Origin: an uncultured Dehalococcoidia bacterium
Lineage (GTDB): Bacteria > Chloroflexota > Dehalococcoidia > Lucifugimonadales > Lucifugimonadaceae
Direction: 5' to 3'
Assembly (NCBI GenBank): GCA_913052475.1
Contig: CAJXEJ010000013.1
Coordinates: 1-51,206 of the forward strand
DNA length: 51,206 bases
The notes beneath the pieces are model-generated. The model was not told the DNA's origin and searched no databases. It worked only from the letters and a program-made list of their open reading frames with translations. The translations under genes were made by a program, and so were the position numbers. Below, piece by piece: positions 1-51,206 of the stretch; positions within the stretch are counted from its first letter, which is position 1, and each line of letters begins with the position of its first letter.

Positions 1-149
1 TGTTCGTGACGTTGTTTCTGGCTATCCCGGCATTCATATATTTTAGAGATCGACAAGCGCACCTACTCGGAGAGTTGTTGGTGTTCATAGGCATCTTCGG
101 ATTCCTGATTCCTAATCTCGTCGTTGTAGTACAGCGATCACGGATATAG
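1..149 (+). CDS. C-terminal end of a membrane protein (partial)
   Basis: An open frame with codons in phase from base 3 enters from the left edge and stops at TAG 147-149. The 48 visible residues form two strongly hydrophobic stretches separated by a short charged loop (FRDRQAHLLGE), followed by a basic tail ending VQRSRI. This is the pattern of the last two membrane helices of an integral membrane protein with a cytoplasmic C-terminus. Too little is present to name a family. The next gene starts about 110 bases further on the same strand. Confidence 0.55.
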   Translation, partial: FVTLFLAIPAFIYFRDRQAHLLGELLVFIGIFGFLIPNLVVVVQRSRI

Positions 150-262
150 ACAATACGTACTGCTATCAACGTTTTCGGGAGCTACACTTGCCGAATTCGC
201 TCGGTGATGCCATTTTCCAGTCACCGTGCTCCGGTACAGGCTGAAGAGGTGTGATACACAAA

Positions 263-1090
263 ATGGATATGCGATTCGCCAATCGATTCAACGGCAAGGT
301 TGCTCTGCTCACGGGTTCGGCAGCAGCCAATCCAGACGAGCTGATGGGATTCGGTGGTGCAACTGTCTGGCGATTCTTCGAAGAGGGTGGTCGAGGGGTT
401 GTCATCACTGACATTCAGGATGAAATCGGAGAACGTTCGGCACAACAGCTTCGTGATTCCGGACACGATGCCATCTACATGCACCTCGACGTGACTGAAG
501 AAGAAGAATGGACAAACGTCGTCGCAGCAACGATGAAACACTTTGGGCGACTCGACATCCTGGTGAATATCGCCGGAATCCTCGATCCAAAGTCGATTCT
601 CGATATCGAGCCTGCAGTGTGGAAGAAGACCATGGAGATCAGCACGGTTGGTGTCTTCCTCGGCACGAGAGCGGTCGCCAGAGCGATGGATCAGTCGGGC
701 GGCGGTGCGATCATCAACCTTGCATCTATGGCAGCCAAGCAGGGATCAGGCTCGTACGGTTCCGCGTATTCTTACTCTCGAGGCGGCATGCTTAATTTCT
801 CGATGTCTGCGGCATTACAGCTTTCTGGAATGGGCATTCGAGTGAATACGATTATGCCGGGCTGGATTCACACGCCATTTACTGATTATTTGTACACCGA
901 TCCGGAACAGAGCAAATTTCGCACCGATCGTGTGCCGCTAGGGCGCTGGGGCAAGCCGGAAGACATCGCCGGTGGGATTTTGTTTATTGCCTCCGACGAC
1001 GCCTCGTACATTACCGGTGCCGAACTCCTAATGGATGGAGGAGTCAGCGCTGGAAGTGTCCGACCACCAAACCCGAAAGGTGACGAATAG
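263..1090 (+). CDS. Short-chain dehydrogenase/reductase with atypical cofactor and catalytic motifs
   Basis: This is a Rossmann-fold SDR of about 275 residues. Counting from ATG 263, the cofactor loop starts TG at residues 17-18, but the usual TGxxxGxG is stretched: about six residues (ANPDEL region) lie before GFGGAT at 29-34. An acidic residue ends the second strand (D50), which usually means NAD(H) preference. NIAG is at 102-105, with catalytic-type S155 and Y169. The YxxxK lysine position is arginine (Y169-S-Y-S-R173). The C-terminal half is ordinary SDR, with PGWIHTP and a SYITGAELLMDGG end. A GTG at 251 could start the frame, but the AAGAGG at 244-249 suits ATG 263 better. The fold is certain; activity and substrate are not. 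Confidence 0.85.
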   Translation: MDMRFANRFNGKVALLTGSAAANPDELMGFGGATVWRFFEEGGRGVVITDIQDEIGERSAQQLRDSGHDAIYMHLDVTEEEEWTNVVAATMKHFGRLDILVNIAGILDPKSILDIEPAVWKKTMEISTVGVFLGTRAVARAMDQSGGGAIINLASMAAKQGSGSYGSAYSYSRGGMLNFSMSAALQLSGMGIRVNTIMPGWIHTPFTDYLYTDPEQSKFRTDRVPLGRWGKPEDIAGGILFIASDDASYITGAELLMDGGVSAGSVRPPNPKGDE

Positions 1091-1100
1091 CAAGCGAGTT

Positions 1101-1123
1101 CTCCCTCCATACAAGGCAGGGAG
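1101..1123 (+). terminator. Weak hairpin after the SDR gene
   Basis: CTCCCT (1101-1106) can pair with AGGGAG (1118-1123) eleven bases after the SDR stop. There is no T-run, so termination is doubtful. The remaining convergent gap up to 1258 shows nothing else I recognise. Confidence 0.25.
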
Positions 1124-1258
1124 ACAGAGGGTGGACTCAATCGAAGGATAGCGTCATCGACAACGTGCCTATACGACCCCGTACCAGATCTCCCCTTCGT
1201 CGGGAAACCTAACACTATCTAGCACCGACAATAAGACGACTGATTGAGAAACACCCGC

Positions 1259-3814
1259 CTAATGCGTGTGCGTCATCCCGTCTTCGTGGGTGTGCGGCAT
1301 CTTCTGATTTACTGCCCCAATCGCATCTGTAAACACTTTGCGAATAGTGGCGTGCCGGGCGGCATCAGCACGTGTCGCAAGTGTGTCGAGCCATTCGACG
1401 CCACCCTGCATCGTCGTTATCAGATATTCGCCGACCGCAGCGTCAAACACATCGGTTCTACCTGCCTTGACATAGACCGCAGACGTGTGGGCTGCAAAGT
1501 TCACCGGCCACACGTGCCACGCGACATGATCGCTGACGGCACGTGCGGCAATCCAGCCGCTACCTGGCAAATCAAGCTGTTCGTCTATTGCCAGCAACTT
1601 TGCACCGTCGTCCGAAGAAGCCTGTGCGATCACTTTTCCATTGAACACAATCTCAAGCTTGTTGATCGGCATCGCACATGTCGCCGTTGCCGTTACGTGA
1701 ACCGAACCGCCTGTTTCGGGAAGTGAAAGTTCATCGCCAGGTTGAAGCCCTTCAACCGTGAAGTCCATCAGCGGCCCGCTCGTGGTATACGTGCGTCCCG
1801 CCCGCACCGCATCGCTCCACGATTCGTGCGAAAGCTCACGGTCGCCTATGTAGGCGTAGGTTCGAACCCCGCCAACCGGCATTCCTGCCGACATCTTGTC
1901 CGTACCACCAACCGCAGGCACACGGTAACCGCAACTCATAAGTCGGTACCACTCGTGCACAGCGAACGTGTCCATGCTTGGAACGTGGAAGTCTCGTATC
2001 TCAAGCCCATCCACTTTTCCGAGTACAACCTCAGCGATAACTTCCGAGTGCGGGAACGGGAAATGCGGCACGATAGCCAGACCACCCTTTTCGTGCGCTT
2101 CGTCTGCCCATTCACTCATAGCTCGAACAGTTGGATCGCCAATGTATCCCTCTGTTGGACCACTGGTCGACATTGGGAATATTGGTGAACCGGTCGCTCC
2201 CATGAGACTGATGTGACCCATGAAGTGCTGGCGATTCTCGCTCCCGACCCAGACGATCGTTTCTTCGGATGATGAACCGGAAACTTCGCTAGTCAAGTCG
2301 CCGACGTTCGTGTACAGATCACCCCACTGAGCGGCGAGCAAGTTGATGACATTAATGTCTTCAGCTGCCGCTTCGAGATGGGCTGTTTCGGGCGTCAAGA
2401 AATGAATGTGCGTGTCGGCTGTGACCCAACCGGATTTTCGTAGGTTAGAGTTGCGATCGAGCGAAATCTCAAGTTCGCGTTGTCCGGGTTTGATGTTGAG
2501 TTTTTGGCGAATTGGCTCGAATTCGAAACCTTTCGAAACCTCAACGTAGACGTCGCCAACAGGAAGTTCACCTTGGAACGTTCCGTCGATGTACGCATAT
2601 TGCGTATCTCCGAGCAGAAGATCGGCTCCGTAATCTTCAAACCAGTTGTCGTTTACCTCGTGAGTATGACCATAAGGAGGGAAGTAGCGACCGTCCGGCG
2701 ACCGGAAGTGGATGCGAGCAGCGGTCGGCTTACCGGTGATGGAATCGATGACTTTACCATGCACCCAGGTCCGCTCCGACGTGAGGATCTGCGTACTGAT
2801 TTTGCCGTCTTCGCTCACGGCAGCACCGGTTTCGAGGAGCGAACGAACATCTACATCGCGACCGTCAATCGTAAGGGTGGCGTCAGTTGCAGCCGTCATG
2901 TCGATAGATGCAGTAGTGCTTCGTGAATCCTCAGACTCCCCCCAGCCTAGAACAGGGTTCGCCAGCCATGCGTCACCATCAAAGTTTTGGATGTCCTGCA
3001 GCCTAGCGATCACTCCTAGATCGACATCGACATCGAGATCTGCGGCTGATTTGCCTTCAACCTCAATCGCGATTGTCTCAAGTGGTTCGTGTCGAAGCGG
3101 ATTCTCTTGACCGTCGAACATGGTTATTGCCCCAATGGCGATCGACGAAGCGCCTGTAGATTCGATTCTCAGCGAATTCACAGTCGCCGACGAAACCGGA
3201 AGCTCGAGTGCGTAAATAGTCCACGAACCCGGTGGATTCGAACGTCCCGCATGATCATCTCTTGCCGCAGTACGACCCGAGGGCGGCGGATTTCCTACCA
3301 TCACACCGGTTTGCCACCGACCCCAGGCGTTGTCGGGATACGGTCCGCGCTTCGGCAGGCTGTACAGTTCCTGATGCTGGCGGGAAGAAAATCCACTCTG
3401 CATCCGAGTCTGAACTTGATTGATCTCGAAGCGCCGACGTATCATCTGACGATGTTCGGTGCCATCGGCGTAGACAACGACATAGTCAGCAAGATGCTCC
3501 CCGGGAGCTGTGACTACAGGATTTAGATAATCGCTTGATTGGCCAGCCACCGTGGTTGTTGCTTTTTCATCGCAAAAATGGGCGAATACGAGATGTGATC
3601 CGGTGGCATCAATGTTGATGTCTACTTCCGAGCCGCCCGCATGAACGACTAAATCGTCTCCTCCGGATATCAGTTCGAACGGGACTCCCCAGAAGGATTG
3701 ACTACCTTCCGGTAGCTGAGCGACTGCGCTCGCTGTCTTGCCTTCCCAGATGGACGAATCACTCTTACTGGCGTTGAAATTGGAGGAAAGGGAAATCGGT
3801 GTGAATTTCGGCAT
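1259..3814 (-). CDS. CehA/McbA-family metallohydrolase (PHP-like domain)
   Basis: This is a long protein of about 850 residues. The N-terminal 450 residues are beta-rich with no motif I can name, and probably form carbohydrate-binding-like or Ig-like modules. The second half is the PHP-type hydrolase domain of the CehA/McbA group: ADTHIHF near 466-472, a PHFPFPH block near 583-589 and GGTD near 636-639, giving the His/Asp metal ligands of the family. It ends in a short His-rich tail (HTHEDG then MTHTH). No signal peptide is evident. ATG 3814 is preferred to the TTG directly before it; neither has a clear ribosome site. CehA and McbA themselves hydrolyse carbamates, but most homologs have unknown substrates, so no substrate is claimed. 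It is separated from the upstream peroxiredoxin gene by a hairpin. Confidence 0.8.
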   Translation of the reverse strand: MPKFTPISLSSNFNASKSDSSIWEGKTASAVAQLPEGSQSFWGVPFELISGGDDLVVHAGGSEVDINIDATGSHLVFAHFCDEKATTTVAGQSSDYLNPVVTAPGEHLADYVVVYADGTEHRQMIRRRFEINQVQTRMQSGFSSRQHQELYSLPKRGPYPDNAWGRWQTGVMVGNPPPSGRTAARDDHAGRSNPPGSWTIYALELPVSSATVNSLRIESTGASSIAIGAITMFDGQENPLRHEPLETIAIEVEGKSAADLDVDVDLGVIARLQDIQNFDGDAWLANPVLGWGESEDSRSTTASIDMTAATDATLTIDGRDVDVRSLLETGAAVSEDGKISTQILTSERTWVHGKVIDSITGKPTAARIHFRSPDGRYFPPYGHTHEVNDNWFEDYGADLLLGDTQYAYIDGTFQGELPVGDVYVEVSKGFEFEPIRQKLNIKPGQRELEISLDRNSNLRKSGWVTADTHIHFLTPETAHLEAAAEDINVINLLAAQWGDLYTNVGDLTSEVSGSSSEETIVWVGSENRQHFMGHISLMGATGSPIFPMSTSGPTEGYIGDPTVRAMSEWADEAHEKGGLAIVPHFPFPHSEVIAEVVLGKVDGLEIRDFHVPSMDTFAVHEWYRLMSCGYRVPAVGGTDKMSAGMPVGGVRTYAYIGDRELSHESWSDAVRAGRTYTTSGPLMDFTVEGLQPGDELSLPETGGSVHVTATATCAMPINKLEIVFNGKVIAQASSDDGAKLLAIDEQLDLPGSGWIAARAVSDHVAWHVWPVNFAAHTSAVYVKAGRTDVFDAAVGEYLITTMQGGVEWLDTLATRADAARHATIRKVFTDAIGAVNQKMPHTHEDGMTHTH

Positions 3815-3874
3815 CAAATACGACCCATCGAACTATTGTTGTATTGATCGCGCAAATGATGCGCCTAACGACAG

Positions 3875-3912
3875 AAGCAAACAAGCCGGAGTGCTCCGAG
3901 GCTTGTTTGCTT
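3875..3912 (-). terminator. Strong hairpin between peroxiredoxin and CehA-like genes
   Basis: A perfect 13-bp inverted repeat (3875-3887 with 3900-3912) has an inner GGAG/CTCC stem, so almost the whole element folds. Read on the minus strand it follows the peroxiredoxin stop by about 26 bases. The trailing arm is T-rich (TTGTTTGCTT), consistent with Rho-independent termination. Confidence 0.7.
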
Positions 3913-3938
3913 GTTCATTCGTTCGATTCAGCGAATCT

Positions 3939-4412
3939 CTAACCAGCAGCCTCGACTGCCGACTTAATTTCGTCGAATGGCGGGAGGTCCGAGGGGACAT
4001 CGGAAAGCCACTTCCACGAAATACTGCCGTCGGTACCGACTACAAAGATCGAACGCCGGGCGGCGGTATAGCCGTCCATGCCCGCGAAATCAGGCCATGC
4101 AACGCCAAAGTCGTTGATGGTGGTCTGTTTGTAGTCGCTAAGTATTGGAAAATTGATGTTGTTTGCATCGCGGAAAGCACCGTTTGCGAAACGGCCATCG
4201 GTCGAGATTCCGATTATTTCGGCGTTAATTGCCGAATAGTCGGCGATTGTGTCGCGTAACGTGCAGAGTTCCTCCTGGCACACCCCGCTAAACGCGGCTG
4301 GGAAAAACGCAATCACAGCCTTCTTGCTTGCTAGTTCACTCGAGTTGTATTCGTTGCCATCAGTATCGAGCAAATTGAACGCTGGCGCAGCGGATCCGAT
4401 TTCTGCGGACAT
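3939..4412 (-). CDS. Peroxiredoxin, PrxQ/BCP-AhpE-like
   Basis: This thioredoxin-fold peroxidase of 157 residues reduces H2O2 or organic peroxides in the cytoplasm. The active-site segment is FFPAAFSGVC, with the peroxidatic cysteine at C45. A second cysteine at C50 gives the C-x4-C spacing typical of PrxQ/BCP, where it serves as the resolving residue. The start at 4412 is fixed by AAGGAGA just upstream; a more distal in-frame ATG at 4433 lies before that site and is not needed. It lies 61 bases downstream of the alcohol dehydrogenase gene on the same strand and could be co-transcribed. The thioredoxin at 32719 is a plausible reductant. Confidence 0.92.
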   Translation of the reverse strand: MSAEIGSAAPAFNLLDTDGNEYNSSELASKKAVIAFFPAAFSGVCQEELCTLRDTIADYSAINAEIIGISTDGRFANGAFRDANNINFPILSDYKQTTINDFGVAWPDFAGMDGYTAARRSIFVVGTDGSISWKWLSDVPSDLPPFDEIKSAVEAAG

Positions 4413-4473
4413 GAATCTCTCCTTGTTGTGCATATTATCGCGAAAACTACGTGAGATTATGCCATCGCAACGG

Positions 4474-5439
4474 CTAGATGGACATGGCTATCTTGATCAC
4501 GCCGTCATGTCGAAGTCGATACATCTCAAACGCTTCTTGTGCGTCCTCAAACCCCATTTCGTGCGTCTTCAGCACCGCCGGATCGATCCAGCCACGCTCC
4601 TTCAGCGCGACGATGTCTCGAATCTCCTGGATCGGCTCGTGAGTTGCAGCGATGACCGTCGCGTTCATTTGAATATTCTTGCTCATCCATTTGCGGTGAT
4701 CGAAAGTCACGTTGGTCGGGTCGACAAGACTGAACGAGACAATCTGTCCCTGATCGCGAACAAGGTCGATTGCTACTCCAAGACCCTCGGGATTCCCACT
4801 GGCGTCGACAACGACATCAAACATTTCGCCACTCGTAATCTCACTTGCAGCCTCAAGTGTGTTCTCATTTGAGGCGTTGATCGTGTGCGTTGCACCGAGT
4901 TCAGACGATTTACGACAGCGGTACTCTTCGAGATCGATTCCAACTATTTGCTGAGCACCTTGACGTTCGGCGATCATCGTGAAAGTGAGACCGATGCCAC
5001 CCTGCCCAATCACAGCGATTTTTCGCCCCATCGGGTTGCCCCAGTGCCGGGCGGAAAAGAGAGCTGTGCCCGAGTGTTGGCACATTACCCATTCGGAAAG
5101 ATCGCCCCATTCAGGTAGCTTGATTAGTCGATCAGCGGTCTGAACAATCTGTTCTTGCATACCTGCTACGTCACGGGGGATGACGATTACACGTTGGCCT
5201 TCTGAGTAATCAGAATCTCGACTTTCGACAACAACTCCGGCGCACTCGTGCATAGGTGCACCAGGTAAGAACGGGTAGCCCTCTTCAGGCAGCTCGGCGT
5301 CGTACTCAAGATAAATATCACTACCGCAGATCGAGAGCGATTCGAGTTTGATTTGAACTTCACCCTCTTCGAGTGGCCCCGGTTCAGGAACGTCGAGGAA
5401 TTCGATCTTGCGACGGGCTACTACTCTGGCTGCTTTCAA
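4474..5439 (-). CDS. Zinc-dependent medium-chain alcohol/polyol dehydrogenase
   Basis: An MDR-superfamily NAD(P)-dependent dehydrogenase of 321 residues. Catalytic-zinc ligands are visible as C38 (SICGSD) and H64-E65 (MHEC). The Rossmann motif GQGGIG is at 145-150 and is followed by an acidic residue in GIDLEE, favouring NAD. The four-cysteine structural zinc loop is absent, so the protein is shorter than typical 340-350 residue members. The start is TTG at 5439 with AGAGGAA at a good distance upstream. It is divergent from the sugar-acid dehydratase at 5576, suggesting oxidation of a sugar, polyol or hydroxy acid in the same pathway. The exact substrate is unknown. Confidence 0.85.
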   Translation of the reverse strand: MKAARVVARRKIEFLDVPEPGPLEEGEVQIKLESLSICGSDIYLEYDAELPEEGYPFLPGAPMHECAGVVVESRDSDYSEGQRVIVIPRDVAGMQEQIVQTADRLIKLPEWGDLSEWVMCQHSGTALFSARHWGNPMGRKIAVIGQGGIGLTFTMIAERQGAQQIVGIDLEEYRCRKSSELGATHTINASNENTLEAASEITSGEMFDVVVDASGNPEGLGVAIDLVRDQGQIVSFSLVDPTNVTFDHRKWMSKNIQMNATVIAATHEPIQEIRDIVALKERGWIDPAVLKTHEMGFEDAQEAFEMYRLRHDGVIKIAMSI

Positions 5440-5575
5440 TACTTTCCTCTTGTTCGTTAGTTCTCTGAGGTACCGTGATTGTTGTTCCGCCGGCGAATTC
5501 TAACCCGGCGCGGCGTATACTCGGCGACCGTCTGACCCAAATTTCAAAAAGCACAATATCAGAGCGAGTACCGCC
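5440..5575. promoter_or_regulatory. Divergent promoter region between dehydrogenase and dehydratase operon
   Basis: This 136-base gap separates two divergently read catabolic genes and must hold promoters for both. It contains GC-rich half-repeats around 5490-5530 (CCGGCG, CCCGGCG), but I cannot assign a convincing -35/-10 pair or operator. Confidence 0.3.
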
Positions 5576-6916
5576 TTGAAGATCACACACATAGAAACGG
5601 TTCGAGTGAGTGATCCTGCCGACGTTATCTGGGTACGGGTTCACACCGATACCGGGTGGATTGGGTTGGGCGAAACCTGGTACGCCCCGAAGACAGTCGA
5701 ATCAGCGATCCACGATCATTTTGCGCCACTGATCGTTGGTCGCGATCCGTTTGCAATCGAACGCCACTGGTTGAACATGTTCCGGCTTTCCGACCACGCC
5801 GGCTACGGCGGTGCTGAGCTTCGAGCCATCTCTGCGATCGACATGGCTCTCTGGGATATAAAGGGACAGGCTGTAGGGGTACCGGTCTATGAACTGCTAG
5901 GCGGGGCAGTGCGCAAGAAGATTCGCGTATATGCCACTGGAGCACCGTTTCAGGGCTGCGGCGACTTGGCAAAAGAATTGATCGACGACGGCATCATTGC
6001 GATGAAGATGGGGCCTACGATTTCGGTCGCTACACCCAGTGAAGGGCAATTTCTGGCGTCCAAAGATCTCGACCACGTGCTCAAGCCGTTCCGCGATGTG
6101 CGAGATGCTGTTGGCAGTGACATCAAGATTGCCAACGACGGTCATGGCAAATGGGCATTGCCTGTCGCCATTCAGATTGCGAAGGAGATGGAACCTCTCG
6201 ACATCATGTGGCAGGAGGATTTGATGCCCCTTCTGAACCCGGACGCTCTTCGCCAGCTCCAGGACGCAACATCGACTCCGGTGTGTATTTCTGAGCGCCT
6301 ACTTACTCGCTGGCAGTTACGTGAATTTATCGAGAACGGTGCCGCGCAGATCGTGATGCCTGATCTCATCTGGACCGGAGGCATCAGCGAGACACAACGA
6401 ATCGCCGTTATGGCATCGGCACACCAAGTTCCAGTTGCTCCTCACGATGCCACCGGACCGGTAAATATCTTCGCCTGCGCGCATATATGTATGAATTCAC
6501 CGAACGCTATGATCATGGAGCACGTCCGGCCGTATCTCTACGGCTGGTACGCCGATTTCGTCGATCCGCTGCCGCCTATCGAGCACGGTTGGCTGCACGC
6601 CCCGCAGAATCCCGGCATCGGAACACGACTCCGACCTGAGGTATTCGGGCGTCCGGATGTGGAGCTTCGCTTCAGCGACGAATCGGTCATGATCCCAGGC
6701 ATGAACGATGAGGGCTGGACCGGAGGTGACAACTTCTCAGGTGCCATGTGGTCGGAGATGGAGACCATCGCGGACTTCCGCTCTCCGAGCACTCCAATTG
6801 TCGAACGATTGATGACTGGTGAGGGTGATTCACCAACGGGCGGACCCGGCGGTGGGATAGCCACGTGGTTCAGGGACGATAAATCGTGCGAATCCGAGTC
6901 AGGAGACGAACGATGA
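5576..6916 (+). CDS. Enolase-superfamily sugar-acid dehydratase, DgoD-like (copy A)
   Basis: A mandelate racemase/muconate lactonizing enzyme family protein of 446 residues. The metal ligands read as D188, E214 and E240, with D188-G-H190 and H290-D291. These are all offset by exactly five from E. coli galactonate dehydratase (D183, H185, E209, E235, H285). K144 sits in the KMG position. This supports syn- or anti-dehydration of an aldonic or related sugar acid rather than muconate cycloisomerisation. The start is TTG 5576 with no obvious ribosome site. The stop overlaps the ATG of copy B (ATGA), so the two are translationally coupled. The C-terminal 60 residues extend beyond copies B and C and end in a Gly/Pro-rich tail. 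Exact substrate unknown. Confidence 0.9.
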   Translation: MKITHIETVRVSDPADVIWVRVHTDTGWIGLGETWYAPKTVESAIHDHFAPLIVGRDPFAIERHWLNMFRLSDHAGYGGAELRAISAIDMALWDIKGQAVGVPVYELLGGAVRKKIRVYATGAPFQGCGDLAKELIDDGIIAMKMGPTISVATPSEGQFLASKDLDHVLKPFRDVRDAVGSDIKIANDGHGKWALPVAIQIAKEMEPLDIMWQEDLMPLLNPDALRQLQDATSTPVCISERLLTRWQLREFIENGAAQIVMPDLIWTGGISETQRIAVMASAHQVPVAPHDATGPVNIFACAHICMNSPNAMIMEHVRPYLYGWYADFVDPLPPIEHGWLHAPQNPGIGTRLRPEVFGRPDVELRFSDESVMIPGMNDEGWTGGDNFSGAMWSEMETIADFRSPSTPIVERLMTGEGDSPTGGPGGGIATWFRDDKSCESESGDER

Positions 6917-8172
6917 TCATCTCCAAGTTCGAAACGATTCGAGTCGGTGAGTTTCCCGATCTGATCTTCGTTCAAATTCACACCGATACCGGGCTTATCG
7001 GTCTTGGTGAGACCTGGTACGCGGCTTCAACAGTGGAGTCAGTGATTCACGATCACTTTGGCCCCTTGCTTGTCGGACGGGATCCCGCTGAAATCGAACG
7101 GCACTGGCAAACGATGTTCCGACTGTCAGATCACGCCGGATATGGCGGTGCCGAAGTACGCGCTATCTCTGCTATTGATGTTGCGCTCTGGGATATCAAA
7201 GGACAGGCACTTCAGTTGCCTATCTTCGAGATTATCGGCGGTGGCACGAGGCATCGAATCAAGGTCTACAACACGCTCGGCGTCTATGGCGACATCACCG
7301 ATGGCTACGACGTTTGGAGAGATCCCGTTCGAGTAGCGAAGAGCCTTCTTGACGAAGGTATTACCGGCATGAAAATGTCGCCAACAGATTTCATCGCCCG
7401 CGAGTCAGACGGTCAACTTCTGTTCAAAGATGATCTCGACTGGGCACTACGTCCGCTGCGAGAGATTCGGGACAAGCTGGGTATGGAGATCGAAGTTGCC
7501 AACGATGCCCACGCCAAGTGGAATCTGCCGAACGCCCTGCGAATTGTGCGTGAAATGGAACCGCTACGCCCGATGTGGCATGAAGAATTAATTTCACCGC
7601 TCAACGAAAAAGCCCACATCAGGCTTCAGGCGGCGACCTCCACTCCAATTGCCGCAGCTGAACGACTCATGACCCGTTACCAGCATCGACGTTTCATCGA
7701 ATCACCGGCTGCTCGTATTTCCATGCCCGACCTAACGTGGACGGGCGGAATATCCGAGGCCAAAAAGATAGCGATACTCGCCTCCGCCCATCAAATGCCA
7801 ATCGCACCGCACGATTGTGTCGGTCCTGTGAATATGCTTGCCTGCGCTCATATCGCGATGGCGACACCGAACGTGATGATCATGGAATACAACCGTGCAA
7901 TGCATCGAGGTTGGTACCGAGATTTCATCGAACCGGACTTCATTATCGAAGACGGTTTTCTGATGGCGCCGACTGAACCAGGTCTGGGCACACGGCTAAA
8001 GAAATCGGTCAAAGATCGAACTGATGCCGTCGTGCGCACCAGCAATGAAAAAGCCGAGATGTGGTTAATGTCGAGCAACCGCTACACCTATCCACCGCCG
8101 GAGATCCAGCAAGAATTTCTCGACAGCACGGACCGCCGAAGGGCTGGTTCAGAAGCCGTCTATTACGATTAG
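6913..8172 (+). CDS. Enolase-superfamily sugar-acid dehydratase, DgoD-like (copy B)
   Basis: A 419-residue paralog of the preceding gene, alike along its whole length. Metal ligands D198, E224 and E250, plus H200 and H300, keep the DgoD spacing. It has an insert near 126-140 relative to copy A and NDAH instead of NDGH. ATG 6913 is set by AGGAG at 6901-6905, which lies inside the end of copy A, with a 4-base ATGA overlap. A longer in-frame extension upstream is spurious. Two coupled, diverged dehydratases suggest different epimers of one substrate class or a heteromeric enzyme; both ideas are inference. Confidence 0.9.
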   Translation: MIISKFETIRVGEFPDLIFVQIHTDTGLIGLGETWYAASTVESVIHDHFGPLLVGRDPAEIERHWQTMFRLSDHAGYGGAEVRAISAIDVALWDIKGQALQLPIFEIIGGGTRHRIKVYNTLGVYGDITDGYDVWRDPVRVAKSLLDEGITGMKMSPTDFIARESDGQLLFKDDLDWALRPLREIRDKLGMEIEVANDAHAKWNLPNALRIVREMEPLRPMWHEELISPLNEKAHIRLQAATSTPIAAAERLMTRYQHRRFIESPAARISMPDLTWTGGISEAKKIAILASAHQMPIAPHDCVGPVNMLACAHIAMATPNVMIMEYNRAMHRGWYRDFIEPDFIIEDGFLMAPTEPGLGTRLKKSVKDRTDAVVRTSNEKAEMWLMSSNRYTYPPPEIQQEFLDSTDRRRAGSEAVYYD

Positions 8173-8204
8173 CGATACTCAATCAACGGTACGAACGTAC
8201 GCAC

Positions 8205-9278
8205 ATGACAGAAAATTCAGAAAAGAAACGAATTATTTTCATTGGAGCAGGAGCTGTTGGTTCCTATATCGGTGGTTGGCTGTCGAATACCTGCCATGAT
8301 GTGACGCTGGTGGACCCGTGGGCAGAGCAGGTCGACACGATTCGACGGGACGGTCTGTTTGTCGAAGGTCCGCACAATTCTTTCGTCGTGCGTCCGACGG
8401 TATTTCATCTTCACGAAAACGAACTGCTGGCTCGTGTGGAACAGTTCGACATCGGATTTGTCGCGGTCAAGGCATACGACACATCATGGGCCGCAACATT
8501 CATTAATAGGTTCGTGAAACCCGAGGGATACATCGTGTCTTCGCAGAACACCTGGACCGATCCCGCAATCGCTGAAGCTGTCGGAGCCGATCGCGCTGTT
8601 GGGCTTGTAATGTCGAGCATATCGGTCGCCATGTGGGAGGCAGGGAAAGTAGAGCGTTCTGGCGATACCCGCCGACGGGATCATGGACACATCGTATTTC
8701 GTGCAGGTAATCATGATGGAAGCGATTCCGCTCGCCTCCACGAATTGATTGACATTCTCGATCCGATCGACGGTGGCAAAGTGACAACCAATCTCTGGGG
8801 CGAACGCTGGGCCAAGTTAGGGCAGAACTCGATGGGCAATCCCGTCGCAGCTTCCAGCGGCATGGGAATGGCCGACCTCAACAAGCACGCCAGAGGCCGA
8901 GAACTACAGATTCGTCTTGCACAGGAAGTTGCTTCGGTTGGTCTGGCTCTCGGGCATGATGTCGAGAACTTTGGTGGTAAATCCGCACAGGAATGGGCTG
9001 ATGCCACTCGAGGTGATGTCTACGAACTTCTCGATGGCGAGCTTGCCGAAAAATCCTCTGGTGCCAACGGGCGTCCTTCAATGGCGCAAGACGTCGTTAA
9101 AGGTCGTCCTACCGAGATCTACCAAATGAACGGATTCGTCTGCCAGCAGGGTGCAAGTATCGGGATCGACACACCAGTAAATGCTGCGATAACCGACGTA
9201 ATCCGGGCTATTGACGCAAAAGAAATCGAATCTGGATTCGAAAACGTCGAACGTGTGCTGAAATCGGCTGGATTCTAA
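8205..9278 (+). CDS. Ketopantoate reductase (PanE/ApbA)-family dehydrogenase
   Basis: A 357-residue 2-dehydropantoate-2-reductase-fold protein. The N-terminal Rossmann motif GAGAVG is at 14-19. The conserved WAKLGQN segment carries the family's catalytic lysine, and the all-helical C-terminal domain follows. It lies 32 bases after dehydratase copy B in the same direction. Many members of this family in catabolic operons reduce 2-keto acids other than ketopantoate, so a role in reducing or oxidising the 2-keto-3-deoxy product of the dehydratases is as likely as pantothenate synthesis. ATG 8205 was chosen because the upstream extension overlaps copy B and lacks homology-like features. No strong ribosome site. 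Confidence 0.85.
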   Translation: MTENSEKKRIIFIGAGAVGSYIGGWLSNTCHDVTLVDPWAEQVDTIRRDGLFVEGPHNSFVVRPTVFHLHENELLARVEQFDIGFVAVKAYDTSWAATFINRFVKPEGYIVSSQNTWTDPAIAEAVGADRAVGLVMSSISVAMWEAGKVERSGDTRRRDHGHIVFRAGNHDGSDSARLHELIDILDPIDGGKVTTNLWGERWAKLGQNSMGNPVAASSGMGMADLNKHARGRELQIRLAQEVASVGLALGHDVENFGGKSAQEWADATRGDVYELLDGELAEKSSGANGRPSMAQDVVKGRPTEIYQMNGFVCQQGASIGIDTPVNAAITDVIRAIDAKEIESGFENVERVLKSAGF

Positions 9279-9402
9279 TTGGCGCATAAAGCCCCGGTAT
9301 TTGATAATTTCAGTCGTTAATTCGCGTGGGATTCCGATAGAGTCGGGCACAGTTGCTTGAACTCAAACTAATCCACTTACCGGTACGACCAAACGCAGAT
9401 TA

Positions 9403-12213
9403 TTGCCTGGAATACACGAAGACACACTCATAGCTCTAGACCTTGAAACGACAGGTGTGAGCGCAAAAACCGATCACATCATCGAGGTCGGTGCCGTCAA
9501 GTTCAAAGGCGGAGAGCAGGTTGATACGTTCAGTGCACTGGTAAATCCGCAGCGAAAGCTTTCGAGCTTCATCGTTGGCCTCACCGGCATCACCCAGGAA
9601 AAAGTCGATGCCGCGTCCGACTGGGATGATGTGAAATCTGATGTTGCTGATTTTATTGCGGGTTTTCCGATCATCGGTCATAACGTTGGCTTCGATGCCT
9701 CGTTCCTACGCTCACACGGAGTGAAGCCTGACGGCTTGTACGACACGATGTCGATGGCCGAAATCGCCCTTCCTGCAGGACCCGAATACAGCTTAGGGCG
9801 ATTGTCACAACGTTTTGGATTCCTCCACGACAAACCTCATCGTGCGCTTTCCGATGCTCTCGCAACCCGCGATCTTTTCTTGCATCTGCTGGGCATTATC
9901 GAAGGATTCGACCGATCTGTGCTTGAGCAGATCAAATCGCTTGGGGAGTACTCGAAATCTCCCCTGGGTGCTCTTGTTGGTCGTATTCTCGATTCAGACG
10001 ATTCGGCTTTGCTTTCGACGAGCGATAGCCTCACGGGGATCGACTCCAAGGAACTGTCGTTGCGCTTGCGCTCTTCGGGCAAAATTCCTGCAGTGGAACC
10101 TCACAAATATGATCAAGACGAAAAGGACAGCCAGAAGATCATCGAGGCTGTCGATCAGATTTTCGGCGAGGGCGGATCGCTAGAAATATCGTTAGAAGGC
10201 TTCGAATCCCGACCTGAACAAGGTGAGATGGCTAGGGCAGTATCCGACGCTATCGAAAACGGTGAGCATCTCATCGTCGAAGCCGGGACAGGAGTCGGTA
10301 AATCGCTCGCGTATTTGATCCCCTCGGTGCTCCACGCTGTTCGCACCGGAGCCAAGGTGTTGGTGTCGACGAACACGATCAACCTTCAAGAGCAGTTGAT
10401 TGGCAAAGATGTTGAGATCACCGCGGCTGCTCTTGCCGAGTTTGGTGAAAAATCCGACCGCATGCGTGCTGCCCAACTCAAGGGACGAGCCAACTACCTG
10501 TGTTTCAAGCGCTGGCAGAACGCCGTTCGCAGCACCGAACCAAACGATGTCGAGTCGAAGTTGCTGTCCAAAATACTGATCTGGCTGCGTGACACAGAAA
10601 CCGGCGATCGCAACGAACTCGCACTTGGTCGACTCACACCGATGTTCGGTCGTTACTCAGCCCAGGGCGCATTGCTCTGTCCGTCGAGCGAAGGGCCGTG
10701 TTTTCTCAGGAAAGCACGCAATCAAGCGAACGCCTCAAACGTCGTGATCATCAACCACGCCATGTTGATGTCAGACATCGCAATGGGGGGTGGGTTACTT
10801 CCTGAGCACGATGTATTGGTTATCGATGAGGCGCATCATCTCGAATCGGCGGCAACTAGCCATCTGGGATTTTCTGTCAATCAGTACCAACTTGAGAACG
10901 AGCTTCGGCAACTTACAGGGGCACGGGGAATTCTGGCACAGCTTGCGTCGACGATTTCGAGAGGTGTTGTTAACGCCCTCGACGCCTCAACAAACATCGC
11001 TCTGCAGGCCACCGAAGCGGTTGAGTCCGCCACGCAGACATCGTCAACCATGTTCGATCTTGCGACTCAGATCGCAACGGCCCAGACACGCGGTTCGAAT
11101 ACGCAGGCAGAGCTCAGACTCACTTCCGCCATCCGAGCCCAGCCGATCTGGAGCGATCTTGAAATCGCCTGGGAGAACGCAAACACTCGATTGCTTGAAG
11201 TTTCAGCACACCTCGGAGAACTCTGCGAAAAGGCATCAGCGACCAAAGACAGTTCGGCTGAAGGACTTGTCCTCGACGCCTATGCAGTAAAAGATTCGAT
11301 TGAATCGGCAGTCAGTTCGTTGAGAGAAGCGATTCCAGAACCACAAGATGACAGCGTTTACTGGTTGCGTGTGCAATCAGGCACTCGTGGGACAAATATC
11401 AACGGTGCACCGCTCGATGTCTCGGTCAAGCTGAACCAGGCGTTGTTCGAGACGGATCGAACGGTGATTCTCACCGGCGCGACCGTTGCTTACGAGAAAA
11501 ATTTCGAACATTACCGGGATTCCATTGGACTCCAAACCGGGAACGATCTGGTTCTAGGCTCGCCATACGACTATAAAAAGAACACGCTGATTGCCGTGCC
11601 CCAAGACATGCCTGCACCGGGTGATCCCGGTTTTGCCAACGCGACAGCCGATGCGCTAATCGATATCGCGAAATCTAGCGCCGGACGAGTATTGGCATTG
11701 TTCACGTCGATATCTGCGCTCGACAACGCTCGCAAAGCCATTTCTTCGGTACTCGGGCAAGAAGGAATTAGAGTGATTGCTCAAGGAGTCGATGGCTCTC
11801 CGGCTCGGATCATGCGAATGCTGGCGGAAGAAGGACCTACGATTGCGTTGGGAACAAGTAGCCTCTGGGAAGGAGTCGACCTTCAGGGTGCATCACTCGA
11901 CGCACTGGTAATGGCAAGACTGCCATTCCCAGTTCCGTCCGATCCAATCGTAGCCGCTCGCAGCGAGCAGTTTGATGATGGATTTAGCGAATACAGCATC
12001 CCTGAAGCTGTGCAGCGGTTCCGGCAAGGTTTTGGTCGCCTTATTCGGTCGCGTACGGATCGTGGAGCGTTTGTGATTCTCGACAATCGAATCGTGACCA
12101 AGAACTACGGTGTGAAATTCCAGCGATCGCTGCCCAGATGCACCGTTCGGCGAGTTAGCACTGAACGTCTATTTCCCCTTCTTAAGAGCTGGCAAGATGG
12201 GACTTTTGAGTGA
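9403..12213 (+). CDS. dinG: DinG/XPD-type helicase fused to DnaQ-like 3'-5' exonuclease
   Basis: A 936-residue fusion. Residues 1-170 form a DEDDh exonuclease: D13-x-E15, D98 in HNVGFD, then H146 and D151. Residues about 250-930 form a superfamily-2 helicase: Walker A AGTGVGKS near 292-299, DEAH near 472-475, and motif VI QGFGRLIR near the end. Between the helicase motifs three cysteines stand where XPD/DinG proteins place an iron-sulfur cluster (C367, C426, C433); the usual fourth is not evident. This architecture matches the DinG/YpvA type of Firmicutes and Chloroflexota. It probably acts in repair or R-loop/G4 resolution. Start is TTG 9403; the stop overlaps the ogg start by four bases (GTGA). 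Confidence 0.92.
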   Translation: MPGIHEDTLIALDLETTGVSAKTDHIIEVGAVKFKGGEQVDTFSALVNPQRKLSSFIVGLTGITQEKVDAASDWDDVKSDVADFIAGFPIIGHNVGFDASFLRSHGVKPDGLYDTMSMAEIALPAGPEYSLGRLSQRFGFLHDKPHRALSDALATRDLFLHLLGIIEGFDRSVLEQIKSLGEYSKSPLGALVGRILDSDDSALLSTSDSLTGIDSKELSLRLRSSGKIPAVEPHKYDQDEKDSQKIIEAVDQIFGEGGSLEISLEGFESRPEQGEMARAVSDAIENGEHLIVEAGTGVGKSLAYLIPSVLHAVRTGAKVLVSTNTINLQEQLIGKDVEITAAALAEFGEKSDRMRAAQLKGRANYLCFKRWQNAVRSTEPNDVESKLLSKILIWLRDTETGDRNELALGRLTPMFGRYSAQGALLCPSSEGPCFLRKARNQANASNVVIINHAMLMSDIAMGGGLLPEHDVLVIDEAHHLESAATSHLGFSVNQYQLENELRQLTGARGILAQLASTISRGVVNALDASTNIALQATEAVESATQTSSTMFDLATQIATAQTRGSNTQAELRLTSAIRAQPIWSDLEIAWENANTRLLEVSAHLGELCEKASATKDSSAEGLVLDAYAVKDSIESAVSSLREAIPEPQDDSVYWLRVQSGTRGTNINGAPLDVSVKLNQALFETDRTVILTGATVAYEKNFEHYRDSIGLQTGNDLVLGSPYDYKKNTLIAVPQDMPAPGDPGFANATADALIDIAKSSAGRVLALFTSISALDNARKAISSVLGQEGIRVIAQGVDGSPARIMRMLAEEGPTIALGTSSLWEGVDLQGASLDALVMARLPFPVPSDPIVAARSEQFDDGFSEYSIPEAVQRFRQGFGRLIRSRTDRGAFVILDNRIVTKNYGVKFQRSLPRCTVRRVSTERLFPLLKSWQDGTFE

Positions 12214-13145
12214 CCGTTTCTGATAACAGAACCACTACCACTAATTCAGTGTTCTTGTCCACCGGCTACATCGATGTCGAAGCGACGCTCGACGGTGGGC
12301 AGGCATTTCGTTGGTGGCCCGAGGATTCAGGTGGGTATCGCGGCATCGTCGGGCGCCGAGTGGTGAACGTCAGTGAGACAGACGGTGGCGTGGTGATTAC
12401 ACCGCTCGACGGGAAAAGCTCTGACGGACTTGGACATTTGATGCTGGAATATCTTGGCGAGGATCATGATATCGAGGGGTTTCGCACCCGGTTTGCCGAT
12501 GATAAGTGCCTCGGACCGGCGCTGCGTGGCTATTCAGGTTTACGAGTGCTGCGCCAAGATCCGTGGGAGTGTCTGTTCTCATTTATTACGTCTAGCACAT
12601 CAAATATTCCAAGAATCAAACTGAATGTTGGATCGGTAGTGGAGTGTCTTGGTTACTCGGTGGGTCCTAAGGTACGCGATGTCACCTTTCCCGAACCTGA
12701 AGTTGTATCGGGAGTTGGAGAGCAGTTTTTACGTGATTTAGGCTTCGGATTTCGAGCGAAATACCTTGTGCCAGCTGCGGAAGCTGTTGCCTCGGGTCAA
12801 CTGAATCTGACTGATCTACGAGAAGCGACATATGCGGAAGCTCGAGAAGCCTTAACCGCTCTCCACGGAGTTGGCGAGAAAGTCGCCGATTGCGTCCTAG
12901 CGTTCTCACTCGACAAACCTGAATCGTTCATCGTTGATCGGCACATATTGCGTGCGTTGCACAAGTGGTACGACCTACCCGAAAATTCGTCGATTTCTTA
13001 CGCTGCCGATTGGGCACGGGATTACTTCGGTGACCACTCATCCCTAGCAAACCAGTACATGTTTCACAGAGAGCGTCTCGCTCGTCGTGCGTCTGAGTGG
13101 GGCGGTGTTCATACCGCACGGGCACTCCCTGAGGACGAGAACTAG
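12210..13145 (+). CDS. ogg: 8-oxoguanine DNA glycosylase, OGG1 type
   Basis: A 311-residue bifunctional glycosylase/AP lyase that removes 8-oxoguanine. The N-terminal OGG domain has GGQAFRW (29-35) and LRQDPWECLFSF. The helix-hairpin-helix-GPD core has GVGEKVADC with catalytic K224, and D243 in IVDRH. The 19-residue K-D spacing equals that of human OGG1 (K249/D268). OGG1-type enzymes are less common in bacteria than MutM. Start is GTG 12210, overlapping the dinG stop, so the two repair genes are coupled. The stop TAG shares the palindrome CTAG (13142-13145) with the stop of the convergent nucleotidyltransferase gene. Confidence 0.93.
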   Translation: MTVSDNRTTTTNSVFLSTGYIDVEATLDGGQAFRWWPEDSGGYRGIVGRRVVNVSETDGGVVITPLDGKSSDGLGHLMLEYLGEDHDIEGFRTRFADDKCLGPALRGYSGLRVLRQDPWECLFSFITSSTSNIPRIKLNVGSVVECLGYSVGPKVRDVTFPEPEVVSGVGEQFLRDLGFGFRAKYLVPAAEAVASGQLNLTDLREATYAEAREALTALHGVGEKVADCVLAFSLDKPESFIVDRHILRALHKWYDLPENSSISYAADWARDYFGDHSSLANQYMFHRERLARRASEWGGVHTARALPEDEN

Positions 13146-14416
13146 CTGGTAAGAAAGTCTGGTAGCCGACTCCGGGCGAGATCCAGTTCTTGCTGCTTCG
13201 AACCGACCTTTCCATCGAGCTTTGCGCGCTTGACCACGTCGATCAACTGACCGATTACCGGACCTTCAGGAATACCTATGGCGATCAGATCGTCTCCGTT
13301 GATCTCCGGTACTACAAACCTGAGTTTCTCTCCGTATTCGACTAGCCGATCACGGCGGGGTAGTGGAGGTCCGGCTGCGATGTGAGCGTTGATCGACGCT
13401 AAAGGAATCTGGTGAAGTATTTCGGCGATTTCGCTTGGTCGTAGGTCAGGATCGTCGAGGAGTGCAACGGTTTTCGCCAATAGGGCATTTCCGGTGATCG
13501 ATTCGCCCCAATTAACCGGACCATCGAACCTGAGAACAACTTGACTGGCTTCATCCTCGCTCAGTCCGAACGTCACAATTGCCAGAAGTTCGCTGAGTTC
13601 GGTCGAGAGATTACCTGCCTCAGACATGGATTCAAGAGTTTGGAGTGCCCTTGATCCAACACGGAGTCCGGGACTAATCGCCCCAAGCAAGCCGATTTCC
13701 TCTGACACGCGCATTTGCTCAACACGCGTCGGTTCAGCAAGCATCAACTCAAACTCATTCCGGACGCGGATGCCACTGAGTTGGTCGATACTACTGAGTG
13801 AACTAGCGATCAACTCACTCGTCCTGGGTTCGATCGAAAATCCTAGCCTTGTCGCATACCGAACTGCCCGGAATATCCGAGTCGGGTCATCGACAAAACT
13901 CCCGTCGTGCAGAATTTTTATTCGCTTCCGCATGATGTCGCCAAATCCGTTTGCGGGATCGACTAAATTACCCCAGTCGTTCGGCGAAAGAGATACGGCC
14001 ATTGAATTGACAGTAAAGTCACGGCGCTTCAGATCGTCTTCGATGCTAGAAGCGGCAATATCCGGTAGTGCGGCTGGTTCGTCGTATTGTTCGGATCGTG
14101 CAGTCACGATGTCGATCGACCGTACCCCGGCCAACTCATCAGAAGTATTTATCTTGAACGTTAAGAACTGAGATTCAGTCGGTGGATCCTGTCTAAGGCG
14201 GTCCGCCAGAACCTCAGCGAACCTTCCCGCATTGCCGACCACAGAAAGATCGATGTCACCGGGCTGACGGTCGAGAATGAGATCGCGCACAATACCGCCG
14301 ACTATGAAAACGCCGTCGAGCTCATGGAGTTCACCCGAAATATCCCGGCATAACTCGAACACCCGCTGGTATTCGGGGGAAGACTTCGTTGTGAGCAGTT
14401 GGGCTATGTTGGGCAT
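13142..14416 (-). CDS. CCA tRNA nucleotidyltransferase / poly(A) polymerase family protein
   Basis: A class II nucleotidyltransferase of 424 residues. The head domain has FIVGGIVRD (38-45), the catalytic DID at 54-56 and KRRDFTVNSMA. The neck has DPTRIFRAVRYATRLGF for nucleotide selection and RNA binding. It adds CCA (or CC/A) to tRNA 3' ends, or is a poly(A) polymerase; sequence alone does not separate these. The two tRNA genes in this window encode CCA already. There is no HD domain. Its 3' end overlaps ogg by four bases. It is divergent from the DsbA-like selenoprotein candidate. Confidence 0.88.
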   Translation of the reverse strand: MPNIAQLLTTKSSPEYQRVFELCRDISGELHELDGVFIVGGIVRDLILDRQPGDIDLSVVGNAGRFAEVLADRLRQDPPTESQFLTFKINTSDELAGVRSIDIVTARSEQYDEPAALPDIAASSIEDDLKRRDFTVNSMAVSLSPNDWGNLVDPANGFGDIMRKRIKILHDGSFVDDPTRIFRAVRYATRLGFSIEPRTSELIASSLSSIDQLSGIRVRNEFELMLAEPTRVEQMRVSEEIGLLGAISPGLRVGSRALQTLESMSEAGNLSTELSELLAIVTFGLSEDEASQVVLRFDGPVNWGESITGNALLAKTVALLDDPDLRPSEIAEILHQIPLASINAHIAAGPPLPRRDRLVEYGEKLRFVVPEINGDDLIAIGIPEGPVIGQLIDVVKRAKLDGKVGSKQQELDLARSRLPDFLTS

Positions 14417-14563
14417 ATGTGTGTGGTAACGAGGTGAACGCTCTTGATTTCTGGACTGAACTGAATACTAAGCGTAATTATGGAATCTTTGCCCGAACGA
14501 TTCGATGTAGCGTTGCTAGAATTCGTGCAGATGAGCGAGGGATTAGCGAAAGAACGTCTAGCA

Positions 14564-15202
14564 GTGACGCAAGCAAACACACCGGTCAAGATCGATGTAT
14601 TTATCGACTACACCTGACCGTGGGTACGACAGGCCGGCATTTGGTTGGCCAGAGTAAAAGAAGAACTCGGCGACGAATTGGAAATCAATTGGCGGAATTT
14701 TGCGCTTGAGCAGGTCAATTCCAAAGAAGGAGACGATTGGAAGGCGTGGGAACAGGGTTCGGACTACATGAGCCGGGGTCTTTGGCCTCTTCGCGGTGGA
14801 ATCTCGGCCCGAGCGCAGGGAACTGACGCGCACAATGACTACATGGAGAAGATCCTTCATGCCAAGCACGTTGAGCGAGAAGATGTTCGTACACGTGAAT
14901 CTGTAATCGAAATCGCAAAAACTGCTTCGCTGGATATCGAAAAATTCACTTCCGTCCTCGACGACCCAGATTCGCTTGCTCAAATCGGGATCGATCACGA
15001 AGAAGCGCTTACACACGGTGTGTTTGGAACACCTACATTCGTTTTCGCCGATGGCTCGTCGGCATTCTTGAAAATGTTCACGCCACCTGAGAACGAAACG
15101 ATGAGTGCGTTCAACGATTTCATGGGTATCGCCAGTAGGCGAAAATACTTCGGCGAGCTGAAGCGGCCTCAGCCACCTTGGCCGCGAAATGCACGAGACT
15201 AA
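14564..15202 (+). CDS. DsbA-like thioredoxin-fold protein, candidate selenoprotein (in-frame TGA at 14615)
   Basis: This DsbA/FrnE-type oxidoreductase of about 212 residues is readable only if TGA 14615-14617 is translated. The first strand VKIDVFIDYT leads directly into TGA then PWVRQAG, so the TGA sits on the N-terminal catalytic cysteine of the DsbA motif. The frame then continues open for 195 codons. It includes the helical insertion domain and the cis-proline loop GVFGTPTF (P157). No cysteine occurs anywhere in the frame, so selenocysteine would be the sole redox centre (U-P-W-V, a one-chalcogen site). Start is uncertain: GTG 14564 gives the usual short N-terminus, while ATG 14531 and ATG 14480 are open in frame. 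None has a clear ribosome site. A Cys-to-stop nonsense mutation is the alternative. Confidence 0.75.
14632..14650 (+). promoter_or_regulatory. Candidate bacterial SECIS hairpin
   Basis: GGCC (14632-14635) pairs with GGCC (14647-14650) around an 11-base loop that begins GG; two further G-U pairs could extend the stem inward. The loop starts 18 bases after the TGA. A stem of at least 4 bp, a G in the first two loop positions and 16-37 bases from UGA to loop are the published bacterial SECIS criteria, and all are met. SelB binding is inferred. Confidence 0.6.
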
Positions 15203-15208
15203 CCGGTT

Positions 15209-15937
15209 TTGCCAATAACCCCGCTAGACACGGACCAGATCACATCGCTCGAAAATGCGTTGAACGTAATGTTCAGTGACAAGGATGTTCTGACCCTTGC
15301 GCTGACTCATCAGTCGTACTCAAACGAACATCCCGATTTTCCTGCGATCTCTAACGAGAGGTTGGAATTTCTTGGCGATTCGATCGTCGGAATGGTAATT
15401 GCCGATCGCCTGTATTCAGGTGCGCCCGATCTTCAGGAAGGCGACCTCACCGTCAGGCGATCACAGGTTGTTCGCCGTGAAACTCTGGCAACCGCTGCGA
15501 GAACGATCGGCCTCGGAGAATGGCTCGTAATGGGCAAGGGTGAAGCGGCGGCGGGAGGCGATGATCGGTCATCGAATCTTGCGGACACTTTCGAGGCGGT
15601 AGTCGGTGCCGTGTACGTCGACCGTGGTTATCGGCAGGCGAAAGCATTCGTGAACCGATGGCTTGGTGAGCACGTCAACGAAGCCCTTCAAACCGAAACG
15701 AAAAAGGATCCAAAATCCCTGCTACAGGAGTATCTGCAGGCGAATGGCAGTACGCCACCTCGATATCGACTGATTTCAGAAACCGGCACTCAGAGTGATC
15801 TCGTATTTACTATGGCAGTCGTGATCGACGACAAACCGATCGCATCAGGCATCGGTTCTCGGAAAATCGATGCAGAGCGCGAGGCTGCCAGATTTGCGCT
15901 GGATCATCTACGAACGCAATCGTCGTCCAACCGGTAA
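15209..15937 (+). CDS. rnc: Ribonuclease III
   Basis: A double-strand-specific RNA endonuclease of 242 residues for rRNA and mRNA processing. The signature NERLEFLGDS is at 49-58 with catalytic acidic residues E53 and D57, and E129 in DTFEAVVGA. The C-terminal double-stranded-RNA-binding domain begins at DPKSLLQEYL. Start is TTG 15209, six bases after the DsbA-like stop, with no clear ribosome site, which suggests read-through translation from the upstream gene. The rnc-ftsY order is common in bacteria. Confidence 0.95.
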   Translation: MPITPLDTDQITSLENALNVMFSDKDVLTLALTHQSYSNEHPDFPAISNERLEFLGDSIVGMVIADRLYSGAPDLQEGDLTVRRSQVVRRETLATAARTIGLGEWLVMGKGEAAAGGDDRSSNLADTFEAVVGAVYVDRGYRQAKAFVNRWLGEHVNEALQTETKKDPKSLLQEYLQANGSTPPRYRLISETGTQSDLVFTMAVVIDDKPIASGIGSRKIDAEREAARFALDHLRTQSSSNR

Positions 15938-15980
15938 TCTGAGTTCAGACAGTTATTAAAGGAAGAAAGAGGAATCGACA

Positions 15981-16913
15981 CTGTTCGGCGTATTCAAAAA
16001 GAAAGAAAAGACTGCGGCGAGTTCCGAAAAAACGGGAACGGCGTGGCGAGGACGACTTGGTGGGATATTTCGTCGTTCCAATATCGACGATGAATTCTGG
16101 GACGAGCTGGAAGAAGCACTTGTTGTCTCCGACGTAGGTGTGAACACGACAATGAGTTTGATCGATCAACTTCGAGATATCGTTGATGATGAATCTCTGA
16201 AGGAACCCGAGCAAGTCAGAGTTCGAATGCGCTCTCTAATCAGCGAAATGCTGACCGATACATCCGATTTCGATCCTGTCCCCGACGGGGAACCAGTCGT
16301 CCTACTCGTTGTAGGCGTGAACGGGGCAGGGAAGACAACTTCCATTGCCAAACTGGTCGATGTGGCAAAGGCAGAAGGGCAGAACGTGATGCTCGCTGCT
16401 GCCGATACATTCCGTGCCGGTGCTATCGAACAGATACAGATCTGGGGGAACCGATTGGGCGTACCCGTCATCGCACAGAAAGCCGGCAGCGATCCAGCTG
16501 CAGTTGCATTCGATGCCCTAAACGCCGCCCGTGCCCGCAAAGTTGATCTGCTGATTATCGATACCGCGGGCAGATTGCACACGACTCACAATCTTATGGA
16601 AGAGCTTCGGAAGGTGAGGGGTATCGTCGAAAAAAATGGCTCGGGTTTCGCTGAACGTGTTCTGCTTGTTATCGATGGCACCACAGGTCAAAACGGTCTA
16701 ATACAAGCTAAATCGTTCACTGAATCCGTGAAATGCGACGGTGTATTCCTTACAAAGCTAGATGGCACAGCAAAAGGCGGAGTCGCACTGGCGATCGTAG
16801 GTGATCTGGGATTACCGATCTGGTTTATTGGCACTGGAGAAAAATCATCCGATATGTCTGCTTTTGACGCTGAGGCTTTCGCCGGTGCGCTCCTACCCGA
16901 ACCCCGTGTTTAA
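15981..16913 (+). CDS. ftsY: Signal recognition particle receptor FtsY, probable CTG start
   Basis: A 310-residue SRP receptor GTPase. An in-frame TAA lies just upstream, and the only start-like codon before the conserved NG domain is CTG 15981. It is preceded by AGAGGA at a normal distance and yields the typical FtsY beginning MFGVFKKKEK. The first ATG or GTG (GTG 16140) would remove part of the N-domain four-helix bundle. G-domain motifs are intact: GVNGAGKTT near 112-120, DTFRAGAIEQ, DTAGRLH and TKLDGTAKGG. The long acidic A domain of E. coli is absent, as in many bacteria. It targets nascent membrane proteins, which suits its place just before a set of large membrane proteins. Confidence 0.93.
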   Translation: MFGVFKKKEKTAASSEKTGTAWRGRLGGIFRRSNIDDEFWDELEEALVVSDVGVNTTMSLIDQLRDIVDDESLKEPEQVRVRMRSLISEMLTDTSDFDPVPDGEPVVLLVVGVNGAGKTTSIAKLVDVAKAEGQNVMLAAADTFRAGAIEQIQIWGNRLGVPVIAQKAGSDPAAVAFDALNAARARKVDLLIIDTAGRLHTTHNLMEELRKVRGIVEKNGSGFAERVLLVIDGTTGQNGLIQAKSFTESVKCDGVFLTKLDGTAKGGVALAIVGDLGLPIWFIGTGEKSSDMSAFDAEAFAGALLPEPRV

Positions 16914-16932
16914 ACGAAGCAACTACAAGTAA

Positions 16933-19314
16933 ATGCTGCAAGCAATCGCAACACTACTCACGGTCGAGCTAATCGGGCTTGCGGCTATTCCTGTAGTTGC
17001 TCGGGCGTTCCCTGTGCTGGCAGATAAAGGTTGGGCGATTTCGAAACCGGTTGGCATGCTTCTCGTGTCGACCGCGGTGTGGCTGCTCGCATATATCCAC
17101 ATTATTCCCAACTCACCGATTGCCTGGTGGTTCGTTCTAACGTTACTTGCGATTGTTAGTGGCTGGTTGCTGCGGTCTGATTTTCCACGGTTAAGAAGAT
17201 CGTTTGTGCGACGGTGGCGGATCATTGTTGCCATCGAGCTGATTTTCATCATCTTTTTCATCATGTTCCTTTCGATGCGAGCGTTCGATCCTGCAGCATC
17301 GGGTACTGAGAAACCGATGGATCTGATGATGCTTACCGCGGTGATGAGTGCTGAATACGCACCACCTCAGGATCTCTGGCTTGCTGGTGAACCGATTGCT
17401 TATTACTACTTCGGCTACTGGATATACGGCGGCGTAAACGCAATGACGGGCACTGCTCCATCTGTGGCGTTCAACGTGGGTATGGCGCTTGTTGCTGGAA
17501 TGGCAGCTTCAATAGCGGCCTCATTTGTGATTACACTCACCCGGCATGACGGAGCACGGACGAAAGTCTCGTTGATATCAGGTGGGATGTCAGCAGTACT
17601 GTTACTGCTGGTTTCGAACCTGTCAGGGCTGTGGACGATTCTCGATATCACCCGTATCGCACCCGATGCACTGTTGAACTGGTATCACGGGAACCACTAC
17701 GACCGTGTCGACCGAATTGTTACCTGGAGACCGGACGACTTCTGGTGGTGGTGGAGGAGTTCTCGGATTACCAATTCGTTCGACGAAATCGGGAATGAAC
17801 TCGACTTTACGATTCAGGAATTTCCGTTCTTCAGCTTCCTGCTCGGAGACTTTCATCCGCATTTGATGTCGATTCCGTTCGTGCTCACTGGCTTGTTGGC
17901 GTTGACTGCCTTGTTCATGGCACATCGCTCAATATCGTTCAGCGTACTGCAAAAGAATATTCCCGCTGCAATCGTGATAGCAGTGGTTGTCGGTGCGTCA
18001 GGATTCATTAACTTCTGGGACGTCGGACTTCTATTGTTGCTTTCGATTGGTCTTGTTATTTCAGGTTGGGTAACCCGTCGGCAGTCGGGGGTCAAGTCCT
18101 TGGTCACGGCGGCACTCCCGCTTGCAGTGCTTTGGATTATTGGAATTCTGATCTACTCTCCGTTCTATTTCGGAACAGCAGAGAGCCAAGTGCAATGGCC
18201 ACCGTTGGCCCCCGTGAAATATGGCACACGTCCGGTTCATTTCTTGTCGATCTGGCTGCTGCTGATCACGCTGACAGCGCCGATCGTGATCGCACTCGTA
18301 AATCGGTACTTGCTAGTTCTCATCCGCCGTGCGCGTGGAGATACCGGTGAACCAGACGTCGAAAGACACCTGATCTGGCGCTCCGCCTGGATTACGGCTC
18401 GGGTACTGACCGTCGTTCCTTGGTTGATCTGGGTAGTAACCCACCTCATGTACAACGACACTGCGCATGCTTCGGACGTCGTGTCCCGTCTTCCAGTCAC
18501 GGGAGTTCTGGGTGCGGCGTCGACAGTGATGATTGCGGTTGTATTGACCCGTGCGAGACGGGGTGCTGACGACGGAGCGCATTTCGCGCTGTTACTCGCA
18601 TCGCTTGCGATCTATCTTTTGTTCGGAGCGGAGCTCTTCTATGTGCAAGATCTTTTCGGCAATCGAATGAACAGTGTGTTCAAGTTCTACTACCAGGCGT
18701 GGATCGTGCTCTCGGTTACTGGCGGGTACGGTGCCTACCTTTGGTGGAAGTACCACCCGTCTCTCACCGGACGAACGAAAATCGCAAGCAGAACGGCAAC
18801 CGCACTCATCGTCGCGGTAGTAGTGAGTTCGGTCTATTTCCCTGTTGCCGCTGCCGTTACAAAAACAGTCTCATCTGGGCTCGGACCGAATCTCGATAGT
18901 CTAAGTTTTTTGGAACCCAACGATTTGACGGAACTCGAAGTGATCGACGATATCGTTGATATGGCAGCTGATGACGACGTACTGGTCGAGGCAATCGGTG
19001 GCAGCTATACCGATTTCGCTCGTATTTCAGAAGCAACTGGCGTTCCAACGATCCTTGGTTGGGCGTCCCATGAGACACAATGGCACGGTTCGAATGAACT
19101 ATTTGCCGACCGTGAGGAAGATGTTCGAACGATCTATACGTCGACTGATACCGCTGAACTACGGCGATTGTTGACGAAATACAAGCTGACAATGGTGGTG
19201 GTTGGTCCACGGGAAAGATCAACCTACGGCAACATCAACCTGATAATTTTCGATACGCTTGGTGACCGCATTATTGAACGCGGTGGCTACACAGTGTTCG
19301 GCATTGATAAGTAA
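16933..19314 (+). CDS. DUF2298 (Chlor_Arch_YYY) multi-pass membrane protein
   Basis: A 793-residue membrane protein with about 15 hydrophobic segments. The diagnostic Tyr-rich motif AYYYFGYW lies in the first extracytoplasmic region, followed by FSFLLGDFHPHL. Both are hallmarks of the YYY family found in Chloroflexota and some archaea. A C-terminal soluble part (LTKYKLTMVVVGPRER, then FGIDK) follows the last helices. The fold resembles GT-C glycosyltransferases using lipid-linked sugars, but the substrate is unknown. It lies three bases before the Agl23-like gene, and the two families are often adjacent, suggesting one membrane complex in surface glycosylation. Confidence 0.9.
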   Translation: MLQAIATLLTVELIGLAAIPVVARAFPVLADKGWAISKPVGMLLVSTAVWLLAYIHIIPNSPIAWWFVLTLLAIVSGWLLRSDFPRLRRSFVRRWRIIVAIELIFIIFFIMFLSMRAFDPAASGTEKPMDLMMLTAVMSAEYAPPQDLWLAGEPIAYYYFGYWIYGGVNAMTGTAPSVAFNVGMALVAGMAASIAASFVITLTRHDGARTKVSLISGGMSAVLLLLVSNLSGLWTILDITRIAPDALLNWYHGNHYDRVDRIVTWRPDDFWWWWRSSRITNSFDEIGNELDFTIQEFPFFSFLLGDFHPHLMSIPFVLTGLLALTALFMAHRSISFSVLQKNIPAAIVIAVVVGASGFINFWDVGLLLLLSIGLVISGWVTRRQSGVKSLVTAALPLAVLWIIGILIYSPFYFGTAESQVQWPPLAPVKYGTRPVHFLSIWLLLITLTAPIVIALVNRYLLVLIRRARGDTGEPDVERHLIWRSAWITARVLTVVPWLIWVVTHLMYNDTAHASDVVSRLPVTGVLGAASTVMIAVVLTRARRGADDGAHFALLLASLAIYLLFGAELFYVQDLFGNRMNSVFKFYYQAWIVLSVTGGYGAYLWWKYHPSLTGRTKIASRTATALIVAVVVSSVYFPVAAAVTKTVSSGLGPNLDSLSFLEPNDLTELEVIDDIVDMAADDDVLVEAIGGSYTDFARISEATGVPTILGWASHETQWHGSNELFADREEDVRTIYTSTDTAELRRLLTKYKLTMVVVGPRERSTYGNINLIIFDTLGDRIIERGGYTVFGIDK

Positions 19315-19317
19315 CCG

Positions 19318-20532
19318 TTGACAACAGATAACCCCTCAACCGAATCAATCCCGTCAGTCCAATCAAGCACAGGTAGCTGGGTCGGCGGTCGCTGGGTAAT
19401 TGGTGATCCAACTCAAGATCCGCCACAACGCCGCGGTACTGACTTACTGAAGACCAACGGCTACGAGTTGACACGCGGATTCACAATACCGTTTCGCATC
19501 GAATTATCGATATACGCCGGATTAGTCCTCGTGGCGTTGGCGATGCGTCTCTATGATCTGGGTGGTCGAGCTGTTCATCACGATGAAAGTCTGCATGGCT
19601 ATTTTGCCTATCAGCTATTCAATGGTGGTGGTTACGATCATAACCCGTTGATGCACGGCATGTTCCAGTTCCAGTTGATCGCGACATCGTTCTTCCTGGT
19701 AGGCGATAGTGAATTTTCTTTGCGGCTCCCGATGGCGTTGTTTGGTACTGGCCTCGTGCTCATTCCACTTCTTCTCAAACCTCGCATCGGACAAATCGGA
19801 GCACTGATCGCAGGGGGGCTTCTCGCGTTTTCACCTTCAATTCTTTATTACAGTCGGTTCGCCCGTAACGATATTTTCATGGCGGTGTTTGCGTTGGCGC
19901 TCGTCGGGGTGATGTGGCGCTATATCGACGAAGGACGAAATCGATGGCTCTATATTGGAGCCGTACTGGTGGGTATTGGATTTGTAACCAAAGAGACCCA
20001 GTACATTGTCATTGCTTTGCTGGGTGCATACCTGGTCACTCAAGTTTGGCGTGAATTAAGAGATTGGCTATATGCAAGGCGGTCGCTACACGAGTTCAGC
20101 CCCAGGGCATCTTTCTTGGTTCTGTTGTTTGCGCTGACGCTACCGCTGGTTGCAGCCGGCACTGCAATTTTTCAAAACACACTTGGCGTCACTCTCGCTG
20201 CTGAAGACGGAACACCCGGTGTACCGACAGGTAGTCCGGTCGGCGCAGGCTGGAACGTCGCAATCGGTATAAGTGCATCCTTCCTTGCCACCTCGCTGAT
20301 AACGGGCTGGTACTGGAACCGACGTGTCTTTCTAGGTGCGTTCGGCGCATTTGCACTCGTATTCGTTCTTCTATTTGCTAACTTCGGATCGAATCCCGCT
20401 GGAGTGGGTACGGGCGCATGGCAATCGCTTGGATACTGGCTCAGCAGGATGTCGCTCGCGGAAACCAACCCTGGTATTACTACTTCATGGTCGGCACCAT
20501 TTATGAGTTCCTACCGTTTGGCGTGGCTGTAG
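19318..20532 (+). CDS. Agl23-like (TIGR03663 type) membrane glycosyltransferase, 5' part of a frameshifted gene
   Basis: The first 372 or so residues of a GT-C-like protein. A hydrophilic N-terminus precedes the first helix. Then comes the first-loop motif HHDESLHGYF with the DE pair typical of GT-C enzymes, then YDHNPLMHG and ARNDIFM, followed by several helices. From about 20430 the frame leaves the family sequence and ends in a spurious tail (WLSRMSLAE...). The family pattern resumes in the -1 frame. TTG 19318 is the start, three bases after the DUF2298 stop. Function is probably transfer or handling of lipid-linked sugar; the family is named for association with flippase activity. Confidence 0.85.
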   Translation: MTTDNPSTESIPSVQSSTGSWVGGRWVIGDPTQDPPQRRGTDLLKTNGYELTRGFTIPFRIELSIYAGLVLVALAMRLYDLGGRAVHHDESLHGYFAYQLFNGGGYDHNPLMHGMFQFQLIATSFFLVGDSEFSLRLPMALFGTGLVLIPLLLKPRIGQIGALIAGGLLAFSPSILYYSRFARNDIFMAVFALALVGVMWRYIDEGRNRWLYIGAVLVGIGFVTKETQYIVIALLGAYLVTQVWRELRDWLYARRSLHEFSPRASFLVLLFALTLPLVAAGTAIFQNTLGVTLAAEDGTPGVPTGSPVGAGWNVAIGISASFLATSLITGWYWNRRVFLGAFGAFALVFVLLFANFGSNPAGVGTGAWQSLGYWLSRMSLAETNPGITTSWSAPFMSSYRLAWL

Positions 20533-21689
20533 CGACTGCGATCTACTACGGATTCAAATCGGGCATTCGACCGTGGATCTTGCTTGCGCTAGTCACTGCG
20601 GGAATGGTCGTTCTTGCAAACAATAGCCTCAGCTTCGAACGCGGCATTATCAAAGATGTGGAGCAGGATGTTCTCACATATGTTGGGAAAGTCGCCCTCA
20701 TAGTCGTTTACGGATCATTTATTGCACTTCCGTTTACGCTCAAAACATCCAAGTTCACCCAGTTTCTTATGTTCTGGTCAATTGGCACATTTATCGCCTA
20801 TACCCAGGCTGGCGAAAAAATGCCATGGCTTACGGTAAACGTTGTCTTACCGGCAATCGTGCTGGCTGCAAATACATTGAACAACATCGTCATGTCGATC
20901 GACTGGAGAAAAGCGTGGCGGAGCCAGGCAGGCATGGCGCTCGTTGGCGTCCCGGTCTTCTACATCATGCTGTGGAAAATCGTGTTTCACGATCTTGGAG
21001 AGGGCACTCGCCAGTTCGCTTCGGCATGGGCGATTCTTGCCATTCTCGGACTGTTGCTCCTCGCTCTACAGGTTCTGGCAAGTCGAATTGGGCGATCTCA
21101 AGCTCTTGGAATTGCCGGGTTGATAACCGTGGTGATCATGTTCGGATTTACGTTCAGGGCAGGGTGGGTCGCCAGCTTCGAAAACGGTGACATTCCACGC
21201 GAAATGCTCGTCTACACACAGACATCCCCGGACATTCATAATCTTGCCAAAGAGATTGAGCAGACGGCTCAACTGACCGGCGACCGCTCTGAACTCAAGA
21301 TTGCCATCGATATACGAGACGCCTACTCGTGGCCGTGGCAGTGGTATCTACGTAGGTACACCCAGGTGACTTACAACGATCACAGTTCCGATGAGGTTGA
21401 GGTTGCTGAGGATCGTCTCATCGCAGTGATCAACGAGAACAACAACGATAAAACGGCCATAAAATTACCGGACGGTTATTCGGATGGTCGACGACTCAAG
21501 CACCGATGGTGGTTCCCTGAAGAATATCGAGATATGACTCCGGAGATATTCTTTGACACGTTTGTGGATCGAAATCGATGGGCTGGATCGGTAGACTATT
21601 TCCTCTACAGGAAGCTGTCGAACCCGCTCGGTTCTATCGATTCCTATGTTTACTTCTCGGATGAAGTCCCACTCGTCCCGGCGAAGTAA
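20418..21689 (+). CDS. Agl23-like membrane glycosyltransferase, 3' part of a frameshifted gene
   Basis: This frame carries the rest of the protein. Genuine homology begins about QQDVARGNQPWYYYF, near 20448. It continues through several helices, the motif QAGEKMPWL and a soluble C-terminal domain with Trp-rich motifs (YSWPWQWYL, KHRWWFPEEY). Joining it after YWL of the upstream frame by a one-base backward shift gives one continuous protein of about 790 residues. No slippery heptamer is present at the junction. A one-base loss in the gene or in the assembly is more likely than programmed frameshifting. The ATG at 20418 is not a real start. Confidence 0.85.
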   Translation: MAIAWILAQQDVARGNQPWYYYFMVGTIYEFLPFGVAVATAIYYGFKSGIRPWILLALVTAGMVVLANNSLSFERGIIKDVEQDVLTYVGKVALIVVYGSFIALPFTLKTSKFTQFLMFWSIGTFIAYTQAGEKMPWLTVNVVLPAIVLAANTLNNIVMSIDWRKAWRSQAGMALVGVPVFYIMLWKIVFHDLGEGTRQFASAWAILAILGLLLLALQVLASRIGRSQALGIAGLITVVIMFGFTFRAGWVASFENGDIPREMLVYTQTSPDIHNLAKEIEQTAQLTGDRSELKIAIDIRDAYSWPWQWYLRRYTQVTYNDHSSDEVEVAEDRLIAVINENNNDKTAIKLPDGYSDGRRLKHRWWFPEEYRDMTPEIFFDTFVDRNRWAGSVDYFLYRKLSNPLGSIDSYVYFSDEVPLVPAK

Positions 21690-21740
21690 ACCGCTCGGAA
21701 ATATCCGGTTCCTAGAGTTCAAAGAAACCTTTTACCTCAT

Positions 21741-22823
21741 ATGTTTTTCGGCAACAAAGCCTTCTGGTTGGGTGCGATAGGAAGTGCAGCATTCCTCGCT
21801 GTATTCGTCGTGCTGTTTGTCGATTTCGACACGATTAGTGACGTTCTTTCCGATGCGAACTACGCCTACGTAGCACCTTCAGTGGTTTTTTACTTCATCG
21901 CCGTTTGGTTCAGGTCGGAACGCTGGAAATTCTTGCTGCGTCCGCTGATCGGCCGACCTCAGAAAAGCATCTATTCCGTCGTTGTTGTCGGGTACATGGC
22001 AAACAACCTGATCCCAGTGAGAATAGGTGAGGTTGTGCGTTCCTACTATCTCAGTCTGCGTGAGGCGTGCTCGGCGCCGGCGGCGTTCGGGACCGTTGCC
22101 GTTGAACGTGCGACTGACGTTCTAGCTCTGCTGTTCTTTCTGGCAGTTGCCGGATTGATGGGCACGGTTGGTGTCGAACGGGCAGTCGGTGATATTTCGT
22201 CTGACGTTCCCGGTGGGGCGACGGTGCTCGCCATTGTGGCGCTACTGCCGTTCGTTGGCGTCCTTTTAGTCGTAATTCTCATTTCAACCGTCAGCTCGCA
22301 AACCGTGCTTGGCTGGTTTGACCGAATGATGTTCATGATCGGCAAAGACATACGCACGAAGTTGCTTGGAGTTGCCGGTCGGTTGCTCGAGGGTCTGACC
22401 GTCGTTAGTTCTCCGCTTGATTTAGCAAGGGTATTTGCGTGGTCAGTGCCTGTTTGGGCGTCAGAAGCGGTGGTGTACTACCTGATCGCGATTGGGTTCG
22501 ATCTACGACCGATATTCGATAGTCAGATCGAGTTCATCGCCGCTATATTGGTGTTCACAGCCGCGGCAAACCTCGCTGGAGTTCTTCCCTCGACAGCCGG
22601 TGGCTGGGGACCGTTCGACTTTTTCGGAGCCGCCGCTCTGATTGCACTTGGTGTTGGTCAGGAAGTTGCAGCGGCTTACGCACTTGCGGTGCATGTGGTG
22701 GTGTGGGTTCCGCCGACCGTCGTTGGTGCGCTCTTGCTGGTACTCGACGGCAATTCGCTGTCGGACCTCATGAAGGGTGCTCAGGAATCGGACCAACCTA
22801 TCGTTGGAGAGAATTCTTCCTGA
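21741..22823 (+). CDS. Flippase-like membrane protein (lysylphosphatidylglycerol synthase TM / UPF0104 family)
   Basis: A 360-residue protein with about eight helices of the AglD/YbhN-type transmembrane domain. NNLIPVRIGEVVRSYYL is the conserved loop near residues 90-110, and a second conserved block with GVLPSTAGGWGPFDF is near 280. No soluble LPG synthase domain is attached, so aminoacyl transfer is unlikely. Members next to GT-C proteins are thought to move or help process lipid-linked glycans. The stop overlaps the start of the FAD oxidoreductase by one base (TGATG). Confidence 0.87.
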   Translation: MFFGNKAFWLGAIGSAAFLAVFVVLFVDFDTISDVLSDANYAYVAPSVVFYFIAVWFRSERWKFLLRPLIGRPQKSIYSVVVVGYMANNLIPVRIGEVVRSYYLSLREACSAPAAFGTVAVERATDVLALLFFLAVAGLMGTVGVERAVGDISSDVPGGATVLAIVALLPFVGVLLVVILISTVSSQTVLGWFDRMMFMIGKDIRTKLLGVAGRLLEGLTVVSSPLDLARVFAWSVPVWASEAVVYYLIAIGFDLRPIFDSQIEFIAAILVFTAAANLAGVLPSTAGGWGPFDFFGAAALIALGVGQEVAAAYALAVHVVVWVPPTVVGALLLVLDGNSLSDLMKGAQESDQPIVGENSS

Positions 22824-24160
22824 TGAATATTGGAATTATTGGTGCCGGTGCTACAGGCCTCGCAGCCGCGTACGATCTTTCAGCCAAAGGTCACAAAGTT
22901 GTGGTTTACGAATCTGCTCCGTTTATCGGTGGCCAGGCTTCGACAATTCCGGTGGGAGGAAGCCCGCTCGAACGTGGATATCACCACCTTTTCACGAACG
23001 ACAAAGCGATTCTCGACCTGATGGACGAACTCGGTGTCGGCGACACAATGAAGTGGTATCCGTCACGCGTCGGAACTTATACGTCAGGGAAGGTGTACAA
23101 GACCACCACGGCCCTCGATCTGCTCCGATTGGGTGCGCTTCCCATTCTCGATCGAATCAGGCTGGGACTGTTCGCTCTGAAAGTTAAGCGAATCAAGGAT
23201 TGGCGAGATCTGGAAGATCAGACCGCCGACTACTGGTTACGAGAACGGCTCGGTGGAATGGCCTACGAAAAAGTCTGGGCACCGTTGCTTAAGGGCAAGT
23301 TCGGAGACTATTACGATCAGATCGGAATGCCCTGGTTCTGGTCGAAAATCCAGACACGATTTGCGTCGAGACAAGGTATCCGTGGTCGAGAGATGCTGGG
23401 ATACCCAGATGGCAGCTTCGACACGATTTTCGACGAACTGAAAAACGCTATCGAGTCACGCTACGGTGAAATTCATACTTCAACGCCTGTCGTGAAAGTG
23501 GACGTGGTTGACGGAGTTGCCAAAGGTCTTGTTGCTAAATCCACCTCAGTAGGAGAGATCCGGAAAGATTTCGACTGTGTTCTTTCGACCGTTCCGTCGT
23601 TCGCATTTCCAGAACTGGTCGAGTTACCGGACGACTATAAAAAGCGACTCACTGAAGTGCACTATCTGGCAGCAGTGGTTGTAACTCTGGAATTATCACA
23701 ACCGCTCACTGATTTTTACTGGATGAATATTGCCGACTCCGAAGTTCCGTTCTTGGGACTGATCGAGCACACCAACATGCTGCCAAAAGAGTGGTACGGA
23801 AGCAGCCATGTTCTCTACCTGACGAACTATCTCGATCGAACCGATCCTATATACAACATGTCGCAGGATGAACTTCTCGATCTCTACCTGCCGCATTTGA
23901 CGAAGTTCAATCCTGAATTCGACCGATCCTGGATAAAGGAAGTTCACTACAACGCACTCAGTGCCGCCCAACCGGTGATTGGCACGAAATATTCAGGTGC
24001 TATTGCCGATCATCGCACACCACTCAAAAAGCTATATCTGGCAAACACGACGCAGATTTACCCTGAAGACCGTGGCACGAACTATTCGATTCAGATGGGG
24101 CGCGGGCTGGCTGCGACTATTCTCGGTGATGAGCAACAAAACTGGCGTAACTGGCAGTAA
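22823..24160 (+). CDS. FAD-dependent oxidoreductase, protoporphyrinogen-oxidase/amine-oxidase fold
   Basis: A 445-residue flavoprotein. The dinucleotide fold GAGATG is at 7-12, with E30 at the end of the second strand binding the adenosine ribose. A family block GYHHLF follows, and a C-terminal FAD-binding segment ends at RGTNYSIQMGRG. Such proteins are annotated as protoporphyrinogen oxidase-like or as NAD(P)/FAD-dependent oxidoreductases and often sit in polysaccharide and lipid-glycan clusters. The context here (GT-C protein, flippase) favours action on an isoprenoid or lipid-linked sugar over haem synthesis. ATG 22823 was chosen for the 1-base overlap and GxGxxG at residue 7. Confidence 0.85.
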   Translation: MNIGIIGAGATGLAAAYDLSAKGHKVVVYESAPFIGGQASTIPVGGSPLERGYHHLFTNDKAILDLMDELGVGDTMKWYPSRVGTYTSGKVYKTTTALDLLRLGALPILDRIRLGLFALKVKRIKDWRDLEDQTADYWLRERLGGMAYEKVWAPLLKGKFGDYYDQIGMPWFWSKIQTRFASRQGIRGREMLGYPDGSFDTIFDELKNAIESRYGEIHTSTPVVKVDVVDGVAKGLVAKSTSVGEIRKDFDCVLSTVPSFAFPELVELPDDYKKRLTEVHYLAAVVVTLELSQPLTDFYWMNIADSEVPFLGLIEHTNMLPKEWYGSSHVLYLTNYLDRTDPIYNMSQDELLDLYLPHLTKFNPEFDRSWIKEVHYNALSAAQPVIGTKYSGAIADHRTPLKKLYLANTTQIYPEDRGTNYSIQMGRGLAATILGDEQQNWRNWQ

Positions 24161-24211
24161 ACTGCCGCAACTACCTACTTCATAGAGCCAACACGGACTG
24201 GATTACTGACT

Positions 24212-24994
24212 ATGGGACATCTCGACGGCCAGATAGCGATCATTACGGGTGCAGGCACAGGAATCGGACGTGAAGCCGCTCTGATGTTCGCCGATGAAGG
24301 CGCCAAACTCGTCATCACGGGTCGCCGCATCGAACCCCTCAATGAAGTCGTTGGACTCATCGAATCTGCGGGTGGTTCTGCCGTCGCCAAATCAGTCGAT
24401 ATGGAAGATGGTGATGCAGCCGCTGCTCTCGGAGAGTGGGCTCTCAACGAGTACGGGCAGGTGGATATTCTGGTTAACAACGCCGGCCACAGCTCTAAAA
24501 TTCGATCAATTCAGTACGTCGGTGCTGAAGAGTGGAACAGCGTGTTCAAGGTAAATGTCGAAGGCGTTTATCGTCTCACCCAGTCGGTCGTAGGCTCAAT
24601 GATCGAACGAGGCGCTGGCACTGTTATCACGACATCTTCGATGGCTGCGCTTCGCCCGGGCTTACTCGGTGGTGCGGCATACAGCGCAGCGAAAGCAGCT
24701 TCTTACAATCTGATGCGTGGTATCAACGCTGAACTGAACGCCAAAGGTATTCGCGCCTGCACAATTCTACCCGCAGAAGTCGATACGCCAATCCTCAACA
24801 ACCGTCCTCATAATCCCGATGCTGCAGCACGAGCAACGATGATGATGCCGGAAGACGTTGCAGCAGCAATATTGCTTTGCGCCACGTTACCCGGAAGAAC
24901 CGTGATCGAAGAGATCGTCATGTCGCCAACCCAGCCTCGGGATCGCAGTATCGATATGGCAGTCGCTGCTAAAGCGGGTTCGCCCGATGAGTAG
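24212..24994 (+). CDS. Classical short-chain dehydrogenase/reductase
   Basis: A 260-residue SDR with all standard motifs: TGAGTGIG at 12-19, NNAG, catalytic serine in TTSSMAA, and Y157-S-A-A-K161. The second strand ends TGRR, basic residues that favour NADP(H). The C-terminus lacks the usual DGG motif and ends in EEIVMSPTQPRD, a form seen in SDRs acting on serine-like or 3-hydroxy acids. It stands between the glycosylation cluster and the catabolic block and is convergent with the SRPBCC gene. Substrate unknown. Confidence 0.9.
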   Translation: MGHLDGQIAIITGAGTGIGREAALMFADEGAKLVITGRRIEPLNEVVGLIESAGGSAVAKSVDMEDGDAAAALGEWALNEYGQVDILVNNAGHSSKIRSIQYVGAEEWNSVFKVNVEGVYRLTQSVVGSMIERGAGTVITTSSMAALRPGLLGGAAYSAAKAASYNLMRGINAELNAKGIRACTILPAEVDTPILNNRPHNPDAAARATMMMPEDVAAAILLCATLPGRTVIEEIVMSPTQPRDRSIDMAVAAKAGSPDE

Positions 24995-25051
24995 ACAAGA
25001 CTAACCAGACTTATTGGCGAAATACTCCTGCTTGAAAGTGAAATTGTAGTC

Positions 25052-25411
25052 CTACAACCCTGATTGGTATCCCTCGGCCTTCCCATCTGGAATGGTCCAT
25101 TGCCGCAGCGTAAGTTGCGTGCCGCTTGAAACCGCTTCCAGCGTCACCTCGATCGATGGATCAGGATCAGTTTCTTCGAACTGCGATTTGTGCCAAGTTT
25201 GGAGTATCCGCTTACTCGGCTCGAGTTCGAGGTTGATCCCGTTGATATAGCCATCGTGCGCAGTGAATCTTCCGGCGATTTCGGTCGAAGCGATTACCGG
25301 CGACTGCGTCATTTCACCGTGTTGCTGGTTATCGAGCCACGCGTCGAAAACCACCTTAGTTGAAACCGGTATATCAGTGGTTGCTGTAAATCGATCCAGC
25401 AGACAGCCCAT
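25052..25411 (-). CDS. SRPBCC/AHSA1-domain protein cut short by an in-frame TAG
   Basis: The visible 119 residues form most of an AHSA1-like START/SRPBCC domain: strand-helix start FTATTDIPVSTKVVFDAW, then AGRFTAHDGYINGINLELEP, then LTLRQWTIPDGKAEGYQSG. Family members continue with G-W-E-D-x-Y-F and a final amphipathic helix. Here TAG (25052-25054) replaces the glutamate-like position, but the same frame reads on DYNFTF, KQEYFANKSG to a second TAG at 25001. The lost 16 residues are the C-terminal helix closing the ligand cavity. This is therefore probably a nonsense mutation or sequence error (GAG to TAG). Function is unknown beyond hydrophobic ligand binding. Confidence 0.75.
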   Translation of the reverse strand: MGCLLDRFTATTDIPVSTKVVFDAWLDNQQHGEMTQSPVIASTEIAGRFTAHDGYINGINLELEPSKRILQTWHKSQFEETDPDPSIEVTLEAVSSGTQLTLRQWTIPDGKAEGYQSGL

Positions 25412-25443
25412 TCGTGTGCAGCAACTACAAATAACTTCGGAAA

Positions 25444-26727
25444 TTATCGCTTTTTGGCCTTGGACACCAAATCCGGGTCGGCTTCAGTCCACGAATCTCG
25501 GTACTTGACCTTGCGTTCGCCGCGATCTCCAACGACTTCAAATATCTGGGACTCGTGTCCTCCCCAGTGGAAGTGGTCGCCGGGTTCGTCAGTAGTCTCA
25601 ATAATCAGATCTGAGCGACTGAAGACATCTTTCCGAAGACGAGTACCCAACCCGGGGCCTTCGGGCGCGTGCAGATACCCGTCGACAACTTTAATGTTGG
25701 TCTCCAACACCTTGTCGTACCAACCGCCTTCACCGTAAAACGCTCGGCATGTTTCCATAAGGAATACATTTGGTGCATTCATCGAAATATGGGCGCATGC
25801 AAACACATTCACCGGCCCAGTCATATCGTGCGGTGCTACAGGACGTTGCTCCGCTTCTGCCATGGTGCAGATCTTCTTTGTTTCGGTTATCCCACCGGTC
25901 CAAATCAGGTCAGGCATCACGACTTCCGCTGCACCGGCTTTAAGGTATTCACGGAATTGATATTTACTGATGAGACGCTCTGAAACACAGACAGGGGCTT
26001 CAATTTCGTCTGCCAGTCGAAGGTGACTGTCGACGTTTGTTGGTTGGATCAGCTCCTCCTGCCACAACATGTCGAGATGATCCATCGCCTTGCCGATCTT
26101 TATTGCAGAGTTGAGATTCCACCGACCGTGTCCATCATTTGCCACTTCGAGTTGGTCGCCAACTGCGGCTCGAATATCCTCGACCGGTTTGATCAGCAAT
26201 TTCATGTCCTCGTTCGAGATGTGAGTGCCACGATTGAGATCGGCGAACTGATCGGTGAACGCCCACTTCATAGCAGTAATGCCGTCATCGACAAGACTCT
26301 TGGCCAAAGTACCTGCATCGAAGATCGCCATTTCCAGGTCTTTGTTGTCTCCATACTGGCCAGTCGTGTTGTACGTACGAACCCGATCCCGGCAGGCGCC
26401 ACCGAGCATGTTGTATATCGGCTGGTCGGCAACCTGAGCAGCGATATCCCATAGCGCAATATCTATGGCCGATATCGCGCGTGCCTCTGCGCCAGCATAC
26501 CCGTAGGCGTTCGCCATATCGAACATGTCACGCCAGTGCCGTTCGATCGCTAGTGGGTCCTTGCCTATCAACATGGGGGCGAACATCTCGTGGACGCATC
26601 CTGCAACGGCACGAGGACCGAAAAACGTTTCGCCGAGACCAACGTGACCTGAATCTGTTTTCACTTGCACCCAGATAATTGCCGAAAATTCTTCTAGCTG
26701 AATTGTTTCGATGGAAGTGATTTTCAC
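25444..26727 (-). CDS. Enolase-superfamily sugar-acid dehydratase, DgoD-like (copy C)
   Basis: Third paralog, 427 residues. Ligands D198, E224 and E250, with H200 in NDGHGRW and H300 in APHDMTGP, match copies A and B exactly. Differences include GETFFGPR instead of GETWYA near the capping loop (20s-40s loop), which sets substrate choice, so a different sugar acid is likely. ATG 26727 opens MKITSIETI like copy A. It is divergent from the RraA-like gene, with shared regulatory repeats between them. The stop lies 32 bases from the SRPBCC start on the same strand. Confidence 0.9.
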   Translation of the reverse strand: MKITSIETIQLEEFSAIIWVQVKTDSGHVGLGETFFGPRAVAGCVHEMFAPMLIGKDPLAIERHWRDMFDMANAYGYAGAEARAISAIDIALWDIAAQVADQPIYNMLGGACRDRVRTYNTTGQYGDNKDLEMAIFDAGTLAKSLVDDGITAMKWAFTDQFADLNRGTHISNEDMKLLIKPVEDIRAAVGDQLEVANDGHGRWNLNSAIKIGKAMDHLDMLWQEELIQPTNVDSHLRLADEIEAPVCVSERLISKYQFREYLKAGAAEVVMPDLIWTGGITETKKICTMAEAEQRPVAPHDMTGPVNVFACAHISMNAPNVFLMETCRAFYGEGGWYDKVLETNIKVVDGYLHAPEGPGLGTRLRKDVFSRSDLIIETTDEPGDHFHWGGHESQIFEVVGDRGERKVKYRDSWTEADPDLVSKAKKR

Positions 26728-26745
26728 GCTGAAACTCCGTTGGAT

Positions 26746-26783
26746 GGTGACGTCAATTTGGTGACGACGGTCGACGAGTCACC
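26746..26783. promoter_or_regulatory. Candidate operator: GGTGAC repeats between dehydratase C and RraA-like gene
   Basis: GGTGAC occurs at 26746-26751 and again at 26760-26765, and its inverse GTCACC at 26778-26783. The last two form a dyad with 12 bases between the arms; the first two are a direct repeat with 14-base periodicity. The 97-base gap lies between divergent genes, so a dimeric regulator (GntR- or LacI-like) could control both. The regulator is not in the window. Confidence 0.4.
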
Positions 26784-26824
26784 GTATTCTAGGTGGCATA
26801 TTAAAGAAACGATAGGAATTGAAC

Positions 26825-27475
26825 ATGGCGAAGACCACAACTGAGCGACTTCAAGACTGCTACACAGGTGCCGTTTACGACGTGATGCGCGAGATGGGAC
26901 ACCCGGATTGCGTACTTCCTAACGACATTCGTCCGCTCGACGATACACAGACACTGGCAGGTCCGGTGTGGACTTGCAGTGGCGGAATCGACAATTCGAT
27001 TTCCAACGATGATTCTCTGATGAGTTGGACGGGATTGCTGAGTAAAGCACCATCAGGATCAGTTCTTGTTTGTCAGCCCAACGATTCGACAATCGCTCAC
27101 ATGGGTGAGCTTTCGGCCGAAACGCTAAATCATCGAGGTGTGCTCGGATACGTTGTCGATGGTGGCAATCGAGATTCCGATTTCATCAAGAAACTCGGAT
27201 GGCCCGTGTTTTTCCGCTACTACACGCCGAAAGATGTTGTTGGAAAATGGGCTGTCGAAACGATGGGCGAACCGATCGTGATTGGCGATGTTCAGATGTC
27301 AACCGGTGATTGGATTCTTGCTGATATCGATGGTGTTGTCGTTGTTCCCCAGTCCCTCATCGACGAAGTGCTTGATAGAACAGAGGAAATCATGTCGACC
27401 GAGAGCGAGCTCAGGACGATGATATTGAACGGGATGGACCCGCAAAAAGCCTATAAAAAGTACCGACTCTTCTGA
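26825..27475 (+). CDS. RraA-like protein (HMG/CHA aldolase, oxaloacetate decarboxylase family)
   Basis: A 216-residue RraA-fold protein. The family signature appears as GVLGYVVDGGNRD followed by an FIKKLGWPVFFRY block. The G-x-x-R-D element provides the Arg and Asp that bind the keto acid and divalent metal in 4-hydroxy-4-methyl-2-oxoglutarate aldolases. The last strand is ADIDGVVVVP. Given the adjacent dehydratase, retro-aldol cleavage or decarboxylation of a 2-keto acid is more likely than RNase E inhibition. ATG 26825 has AGGA eight bases before it; the TTG at 26819 is not needed. Confidence 0.85.
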   Translation: MAKTTTERLQDCYTGAVYDVMREMGHPDCVLPNDIRPLDDTQTLAGPVWTCSGGIDNSISNDDSLMSWTGLLSKAPSGSVLVCQPNDSTIAHMGELSAETLNHRGVLGYVVDGGNRDSDFIKKLGWPVFFRYYTPKDVVGKWAVETMGEPIVIGDVQMSTGDWILADIDGVVVVPQSLIDEVLDRTEEIMSTESELRTMILNGMDPQKAYKKYRLF

Positions 27476-27578
27476 GTCTGAAATATTCACGCAGTTTTCG
27501 TTGTCTGGCCTAGTGGGCTCTGCTAGGATTGTGCATCGATTCTTGAAGTCGAATATTCCACTTTTTGTTGAGGTTAAG

Positions 27579-28073
27579 TTGACTACTGCTGAGACAGCGC
27601 AGAGCTCAAAACTACGCGAGCGGATCCGGCAAATCCTGAATGCGCAGGCACAGCCAACGATCACAGTCCTTTCATCGCTTATAGCGGTGCAGGATTCCAT
27701 TCACTATCTGCCAGATGAAGCCATCAAAGAAACGGCTACGTTATGCGGTTCAACCATCAACGAAGTGTGGAGCGTTGCATCGTTCTACACAAATTTCAGA
27801 TTCACTCCTCCCGGTGAGAAGACTCTCGATGTCTGCTGGGGACCTGCTTGCCATGTTGTCGGTGCTCAGGAGATCCTCAATTCCGTGCATGAAGTGCTCG
27901 AAATCAAAGAAGAAGGCGACAGCCCCGACGGCAAAGTAACCCTGAAGTACAACACCTGTCTGGGTGCGTGTGCACAGGGGCCGGTAATAGCTATCGATCA
28001 CCACTTGATCGGTAAGCAAACACCGGAGTCGGCGGCGAAGATTGCACGTGAACTTCGAGGCCACGACACATAG
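27579..28073 (+). CDS. nuoE: NADH dehydrogenase subunit E-like (24 kDa, 2Fe-2S)
   Basis: A 164-residue thioredoxin-like ferredoxin of the NuoE/HoxE/HydC type. The helical N-terminus has EVWSVASFYTNF. The cluster cysteines are C86-x4-C91 and C127-x3-C131 (CWGPAC, CLGAC), exactly the family spacing. It carries the N1a cluster beside the flavin subunit. TTG 27579 is preceded by GAGG. The frame is open further upstream to 27501, but that stretch does not resemble NuoE. It is the first gene of a nuoE-nuoF-nuoG-like set. Confidence 0.92.
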   Translation: MTTAETAQSSKLRERIRQILNAQAQPTITVLSSLIAVQDSIHYLPDEAIKETATLCGSTINEVWSVASFYTNFRFTPPGEKTLDVCWGPACHVVGAQEILNSVHEVLEIKEEGDSPDGKVTLKYNTCLGACAQGPVIAIDHHLIGKQTPESAAKIARELRGHDT

Positions 28074-28115
28074 CCGACTGCTAGTAGACCAGCAAATCAG
28101 AGGAACAAACACCCG

Positions 28116-29837
28116 ATGCCAACGCAGTTCGAAGAACTTCAAGCCCGCGCCGCCAAACGTTGGGATGAGTTGACCGCGGGTGACAGTGCCTGGATTCGAG
28201 TTGGTGGAGGAACTTCAGGTCAGGCTGCAGGTGCTGAGGAGGTATTTGAAGCACTCAAGACGTCTGCCGAATCAACTGGTGTGAACGCCAATGTTTCGAT
28301 GGTTAGTGCGATGGGACTGATGTACCTCGAACCACAGGTCGACGTACTGATGCCGAACGGTACCCGGGTTTTCTATGGCAATGTTGAACCCGAAGAAGCC
28401 CAGATGATAGTCGAACAACACGTGCAAAACGGCGAGCCGTTAATGGACCGGGCATTTGCATATTCTGGTGGCTATGGTACGGGCGTTGGGAATCTGCCCG
28501 AACTCGAGAGCATGCCGATGGTGGCTCTCCAGCAGCGAATTGCCACTCGAAATTTCGGCGATACCGATCCGCACGATCTTCTCCAATATGTTGCAAACGG
28601 TGGATACGCAGCTCTGAACCGTGCACTCACCGAAATGACTCCCGCTGAGATTGTTGACGAAATTAAAGCTGCTGGTCTTCGCGGTCGTGGTGGGGCGGCC
28701 TTCCCGGCAGGAGTCAAATGGAGCTTCTTAGCTCCTTCAGACGCTCCGGTGAAGTATGTTTTGTGCAACTGCGAGGAAGGTGATCCTGGTGCGTTCAACG
28801 ACAAGGGCATCATCGAGAATGACCCGCACACACTCGTTGAAGGTCTGATAATCAATGGCTACGCCACTCGGTCAACTCACGGTTACATCTTCATACGTAC
28901 TGGTCACGAGAAGCCTATTGAATCGGCGCGCAAGGCAATCGCAGCCTGTTACGAAGCAGGACTACTTGGGAAAAATATTCTTGGCTCCGATTTCTCCTTT
29001 GAGATGGAGGTATCACTCACTGGCGACTCATACGTTGCTGGCGAAGAAACTGCCCTCATGGAAGCGATCGAGGGAAAACGTTCTACACCTCGATACAAGC
29101 CCCCGTTCCCAGCAGCAGCCGGACTCTGGCAGAAGCCAACAAATATCAACAACGTAAAAACAATTTCCTACGTTCCTGAGATCGTTCGTAATGGTTCGGA
29201 ATGGTTCAAAGGAATCGGAACCGAAACCACGTCGGGCACTGCCATCGTCTGTCTTTCAGGGCACATTACCTATCCGGGAATGTACGAAGTACCCATGGGT
29301 ATGACGATACGCGAGGTACTCGATAAAGTAGGTGGCGGCGTCTCAGAAGGCGAGAGAATCAAGGTCCTGCAAGCCGGAGGTCCGCTCAATGGTCTACTGG
29401 GTGAAGAAGCTTTCGACACCATGATTGATTTCGACGCGATGTCGGCAGCCGGCGCATCGATCGGATCAGGCGGGATCATCGTCGGAAACGAAACCGTGAA
29501 TGTCGTTGACCTACTGCGATCTCTCGTAGCGTTCAACCAGTTCGAATCCTGCGGCAAGTGCTTCCCCTGCCGACTCGGTAATACCCATATGCTCGAAATT
29601 CTGGATCGTATGTGCCAGAACAAAGCCAAACCAGCCGATCTCGCTCTGCTTGAGCGAGTCGGGACCAGCATGCGGGCGGGATCACTTTGTGGTCACGGGC
29701 AGCTGGGCTTTAACCCGATCGCATCAGCTCTGAAATATTTCGGAGATGAAATCAAATCTTGTCTCGGCGGTGAAGGCACCCCTGCTGGTGTCTATGGCGA
29801 TGGCAGGATGATACTTCCAACACGCACACGCCCATAG
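28116..29837 (+). CDS. nuoF: NADH dehydrogenase subunit F-like (51 kDa, FMN and 4Fe-4S)
   Basis: A 573-residue diaphorase subunit that oxidises or forms NADH on FMN. The N-terminal 120 residues form a thioredoxin-like domain that in HoxF/HydB relatives binds a 2Fe-2S cluster. Here the cysteines are missing (WIRVGGGTSGQAAGA). The FMN/NADH domain has GLRGRGGAAFPAG and EEGDPGAFNDK. The 4Fe-4S site is C479-x2-C482-x2-C485 plus C525. An AGAGGA ribosome site lies about 12 bases before ATG 28116. The extra N-terminal domain marks it as the HoxF/HydB/NfnB-like, longer variant rather than the minimal respiratory NuoF. Confidence 0.93.
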   Translation: MPTQFEELQARAAKRWDELTAGDSAWIRVGGGTSGQAAGAEEVFEALKTSAESTGVNANVSMVSAMGLMYLEPQVDVLMPNGTRVFYGNVEPEEAQMIVEQHVQNGEPLMDRAFAYSGGYGTGVGNLPELESMPMVALQQRIATRNFGDTDPHDLLQYVANGGYAALNRALTEMTPAEIVDEIKAAGLRGRGGAAFPAGVKWSFLAPSDAPVKYVLCNCEEGDPGAFNDKGIIENDPHTLVEGLIINGYATRSTHGYIFIRTGHEKPIESARKAIAACYEAGLLGKNILGSDFSFEMEVSLTGDSYVAGEETALMEAIEGKRSTPRYKPPFPAAAGLWQKPTNINNVKTISYVPEIVRNGSEWFKGIGTETTSGTAIVCLSGHITYPGMYEVPMGMTIREVLDKVGGGVSEGERIKVLQAGGPLNGLLGEEAFDTMIDFDAMSAAGASIGSGGIIVGNETVNVVDLLRSLVAFNQFESCGKCFPCRLGNTHMLEILDRMCQNKAKPADLALLERVGTSMRAGSLCGHGQLGFNPIASALKYFGDEIKSCLGGEGTPAGVYGDGRMILPTRTRP

Positions 29838-29885
29838 CTTTAGCGGTGGGCCTCTACTAAAACCCAAACGTTCGGAGATCTCTGT

Positions 29886-32576
29886 ATGGCCGATGGAACA
29901 ACCTTCAAGATCGATGGCCGCGAGGTAATTGCAAATCCTGGTCAGACGATCCTGCAGGCGGCAATGGATCAAGATATTTACATTCCTTACCTTTGCTACT
30001 ACCCGAAAATGAAGCCGCAAGGCTCCTGCAGGGCATGCATGGTTGAGATTGAGGCGAATGGTCGAAAGATGACCGTCGCATCTTGCACGACTCCTCCGAT
30101 GCCCGACGCCGAAGTCACGACCAACAGTGAAGATGTAAAGGGACTGCGAAGGAACGTCGTTGAGCTTCTGATGAGCGAGCATCCACACGGATGTCTCACA
30201 TGCCATCGCATCGAGCTATGCGGCCCTCAGGACATCTGCCAGCGCCACGTGACAGTCACTGATCGCTGCACAATTTGCCCTAAGAACGAGCGTTGCGAAC
30301 TCAAAGACACTGTACGATTGGTCGAACTCGACCTGCGCACACCGCTCAACTACCACCGACGTGATCTGCCGATTCACACTGATGATCCGTTCTACGATCG
30401 CGACTACAATCTGTGCATCGTTTGCTCGCGCTGTGTCCGGATCTGTGCCGATGTCCGTTACGATACAGCACTCACATTGACTTCCCGCTCAGGCGTGGCT
30501 CTGGTGGGCACCGCTCATGGCACATCACTGCTCGAATCAGGCTGTGAATTCTGCGGAGCATGTATTGACGTTTGCCCAACCGGTACACTCACCGAACGCA
30601 ACTACAAATGGGAGAAAGCTGTCTCAGAAGTCGCTACAGTTTGCACAAACTGCCCGGTCGGTTGCCAGATGATCGCCGAAATTAATACGTTCGGCAAAGT
30701 CATTCGATTCAAGGGCGACCTCGCAGGTGCAGCCAATAACGGACAAGCATGCATGACAGGTAAGTTCGGATATGAATACACCAACAGCACCTCAAGATTA
30801 AAACGACCGTATGTCCGTGAAGGCGGAATACTTCGAAAGTCAACCTGGGAAGAAGCACTAGAAAAGATCAGCAGCGGTCTTGGCGGCCGTTCAGCCGATG
30901 AAGTTGCGGTAGTCACTTCGCCTCGTGGATCGAATGAAGATCAGTTTGTCGCAGCCAAGTTTGCGAAGTCGGTCCTGAACAACGCTAACATCGATTCAGC
31001 CCTCAACTTGAACAGCGCAATGCTTTCTCGTCTGGAGGCTCGGTTGGGCTCCGGCGCTGCCACGAATCCGATCTGGAATATCGAAAATTCAAAGAGCCTA
31101 CTTGTTGTCGCGGGTAATCCGACTGAAGAACAGAACGTTCTTGCGGTGCCTGCCAAGAAGGCAGTACGCGAAGGTGCAAAACTCGTAGTAATTGATTCAC
31201 GTGAAACTGAGTTGACACGATATGCCACTGAGTGGCTTCGACCGAAGCCCGGTTCGGAAGCGTTGCTTGTCGCAGGCATGGCTCGAGCCATACTCGATGA
31301 GACACTTGAAAATAAGGATTTCGTTGGGTCACGGATCGAACAAGGTAAAGAGTTCAAGCAGTCAATCTGGACGTTCGACCTTGCGAAAATTTCTCGTGAC
31401 ACCGGGATCGAAGAACTAAAGATTCGACGTGCAGCGAAACACTTTGCCGTAAGCGATGCAGGTGCCATCCTGATGGGTAACGACGGGCTAGATGATTCAG
31501 CTACCGAGCGGCTGGTCGATGCCGTGGTCGACCTTGCGGCTATCACAGGCAATATTGGCAAAACGTCCGGTGGCATCTTCCCGCTGTACCACGGAGCTAA
31601 CACTCTAGGTGCACGTGATATGGGCGCTACTACCGAAGTCGGAAGGCTCGGTATCTCCGAAATGATCACCGGCATGACTTCTGGCAACGTAAAAGCGGCG
31701 TTGGTCATGGCCGATGGGGTTTCCGGGCACTCACCGTCGCTCGTGTCGCTACCAGCAGCGTTAGAGAAACTGGAATTCCTCGTGGTTTCGGCAACTTTCG
31801 ATTCTGAGATTACCCACCACGCTGACGTTGTTCTACCTGCAGCCACATATGCAGAGCAAAACTCGACCGTTACGAACCTTGAACGTCGGGTTCAACTTCT
31901 GCGGATCACTGCCGAACCACGACACGAAGAAAAGACGGGCTGGGAAACTGTCTCGGCGATTGCCAACGCCATGGGTGGATCAGGGTTCGCCTACACATCT
32001 GCTTCCGAAGTGTTCGACGAAATATCCGGAACTATCTCGAACTACAGGGGGCTCTCGCATGAACAACTTCAGACCGGTGGAATCCAACGGTCGTCGGGTA
32101 GCGACGATTCATCGATTCTGTTTGCGGATCCGGATTCGGTAGTCACGGTTGTACCCCTGAACTACGACGAGCTTGCCAATGCGATCGAAAACGCACCGCT
32201 TACGTTCGCGCCAGGCCGTGTACTAAGTCAGCCGGAGCGTGACGTTGTCGTACGTAAGCCCGCCGACATGAATTATGTAGATCGCGAGCAATTGGTCCAA
32301 ATTCATCCTGATGACGCGAATTTAGCAGGCTTGAACGAGGGTGATGTGGTCCAGGTCAAAACGTCGGAAGGCCACGTACTGGCTCGCGGCAAGGCCGTTT
32401 TTGAGTCGCCTCAAGTTGGTTTGGTTGGCACTACGACGTTGTTTGGTGAATTGGCAAGCAGGATGCACGAACTCGACGTCGACGACTGGGCGCCACGGGT
32501 GCCAGGGTTGGGGTATTCAACGGTTACAATAGAAACAGCACCAGTTGAACAAGAGTCTGGTGCTGCGGCCGACTAG
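29886..32576 (+). CDS. NuoG/formate-dehydrogenase-alpha-like iron-sulfur molybdopterin subunit lacking the catalytic Cys/Sec
   Basis: An 896-residue multi-cluster protein. It opens with a 2Fe-2S domain (C37, C48, C51, C67). A His/Cys region at 99-137 has extra cysteines. Two 4Fe-4S clusters follow (C177, C180, C183, C187 and C220, C223, C226, C230). The molybdopterin-oxidoreductase cluster is C253-x2-C256-x3-C260-x28-C289. The Mo-domain is closest in pattern to formate dehydrogenase (GSGAATNPI, then WLRPKPGSEALL). The Sec/Cys-His position before it reads LNLNSAML (about 373-380), so FDH activity is not expected. The C-terminus is a dinucleotide-binding barrel. It probably passes electrons between NuoEF and an unseen partner. 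Confidence 0.88.
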   Translation: MADGTTFKIDGREVIANPGQTILQAAMDQDIYIPYLCYYPKMKPQGSCRACMVEIEANGRKMTVASCTTPPMPDAEVTTNSEDVKGLRRNVVELLMSEHPHGCLTCHRIELCGPQDICQRHVTVTDRCTICPKNERCELKDTVRLVELDLRTPLNYHRRDLPIHTDDPFYDRDYNLCIVCSRCVRICADVRYDTALTLTSRSGVALVGTAHGTSLLESGCEFCGACIDVCPTGTLTERNYKWEKAVSEVATVCTNCPVGCQMIAEINTFGKVIRFKGDLAGAANNGQACMTGKFGYEYTNSTSRLKRPYVREGGILRKSTWEEALEKISSGLGGRSADEVAVVTSPRGSNEDQFVAAKFAKSVLNNANIDSALNLNSAMLSRLEARLGSGAATNPIWNIENSKSLLVVAGNPTEEQNVLAVPAKKAVREGAKLVVIDSRETELTRYATEWLRPKPGSEALLVAGMARAILDETLENKDFVGSRIEQGKEFKQSIWTFDLAKISRDTGIEELKIRRAAKHFAVSDAGAILMGNDGLDDSATERLVDAVVDLAAITGNIGKTSGGIFPLYHGANTLGARDMGATTEVGRLGISEMITGMTSGNVKAALVMADGVSGHSPSLVSLPAALEKLEFLVVSATFDSEITHHADVVLPAATYAEQNSTVTNLERRVQLLRITAEPRHEEKTGWETVSAIANAMGGSGFAYTSASEVFDEISGTISNYRGLSHEQLQTGGIQRSSGSDDSSILFADPDSVVTVVPLNYDELANAIENAPLTFAPGRVLSQPERDVVVRKPADMNYVDREQLVQIHPDDANLAGLNEGDVVQVKTSEGHVLARGKAVFESPQVGLVGTTTLFGELASRMHELDVDDWAPRVPGLGYSTVTIETAPVEQESGAAAD

Positions 32577-32718
32577 TTTGGCAGAAACAATGCAGAGTTG
32601 TTGCATCTTTTTTCAGCAATTTGTATCTAATATTTCGAAAGTCACCACGGAAGTGGTTTTTAGATTGGCTTCTACGGGCTGATTTCCGAGTGAAAAATTA
32701 CTAAAGGGACGAAAGTAA

Positions 32719-33048
32719 ATGACAAAACCGCAGGATGTAAATGACGCCGAGTTCAGCACCGAAGTGATCGACTCAGAACTCCCAGTACTTGTCGATTTTT
32801 GGGCAGAATGGTGCGGTCCCTGCAAACAGATCGCCCCGGTTGTCGAAGAATTGGCCAACGAATACGACGGCAAGGCCAAGTTCGTAAAACTGAACGTCGA
32901 CACCAACCCTCAAACATCAGCTAAGTACGGCGTGCGCAGCATCCCGACACTGTTGATTTTCAAGGGTGGAGCCCCCGTTGGCCAGGTAGTCGGAGCTGTC
33001 CCGAAGAGCGTGCTGCAGGCACGACTCGAAGACGCAATGACCGTCTGA
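32719..33048 (+). CDS. trxA: Thioredoxin
   Basis: A 109-residue thioredoxin with the canonical W31-C-G-P-C35 site, the buried Asp in VLVDFWAEW and the cis-proline in RSIPTLLIF. It is a general cytoplasmic disulfide reductase and likely electron donor for the peroxiredoxin at 3939. It is 142 bases after the NuoG-like gene, so it may have its own promoter. An AAAGGGA ribosome site precedes ATG 32719. A strong terminator follows directly. Confidence 0.96.
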   Translation: MTKPQDVNDAEFSTEVIDSELPVLVDFWAEWCGPCKQIAPVVEELANEYDGKAKFVKLNVDTNPQTSAKYGVRSIPTLLIFKGGAPVGQVVGAVPKSVLQARLEDAMTV

Positions 33049-33062
33049 TAGTTTGTTCGAAA

Positions 33063-33099
33063 AAAAGACCCCGGAGGTTTATCGCTTTCGGGGTCTTTT
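33063..33099 (+). terminator. Rho-independent terminator after trxA
   Basis: An 11-bp perfect stem, AAAAGACCCCG (33063-33073) with its complement at 33089-33099, closes a 15-base loop and ends in TTTT. It lies 15 bases after the thioredoxin stop and isolates the tRNA-Sec gene from that operon. Confidence 0.92.
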
Positions 33100-33155
33100 G
33101 TTGATCGTTGTTCGAGTGAATGCCCTGTACTCTTGCTGCGTTCACAAAACAGTGG

Positions 33156-33253
33156 GGGAGTGGATAGGTCCCGGTGGGCCTCACGGACTTCAACTCCGCT
33201 GGCGTGCGTCCTTCGGCGTGCGCGGAGGGTTCGACTCCCTTGCACTCCCGCCA
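33156..33253 (+). tRNA. selC: tRNA-Sec (anticodon TCA)
   Basis: A 98-base tRNA including encoded CCA, with all selenocysteine-tRNA traits. The anticodon loop CTTCAAC has TCA at 33190-33192. The D arm has a 6-bp stem closed by the loop CGGT, as in E. coli selC. A long variable arm folds into a 7-bp stem (GCGTGCG with CGTGCGC, two G-U pairs). The T arm is GGGTTCGACTCCC, the discriminator base is G, and CCA follows. The acceptor stem has seven standard pairs; the expected eighth is G-G. It decodes UGA as selenocysteine with SelB and implies SelA/SelB/SelD elsewhere in the genome, none of which are here. Confidence 0.95.
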
Positions 33254-33315
33254 GTTCAAATCAGATGATTCGTCAGCAAAACCATAATCGGATTGCACGG
33301 TGCGATTTTCAATTG

Positions 33316-34209
33316 CTACCCGCGGTTGAAATCAGTCTGCCAGTCATCCTTGAGGGGCCACGTGAGTTGCTCCTCTAGATTTTCGTGATCGGCATACGCA
33401 ATTCGAACGCTCTCGATACTGGATCCCACAACTTCAAGGTCGTCTAGTGTGAGGTTTCGAAGTTGCATTGCGTAGCGCAAGTATCCGACTTGGTCGAGGC
33501 TGTAACCCATGATCTGGAGTCCAACGACATCGGCTGCAACTGCGTGGTGAGAAGCGACAACAACATTCGACTGTATGGCGTATCCGTCTATCGGGCCGTT
33601 GCCTTGCATTCCTACCGTGCCATCAATCACAGTCAAGTCAGGTGCCACATGCTGTGCCATCTTGGCGAGAGTCAGATTGATCGCCTTGCTTCCCTTGTGG
33701 ATCTTCTGCTTTTGCTCTTTTCCCGAAAGTGTGCCAACGAGAATGTTTTTCAACCCGAGCGTTACGACGACATTGTTGTGGGTTTTCATGGGGCAAACGG
33801 ACACGACGTAGGATTCAGATAATCGTTTCGACATGTACAGAGTTTGAGGGTTAAGTTGGTCGTCGAAGGCTGGAACAGGAACGCGGTCATCAGTGTTCAG
33901 GTCTAGGAACTCAATGTCGAAGTCGTCAGTGAGTGCCCGGTAGTCGTAGTTATCGAAACCGGAATCAGGAGTTCCTATCGCGGGCCCAACCGCAATCACG
34001 TACTTACTCACGCCTTGGCTCGCAAGGAATTCAAGAGTCGCTCGGGTGGAGTCGACGTGTGTGGCAGCCAACTGGTTTGAGGTCGTAACAAAATTCGGTT
34101 TGATCATAACCGGTAGATCGGGAATCGTTACTTCAGAATCAATTAACTGAAGCGCCTTTGTGACGCCTTCAGTGCGATTTGATGTGCTGGCGATGCTTAC
34201 TTTGATCAA
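33316..34209 (-). CDS. DUF362-domain protein (copy 1, intact)
   Basis: A 297-residue DUF362 protein. Conserved segments include MIKPNFV near 35-41, CPMKTH, LGLKNILVGTL and a SKAINLTLAKM block, then VIDGTVGMQGNGPIDG and HHAVAADVVGLQIMG. DUF362 proteins are often linked to iron-sulfur chemistry, but no cysteine cluster motif is present here and no function is established. TTG 34209 (MIKVSIAST) has GGAG eight bases upstream. A close paralog lies immediately upstream on the same strand. Confidence 0.87.
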   Translation of the reverse strand: MIKVSIASTSNRTEGVTKALQLIDSEVTIPDLPVMIKPNFVTTSNQLAATHVDSTRATLEFLASQGVSKYVIAVGPAIGTPDSGFDNYDYRALTDDFDIEFLDLNTDDRVPVPAFDDQLNPQTLYMSKRLSESYVVSVCPMKTHNNVVVTLGLKNILVGTLSGKEQKQKIHKGSKAINLTLAKMAQHVAPDLTVIDGTVGMQGNGPIDGYAIQSNVVVASHHAVAADVVGLQIMGYSLDQVGYLRYAMQLRNLTLDDLEVVGSSIESVRIAYADHENLEEQLTWPLKDDWQTDFNRG

Positions 34210-34298
34210 AATTAACTCCAGAATTGCCGTTTGCTTTAGCGGTGCCGTCTGGTGAAGATGATAACTGATAGCCCGCGCCCTTTAATTCAACGCCCTCA

Positions 34299-35194
34299 TC
34301 ACGTTACCCGGTTGATCACACCTCGCCAGTCCTCTTCCAGGGGCCACGCCAGTATTTCCTGGATTCCGCCGGGCGCAGCGAAAGCAATTAGAACCTCGTC
34401 GATGCTGGCTCCCACGACTTCGATGTCATCAAGGGTGAGGTTCCGCAGTTGCATTGCGTATCGAAGGTAACCAACCTGATACAGAGAGAACCCCATAATC
34501 TGCAGTCCAACTACATCGGCGGCGATCGCGTGATGAGAAGCGAGTACGACGTTCGACTGGATCGCATACCCGTCCATCGGACCATTACCTTGCATGCCAA
34601 CAGTCCCGTCGTTCACGGTCAAGTCAGGAGCTATGTGCTGCGACATCTTTGCCAGTGTCAAATTAATTGCCTTGGTTCCCTTGTGAATCTTCCGTCGTTC
34701 GGCAGGACCAGTTAGCGAACCAACCAGAACGTTCTTCAATCCCATCGTGACACCGACTCTAAGATGAATTTTCATCGGACACACAGACACCACATACGAC
34801 TCGGAAAGTTGCTTCGACATCTTTAGAGTTTGCGGATTCAGCTGCTCGTCGAATGCAGGCACAGGAACGCTGTCAACGTCGTTCAGATTCATGAATTCGA
34901 TATTGAAATCTTTCGCGAGGTCGCGATAACCATAGTTATCGAATCCGGGATCGGGCGAACCTTTTGCCGGTCCTTCTCCAACGATAAAATCAGTTACTCC
35001 CTTACTTTTCAGATACTCGAGAGCGGTGCGGGTTGCGTCGACATGAGTCGCAGCGAGCTGGTTTGTTGTTGTGACGAAATTCGGTTTGACCAACACAGGG
35101 AGATCGGGAATATTGACCTCTGAATCGATTAGTTCTAGCGATCGAGCTACACCTTCCCAACATTGTCAGTACCGGTAATGCCTACCTTGATCAA
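34299..35194 (-). pseudogene. DUF362-domain protein (copy 2) with one-base frameshift near its start
   Basis: From TTG 35194 the frame reads MIKVGITGTDNVG, then hits a stop two codons later. From the GGG at 35156-35158 onward the family sequence EGVARSLELIDSEV continues in another frame to the stop at 34299. Aligned to copy 1 the two halves fit with no gap if one G is restored (GGG to GGGG), so this is a single-base loss in a homopolymer. The rest is intact and closely matches copy 1 (VKPNFVTT, VCPMKIH, DGTVGMQGNGPMDG). It may be a true pseudogene or an assembly error. Internal starts such as GTG 35096 would drop the first 33 residues. Confidence 0.85.
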
Positions 35195-35340
35195 TTCTCA
35201 CTCCTGAAATCCAGAACTCCCGCGTCGCCGATATCAGGAGATGATATCTAAGTGATTGTGGGATGTTGAGCAGGCCGATTCGTGGATTCAAGTGCTACAG
35301 TGCGCAGCGATTCGATTTTCATCATTTCAGGAGATCACGC

Positions 35341-36333
35341 GTGCAGTACAAGTCCCTCGGTAGTACCGAAATAAAAGTTTCGGAATTCGCTCTAGGTTGC
35401 TGGCCGTTTGCCGGTGGCAAGGTCTGGGGACCTCAAGACGACGATGTATCTATCGCCACGGTTCACGCTGCGCTCGATAAGGGGATCACTTTCTTTGATA
35501 CGGCCGAAGGTTACAACGACGATTCACATTCAGAAGATGTACTTGGCAGGGCGCTGGTCAGCCGACGGGCAGACGCCGTAATCGCGACAAAAATCAGTCC
35601 TCCACATCTGGTGCCAGAATCAGTTGACGAAACGTGCGATGCGAGCCTCCAACGACTGCAAACCGACTATATAGATCTCTACCAGATTCACTGGCCGAAT
35701 CATGCCGTAGCCATCGAAGACTCAATGGCTGCCCTGTTCAAGTTGCGCGATGCAGGGAAGATTCGATCGATCGGTGTTTGCAATTTTGGCGTGCAGGATC
35801 TCACGGCTGTCTTAGCCAAAGACGGAATAGTGACCAACCAGCTTCCTTATAACCTGCTGTGGCGTCCAATCGAAGTTGAAATCGCCCCCAAGTGCCTCGA
35901 CAACAGTGTAGGGCTGATTTGCTACAGCCCGCTTGCTCAAGGACTACTAACTGGGCGTTATGCTTCTCCAGATGAAGTTCCTGATGGTCTTTCTCGTTCT
36001 CGACTATTTAGCAACGACAGACCACTTTCCAATCACGGTGAAGAAGGTTGCGAAACTGAAGCGTTCGATGCCATTACAGAAGTGGCCAAAATCGCCGATG
36101 GTCTTGGAGAGCACCCGGCTAAAGTGTCGCTCGCCTGGGTGCGTTCACGGCCGGGTATCACTTCGCTTCTCGTTGGTGCACGATCACCTGATGAACTCGG
36201 TCTGAATATTCCTGCGTTCGAATACGATCTACCAGAGGGGGTTGCGGATCAACTGTCGATGGCCACCGAACCGGTGAAGGCCAAATTGGGATCGAACGCC
36301 GATATGTGGAACGGCGACAATCGGATGCGCTAA
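35341..36333 (+). CDS. Aldo/keto reductase
   Basis: A 330-residue NADPH-linked TIM-barrel reductase. The catalytic tetrad is D53 and Y58 in FFDTAEGY, K84 in IATK and H117 in YQIHWPN. The YgaG/Tas-like C-terminus has a coenzyme loop (LLVGARSPDEL). GTG 35341 is chosen because AGGAG at 35329-35333 lies seven bases before it and the protein then begins MQYKSLGST, typical of the family; the longer frame from 35263 is spurious. It reduces a sugar or aldehyde of unknown identity. It is divergent from the DUF362 pair. Confidence 0.92.
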   Translation: MQYKSLGSTEIKVSEFALGCWPFAGGKVWGPQDDDVSIATVHAALDKGITFFDTAEGYNDDSHSEDVLGRALVSRRADAVIATKISPPHLVPESVDETCDASLQRLQTDYIDLYQIHWPNHAVAIEDSMAALFKLRDAGKIRSIGVCNFGVQDLTAVLAKDGIVTNQLPYNLLWRPIEVEIAPKCLDNSVGLICYSPLAQGLLTGRYASPDEVPDGLSRSRLFSNDRPLSNHGEEGCETEAFDAITEVAKIADGLGEHPAKVSLAWVRSRPGITSLLVGARSPDELGLNIPAFEYDLPEGVADQLSMATEPVKAKLGSNADMWNGDNRMR

Positions 36334-36409
36334 ACATGTTGAGATTGTTGGTTTGGCTTAGATCTACCTATTATGGTAATTCACGAACGGAATCTGATAA
36401 CTTTCTGTG

Positions 36410-37198
36410 ATGACTGATAATACAACCAACCCACCCCGCCCCGACCGTGTAACCCTCTTTGCTTCCTGCATGGTCGACCAGATCGCACCGCATATCGGTG
36501 AACGTACAGTAGATGTGCTCGAGTATCTTGGTATAGCGGTCGATTTTCTCGATGGCCAGACGTGTTGCGGGCAACCAGCGTTCAACAGTGGATTTCGATC
36601 TGAGGCATACCCAGTCGCCGCGCGATTTATCGAACTATTCGAGCAGGTTGAAGGTCCAATCGTAGTTCCATCAGGTTCGTGCGCTGGAATGGTGAGAAAT
36701 CATTACGCCGAACTATTCCGTGAGGATCCGACTATGGTCGAACGAGCATCGATAGTCGGAGAGCGATTATTCGAACTAACCGAGTTCATATCGAGGTTCT
36801 TCGGAAACGCCGCGATAACGGGTCGACTTGAGAGCTCAGCCACGTATCACAAGTGCTGCCATTTGCTACGAGAAATTGGCGTGAATGAAGCTCCTGTGGA
36901 GATGCTTTCAAATATCGATGGATTGAATATGACACCGCTGGAACGCGCCGATGTCTGCTGCGGCTTCGGTGGAGCGTTCTCGGTGAAGATGCCTGATATC
37001 TCGTCGGCGGTATTGGACGAGAAACTCGACAACATAGAAGCGACTGGATCGAGCACCGTGATCGCTGCCGATACGGGCTGTATCTTTCAAATGCAAGGTG
37101 GTCTCAGGCGACGAGGATCAGCAGTTCAGGTAGTGCACATCGCTGAGATCTTGGCCGAATCGCTCATAAACACCAGCGAGACGAGTTCGTTAAATTGA
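36410..37198 (+). CDS. lutA: LutA-type (Fe-S)-binding oxidoreductase subunit
   Basis: About 262 residues with two cysteine-rich CCG-type repeats: C in LFASCMVD, then TCCGQPAFNSG, and later KCCHL with VCCGFGGAFSVK. This is the LutA/GlpC-like fold that binds iron-sulfur centres in the L-lactate oxidation complex LutABC. The start is ATG 36410, directly preceded by GTG 36407; no ribosome site separates them. The stop TGA overlaps the TTG start of lutB. It is the first gene of a tightly overlapping lutABC set whose product oxidises lactate to pyruvate at the membrane or cytosol. Confidence 0.92.
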   Translation: MTDNTTNPPRPDRVTLFASCMVDQIAPHIGERTVDVLEYLGIAVDFLDGQTCCGQPAFNSGFRSEAYPVAARFIELFEQVEGPIVVPSGSCAGMVRNHYAELFREDPTMVERASIVGERLFELTEFISRFFGNAAITGRLESSATYHKCCHLLREIGVNEAPVEMLSNIDGLNMTPLERADVCCGFGGAFSVKMPDISSAVLDEKLDNIEATGSSTVIAADTGCIFQMQGGLRRRGSAVQVVHIAEILAESLINTSETSSLN

Positions 37199-38634
37199 AG
37201 CCGCTAACCGTCAATTTCCGTGATAAGGCCGCTTCGACGCTGAAGGACAAACAGATCCAGCAGTCGTTGGAACATGTCTACACAGGTTTCTTTCAAGGGC
37301 GCCTTGCCGCAGCTGGTGACACACCTGATTGGAATGAACTTCGAACGAAAGGCAAGGCGATCAAAGATCATACGATCGCCCATCTCGACTACTATCTGGA
37401 ACAACTTACCGACAACGTCGAGAAAAACGGTGGCAGTGTGTTCTTCGCCGAAGATGCTGCCGAGGCCCGAAAACACATCATCGATCTTGCTCACAAACGG
37501 AACATCAAGACAGTAATCAAATCAAAGTCGATGGTCTCAGAGGAGATGGGATTAGCCGAGGCGATGAACGACGAGGGTTTCGAAACGATAGAAACCGATC
37601 TTGGCGAATACATCATTCAACTGGCAGACGAGACTCCCTATCATTTGATAGCACCAGCGGTTCACAAATCACGCAAGGATGTTGCCAAGTTGCTGGACGA
37701 TGATTTTAAAGAGGGCGACCCTGTTCCCGACGCTACAGAACTAACGATGATGGCGCGTAAGAAACTGCGCAGCGTATTCGAACGGGCGGATATGTCGGTT
37801 ACTGGAGTTAACTTCGCAGTCGCCGAATCGGGCTCGATCGCATTGGTGACCAACGAGGGTAATGGCCGGATGACGACCACTGTTCCGCGGGTTCATGTCG
37901 CAGTAATGGGCATGGAAAAAATCGTGCCGTCGATTCAAGATCTCAGCACCATGTTGCGAATACTGATCCGTTCGGCTACCGGCCAGCGCATTTCTACCTA
38001 CGTCACCATGATCAATGAAGCTAGAAAATCGGACGAAGAGGAAGGACCAGAAGAGTTCCACCTCGTCATCATGAACAACGGTCGCCAAAAGCTCCTCGCC
38101 AACCCGCAGATGCGTGAGTCGTTGAACTGCCTACGATGTGGAGCATGTTTGAACGCCTGCCCCGTTTATCGCAAGATCGGAGGGCACGCTTATGGCTGGG
38201 TGTATCCGGGCCCGATCGGATCGATAATTTCTCCCGTACTGACGGGATTAAAAGACGCCAGCAATCTGCCGAATGCCTCATCGCTGTGTGGAGCCTGTCA
38301 CGACGCATGCCCAGTGAAAATCAATATCCCGCGCATGCTTCTTGAATTGAGATGGCGAACGGCCGAAGGATCGACTGGCAAGAACGAACGAACTTCCTCG
38401 TATAACGAAAGACGAATCTGGGGGCTCTGGCGACTCGGCATGATGGGAAGAAGAAGATTCGACTTTGGTGCTCGTATTGCGAGTATCGTGTTGCGGCCGT
38501 TGGCTAAGAACGGATGGTTGAAGAAGGCTCCTCCTCCGGTGTCTGGTTGGACATCAACACGAGACTTTCCTTTGGTTGCTTCTCGCTCACTGAAGTCGAG
38601 ATTGCACAAACGTGACAGGAAGGCAAAACCATGA
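37195..38634 (+). CDS. lutB: LutB-type iron-sulfur subunit of lactate oxidation
   Basis: A 479-residue LutB/YkgF-like protein. The N-terminal LUD domain has EDAAEARKHI, the conserved VKSKSMVSEEMGL and FAVAESGSIALVTNEGNGR. The C-terminal ferredoxin part has cluster motifs C312-x2-C315-x2-C318-x3-C322 and a second one with C365, C368 and C372. Start is TTG 37195 with a 4-base overlap (TTGA) with lutA; the stop overlaps lutC (ATGA). Together with lutA and lutC it makes an FAD-independent lactate dehydrogenase complex. Confidence 0.93.
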   Translation: MKPLTVNFRDKAASTLKDKQIQQSLEHVYTGFFQGRLAAAGDTPDWNELRTKGKAIKDHTIAHLDYYLEQLTDNVEKNGGSVFFAEDAAEARKHIIDLAHKRNIKTVIKSKSMVSEEMGLAEAMNDEGFETIETDLGEYIIQLADETPYHLIAPAVHKSRKDVAKLLDDDFKEGDPVPDATELTMMARKKLRSVFERADMSVTGVNFAVAESGSIALVTNEGNGRMTTTVPRVHVAVMGMEKIVPSIQDLSTMLRILIRSATGQRISTYVTMINEARKSDEEEGPEEFHLVIMNNGRQKLLANPQMRESLNCLRCGACLNACPVYRKIGGHAYGWVYPGPIGSIISPVLTGLKDASNLPNASSLCGACHDACPVKINIPRMLLELRWRTAEGSTGKNERTSSYNERRIWGLWRLGMMGRRRFDFGARIASIVLRPLAKNGWLKKAPPPVSGWTSTRDFPLVASRSLKSRLHKRDRKAKP

Positions 38635-39377
38635 CAGATCGTGCTAAGTTCATCGCCAATGTCACTAATTCGCTGGGACGCATTGACGTCTTGGTTCCAA
38701 CCGCGCCTGATGCTAGTACGGGGACTGCTGGATTTGACAACCCGGACGCCATAAAAGCAAATGCTGACCGTGCGCTTGCTGACGCTGAGAAACGTGCTTC
38801 TGAATTGACAGGCTTGATGGCATACTCGGCGGCGTCAGCCGGATGGAACGTACATCGTGCCGCCAATCCTGAGGATGCGGCCGGTTTGATCGCAAATATA
38901 TGTGAGCGAAAGAACGCGCAATCGGTCCTTCGATCAACTCACGACGTTTTGTCGCAGATCGGTGTCGATGTGGCGGTAACAAGCACCGGGGCCACGATAG
39001 GGATCACCGAGCACTCCGGCGAAAACAGCTCTGCTAAGGTCGATCAATCGAAGGCGACCGCTTTCTCAGCCGATATTGGCATCACTGGAGTCGACTACGC
39101 GATAGCCGAAACCGGAACTGTTGTGCTTCACCCTCGAAGCGGTTTGTCTCGTTTGGTTTCGCTCGCACCGGCAACTCATATAGCGGTTTTGAAACCAGGC
39201 GACGTGCTCGATTCACTCGACGAACTATTTGCTTTGGAGCGAAACGATTTCTTGAACGGTGAACTAGCCGGCTCTTTGAACTTAATTTCGGGACCGAGCA
39301 AGACGGCCGACATTGAAGGAACAACCGTTACAGGCATCCACGGCCCGCTAGAAGTCCACTTAATCATTCTCGAATAA
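38631..39377 (+). CDS. lutC: LutC-type LUD-domain subunit of lactate oxidation
   Basis: A 248-residue LutC/YkgG protein. The LUD fold is recognised by ADIGITGVDYAIAETGT, LSRLVSLAPATHIAV and the final GPSKTADIEGTTVTGIHGP. It lacks cysteine clusters, as expected for LutC. ATG 38631 overlaps the lutB TGA by four bases. A 13-bp hairpin follows the stop and reaches into the end of the convergent glycerate kinase gene. Confidence 0.93.
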   Translation: MTDRAKFIANVTNSLGRIDVLVPTAPDASTGTAGFDNPDAIKANADRALADAEKRASELTGLMAYSAASAGWNVHRAANPEDAAGLIANICERKNAQSVLRSTHDVLSQIGVDVAVTSTGATIGITEHSGENSSAKVDQSKATAFSADIGITGVDYAIAETGTVVLHPRSGLSRLVSLAPATHIAVLKPGDVLDSLDELFALERNDFLNGELAGSLNLISGPSKTADIEGTTVTGIHGPLEVHLIILE

Positions 39378-39395
39378 GGAAAATATAAGCGCCAC

Positions 39396-39426
39396 ATCGC
39401 TATCAGCACTAGATGCTGATAGCGAT
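39396..39426. terminator. Bidirectional hairpin between lutC and glycerate kinase
   Basis: A perfect 13-bp inverted repeat (39396-39408 with 39414-39426) surrounds the loop CTAGA, which contains the TAG stop of the minus-strand glycerate kinase gene. It lies 18 bases after the lutC stop. No clear T-run exists in either direction, but its place between convergent genes suggests shared termination or transcript end protection. Confidence 0.55.
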
Positions 39427-40545
39427 CGCTCGGCACGCTTGTTCGGTCGCAATGGCGACCAATCGTTTCGTGTCTCCCATCGCCTCTTTTAGTGACATCG
39501 GTCGATTGACGAGACTGAATATCGCGTCGATCCCGTGCTCATGAACTTCGGCGAATCCACCGCCAAACGAGCCAGAGATTCCTATCACCGGTGTGCCGTT
39601 ACGTTTTGCCCTCTGCGCCACCGCGACAGGTGATTTGTTGAACACGGTTGAACGGTCGAATTGACCTTCTCCGACTATCACGAGTTCGGCATCTTTCAAG
39701 TGTTCTTCGAGATTCACTGCTTCGAGAACGATATCCGCGCCCAGACGCAATCGAGCATCGAAAAATCCCATCAATCCTGCGCCCAATCCTCCAGAAGCTC
39801 CTGCACCGGGAATGTCGGCTACGTCGGTATGTAGATCCTTTGCAATCACGTCGGCGAAATTGGCAAGAGCTGCATCGAGTTCCTTGATGTCCTCCTGCGT
39901 TGCACCTTTTTGCGGACCAAAAATAGCCGAAGCGCCACGAGGACCACAAAGGGGATTGATTACATCACAAGCAACGACAACGTTGGCCAAAGACATGCGG
40001 GGATCAAGTTCCGACACATCGATATTAGCCAGATCAGAAAGTGCGACTCCGCCACGTGCTACAACGTTTCCGTCAGCGTTGATCAGCTTACCGCCCATCG
40101 CTTGAATCATGCCAGCACCCGCGTCGTTTGTTGCACTGCCTCCGACACCAATGATGAAATCTGTGAACCCGGCATCAAGGGCTTCCGTGAATAGCTGGCC
40201 AACTCCGTAGGTCGAAGCATTCCGCACGTCACGTTCGTCCTGATCGAGCCGAGCCAACCCAACCGCGTTTGCGACCTCGATTACTGCTGTAGTGCCATTA
40301 CCAAGGGCACCCCAGGCGGCATCGATGGTACGGCCGATAGCGTCTTCAACCCTGGCGACGCGTACTTCACCTCCCGAACTATCGACCAAAGCCTGTAGCG
40401 TGCCATCGCCGCCATCGGCTACCGGTATCAACACTGTCTCGGCCTTTGGCCAGACACGCTTAACGCCTATAGCCATCGCCTCGGCAATTTCCATGCCGGT
40501 CAGGCTCTCTTTGAATCCCTGGGGTGCAAGTACTACTTTGTTCAT
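39409..40545 (-). CDS. Glycerate kinase (GlxK/GarK family)
   Basis: A 378-residue glycerate 2-kinase that phosphorylates D-glycerate with ATP. Family marks are the start MNKVVLAPQGFKESLTG, VADGGDGTLQAL, GVGGSATNDAGAGM, GCGP-like LCGPRGAS and the IPGAGASGGLGAGL stretch. ATG 40545 is preferred; the frame is open 35 codons further, but that part overlaps the promoter area of the divergent gene and does not resemble the family. Glycerate is a product of glycolate and sugar-acid degradation, so it fits with the dehydratases and lutABC nearby. Confidence 0.92.
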   Translation of the reverse strand: MNKVVLAPQGFKESLTGMEIAEAMAIGVKRVWPKAETVLIPVADGGDGTLQALVDSSGGEVRVARVEDAIGRTIDAAWGALGNGTTAVIEVANAVGLARLDQDERDVRNASTYGVGQLFTEALDAGFTDFIIGVGGSATNDAGAGMIQAMGGKLINADGNVVARGGVALSDLANIDVSELDPRMSLANVVVACDVINPLCGPRGASAIFGPQKGATQEDIKELDAALANFADVIAKDLHTDVADIPGAGASGGLGAGLMGFFDARLRLGADIVLEAVNLEEHLKDAELVIVGEGQFDRSTVFNKSPVAVAQRAKRNGTPVIGISGSFGGGFAEVHEHGIDAIFSLVNRPMSLKEAMGDTKRLVAIATEQACRAIAISI

Positions 40546-40614
40546 AGGGGTGAGTATAGGCGAAACAATGGCAGCAATCAGAGGCCGAATCGGGGCTATT
40601 TCAAACGGCTCAAT

Positions 40615-41994
40615 GTGAAGGTGACTGCTACACTCGCCGCGAATCTCCACGAACCAGAAATGGCGGTCATGGTCGAACGCACCAAACTAAAAAGCACTTT
40701 CAGTTCTGCGATCAATCAGCGAGCAGACGAACTTGAGCGTATTGCCCGCGATATTCTCAACCATCCCGAAAGCGGCTATCGCGAGATTCGAACCGGAAAA
40801 CTCGTTGCTGACTGGTTTCGTGAAAACAGTTTCGAAGTGCAAACTGGAGTCGCTAAGACTGGCGTAGTCAGCACGTTAGACACAGGCAAGCTAGGGCCTC
40901 ATATCGCTGTCATGGGCGAGTTGGATTCCCTGATCGTACCTGGCCACTACCATGCCGATTCCGAAACAAATGCGGCACACGCCTGCGGTCATCATGCCCA
41001 GATCGGATCGATGTTGACGGTGGCTGCCGGACTCACTAAAGCAGCAGTGACCGAAGGACTGGTTGGCAAAGTCAGCTTCATGGCGACACCTGCCGAGGAG
41101 TACATCGAGCTTGAGTATCGAGAGTCACTTTTGGAAAATGATGAAATCGAGTTCTTTGGTGGCAAGCAGGAACTCATCAAACTGGGCTTTTTCGACGACA
41201 TCGATATTGCGATGTTGACTCACACCGGCGGCGAAACCGCCGGAACGCTCGGTGTAGGTGGATCGAACAACGGCATGATCGGGAAGACTGTCCAGTACAT
41301 CGGCAAGGCCGCTCATGCAGGTGGATCACCTCATCTGGGAGTGAACGCATTGAACGCGGCGCATCTCGGGTTGGCGGCTGTACATGCACAGCGAGAAACG
41401 TTCAAGGATACAGATACCGTACGAGTTCACCCGATCATCACGAAAGGCGGGGCAGCGGTCAATTCAGTGCCAGCTGATGTAAGAATCGAAACATATGTTA
41501 GGGCTTCGAACGTTCCAGCCATTCTGAACACGTCGGAGAAGATTGACCGAGCATTCAGAGCTGGCGCACTAGCAACGGGGGCTGAAGTTAGAATCACGAC
41601 GAATCCTGGTTATCTCCCCTCCAAATATAATGAACCGTTGACTGAGATTTACCGGCACAACGCAGGTTCGTTGATCGGTGACGACAACGTGATCGAACTC
41701 CAGCACAGCACCGGTTGTACAGACATGGGCGACGTGAGTCAGATCGTTCCGACTATTCAACCAACCGCCAACGCGACTAGCGGCAATGGTCATGGCGTCG
41801 ACTACGTCGTGGAAAATTACGATCTGGCTGTAATCAAAGCTGGTAAGGCAATGGGCATGACCGTTATCGACCTACTGGCCGACGGTGGCAAAAAGGGTCA
41901 GAGAATCGCAGGAGCATTCAGTGCTCCGATGACCATCAATGAATACCTTAGTCGCATGCGGGCATTCCGCTCCGACGTTACATATTCCGAGTAA
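40615..41994 (+). CDS. M20 family amidohydrolase (aminoacylase/indoleacetyl-amino-acid hydrolase-like), copy 1
   Basis: A 459-residue metallopeptidase-fold amidohydrolase of the M20D branch. Residues visible include GELDSL near 101-106, ACGHHAQIGS with C124, H126 and H127, the catalytic glutamates in TPAEEYIE, and the dimer-lid segment KAAHAGGSPHLGVNAL. These enzymes cleave N-acyl amino acids or related amides. The start could be GTG 40615 or ATG 40660 or 40669 (MAVMVERTK); none has a good ribosome site. It is followed after four bases by a diverged paralog. Confidence 0.9.
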   Translation: MKVTATLAANLHEPEMAVMVERTKLKSTFSSAINQRADELERIARDILNHPESGYREIRTGKLVADWFRENSFEVQTGVAKTGVVSTLDTGKLGPHIAVMGELDSLIVPGHYHADSETNAAHACGHHAQIGSMLTVAAGLTKAAVTEGLVGKVSFMATPAEEYIELEYRESLLENDEIEFFGGKQELIKLGFFDDIDIAMLTHTGGETAGTLGVGGSNNGMIGKTVQYIGKAAHAGGSPHLGVNALNAAHLGLAAVHAQRETFKDTDTVRVHPIITKGGAAVNSVPADVRIETYVRASNVPAILNTSEKIDRAFRAGALATGAEVRITTNPGYLPSKYNEPLTEIYRHNAGSLIGDDNVIELQHSTGCTDMGDVSQIVPTIQPTANATSGNGHGVDYVVENYDLAVIKAGKAMGMTVIDLLADGGKKGQRIAGAFSAPMTINEYLSRMRAFRSDVTYSE

Positions 41995-41998
41995 CCAG

Positions 41999-43345
41999 AT
42001 GCCCTCTGTAGAAATCGCTGAACTAAGAGCACTTGCGCTGCGAACGATCGACGGGGCGACTCGCGATCTTATATCTGCTGCACGAACGGTCTACAGCACC
42101 CCGGAAACCGGATTCAATGAATTCAAGACATCTGCGTTCATTCAGGAACAGCTGCAATCTCTGGGTTTCGTTGTGGAAACAGGTATTGCTCGTACCGGTA
42201 TGAGAGCTGAACTACGAGGAGCCAATCCGGGTCCAACAGTCGCCGTTATTGCCGAGTTGGATGCACTTCGAGTGCCATCACATCCGGGGGCAGATCCCGA
42301 ATCGGGTGCCGCCCACGCGTGTGGACATCATGCACAAACTGGCTCGTTGCTCGGAGTGGCTACCGCACTCAGTGCGCCAGAATTAAAAAACGCTCTTTCC
42401 GGAAACGTTGCCTTCATCATCACTCCGGCTGAAGAATTCATCGAGATTCAAGACCGCCTTGCTCTCAAAGGCTCTAGAGAATTGGAGTTTCTGTCTGGTA
42501 AGCAAGAAATGATTCGGTTGGGCACATTCGATGATGTCGACATGGCAATGATGGTCCATACGTCCGCTGGCAACGGGGACGCGGGACTTAGTATTGGTGG
42601 CACTTCAAGCGCTCACGTCTCGCATCAGGTCAAATACGTCGGTAAATCGTCACACGCCGGTGGCGCTCCCGACAAAGGAGTCAATGCGTTGCAGGCGGCC
42701 ATGCTGGCAAACGCAGCTATCAATACCCAACGAGAGACTTTCCTAGAATCTGATGTAGTCCGTGTTCACGGGATTATTTCGAATGGTGGATCCTCGGTGA
42801 ACGCGGTTCCGGATGAGGTCTTGTACGAAGGTCGTGTACGTGCAAAGTCGGTCGAGACGATCGAGGCTATCTCTGAACAGGTGATCCGGTGTTACTGGGC
42901 AGGAGCGCTCGCGATGGGGGCGTCTGTCGAAATTCAGGAAATCGCCGGCTATCACGCGCTTAAGCAGAACTCAACGATGAAAAAACAGTTCGTTGCAAAC
43001 GCAGAACTGATACTCGGGCGTGACTCGATAAGCGTTGTTCCAGACGATCAAACTCACGGTGGCTCAACCGACATGGGCGATCTCAGTACGATCATGCCTG
43101 TCATCCACCCGTACGCAAACGCAGCTTCCGGCGCGGCTCATGGTCACGACTATCTGATTGATGACTACGACCGCGCAGTCGTCGCTCCTGCCAAAGTAAT
43201 GACCGCGACAATTCTGGACTTACTTGGTAACAATGCACAGTTGGCCAGAGAGACGGTCGACAAGCACGAACCATCCATGACGGCTGAACAGTATGTAGCG
43301 ACGCAACGAGAGCGATTCAAGACGCAGACGTACGATCAATCGTAG
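41999..43345 (+). CDS. M20 family amidohydrolase (aminoacylase/indoleacetyl-amino-acid hydrolase-like), copy 2
   Basis: A 448-residue tandem paralog of the preceding gene with the same layout: AELDAL, ACGHHAQTGS with C108, H110 and H111, TPAEEFIEIQ, and KSSHAGGAPDKGVNAL. ATG 41999 begins MPSVEIAEL, four bases after the stop of copy 1, so the two share a transcript and possibly form heteromers. The cysteine before the GHH motif is the metal-binding cysteine of the M20D branch. Substrates are unknown; the pair may have complementary acyl specificities. Confidence 0.9.
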   Translation: MPSVEIAELRALALRTIDGATRDLISAARTVYSTPETGFNEFKTSAFIQEQLQSLGFVVETGIARTGMRAELRGANPGPTVAVIAELDALRVPSHPGADPESGAAHACGHHAQTGSLLGVATALSAPELKNALSGNVAFIITPAEEFIEIQDRLALKGSRELEFLSGKQEMIRLGTFDDVDMAMMVHTSAGNGDAGLSIGGTSSAHVSHQVKYVGKSSHAGGAPDKGVNALQAAMLANAAINTQRETFLESDVVRVHGIISNGGSSVNAVPDEVLYEGRVRAKSVETIEAISEQVIRCYWAGALAMGASVEIQEIAGYHALKQNSTMKKQFVANAELILGRDSISVVPDDQTHGGSTDMGDLSTIMPVIHPYANAASGAAHGHDYLIDDYDRAVVAPAKVMTATILDLLGNNAQLARETVDKHEPSMTAEQYVATQRERFKTQTYDQS

Positions 43346-43353
43346 CGACGAAA

Positions 43354-43370
43354 GCTACTTCGACAGTAGC
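43354..43370 (+). terminator. Small hairpin in the convergent gap after the M20 pair
   Basis: GCTAC (43354-43358) pairs with GTAGC (43366-43370) nine bases after the M20 stop. With only 5 bp and no T-run it is a weak candidate. Confidence 0.25.
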
Positions 43371-43427
43371 CGGCTATCTTAGTCCGAAAATCATCTTCAC
43401 GAAGAGAATCACAGGCCCAATTAATCG

Positions 43428-44045
43428 CTAAATACTAACTTTGCGGGGTGGGATTCTTTCGGATTCCGACTTGATGATTTCAAGGACTTTGTTGACTGTC
43501 TCATCTAGATGGTCTTCCTTGTTAGTAACCGTGAAGTCGAACAAGCTAGCCTGACGGATCTCGTGATTCGCAGCGGTAAGACGTTTCGTCATTTCTGCTT
43601 CGGTATCGACGCCTCGATTGACGAGATGCTTCTTGAGGACATCCATAGACGGCGGAATGATAAATATGAGAAAAGCTTCTGGAATGATGTTGCTGAGTCG
43701 TTTCGCACCCTGCACGTCGACCCGAATGATCACGTGGTTGCCAGCAGCTAGCGCCTCTCGGACCTGCTTTTTTGGAACACCGTAGTAATTTCCGTAGACC
43801 TGCGCCCATTCAAGAAGATCGTCGCTGGCAATCATGTTAACGAAGTCGTCCACCGATACAAAATGGTGATTGATGCCGTCTTGTTCACCCGGTCGGGGAT
43901 CGCGTGTGGTCACCGTGACCGTGAAATGGAACCCGAGCCGACCTGACTCGATCATTCGATCGATCATCACGTCTTTCCCAACACCTGATGGGCCGGAGAT
44001 AACGACCACTAGCGGGTTCGATTTTGAATCAGTGTCCTTAGCCAA
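43428..44045 (-). CDS. gmk: Guanylate kinase
   Basis: A 205-residue GMP kinase. The P-loop GPSGVGKD is at residues 18-25, followed by the GMP-binding block TVTVTTRDPRPGEQDG and HHFVSVDDF, then the VRVDVQGAKRL-type segment. TTG 44045 gives MAKDTDSKSNPLVVV. It overlaps the aroA stop by eight bases, so translation is coupled. The frame extends further upstream inside aroA, but that part is not kinase-like. It is the last gene of tyrA-aroA-gmk. Confidence 0.93.
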   Translation of the reverse strand: MAKDTDSKSNPLVVVISGPSGVGKDVMIDRMIESGRLGFHFTVTVTTRDPRPGEQDGINHHFVSVDDFVNMIASDDLLEWAQVYGNYYGVPKKQVREALAAGNHVIIRVDVQGAKRLSNIIPEAFLIFIIPPSMDVLKKHLVNRGVDTEAEMTKRLTAANHEIRQASLFDFTVTNKEDHLDETVNKVLEIIKSESERIPPRKVSI

Positions 44046-45348
44046 CCATGCCACCCAGTTCTTCGATGATTTTCCAGAAACTCGGGTATGAAATTGCGGC
44101 AACGTCGGGGTCAAGAACCGTAATTGGTTCTGTAGAAATTAAGCCGGCGACACCCAGACTCATCGCAAGTCTATGGTCGTCGCAGCTCTGGAACTGCCCG
44201 CCACCGATAAAGGATCCACCTGGAACGATCATGCCATCGGGGGTTCCGATTGCCTCGACTCCGGCTCCGTTCAGCCAGGAGATACTCGCCTGAATCCGGT
44301 CGGATTCTTTCACTCGTAGTTCTTCAGCATCTCGTACGACTGTTTCTCCTTCAGCGAGAGCAGCAGCAACAGCTATTACCGGGATTTCGTCGATTAGTAG
44401 GGGAACGATATCCCCTTCGAGCCCGATGCCCTTGAGTTGGCTGGTCTTCACTAATACGTCTGCCACAGGTTCTCCTGCGACTTCCCGTTCGTCGATCAGA
44501 GTGAGATCGGCACCCATCATTTGCAGGGCTGTGATGATTCCCGCTCGCGTCGGATTGATGCCAACATTTCGAATCATCAACTCGGCGTCTGGGTGGCATA
44601 TCCCAGCGACCATCCAGAAAGCGGCGCTACTGATATCTCCAGGAACTTCGACATCGACCGTCTCTAGTTCCGAAGGCTCAAGCACCAAATCTAGACCTAA
44701 TTTGGTCAGATTTACTCCCATCGCTGAGAACATTCGTTCAGTGTGGTCACGTGATTCTGCAGGCTGGGTAAGAGTCGTAGGTTCATCGGCGCGTAGGCCG
44801 GCTAGCAGCAGGCACGACTTCAGCTGGGCCGAAGCCACCGGCATCGCGTAGCTCAAACCGTGGATAGATCCTCCATGGAATACGAGAGGCGCGAGCATAT
44901 TGTTGGCTCGTCCAGATATCACGGCACCCATCTGGGTTAGTGGATCTACTACCCGACCCATGGGGCGTGACTTCAGCGAATCATCGCCGGTGAGGATCGA
45001 CAATATGTCGCGCCCAGCGAGAATGCCCGACATCAATCGAGTGGTAGTACCGCTATTGCCTGCGTCGAGGATATCAGTAGGTTCTTGGAGACCGTTTAGT
45101 CCTACACCGGTTACTGTCAGGCTGTCGCCCATTCCAGCTTCGCCAACTTCGCGGGTGATCGACACGCCAAGAGATCGCATGATTTCGACCGTTGACGCGC
45201 AATCGTCACCAGGAGAGAAATTTGTGACGCGTGCGGTTCCTGTGCTGGATAGAGCATTCAACATCACAGCTCTGTGTGAAACCGATTTATCGCCGGGGGC
45301 GATAATCTCACCGCGAAGTGATGGCGGCCGTGCAATGGTTACTGGCAT
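44038..45348 (-). CDS. aroA: 3-phosphoshikimate 1-carboxyvinyltransferase (EPSP synthase)
   Basis: A 436-residue shikimate-pathway enzyme joining PEP to shikimate 3-phosphate. Conserved parts are GDKSVSHRAVMLNAL near the start, DAGNSGTTTRLMSG for PEP binding, DDSLKSRPMGRVVDPL, and RVKESDRI with the final DDHRLAMSLGVAGL. The DAGNSGTT block has alanine in place of the glycine in the standard LGNAGT motif, a change often seen in class II enzymes. ATG 45348 lies ten bases from the tyrA stop. Confidence 0.95.
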   Translation of the reverse strand: MPVTIARPPSLRGEIIAPGDKSVSHRAVMLNALSSTGTARVTNFSPGDDCASTVEIMRSLGVSITREVGEAGMGDSLTVTGVGLNGLQEPTDILDAGNSGTTTRLMSGILAGRDILSILTGDDSLKSRPMGRVVDPLTQMGAVISGRANNMLAPLVFHGGSIHGLSYAMPVASAQLKSCLLLAGLRADEPTTLTQPAESRDHTERMFSAMGVNLTKLGLDLVLEPSELETVDVEVPGDISSAAFWMVAGICHPDAELMIRNVGINPTRAGIITALQMMGADLTLIDEREVAGEPVADVLVKTSQLKGIGLEGDIVPLLIDEIPVIAVAAALAEGETVVRDAEELRVKESDRIQASISWLNGAGVEAIGTPDGMIVPGGSFIGGGQFQSCDDHRLAMSLGVAGLISTEPITVLDPDVAAISYPSFWKIIEELGGMVG

Positions 45349-45358
45349 CAGAATTCCG

Positions 45359-46384
45359 TTAGTTCATTCTGCGACGATCGTATTTCGTCGAGTCTTTTTT
45401 CTTTTCTTTGCCGCCGCCCATCACCTTTGAGATCCGACTGCCGAAGAACAATCCCATCATGCTTTCGCTCGAGGAAGGAATCGGCGCACTCTCGTCGGAA
45501 CTTGGACGTCGATCAGCAACGCCGGCTTCGAGCCTTGCCCGCTGTTCCCACGCCTGAACGAATGAATCAGCTAGTATTCCGTCCGAGGCGAATCGGCCTT
45601 CGTCATCCAACAATCCGGTTCGAAACGCCTGAAATCGTTCGATCAGTTGATCGATCCAGTGCACAAGCATGTCGGCATTGGTTGCAGCCGCACTTTGCGA
45701 AGAAGCAGGATCTGATGCTGCTGGAGTGGTGATGTTGTCAAAATCGCTGCCAACGAACTGGCTTATTTCTGACCATGACGGAGAGGTGCTGACAGCGTTC
45801 ATCACTGCTGCCGATACAACGCCGGGAAGTCCACTGGTTGCTGCAGAGAACGAGTCGTGCTCATGAGCATCCATAAATACCGGCTTGGCACCAACTAACT
45901 CGATCAAATCGGTCAGTGCTCGTATCGTGTGCTTATCGGCGGTTGGGGGCGTTACGACCGCCCACTTTGTGTTGTGGAAGATAAATCCAGACGCATCTTT
46001 TTGCTGTTTTATAGCCGCACCGGTCAGGGGATTGCCACCGACGAATCCGACGTTGCTCGGGAGGAGTGCATTTGCCCACTCCATCACAGCCCGTTTCGCA
46101 GGAGATGTATCGGTTACGACTGCCCCTGCTTTGAGATGTGGTGAGATACCGTCAAATACGTCGTACAGCGATCCCGCCGGGGTGGCTGCAATAACCACGT
46201 CAGCGTTGCCAACGGCCTTGTCGATGTTCCATTCGATCGAGTCAACCGCACCCATTCGTCGCGCAAGGCTCTGTGCATTGTTGTCAGCGTCGTAACCAGT
46301 TACAGGGAATTCGCTACTGCCCCTTATCGCCATACCAAGCGATGTACCAATTCTTCCGAGCCCAATGATTGTGTAATTCGTCAT
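45359..46384 (-). CDS. tyrA: Prephenate dehydrogenase
   Basis: A 341-residue NAD-dependent enzyme of tyrosine synthesis. The Rossmann motif GLGRIG is at 8-13. The catalytic-domain landmarks DTSPAKRAVMEWA, GGNPLTG and HDSFSAATSGLPG are present, the last holding the conserved histidine. The C-terminal 60 residues are low-complexity, Ser-rich and end in a lysine-rich stretch, with no ACT domain. ATG 46384 has AGAGA just upstream. It leads the tyrA-aroA-gmk operon. Confidence 0.9.
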   Translation of the reverse strand: MTNYTIIGLGRIGTSLGMAIRGSSEFPVTGYDADNNAQSLARRMGAVDSIEWNIDKAVGNADVVIAATPAGSLYDVFDGISPHLKAGAVVTDTSPAKRAVMEWANALLPSNVGFVGGNPLTGAAIKQQKDASGFIFHNTKWAVVTPPTADKHTIRALTDLIELVGAKPVFMDAHEHDSFSAATSGLPGVVSAAVMNAVSTSPSWSEISQFVGSDFDNITTPAASDPASSQSAAATNADMLVHWIDQLIERFQAFRTGLLDDEGRFASDGILADSFVQAWEQRARLEAGVADRRPSSDESAPIPSSSESMMGLFFGSRISKVMGGGKEKKKDSTKYDRRRMN

Positions 46385-46447
46385 TATGATTCTCTGGCTA
46401 AGCATCCAACTATTACTGTTGAATACGTTCGCTACTGCGAACGTTCG

Positions 46448-47221
46448 TTAATAGCCGTATTCCCATTCTTCATCTTGATCATGACCTTGATCATCGTAAT
46501 CGTCGTCACCAGACGTTGACTCGCCTGATTTTGGCAGCACCGCTTCCGCTGAATTCTTTTGCTTCTTCGGTTCGAGCTTATCGATAGCGTCCCGCAGGGA
46601 CTTCAGATTCGAAGCATCTGCTGTCTTCGTGTCGTACATAAGAGCGGAAATTCCAATATCACGAAGTAGCTCGAGGTTTTCCTGATCAGGAAAATCGGAC
46701 ATTCGTAAGAATATATGGTGCGAATACCGAACAAGTTTTTCTTGAATATCAAGTACTGCTCCGACACTCAACGGAAACTCGATCGCGGTGCCATCGAGTA
46801 TCAAAAAGTCAAAAGGGCCAGCGTCGATCGCTTTCGAGCGATCCTCCGAAACATCGGTTCCTACCACGAAGCCTTTGCCCGATTCATCATCTCGGAGCGC
46901 CGCTCCCGGTGCAGATTCACCCTCGGAAACAACAAAATCAGCACCAGCTTCGATTGCAGCATCGATCTCTTTACCAGTTCCACCAGCGACCAACACACCC
47001 CACAGTTCAGTGTCCTTCAATCCGATTTTCTGCGATGCACCTTTTTTACCGGTAGTTAGAACAAACAGGTCGGCATTCACACCTTTGGCGTCACCGGGTT
47101 TGTCGATGGTGACACCAACAAGAATCACAGGAGTTTTGATGCTCGCAGCACGCGCACCAAAACCAAATCCCGATCTTTCTGTGTGACCGAGTTTAGTAAG
47201 TCGTTCAGAAATTATGCTCAA
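46448..47221 (-). CDS. Conserved hypothetical protein coupled to PAC2 gene
   Basis: I do not recognise a named family. The 257 residues alternate short hydrophobic strands (TPVILVGVTI, ADLFVLTTG, ELWGVLVAGG, FDFLILDG) with helices, ending in a helical segment after GISALMYDT. This is consistent with a TIM-barrel-like or Rossmann-like alpha/beta fold. The C-terminal 45 residues are acidic and disordered (GDDDYDDQGHDQDEEW). There are no cysteines or membrane segments. TTG 47221 overlaps the PAC2 stop by four bases (TTGA), so it is translated with that gene and may form a complex with it. Confidence 0.8.
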   Translation of the reverse strand: MSIISERLTKLGHTERSGFGFGARAASIKTPVILVGVTIDKPGDAKGVNADLFVLTTGKKGASQKIGLKDTELWGVLVAGGTGKEIDAAIEAGADFVVSEGESAPGAALRDDESGKGFVVGTDVSEDRSKAIDAGPFDFLILDGTAIEFPLSVGAVLDIQEKLVRYSHHIFLRMSDFPDQENLELLRDIGISALMYDTKTADASNLKSLRDAIDKLEPKKQKNSAEAVLPKSGESTSGDDDYDDQGHDQDEEWEYGY

Positions 47222-48117
47222 TCGTCGTTGTCCCCATCGTCAGTCGGGTCTTCGGGACCTCGCTGCTGACGTAAAAAATCTTCAAGTTCCTGTACCAATG
47301 CAGCCGGTTCAGGGCTCTGATGAAACTCCTCTTCAGAGTCGTACCGCTCCTCGAGCCGCTTCACATATCCTTCAATTTCCTGTTGATCGGCAAGCGCTCT
47401 TACCAGATTCTCATCGAATTCTCCGGCTTCTTCTGCCAGTTTCGTAAGATCAATAGGAGCCGAGATGAACTGCTGCAACTCGGAAAGAATCGCGTGAGTA
47501 AGCGTTGGATTCTGAGCTACCTGGAGATAGTGTGGTGAGTGTCCCCAGATACTCGCTGAAGGTATTGTGTCTTCGCTGAGTCGATCCATGAGCACCGACG
47601 TGATTCCAGAGGGCCCTTCGTAGTTGGGGATTACGTATTTGATGTGTTCGAATCCCGGCCCAAGATCTGGATTGAGCGATGAGCCTGTCACACGAGGCGA
47701 ACGCGTATGGGGGACTGAATCGAGAAGTGCACCAACGGTTACAAGTATTTTGGTGTCACTCTCGGAAACGACCTTGTGAATTAGATCTGTGTACGTTCGC
47801 CACTTCAGGTTGGGTTCGATTCCGATGAATATTAGTAGGTCACGACCGCCATCATCAGCTTTCCAGTAGTAGAACTCGTTCTTGGGCCAGCTCAATTTTC
47901 GAGATCCGTCCGATTCGTTCGAAATTACAGGTCGCTGTTCGCCGAAATCGTAAAATTCTTCAGGATCGATTGATGCAAATTTAGTGGCGGATATTTGGCG
48001 AGCGAGTTCTCTGAGTGATCGCGTTGCCGATTCAGCAGCATCCGGCCAGCCACCCCAGGCTGCAAGGAAAACCGAGTTGGTAAGGAATGGGTGTTCGGTG
48101 TACTGAAGTGCCGACAA
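47218..48117 (-). CDS. PAC2-family protein (proteasome-assembly-chaperone-like)
   Basis: A 299-residue PAC2-domain protein: VFLAAWGGWPDAAESATRSL, a KNEFYYWK region, LLIFIGIEPNLKW, VTVGALLDSVPHTR and PNYEGPSGITSVL. The domain is shared by eukaryotic PAC2 and archaeal/bacterial homologs, some of which assist proteasome-like assemblies; most bacterial members are uncharacterised. The C-terminus is helical and acidic. TTG 48117 has GAGAG upstream. An 18-base palindrome lies 22 bases before the start. Confidence 0.88.
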   Translation of the reverse strand: MSALQYTEHPFLTNSVFLAAWGGWPDAAESATRSLRELARQISATKFASIDPEEFYDFGEQRPVISNESDGSRKLSWPKNEFYYWKADDGGRDLLIFIGIEPNLKWRTYTDLIHKVVSESDTKILVTVGALLDSVPHTRSPRVTGSSLNPDLGPGFEHIKYVIPNYEGPSGITSVLMDRLSEDTIPSASIWGHSPHYLQVAQNPTLTHAILSELQQFISAPIDLTKLAEEAGEFDENLVRALADQQEIEGYVKRLEERYDSEEEFHQSPEPAALVQELEDFLRQQRGPEDPTDDGDNDD

Positions 48118-48138
48118 TACTCTCGCCAGTGGTACTTA

Positions 48139-48156
48139 GTTCTCGGTTTACCGAGA
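48139..48156. promoter_or_regulatory. 18-base palindrome upstream of the PAC2 gene
   Basis: TTCTCGGT (48139-48146) and ACCGAGAA (48149-48156) form a perfect dyad with a two-base centre, 22 bases before the PAC2 start codon. The tight symmetry resembles a repressor operator more than a terminator. Confidence 0.4.
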
Positions 48157-48175
48157 AGGGCTGTTGAATTGATAG

Positions 48176-48229
48176 CTAGATTTGTTGCTCGGGGCGTGCG
48201 CGCGCTCGTGCGAACGAAGCAGCAAGTCT
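48176..48229 (-). terminator. Long hairpin after the RNase H-like gene
   Basis: A 13-bp stem with two G-U pairs (48176-48188 with 48217-48229) encloses a 28-base GC-rich loop. On the minus strand it starts 18 bases after the RNase H-like stop and likely separates that gene from PAC2. The following bases are A/T-rich but not a T-run. Confidence 0.5.
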
Positions 48230-48246
48230 AGCATCCATTGGGTGCA

Positions 48247-49053
48247 TCATCTGCACAGGTATTGAACCAGAGCGGAATCGTACGGCAATGTCGATGTGTC
48301 AAATCGGGCAGAGGAGAAGAATCCCGACACGGCCATTGGTGTTCCGACCGAGTTTTGGCCGTAGGCATACTCGGCGAGTCGTGGCAACGATGTAACGTCT
48401 TCAGCGTTGTACCGGATCAGTGTTTCCAGAGCGTTTGGCTCACCATCCTGTGCCAGATTCCAAAGAGTAACGGCATCACTACCAGAGAGCATCGATAGGT
48501 CGTCTCCACGATCAAGGCCGACAGCTTTCTCGATTTTCTTGAGACCACCCCGTAGACCAACGTTCCGAAGTACGTGCATCAGATCGACGTGCGCAGCGTT
48601 TTCAAGCAGTGGGCCCAGTTCTCGTCGAAGCCACGGGACGTCGAACGATAAACCGTTGAATGTAACTACAATCTTGTATTGATCGAGATCAGTGGCGAGA
48701 TCGTCAAGATTGTCGCCACGGACGTACGCTCGGAACCCGTTCGAATCGAGTATTCCGCATATTGTGAGATACGCCTCACCGCCAAGACCGGTCGTTTCAA
48801 TGTCTAGAAACGCCGTTTCATCTTCGAAGTCAGGAAGCAAGCGCCAACGCTCACCGGCTCGGTACTGCTCACCGAAATAGACAGCGTTGCGGGCTTCAAG
48901 GGCCATTGTCGATTCTTCAAGAGTTAGTCGTTGCTCGTCGTTCAGATGATCAGAACCAAGAGCGTCGCCCCAGTCCTGCACGCCTTCAGACCACAGGTCT
49001 TCCTCGTCGTCAACGTTGAATCCGGGCAAATGTAGGAACGAGTTTCGGAGCAA
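48247..49053 (-). CDS. RNase H-like / YprB-type exonuclease-domain protein
   Basis: A 268-residue protein. After an acidic 80-residue N-terminus comes a DEDD-type exonuclease fold: FLDIETTGLGG with D84 and E86, VVTFNGLSFDVPWL with the second Asp, and a final YNAEDVTSLPRL with a further Asp. This is the RNase_H_2 (YprB) family, with predicted nuclease activity but uncertain substrate. TTG 49053 begins MLRNSFLHLPG. It is next to a broken lipoprotein gene, separated by 67 bases. Confidence 0.88.
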   Translation of the reverse strand: MLRNSFLHLPGFNVDDEEDLWSEGVQDWGDALGSDHLNDEQRLTLEESTMALEARNAVYFGEQYRAGERWRLLPDFEDETAFLDIETTGLGGEAYLTICGILDSNGFRAYVRGDNLDDLATDLDQYKIVVTFNGLSFDVPWLRRELGPLLENAAHVDLMHVLRNVGLRGGLKKIEKAVGLDRGDDLSMLSGSDAVTLWNLAQDGEPNALETLIRYNAEDVTSLPRLAEYAYGQNSVGTPMAVSGFFSSARFDTSTLPYDSALVQYLCR

Positions 49054-49120
49054 GGTTAACCTAGCGAGTTACTTGCGAAAAATATCTGTTGCAATTCTAA
49101 CTAGTTGCTGGGCCAATCGA

Positions 49121-49582
49121 CTACGCGCTGTCGGGATCTTCACCGGCGAATTGCTCGCCCATCGCCATCGCCATCGCAAGAGTCTCGAAGAACGGTGATT
49201 GTGAACCGTCGTACACAACAATCATTCGTCCGTTGCGGAAAAATTGTGATGTGTCGGACTAGGTAAAGTACTTGTGTCCGATGCCGTAGCCGTCGAAAGA
49301 AACGAGTGCAGCCTGCACTTCGTCTTCCGCCAGAGTCTCGAATTCAAAGGCAAGGACGTCTTGTCTGCTGGCCTGAACTCCGTTATCTGGAATTGAGAAC
49401 AAGCCAGCAAAAAGGAATTTGTTTTCAACTTGCTCGCAGACATTCATACCAGCCGACTCAAGCGCAGCAGATAGAGAATCATAGGAATCGGCGGGCTCAT
49501 TATCTCACCCGCCACCTGAACAGGCGACAGCGGTGATCGACAATGCCGCGACTGCGAGAACAAGAAAACGAGGCAACCTCAT
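49121..49582 (-). pseudogene. Small lipoprotein gene interrupted by two in-frame stops
   Basis: ATG 49582 has GGAG five bases upstream and opens a clear signal peptide with lipobox ITAVAC (lipid cysteine C21). Codon 26 is TGA (49505-49507) in the SGGG linker. The frame then runs DNEPADSYDS and on through MNVCEQVEN to KYFT, meets TAG (49259-49261), and again continues (SDTSQFFRNG) to a final TAG at 49121. Across all 151 amino-acid codons there is no frame change, so both stops look like point changes or base-calling errors in an otherwise intact gene. Family unknown; probably a periplasm-facing anchored protein. Confidence 0.75.
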
Positions 49583-49662
49583 TAGCTCCGTAATTACTAT
49601 ATGGCCGATAATAGCTTAAGTATTGTTAGGCGTGCCGAAGACGGGGTAAACCCTCGAACATT

Positions 49663-50271
49663 CTAACGGCGAGCGTACATACCTGAGAACGAACCGGTTC
49701 CGAGGACTTTGCCGCGAAGCGCTGCCGATACCTGTGTTGGAGAGGGATTTTCTTCTAACTCAAGTTGTTCCGAAAGCGCATAGATGAAAAAAACGTATTC
49801 GTGGCGTTGTCCCTTCGGAGGGCAGGGGCCGTTATAACCGGTGTCGCCGAAGTCGTTTTGACCCTGGCGTGTGGAGTTTTTAAGCTCTGTAGTTGTCGGT
49901 CGTTCAGCGTTGAGCGACCGGGTGCCTGATGGGACGTTGTAAACCGACCAGTGGCGGAAGATGTGGCCGGCCGCATCAGGATCATCGACGATGATGGCGA
50001 TGGAACGTGTGCTGCTCGGCACGTCAGACCAACGAAGGGCAGGGGAGATATTTCGACCGTCACACGTGTATTCGACAGGAATGTCACCACCGTCAACGAA
50101 CGAAGGTGAAGATATTTCGATAGTCGCTATGCGCGAAGATTCCGGGTCGAATTCAGCCGTTTCTTCGGTGTTTCCGTAACAGGCAATAGTCAGGAACGCT
50201 GAAAGAACAATTGCTGCGGAAACTACGATTAGATACAGGCAGATAACTGTATATCGCGATACTAGGGTCAA
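49663..50271 (-). CDS. YbhB/YbcL (PEBP)-family lipoprotein
   Basis: A 202-residue phosphatidylethanolamine-binding-protein homolog exported as a lipoprotein. The hydrophobic N-terminus ends in FLTIAC with lipid cysteine C31. The mature domain has IPVEYTCDGRNISPALRW, VDDPDAAGHIFRHWSVYNVP and YNGPCPPKGQRHEYVFFIYAL, the conserved ligand-pocket blocks. Bacterial members have unclear roles despite the Raf-kinase-inhibitor name. TTG 50271 is the start; no ribosome site is evident. Confidence 0.9.
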   Translation of the reverse strand: MTLVSRYTVICLYLIVVSAAIVLSAFLTIACYGNTEETAEFDPESSRIATIEISSPSFVDGGDIPVEYTCDGRNISPALRWSDVPSSTRSIAIIVDDPDAAGHIFRHWSVYNVPSGTRSLNAERPTTTELKNSTRQGQNDFGDTGYNGPCPPKGQRHEYVFFIYALSEQLELEENPSPTQVSAALRGKVLGTGSFSGMYARR

Positions 50272-50538
50272 TTGATGAACGACTTTTAGTCAGGGCTTCA
50301 AGCGTGAAGGATCCAAAGAAATTGTTTTACATGCTGCTGTGATTCGGCATCCAGGTTCGCCGATTCATCAATTCAATCCCACAAAACTTCCACGGTGGTT
50401 GTATCGTTATTAACGTCACCCATTGGGGGCTCACTGTGTGACACAGGCTTCGTCGGCGATCCAACGCCGTCGAGGCCGCTATTGTTTAAGGTCCAGCATA
50501 AATTATCTCAACGTAAACGCTAGCGCTACTTAGACGAG
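50272..50538. other. Gene-less stretch
   Basis: I see no credible reading frame on either strand. The only structure is a widely spaced 10-base inverted repeat, AATTGATGAA (50270-50279) and TTCATCAATT (50364-50373), touching the start codon of the PEBP gene. It may hold the promoter of that gene. Confidence 0.4.
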
Positions 50539-50565
50539 AAACCCTCGCAATATCGTCGAGGGTTT
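50539..50565 (-). terminator. Terminator hairpin after tRNA-Thr
   Basis: A 9-bp perfect stem, AAACCCTCG (50539-50547) with CGAGGGTTT (50557-50565), and a 9-base loop. It begins 14 bases after the 3' end of the minus-strand tRNA-Thr. The T stretch after the stem is better on the plus strand (TTTT), so it may act both ways. Confidence 0.7.
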
Positions 50566-50578
50566 TGGTTACTTCAAA

Positions 50579-50653
50579 TGGAGCCAACGGTGAGGATTGA
50601 ACTCACGACCTGCTCATTACGAATGAGCTGCTCTACCACTGAGCTACGTTGGC
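50579..50653 (-). tRNA. tRNA-Thr (anticodon CGT)
   Basis: A complete cloverleaf of 75 bases with encoded CCA. The 7-bp acceptor is GCCAACG/CGTTGGC and the D stem GCTC/GAGC. The anticodon stem GCTCA/TGAGC has loop TTCGTAA (anticodon CGT, plus-strand 50619-50621). The T arm is GTGAG/CTCAC with TTCAATC. It reads ACG threonine codons. Confidence 0.97.
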
Positions 50654-50925
50654 ATTATTGGTTCTAATCAGCTATTTCAGACCGTGACCAGAGTTCTCCA
50701 TGTAACGTTCTGGGTGACAGTCCTGTCGAAATCAACTATTGATAGTACTGCTCCCTTCATTGGTTACGCCATAATTTGAGACTTGAAAATAGAGTCCGTT
50801 GCGTCAGCGGCCCTGCGCGAAGCAGCCACTGTGGGTAACCTACAGACTTTAACCTCGCTTCTGCGCAAGCTATCTCGGTTCTCGATCACGCAAAAGTTCT
50901 TCGATCGAAAATCAGCTGGTGCGGA
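50654..50925. other. Gene-less stretch with three adjacent hairpins
   Basis: No reading frame is convincing. Between 50809 and 50870 three small hairpins follow each other: CTGC/GCAG with loop GCGAA (50813-50825), CTGTGGG/CCTACAG with a 3-base loop (50829-50845), and GCTT/AAGC (50857-50870). A structured RNA or regulatory leader is possible. No known RNA family is recognised. Confidence 0.3.
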
Positions 50926-51206
50926 CTAAATTCCTGAACGGGCTTTTCCGAGCACATCAGGATTGATCAAGTTTTCGGGGAGCTCGCCGTTGAGCACTCG
51001 AATAGCTTCCTGAGCAGTCCGCCTTTCAAGCTCGAGAGTGGAAGCCTGCGAGAAGAACGCTGTATGAGGGGTGATGATCACATTATCCTGCTCCAACAGA
51101 ACGCTTGACGGTTCCGGCGGAGTCGGTTCGACCACATCGAGGCCCGCACCAGCTATGTGGCCCGATGCCAGTGAAGCAGCGAGTGCATCCTCATCGATCA
51201 GACCAC
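50926..51206 (-). CDS. D-2-hydroxyacid dehydrogenase, C-terminal part (partial)
   Basis: The frame enters from the right edge and ends at 50926. The 93 visible residues are the end of an NAD-dependent 2-hydroxyacid dehydrogenase: GLIDEDALAASLASG, GAGLDVVEPTPPEP, then DNVIITPHTAF with the catalytic histidine, and a final helix ending INPDVLGKARSG. These enzymes interconvert 2-keto and D-2-hydroxy acids such as glyoxylate/glycolate or hydroxypyruvate/glycerate. This fits with glycerate kinase and sugar-acid degradation. The nucleotide-binding domain lies outside the window. Confidence 0.9.
   Translation of the reverse strand, partial: GLIDEDALAASLASGHIAGAGLDVVEPTPPEPSSVLLEQDNVIITPHTAFFSQASTLELERRTAQEAIRVLNGELPENLINPDVLGKARSGI

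Follow-up and report, generated by a model that had tools for sequence, protein, structure and literature searches.

When is a TGA in the middle of a gene not a stop? In an uncultured Dehalococcoidia bacterium of the marine SAR202 group (family Lucifugimonadaceae), a gene related to dsbA carries an in-frame TGA at the position expected of the catalytic cysteine, and the encoded protein has no cysteine anywhere else. Two questions follow. The first is whether the TGA marks a broken gene or a codon for selenocysteine, and the second is how a member of a family known for paired cysteines might work with a single selenocysteine. I consider both for the stretch of 51,206 nucleotides on which the gene lies (contig CAJXEJ010000013.1 of assembly GCA_913052475.1), called the window throughout.

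The gene and its product

The features considered in this study are given in Table 1. The gene begins with GTG and ends with TAA, and the beginning of its product, through the site in question, would read MTQANTPVKIDVFIDYT-U-PWVRQ..., with U representing selenocysteine. The product matches the Pfam family DSBA (PF01323) with an E-value of 1.3e-14 and a score of 54.8 bits, against a gathering cut-off of 25.6. An initial annotation, made from the nucleotide sequence alone, had placed the TGA on the catalytic position, had noted that the family sequence continues for 195 codons (counted from the TGA to the last residue) and includes the cis-Pro loop, and had described a U-x-x-V site in a protein of zero cysteines. 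All of this is borne out.

Table 1. Features of the window bearing on the candidate selenoprotein gene. Coordinates are those of the window.
Feature	Coordinates	Strand	Basis
tRNA nucleotidyltransferase / poly(A) polymerase family gene, upstream neighbour conserved in the close family	13142..14416	-	Synteny
DsbA-fold gene, predicted selenoprotein of 212 aa, motif DYT-U-P-W-V, without Cys	14564..15202	+	Pfam DSBA; alignment of relatives
In-frame TGA, predicted selenocysteine, residue 18	14615..14617	+	Sec or Cys in all relatives read
Codon for Val (residue 21), at the place of the resolving Cys in two-Cys relatives	14624..14626	+	Val in 78 of 87 rows
Putative bacterial SECIS hairpin (stem of 7 bp, loop AUUUG of 5 nt)	14632..14650	+	RNAalifold consensus; fold-energy and pairing tests
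cis-Pro loop G-T-P-T, residues 155-158	15026..15037	+	Invariant in 22 of 22 aligned sequences
C-terminal KRPQPPWP motif (residues 200-207)	15161..15184	+	Invariant in 22 aligned sequences
Ribonuclease III gene, 6 bases past the stop of the selenoprotein gene	15209..15937	+	TIGR02191, 229 bits; synteny
tRNA-Sec, anticodon TCA	33156..33253	+	ARAGORN; Rfam RF01852, 67.7 bits

The GTG start is upheld by the relatives: in 15 of 21 a start codon stands exactly 16 codons ahead of the site (17 in the window's gene), and L003 and L004 bear a stop in frame a short way upstream. A longer N-terminus, beginning with the ATG at 14480, is ruled out by the same observations. No obvious signal peptide is present, as judged by eye. 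Residues invariant over the 22 aligned sequences include D15, T17, P19, W20, V21, W43, R44, E49, and Q50, besides the two motifs listed in Table 1. The KRP core of the C-terminal tail is found also in those rows of the phylum alignment whose printed ends extend that far.

Selenocysteine and cysteine at the catalytic site

A pattern scan of named genomes, a method that reaches close relatives only, returned 22 loci, titled Chloroflexi or Dehalococcoidia but for one from Candidatus Lucifugimonas marina JH1073, described as a cultured member of SAR202 with a complete genome. Amongst the 21 loci that cover the site (53-88% identity), the codon is TGA in 19, TGC in one, and TGT in one, and the residue three positions on (henceforth +3) is always valine. 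A base-calling error, which had been raised as a way in which the selenoprotein claim might fail, is made unlikely by the ten site-covering loci at 79-88% identity (L001-L010), every one of which has TGA.

A profile search extended the family to 55 of 393 genomes of the class and 66 of 400 genomes of the phylum (the two samples overlap). For the phylum, the site was read in the 30 loci that were fetched, weaker matches below these being left out. After removal of duplicates and of rows with fewer than 150 filled columns, 87 distinct Chloroflexota rows remained. The site is occupied by selenocysteine (as TGA) in 59 and by cysteine in 28, and none of the 87 has anything else, a third possibility that would have spoken against the initial annotation. 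Taken together with +3, the combinations are Sec-Val (55 rows), Cys-Val (23), Sec-Cys (3), Cys-Cys (2), and one row each of Sec-Ala, Cys-Ser, Cys-Thr, and Cys-Ala; +3 is therefore Val in 78 rows, Cys in five, Ala in two, and Thr and Ser in one each. Nor is there a conserved substitute elsewhere in the protein: of the 81 rows lacking Cys or Ser at +3, 53 have no cysteine besides the site residue, and no second column of conserved cysteine exists, the best other column having cysteine in nine rows. As read from the alignment, the lost resolving cysteine is a trait of the family, not of the window's gene alone.

The exchange between selenocysteine and cysteine that had been anticipated amongst homologs can be seen directly in the codons at the aligned site. 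A tree of the 87 rows (from a quick search, with some long branches) requires 11 changes between the two residues, at least seven of which are forced by well-supported branches. Four relatives from the same class (L088, L091, L092, and L096) have the motif UPWC, that is, they appear to be DsbA-like selenoproteins that have kept the resolving cysteine. The three of these in the tree (L088, L092, and L096) group with the CxxC and CxxS rows, apart from the UxxV group, with an SH-aLRT support of 98%. No viral relative was found in BFVD at E<=0.001.

The sequence that precedes the TGA behaves as though translated. The D-Y/F-T motif immediately ahead of it is common to the Cys forms, and changes in the ten codons before it, compared over 19 relatives, fall mostly in the third position (25, 14, and 57 changes at positions 1, 2, and 3). 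In the same ten codons, 45 of 81 changed codons are nonsynonymous. A pseudogene or a sequencing error is rejected on account of the conservation of the TGA along with the presence of the machinery for selenocysteine (see below). There is also no sign of a genome-wide recoding of UGA, since TGA closes 9 of the 36 chosen ORFs of the window.

A hairpin downstream of the UGA codon

RNAalifold, given an alignment of 20 TGA genes (alignment A2), predicts a hairpin with a stem of 7 bp and a loop of 5 nt. In the window's gene the loop begins 25 nt from the T of the TGA, and in 50 of 52 TGA genes the distance is 24-27 nt, the exceptions being L018 and L080. Over all 20 genes of A2, 95.0% of the hairpin cells pair, a value as high as which was reached by 0 of 500 shuffles, and versions of the hairpin slid along the same alignment pair at most 55.7%. 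(An earlier run used 15 of the 20 rows, without L003, L004, L012, L017, and L018; the figures given here are for all 20.) The covariation score of the hairpin, 0.265, is likewise reached by 0 of 500 shuffles, with only one pair having changes on both sides, in six sequences; the number of pairs that change on both sides and the number of pair types do not rise above those in shuffles (477/500 and 331/500, respectively).

The energy of folding was compared with that of synonymous recodings, using 69 distinct sequences from 76 site rows. In a local test of 24 nt, applied to the 61 of the 69 with Val or Ala at +3, the mean z-score is -1.93 for 52 TGA genes vs -0.53 for nine Cys genes, and the stretch folds better than 80% of its recodings in 46 of the 52 vs two of the nine; the test is not fully independent, because it was placed after the consensus hairpin had been seen. 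Six of the 52 TGA genes fail the local test at p<0.2, and in L018 the hairpin is absent (z +0.27). Over a larger region of 39 nt the signal is weak, with mean z-scores of -0.64 (52 Sec-V/A genes), -0.49 (four Sec-xxC genes), and -0.34 (13 Cys genes), and z-scores for the hairpin in single sequences are weak as well. Taken together, the results support a putative stem-loop of the bacterial SECIS type directly downstream of the UGA.

The machinery for selenocysteine

The initial annotation had called for a search for selA, selB, and selD, and the genome from which the window comes has all three. The matches to selA (504 bits) and selD (366 bits) are above their cut-offs, as is that to selB (290 bits), which is partial, covering model positions 2-300 of 581. 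The tRNA-Sec that had been claimed for the window is found by both ARAGORN and Rfam. Three observations may be added in passing. The selD of this genome (G000 C70:769-1695, L037) appears itself to be a selenoprotein gene, with Sec in the motif CAGUAGK; a gene for a CGPC thioredoxin lies directly before the tRNA-Sec gene, at a gap of about 100 bases (window 32719-33253); and two consecutive DUF362 genes occupy 33316-35096 of the minus strand.

Possession of selB goes along with the form of the site. Of 44 genomes with the UxxV/A form, 43 have a match to selB, vs 19 of 25 with the Cys-V/A/T form (Fisher p 0.008, ignoring kinship), and amongst genomes at least 90% complete, in 37 of 37 vs 14 of 18 (p 0.009, again ignoring kinship). 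The sole UxxV/A genome without a match, G057, is 63% complete. The association runs in one direction, because 19 of the 25 Cys forms reside in genomes that bear selB. Left out of this comparison were the UxxC genomes (G022, G027, and G037, all with selB), other genomes with CxxC or CxxS (G065 with selB; G038, G053, and G116 without), those in which the site was unread (G021, G025, and G645 with selB; G727 without), and 14 genomes without a match to the family, 12 of which have selB. Considered by itself, the proposition that the window's gene encodes a selenoprotein seems to me almost certainly correct.

The chromosomal neighbourhood

The gene for ribonuclease III lies downstream in 20 of the 21 named loci that cover the site, and the one exception, L015, ends 728 bases past the site. 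Five Cys forms (L019, L020, L056, L057, and L067) also adjoin the RNase III gene. The Sec and Cys forms are thus positional orthologs beside RNase III. The link fades outside the order, with L062, L077, and L080 retaining it.

The neighbours offer no function. In close loci they are RNase III, FtsY, what I take to be SMC, tRNA nucleotidyltransferase, and OGG, genes concerned with RNA, DNA, and secretion, and the flanks of distant loci are mixed: 20 chosen flanking ORFs belong to various families, with no redox theme common to all. A CBS/M50 peptidase gene recurs beside L103, L104, and L109, which come from one family.

Fold and nearest known proteins

The AlphaFold model of the protein (pLDDT 88.6) predicts a DsbA fold. 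Its best match in the PDB is DR2335 of Deinococcus radiodurans (7dk9, 7dka), with a TM-score of 0.77, and DR2335 is the best match by sequence profile as well (1.4e-12). The two are 22-23% identical, and DR2335 has cysteine in place of selenocysteine and alanine in place of valine, its site reading Cys-Pro-Tyr-Ala in the alignment. Below DR2335, Foldseek finds YjbH, Rv2466c, GST kappa, DsbA, and DsbM.

The mycothiol-dependent reductase Rv2466c has the DsbA fold in common with the window's protein (TMq 0.63-0.68) but matches it weakly in sequence. A C22S mutant of Rv2466c exists, according to the title of the entry, and C22 is the second active-site cysteine of that enzyme; the protein considered here has valine at +3. 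Canonical DsbA, an oxidant of two cysteines, is unlike it for the same reason, having its second cysteine at +3. The UxxC DsbA selenoproteins (called "DsbA 1" and "DsbA-like form 1") have the Pfam family and the Sec site in common with it but retain the resolving cysteine. The score against the model for the Rcas_1661-type (seleno)lipoprotein, described as DsbG-like (NF041057), is 21.1 bits, below the cut-off of 190. The available text of a 2022 review gives DR2335 one conserved cysteine and knows of no functional data for it; the same text gives FrnE a CXXC active site and many of its kind an additional C-terminal CXXXXC, unlike a UxxV protein with zero cysteines (PMC8945050). Of the label "DsbA/FrnE-type" in the initial annotation, then, the DsbA part stands but FrnE is not the closest match, the nearest solved structure being the single-Cys DR2335.

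What the selenol may do

I regard it as reasonably probable, taking the explanation as a whole, that the protein is a DsbA-fold selenoprotein of a monoselenol reductase type, resolved by an external thiol. The protein, cytosolic in appearance, would be made by decoding UGA as selenocysteine by means of SelB, tRNA-Sec, and the hairpin just past the codon. Its selenol would be the sole redox-active residue, standing where the first helix begins and, by analogy with proteins of the same fold, facing the cis-Pro loop. It would attack a substrate in the oxidised state, whether disulfide, mixed disulfide, or peroxide, leaving a mixed selenenylsulfide or a selenenic acid on the selenocysteine. Because valine stands in place of the resolving cysteine, and the protein has no cysteine with which to form an internal bond to selenocysteine, this intermediate should be resolved by a partner from outside, for example thioredoxin or a small thiol.

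Which small thiol that may be was approached through the genes for their synthesis in 21 genomes. Neither BshC (bacillithiol) nor GCS2 was found in any of the 21, while EgtD exceeds its cut-off in six, five from the same genus and one from the order. In the window's genome (G000 C3:26193-26879) an EgtD-like gene occurs as two fragments, one match being interrupted by two TAA codons. The model for MshC (mycothiol) has one match in the window's genome, at 304 bits vs a cut-off of 485, and this match is probably CysS, because the same model finds matches in all 14 controls as well.

A selenol peroxidase, which would react with H2O2 or organic hydroperoxides much as a 1-Cys peroxiredoxin or GPx does and would regain its reduced state through thioredoxin or a small thiol, is unlikely, though a second cysteine would be unnecessary to it, the valine at +3 would simply preclude an internal disulfide, and selenocysteine is common in the lineage, the cultured member of which is described as an aerobe. 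The protein retains the cis-Pro loop, which usually binds peptide or thiol substrates, and enzymes with the DsbA fold mostly act on disulfides. Where the initial annotation had suggested either a peroxidase or a monothiol reductase, I would favour a monoselenol reductase of disulfides or mixed disulfides over a peroxidase.

Less probable again, in my view, is an enzyme akin to GST kappa, HCCA isomerase, or Rv2466c: a transferase, isomerase, or nitroreductase that depends on a thiol and in which selenocysteine serves as the nucleophile towards a small organic molecule. GST kappa and Rv2466c are indeed amongst the Foldseek matches (TMq 0.61-0.68), and SAR202 bacteria have been proposed, in the available text, to oxidise organic compounds of many kinds. 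However, none of the syntenic neighbours is catabolic, and no pathway for glutathione (GCS2) or bacillithiol and no confirmed pathway for mycothiol was found in the genomes searched. Furthermore, GST kappa and HCCA isomerase have serine at the corresponding place, a residue found at the site in none of the 87 rows.

Scarcely credible is a TGA that is a true stop or an error (through a pseudogene, a frameshift, a base-call artefact, or a new start past the TGA), for although TGA serves as an ordinary stop elsewhere in the window and an ORF of 185 aa with a TTG start lies downstream, the TGA is retained across families of the class and phylum, following a motif and a pattern of third-position changes that speak for translation, in a genome that encodes the machinery.

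Relation to reported selenoproteins and significance

The initial annotation considered a DsbA with a lone selenocysteine to be unusual; as a motif class, however, the UxxV DsbA is already known. Table 2 of a survey of GOS metagenomes (Zhang & Gladyshev 2008, PMC2398784) lists "DsbA 3", pfam01323, motif UxxV, with five Sec sequences in three samples and 72 Cys homologs. The window's gene agrees with that entry in family and motif, and the available text gives the entry no host, function, SECIS, tree, or structure. Table 1 of a 2026 catalogue (PMC13188914) distinguishes DsbA-like form 1 (UxxC) from form 2 (DxxUP). The latter, "DsbA-like protein form 2 (crotonase/enoyl-CoA hydratase family protein)" (PF01323, MDP6049977.1), agrees in Pfam family and has a motif that fits D-Y-T-U-P; the text available gives neither the residue at +3 nor host or function. 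In a 2022 catalogue (PMC9312934), the available part assigns the crotonase entry a different domain and accession.

The main text of the paper describing the cultivation of SAR202 contains no word beginning with "selen". A search of the open-licence literature, supplements excluded, found no paper that joins SAR202 with selenoprotein (two papers do contain SAR202 together with selenocysteine), and nothing on selenoprotein, DsbA, and UxxV beyond PMC2398784 and PMC13188914. Within that literature nothing came to light on the lineage of the host, on the Sec and Cys forms as orthologs, on the repeated switching between them, or on the loss of the resolving cysteine throughout the phylum.

One may venture, as a rather doubtful possibility, that Chloroflexota have a branch of the DsbA fold that is old and vertically inherited, has dropped the two-cysteine cycle, relies on one chalcogen, has switched many times between selenium and sulfur, and has in part kept the same chromosomal place. 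On the practical side, annotation that halts at the TGA would either overlook the gene or record no more than the portion past the codon, for example the ORF of 185 aa. The gene also connects a one-line metagenomic entry of 2008 to a widespread clade of the ocean that has a cultured member, Ca. Lucifugimonas marina. The Sec and Cys forms, being positional orthologs, provide a natural test of the benefit of selenium over sulfur in the absence of a resolving cysteine. If the partner should prove to be an unknown small thiol of SAR202, for which the genomes searched gave no GCS2-type glutathione or bacillithiol route and no confirmed route to mycothiol, then the protein would represent a new class of reductase.
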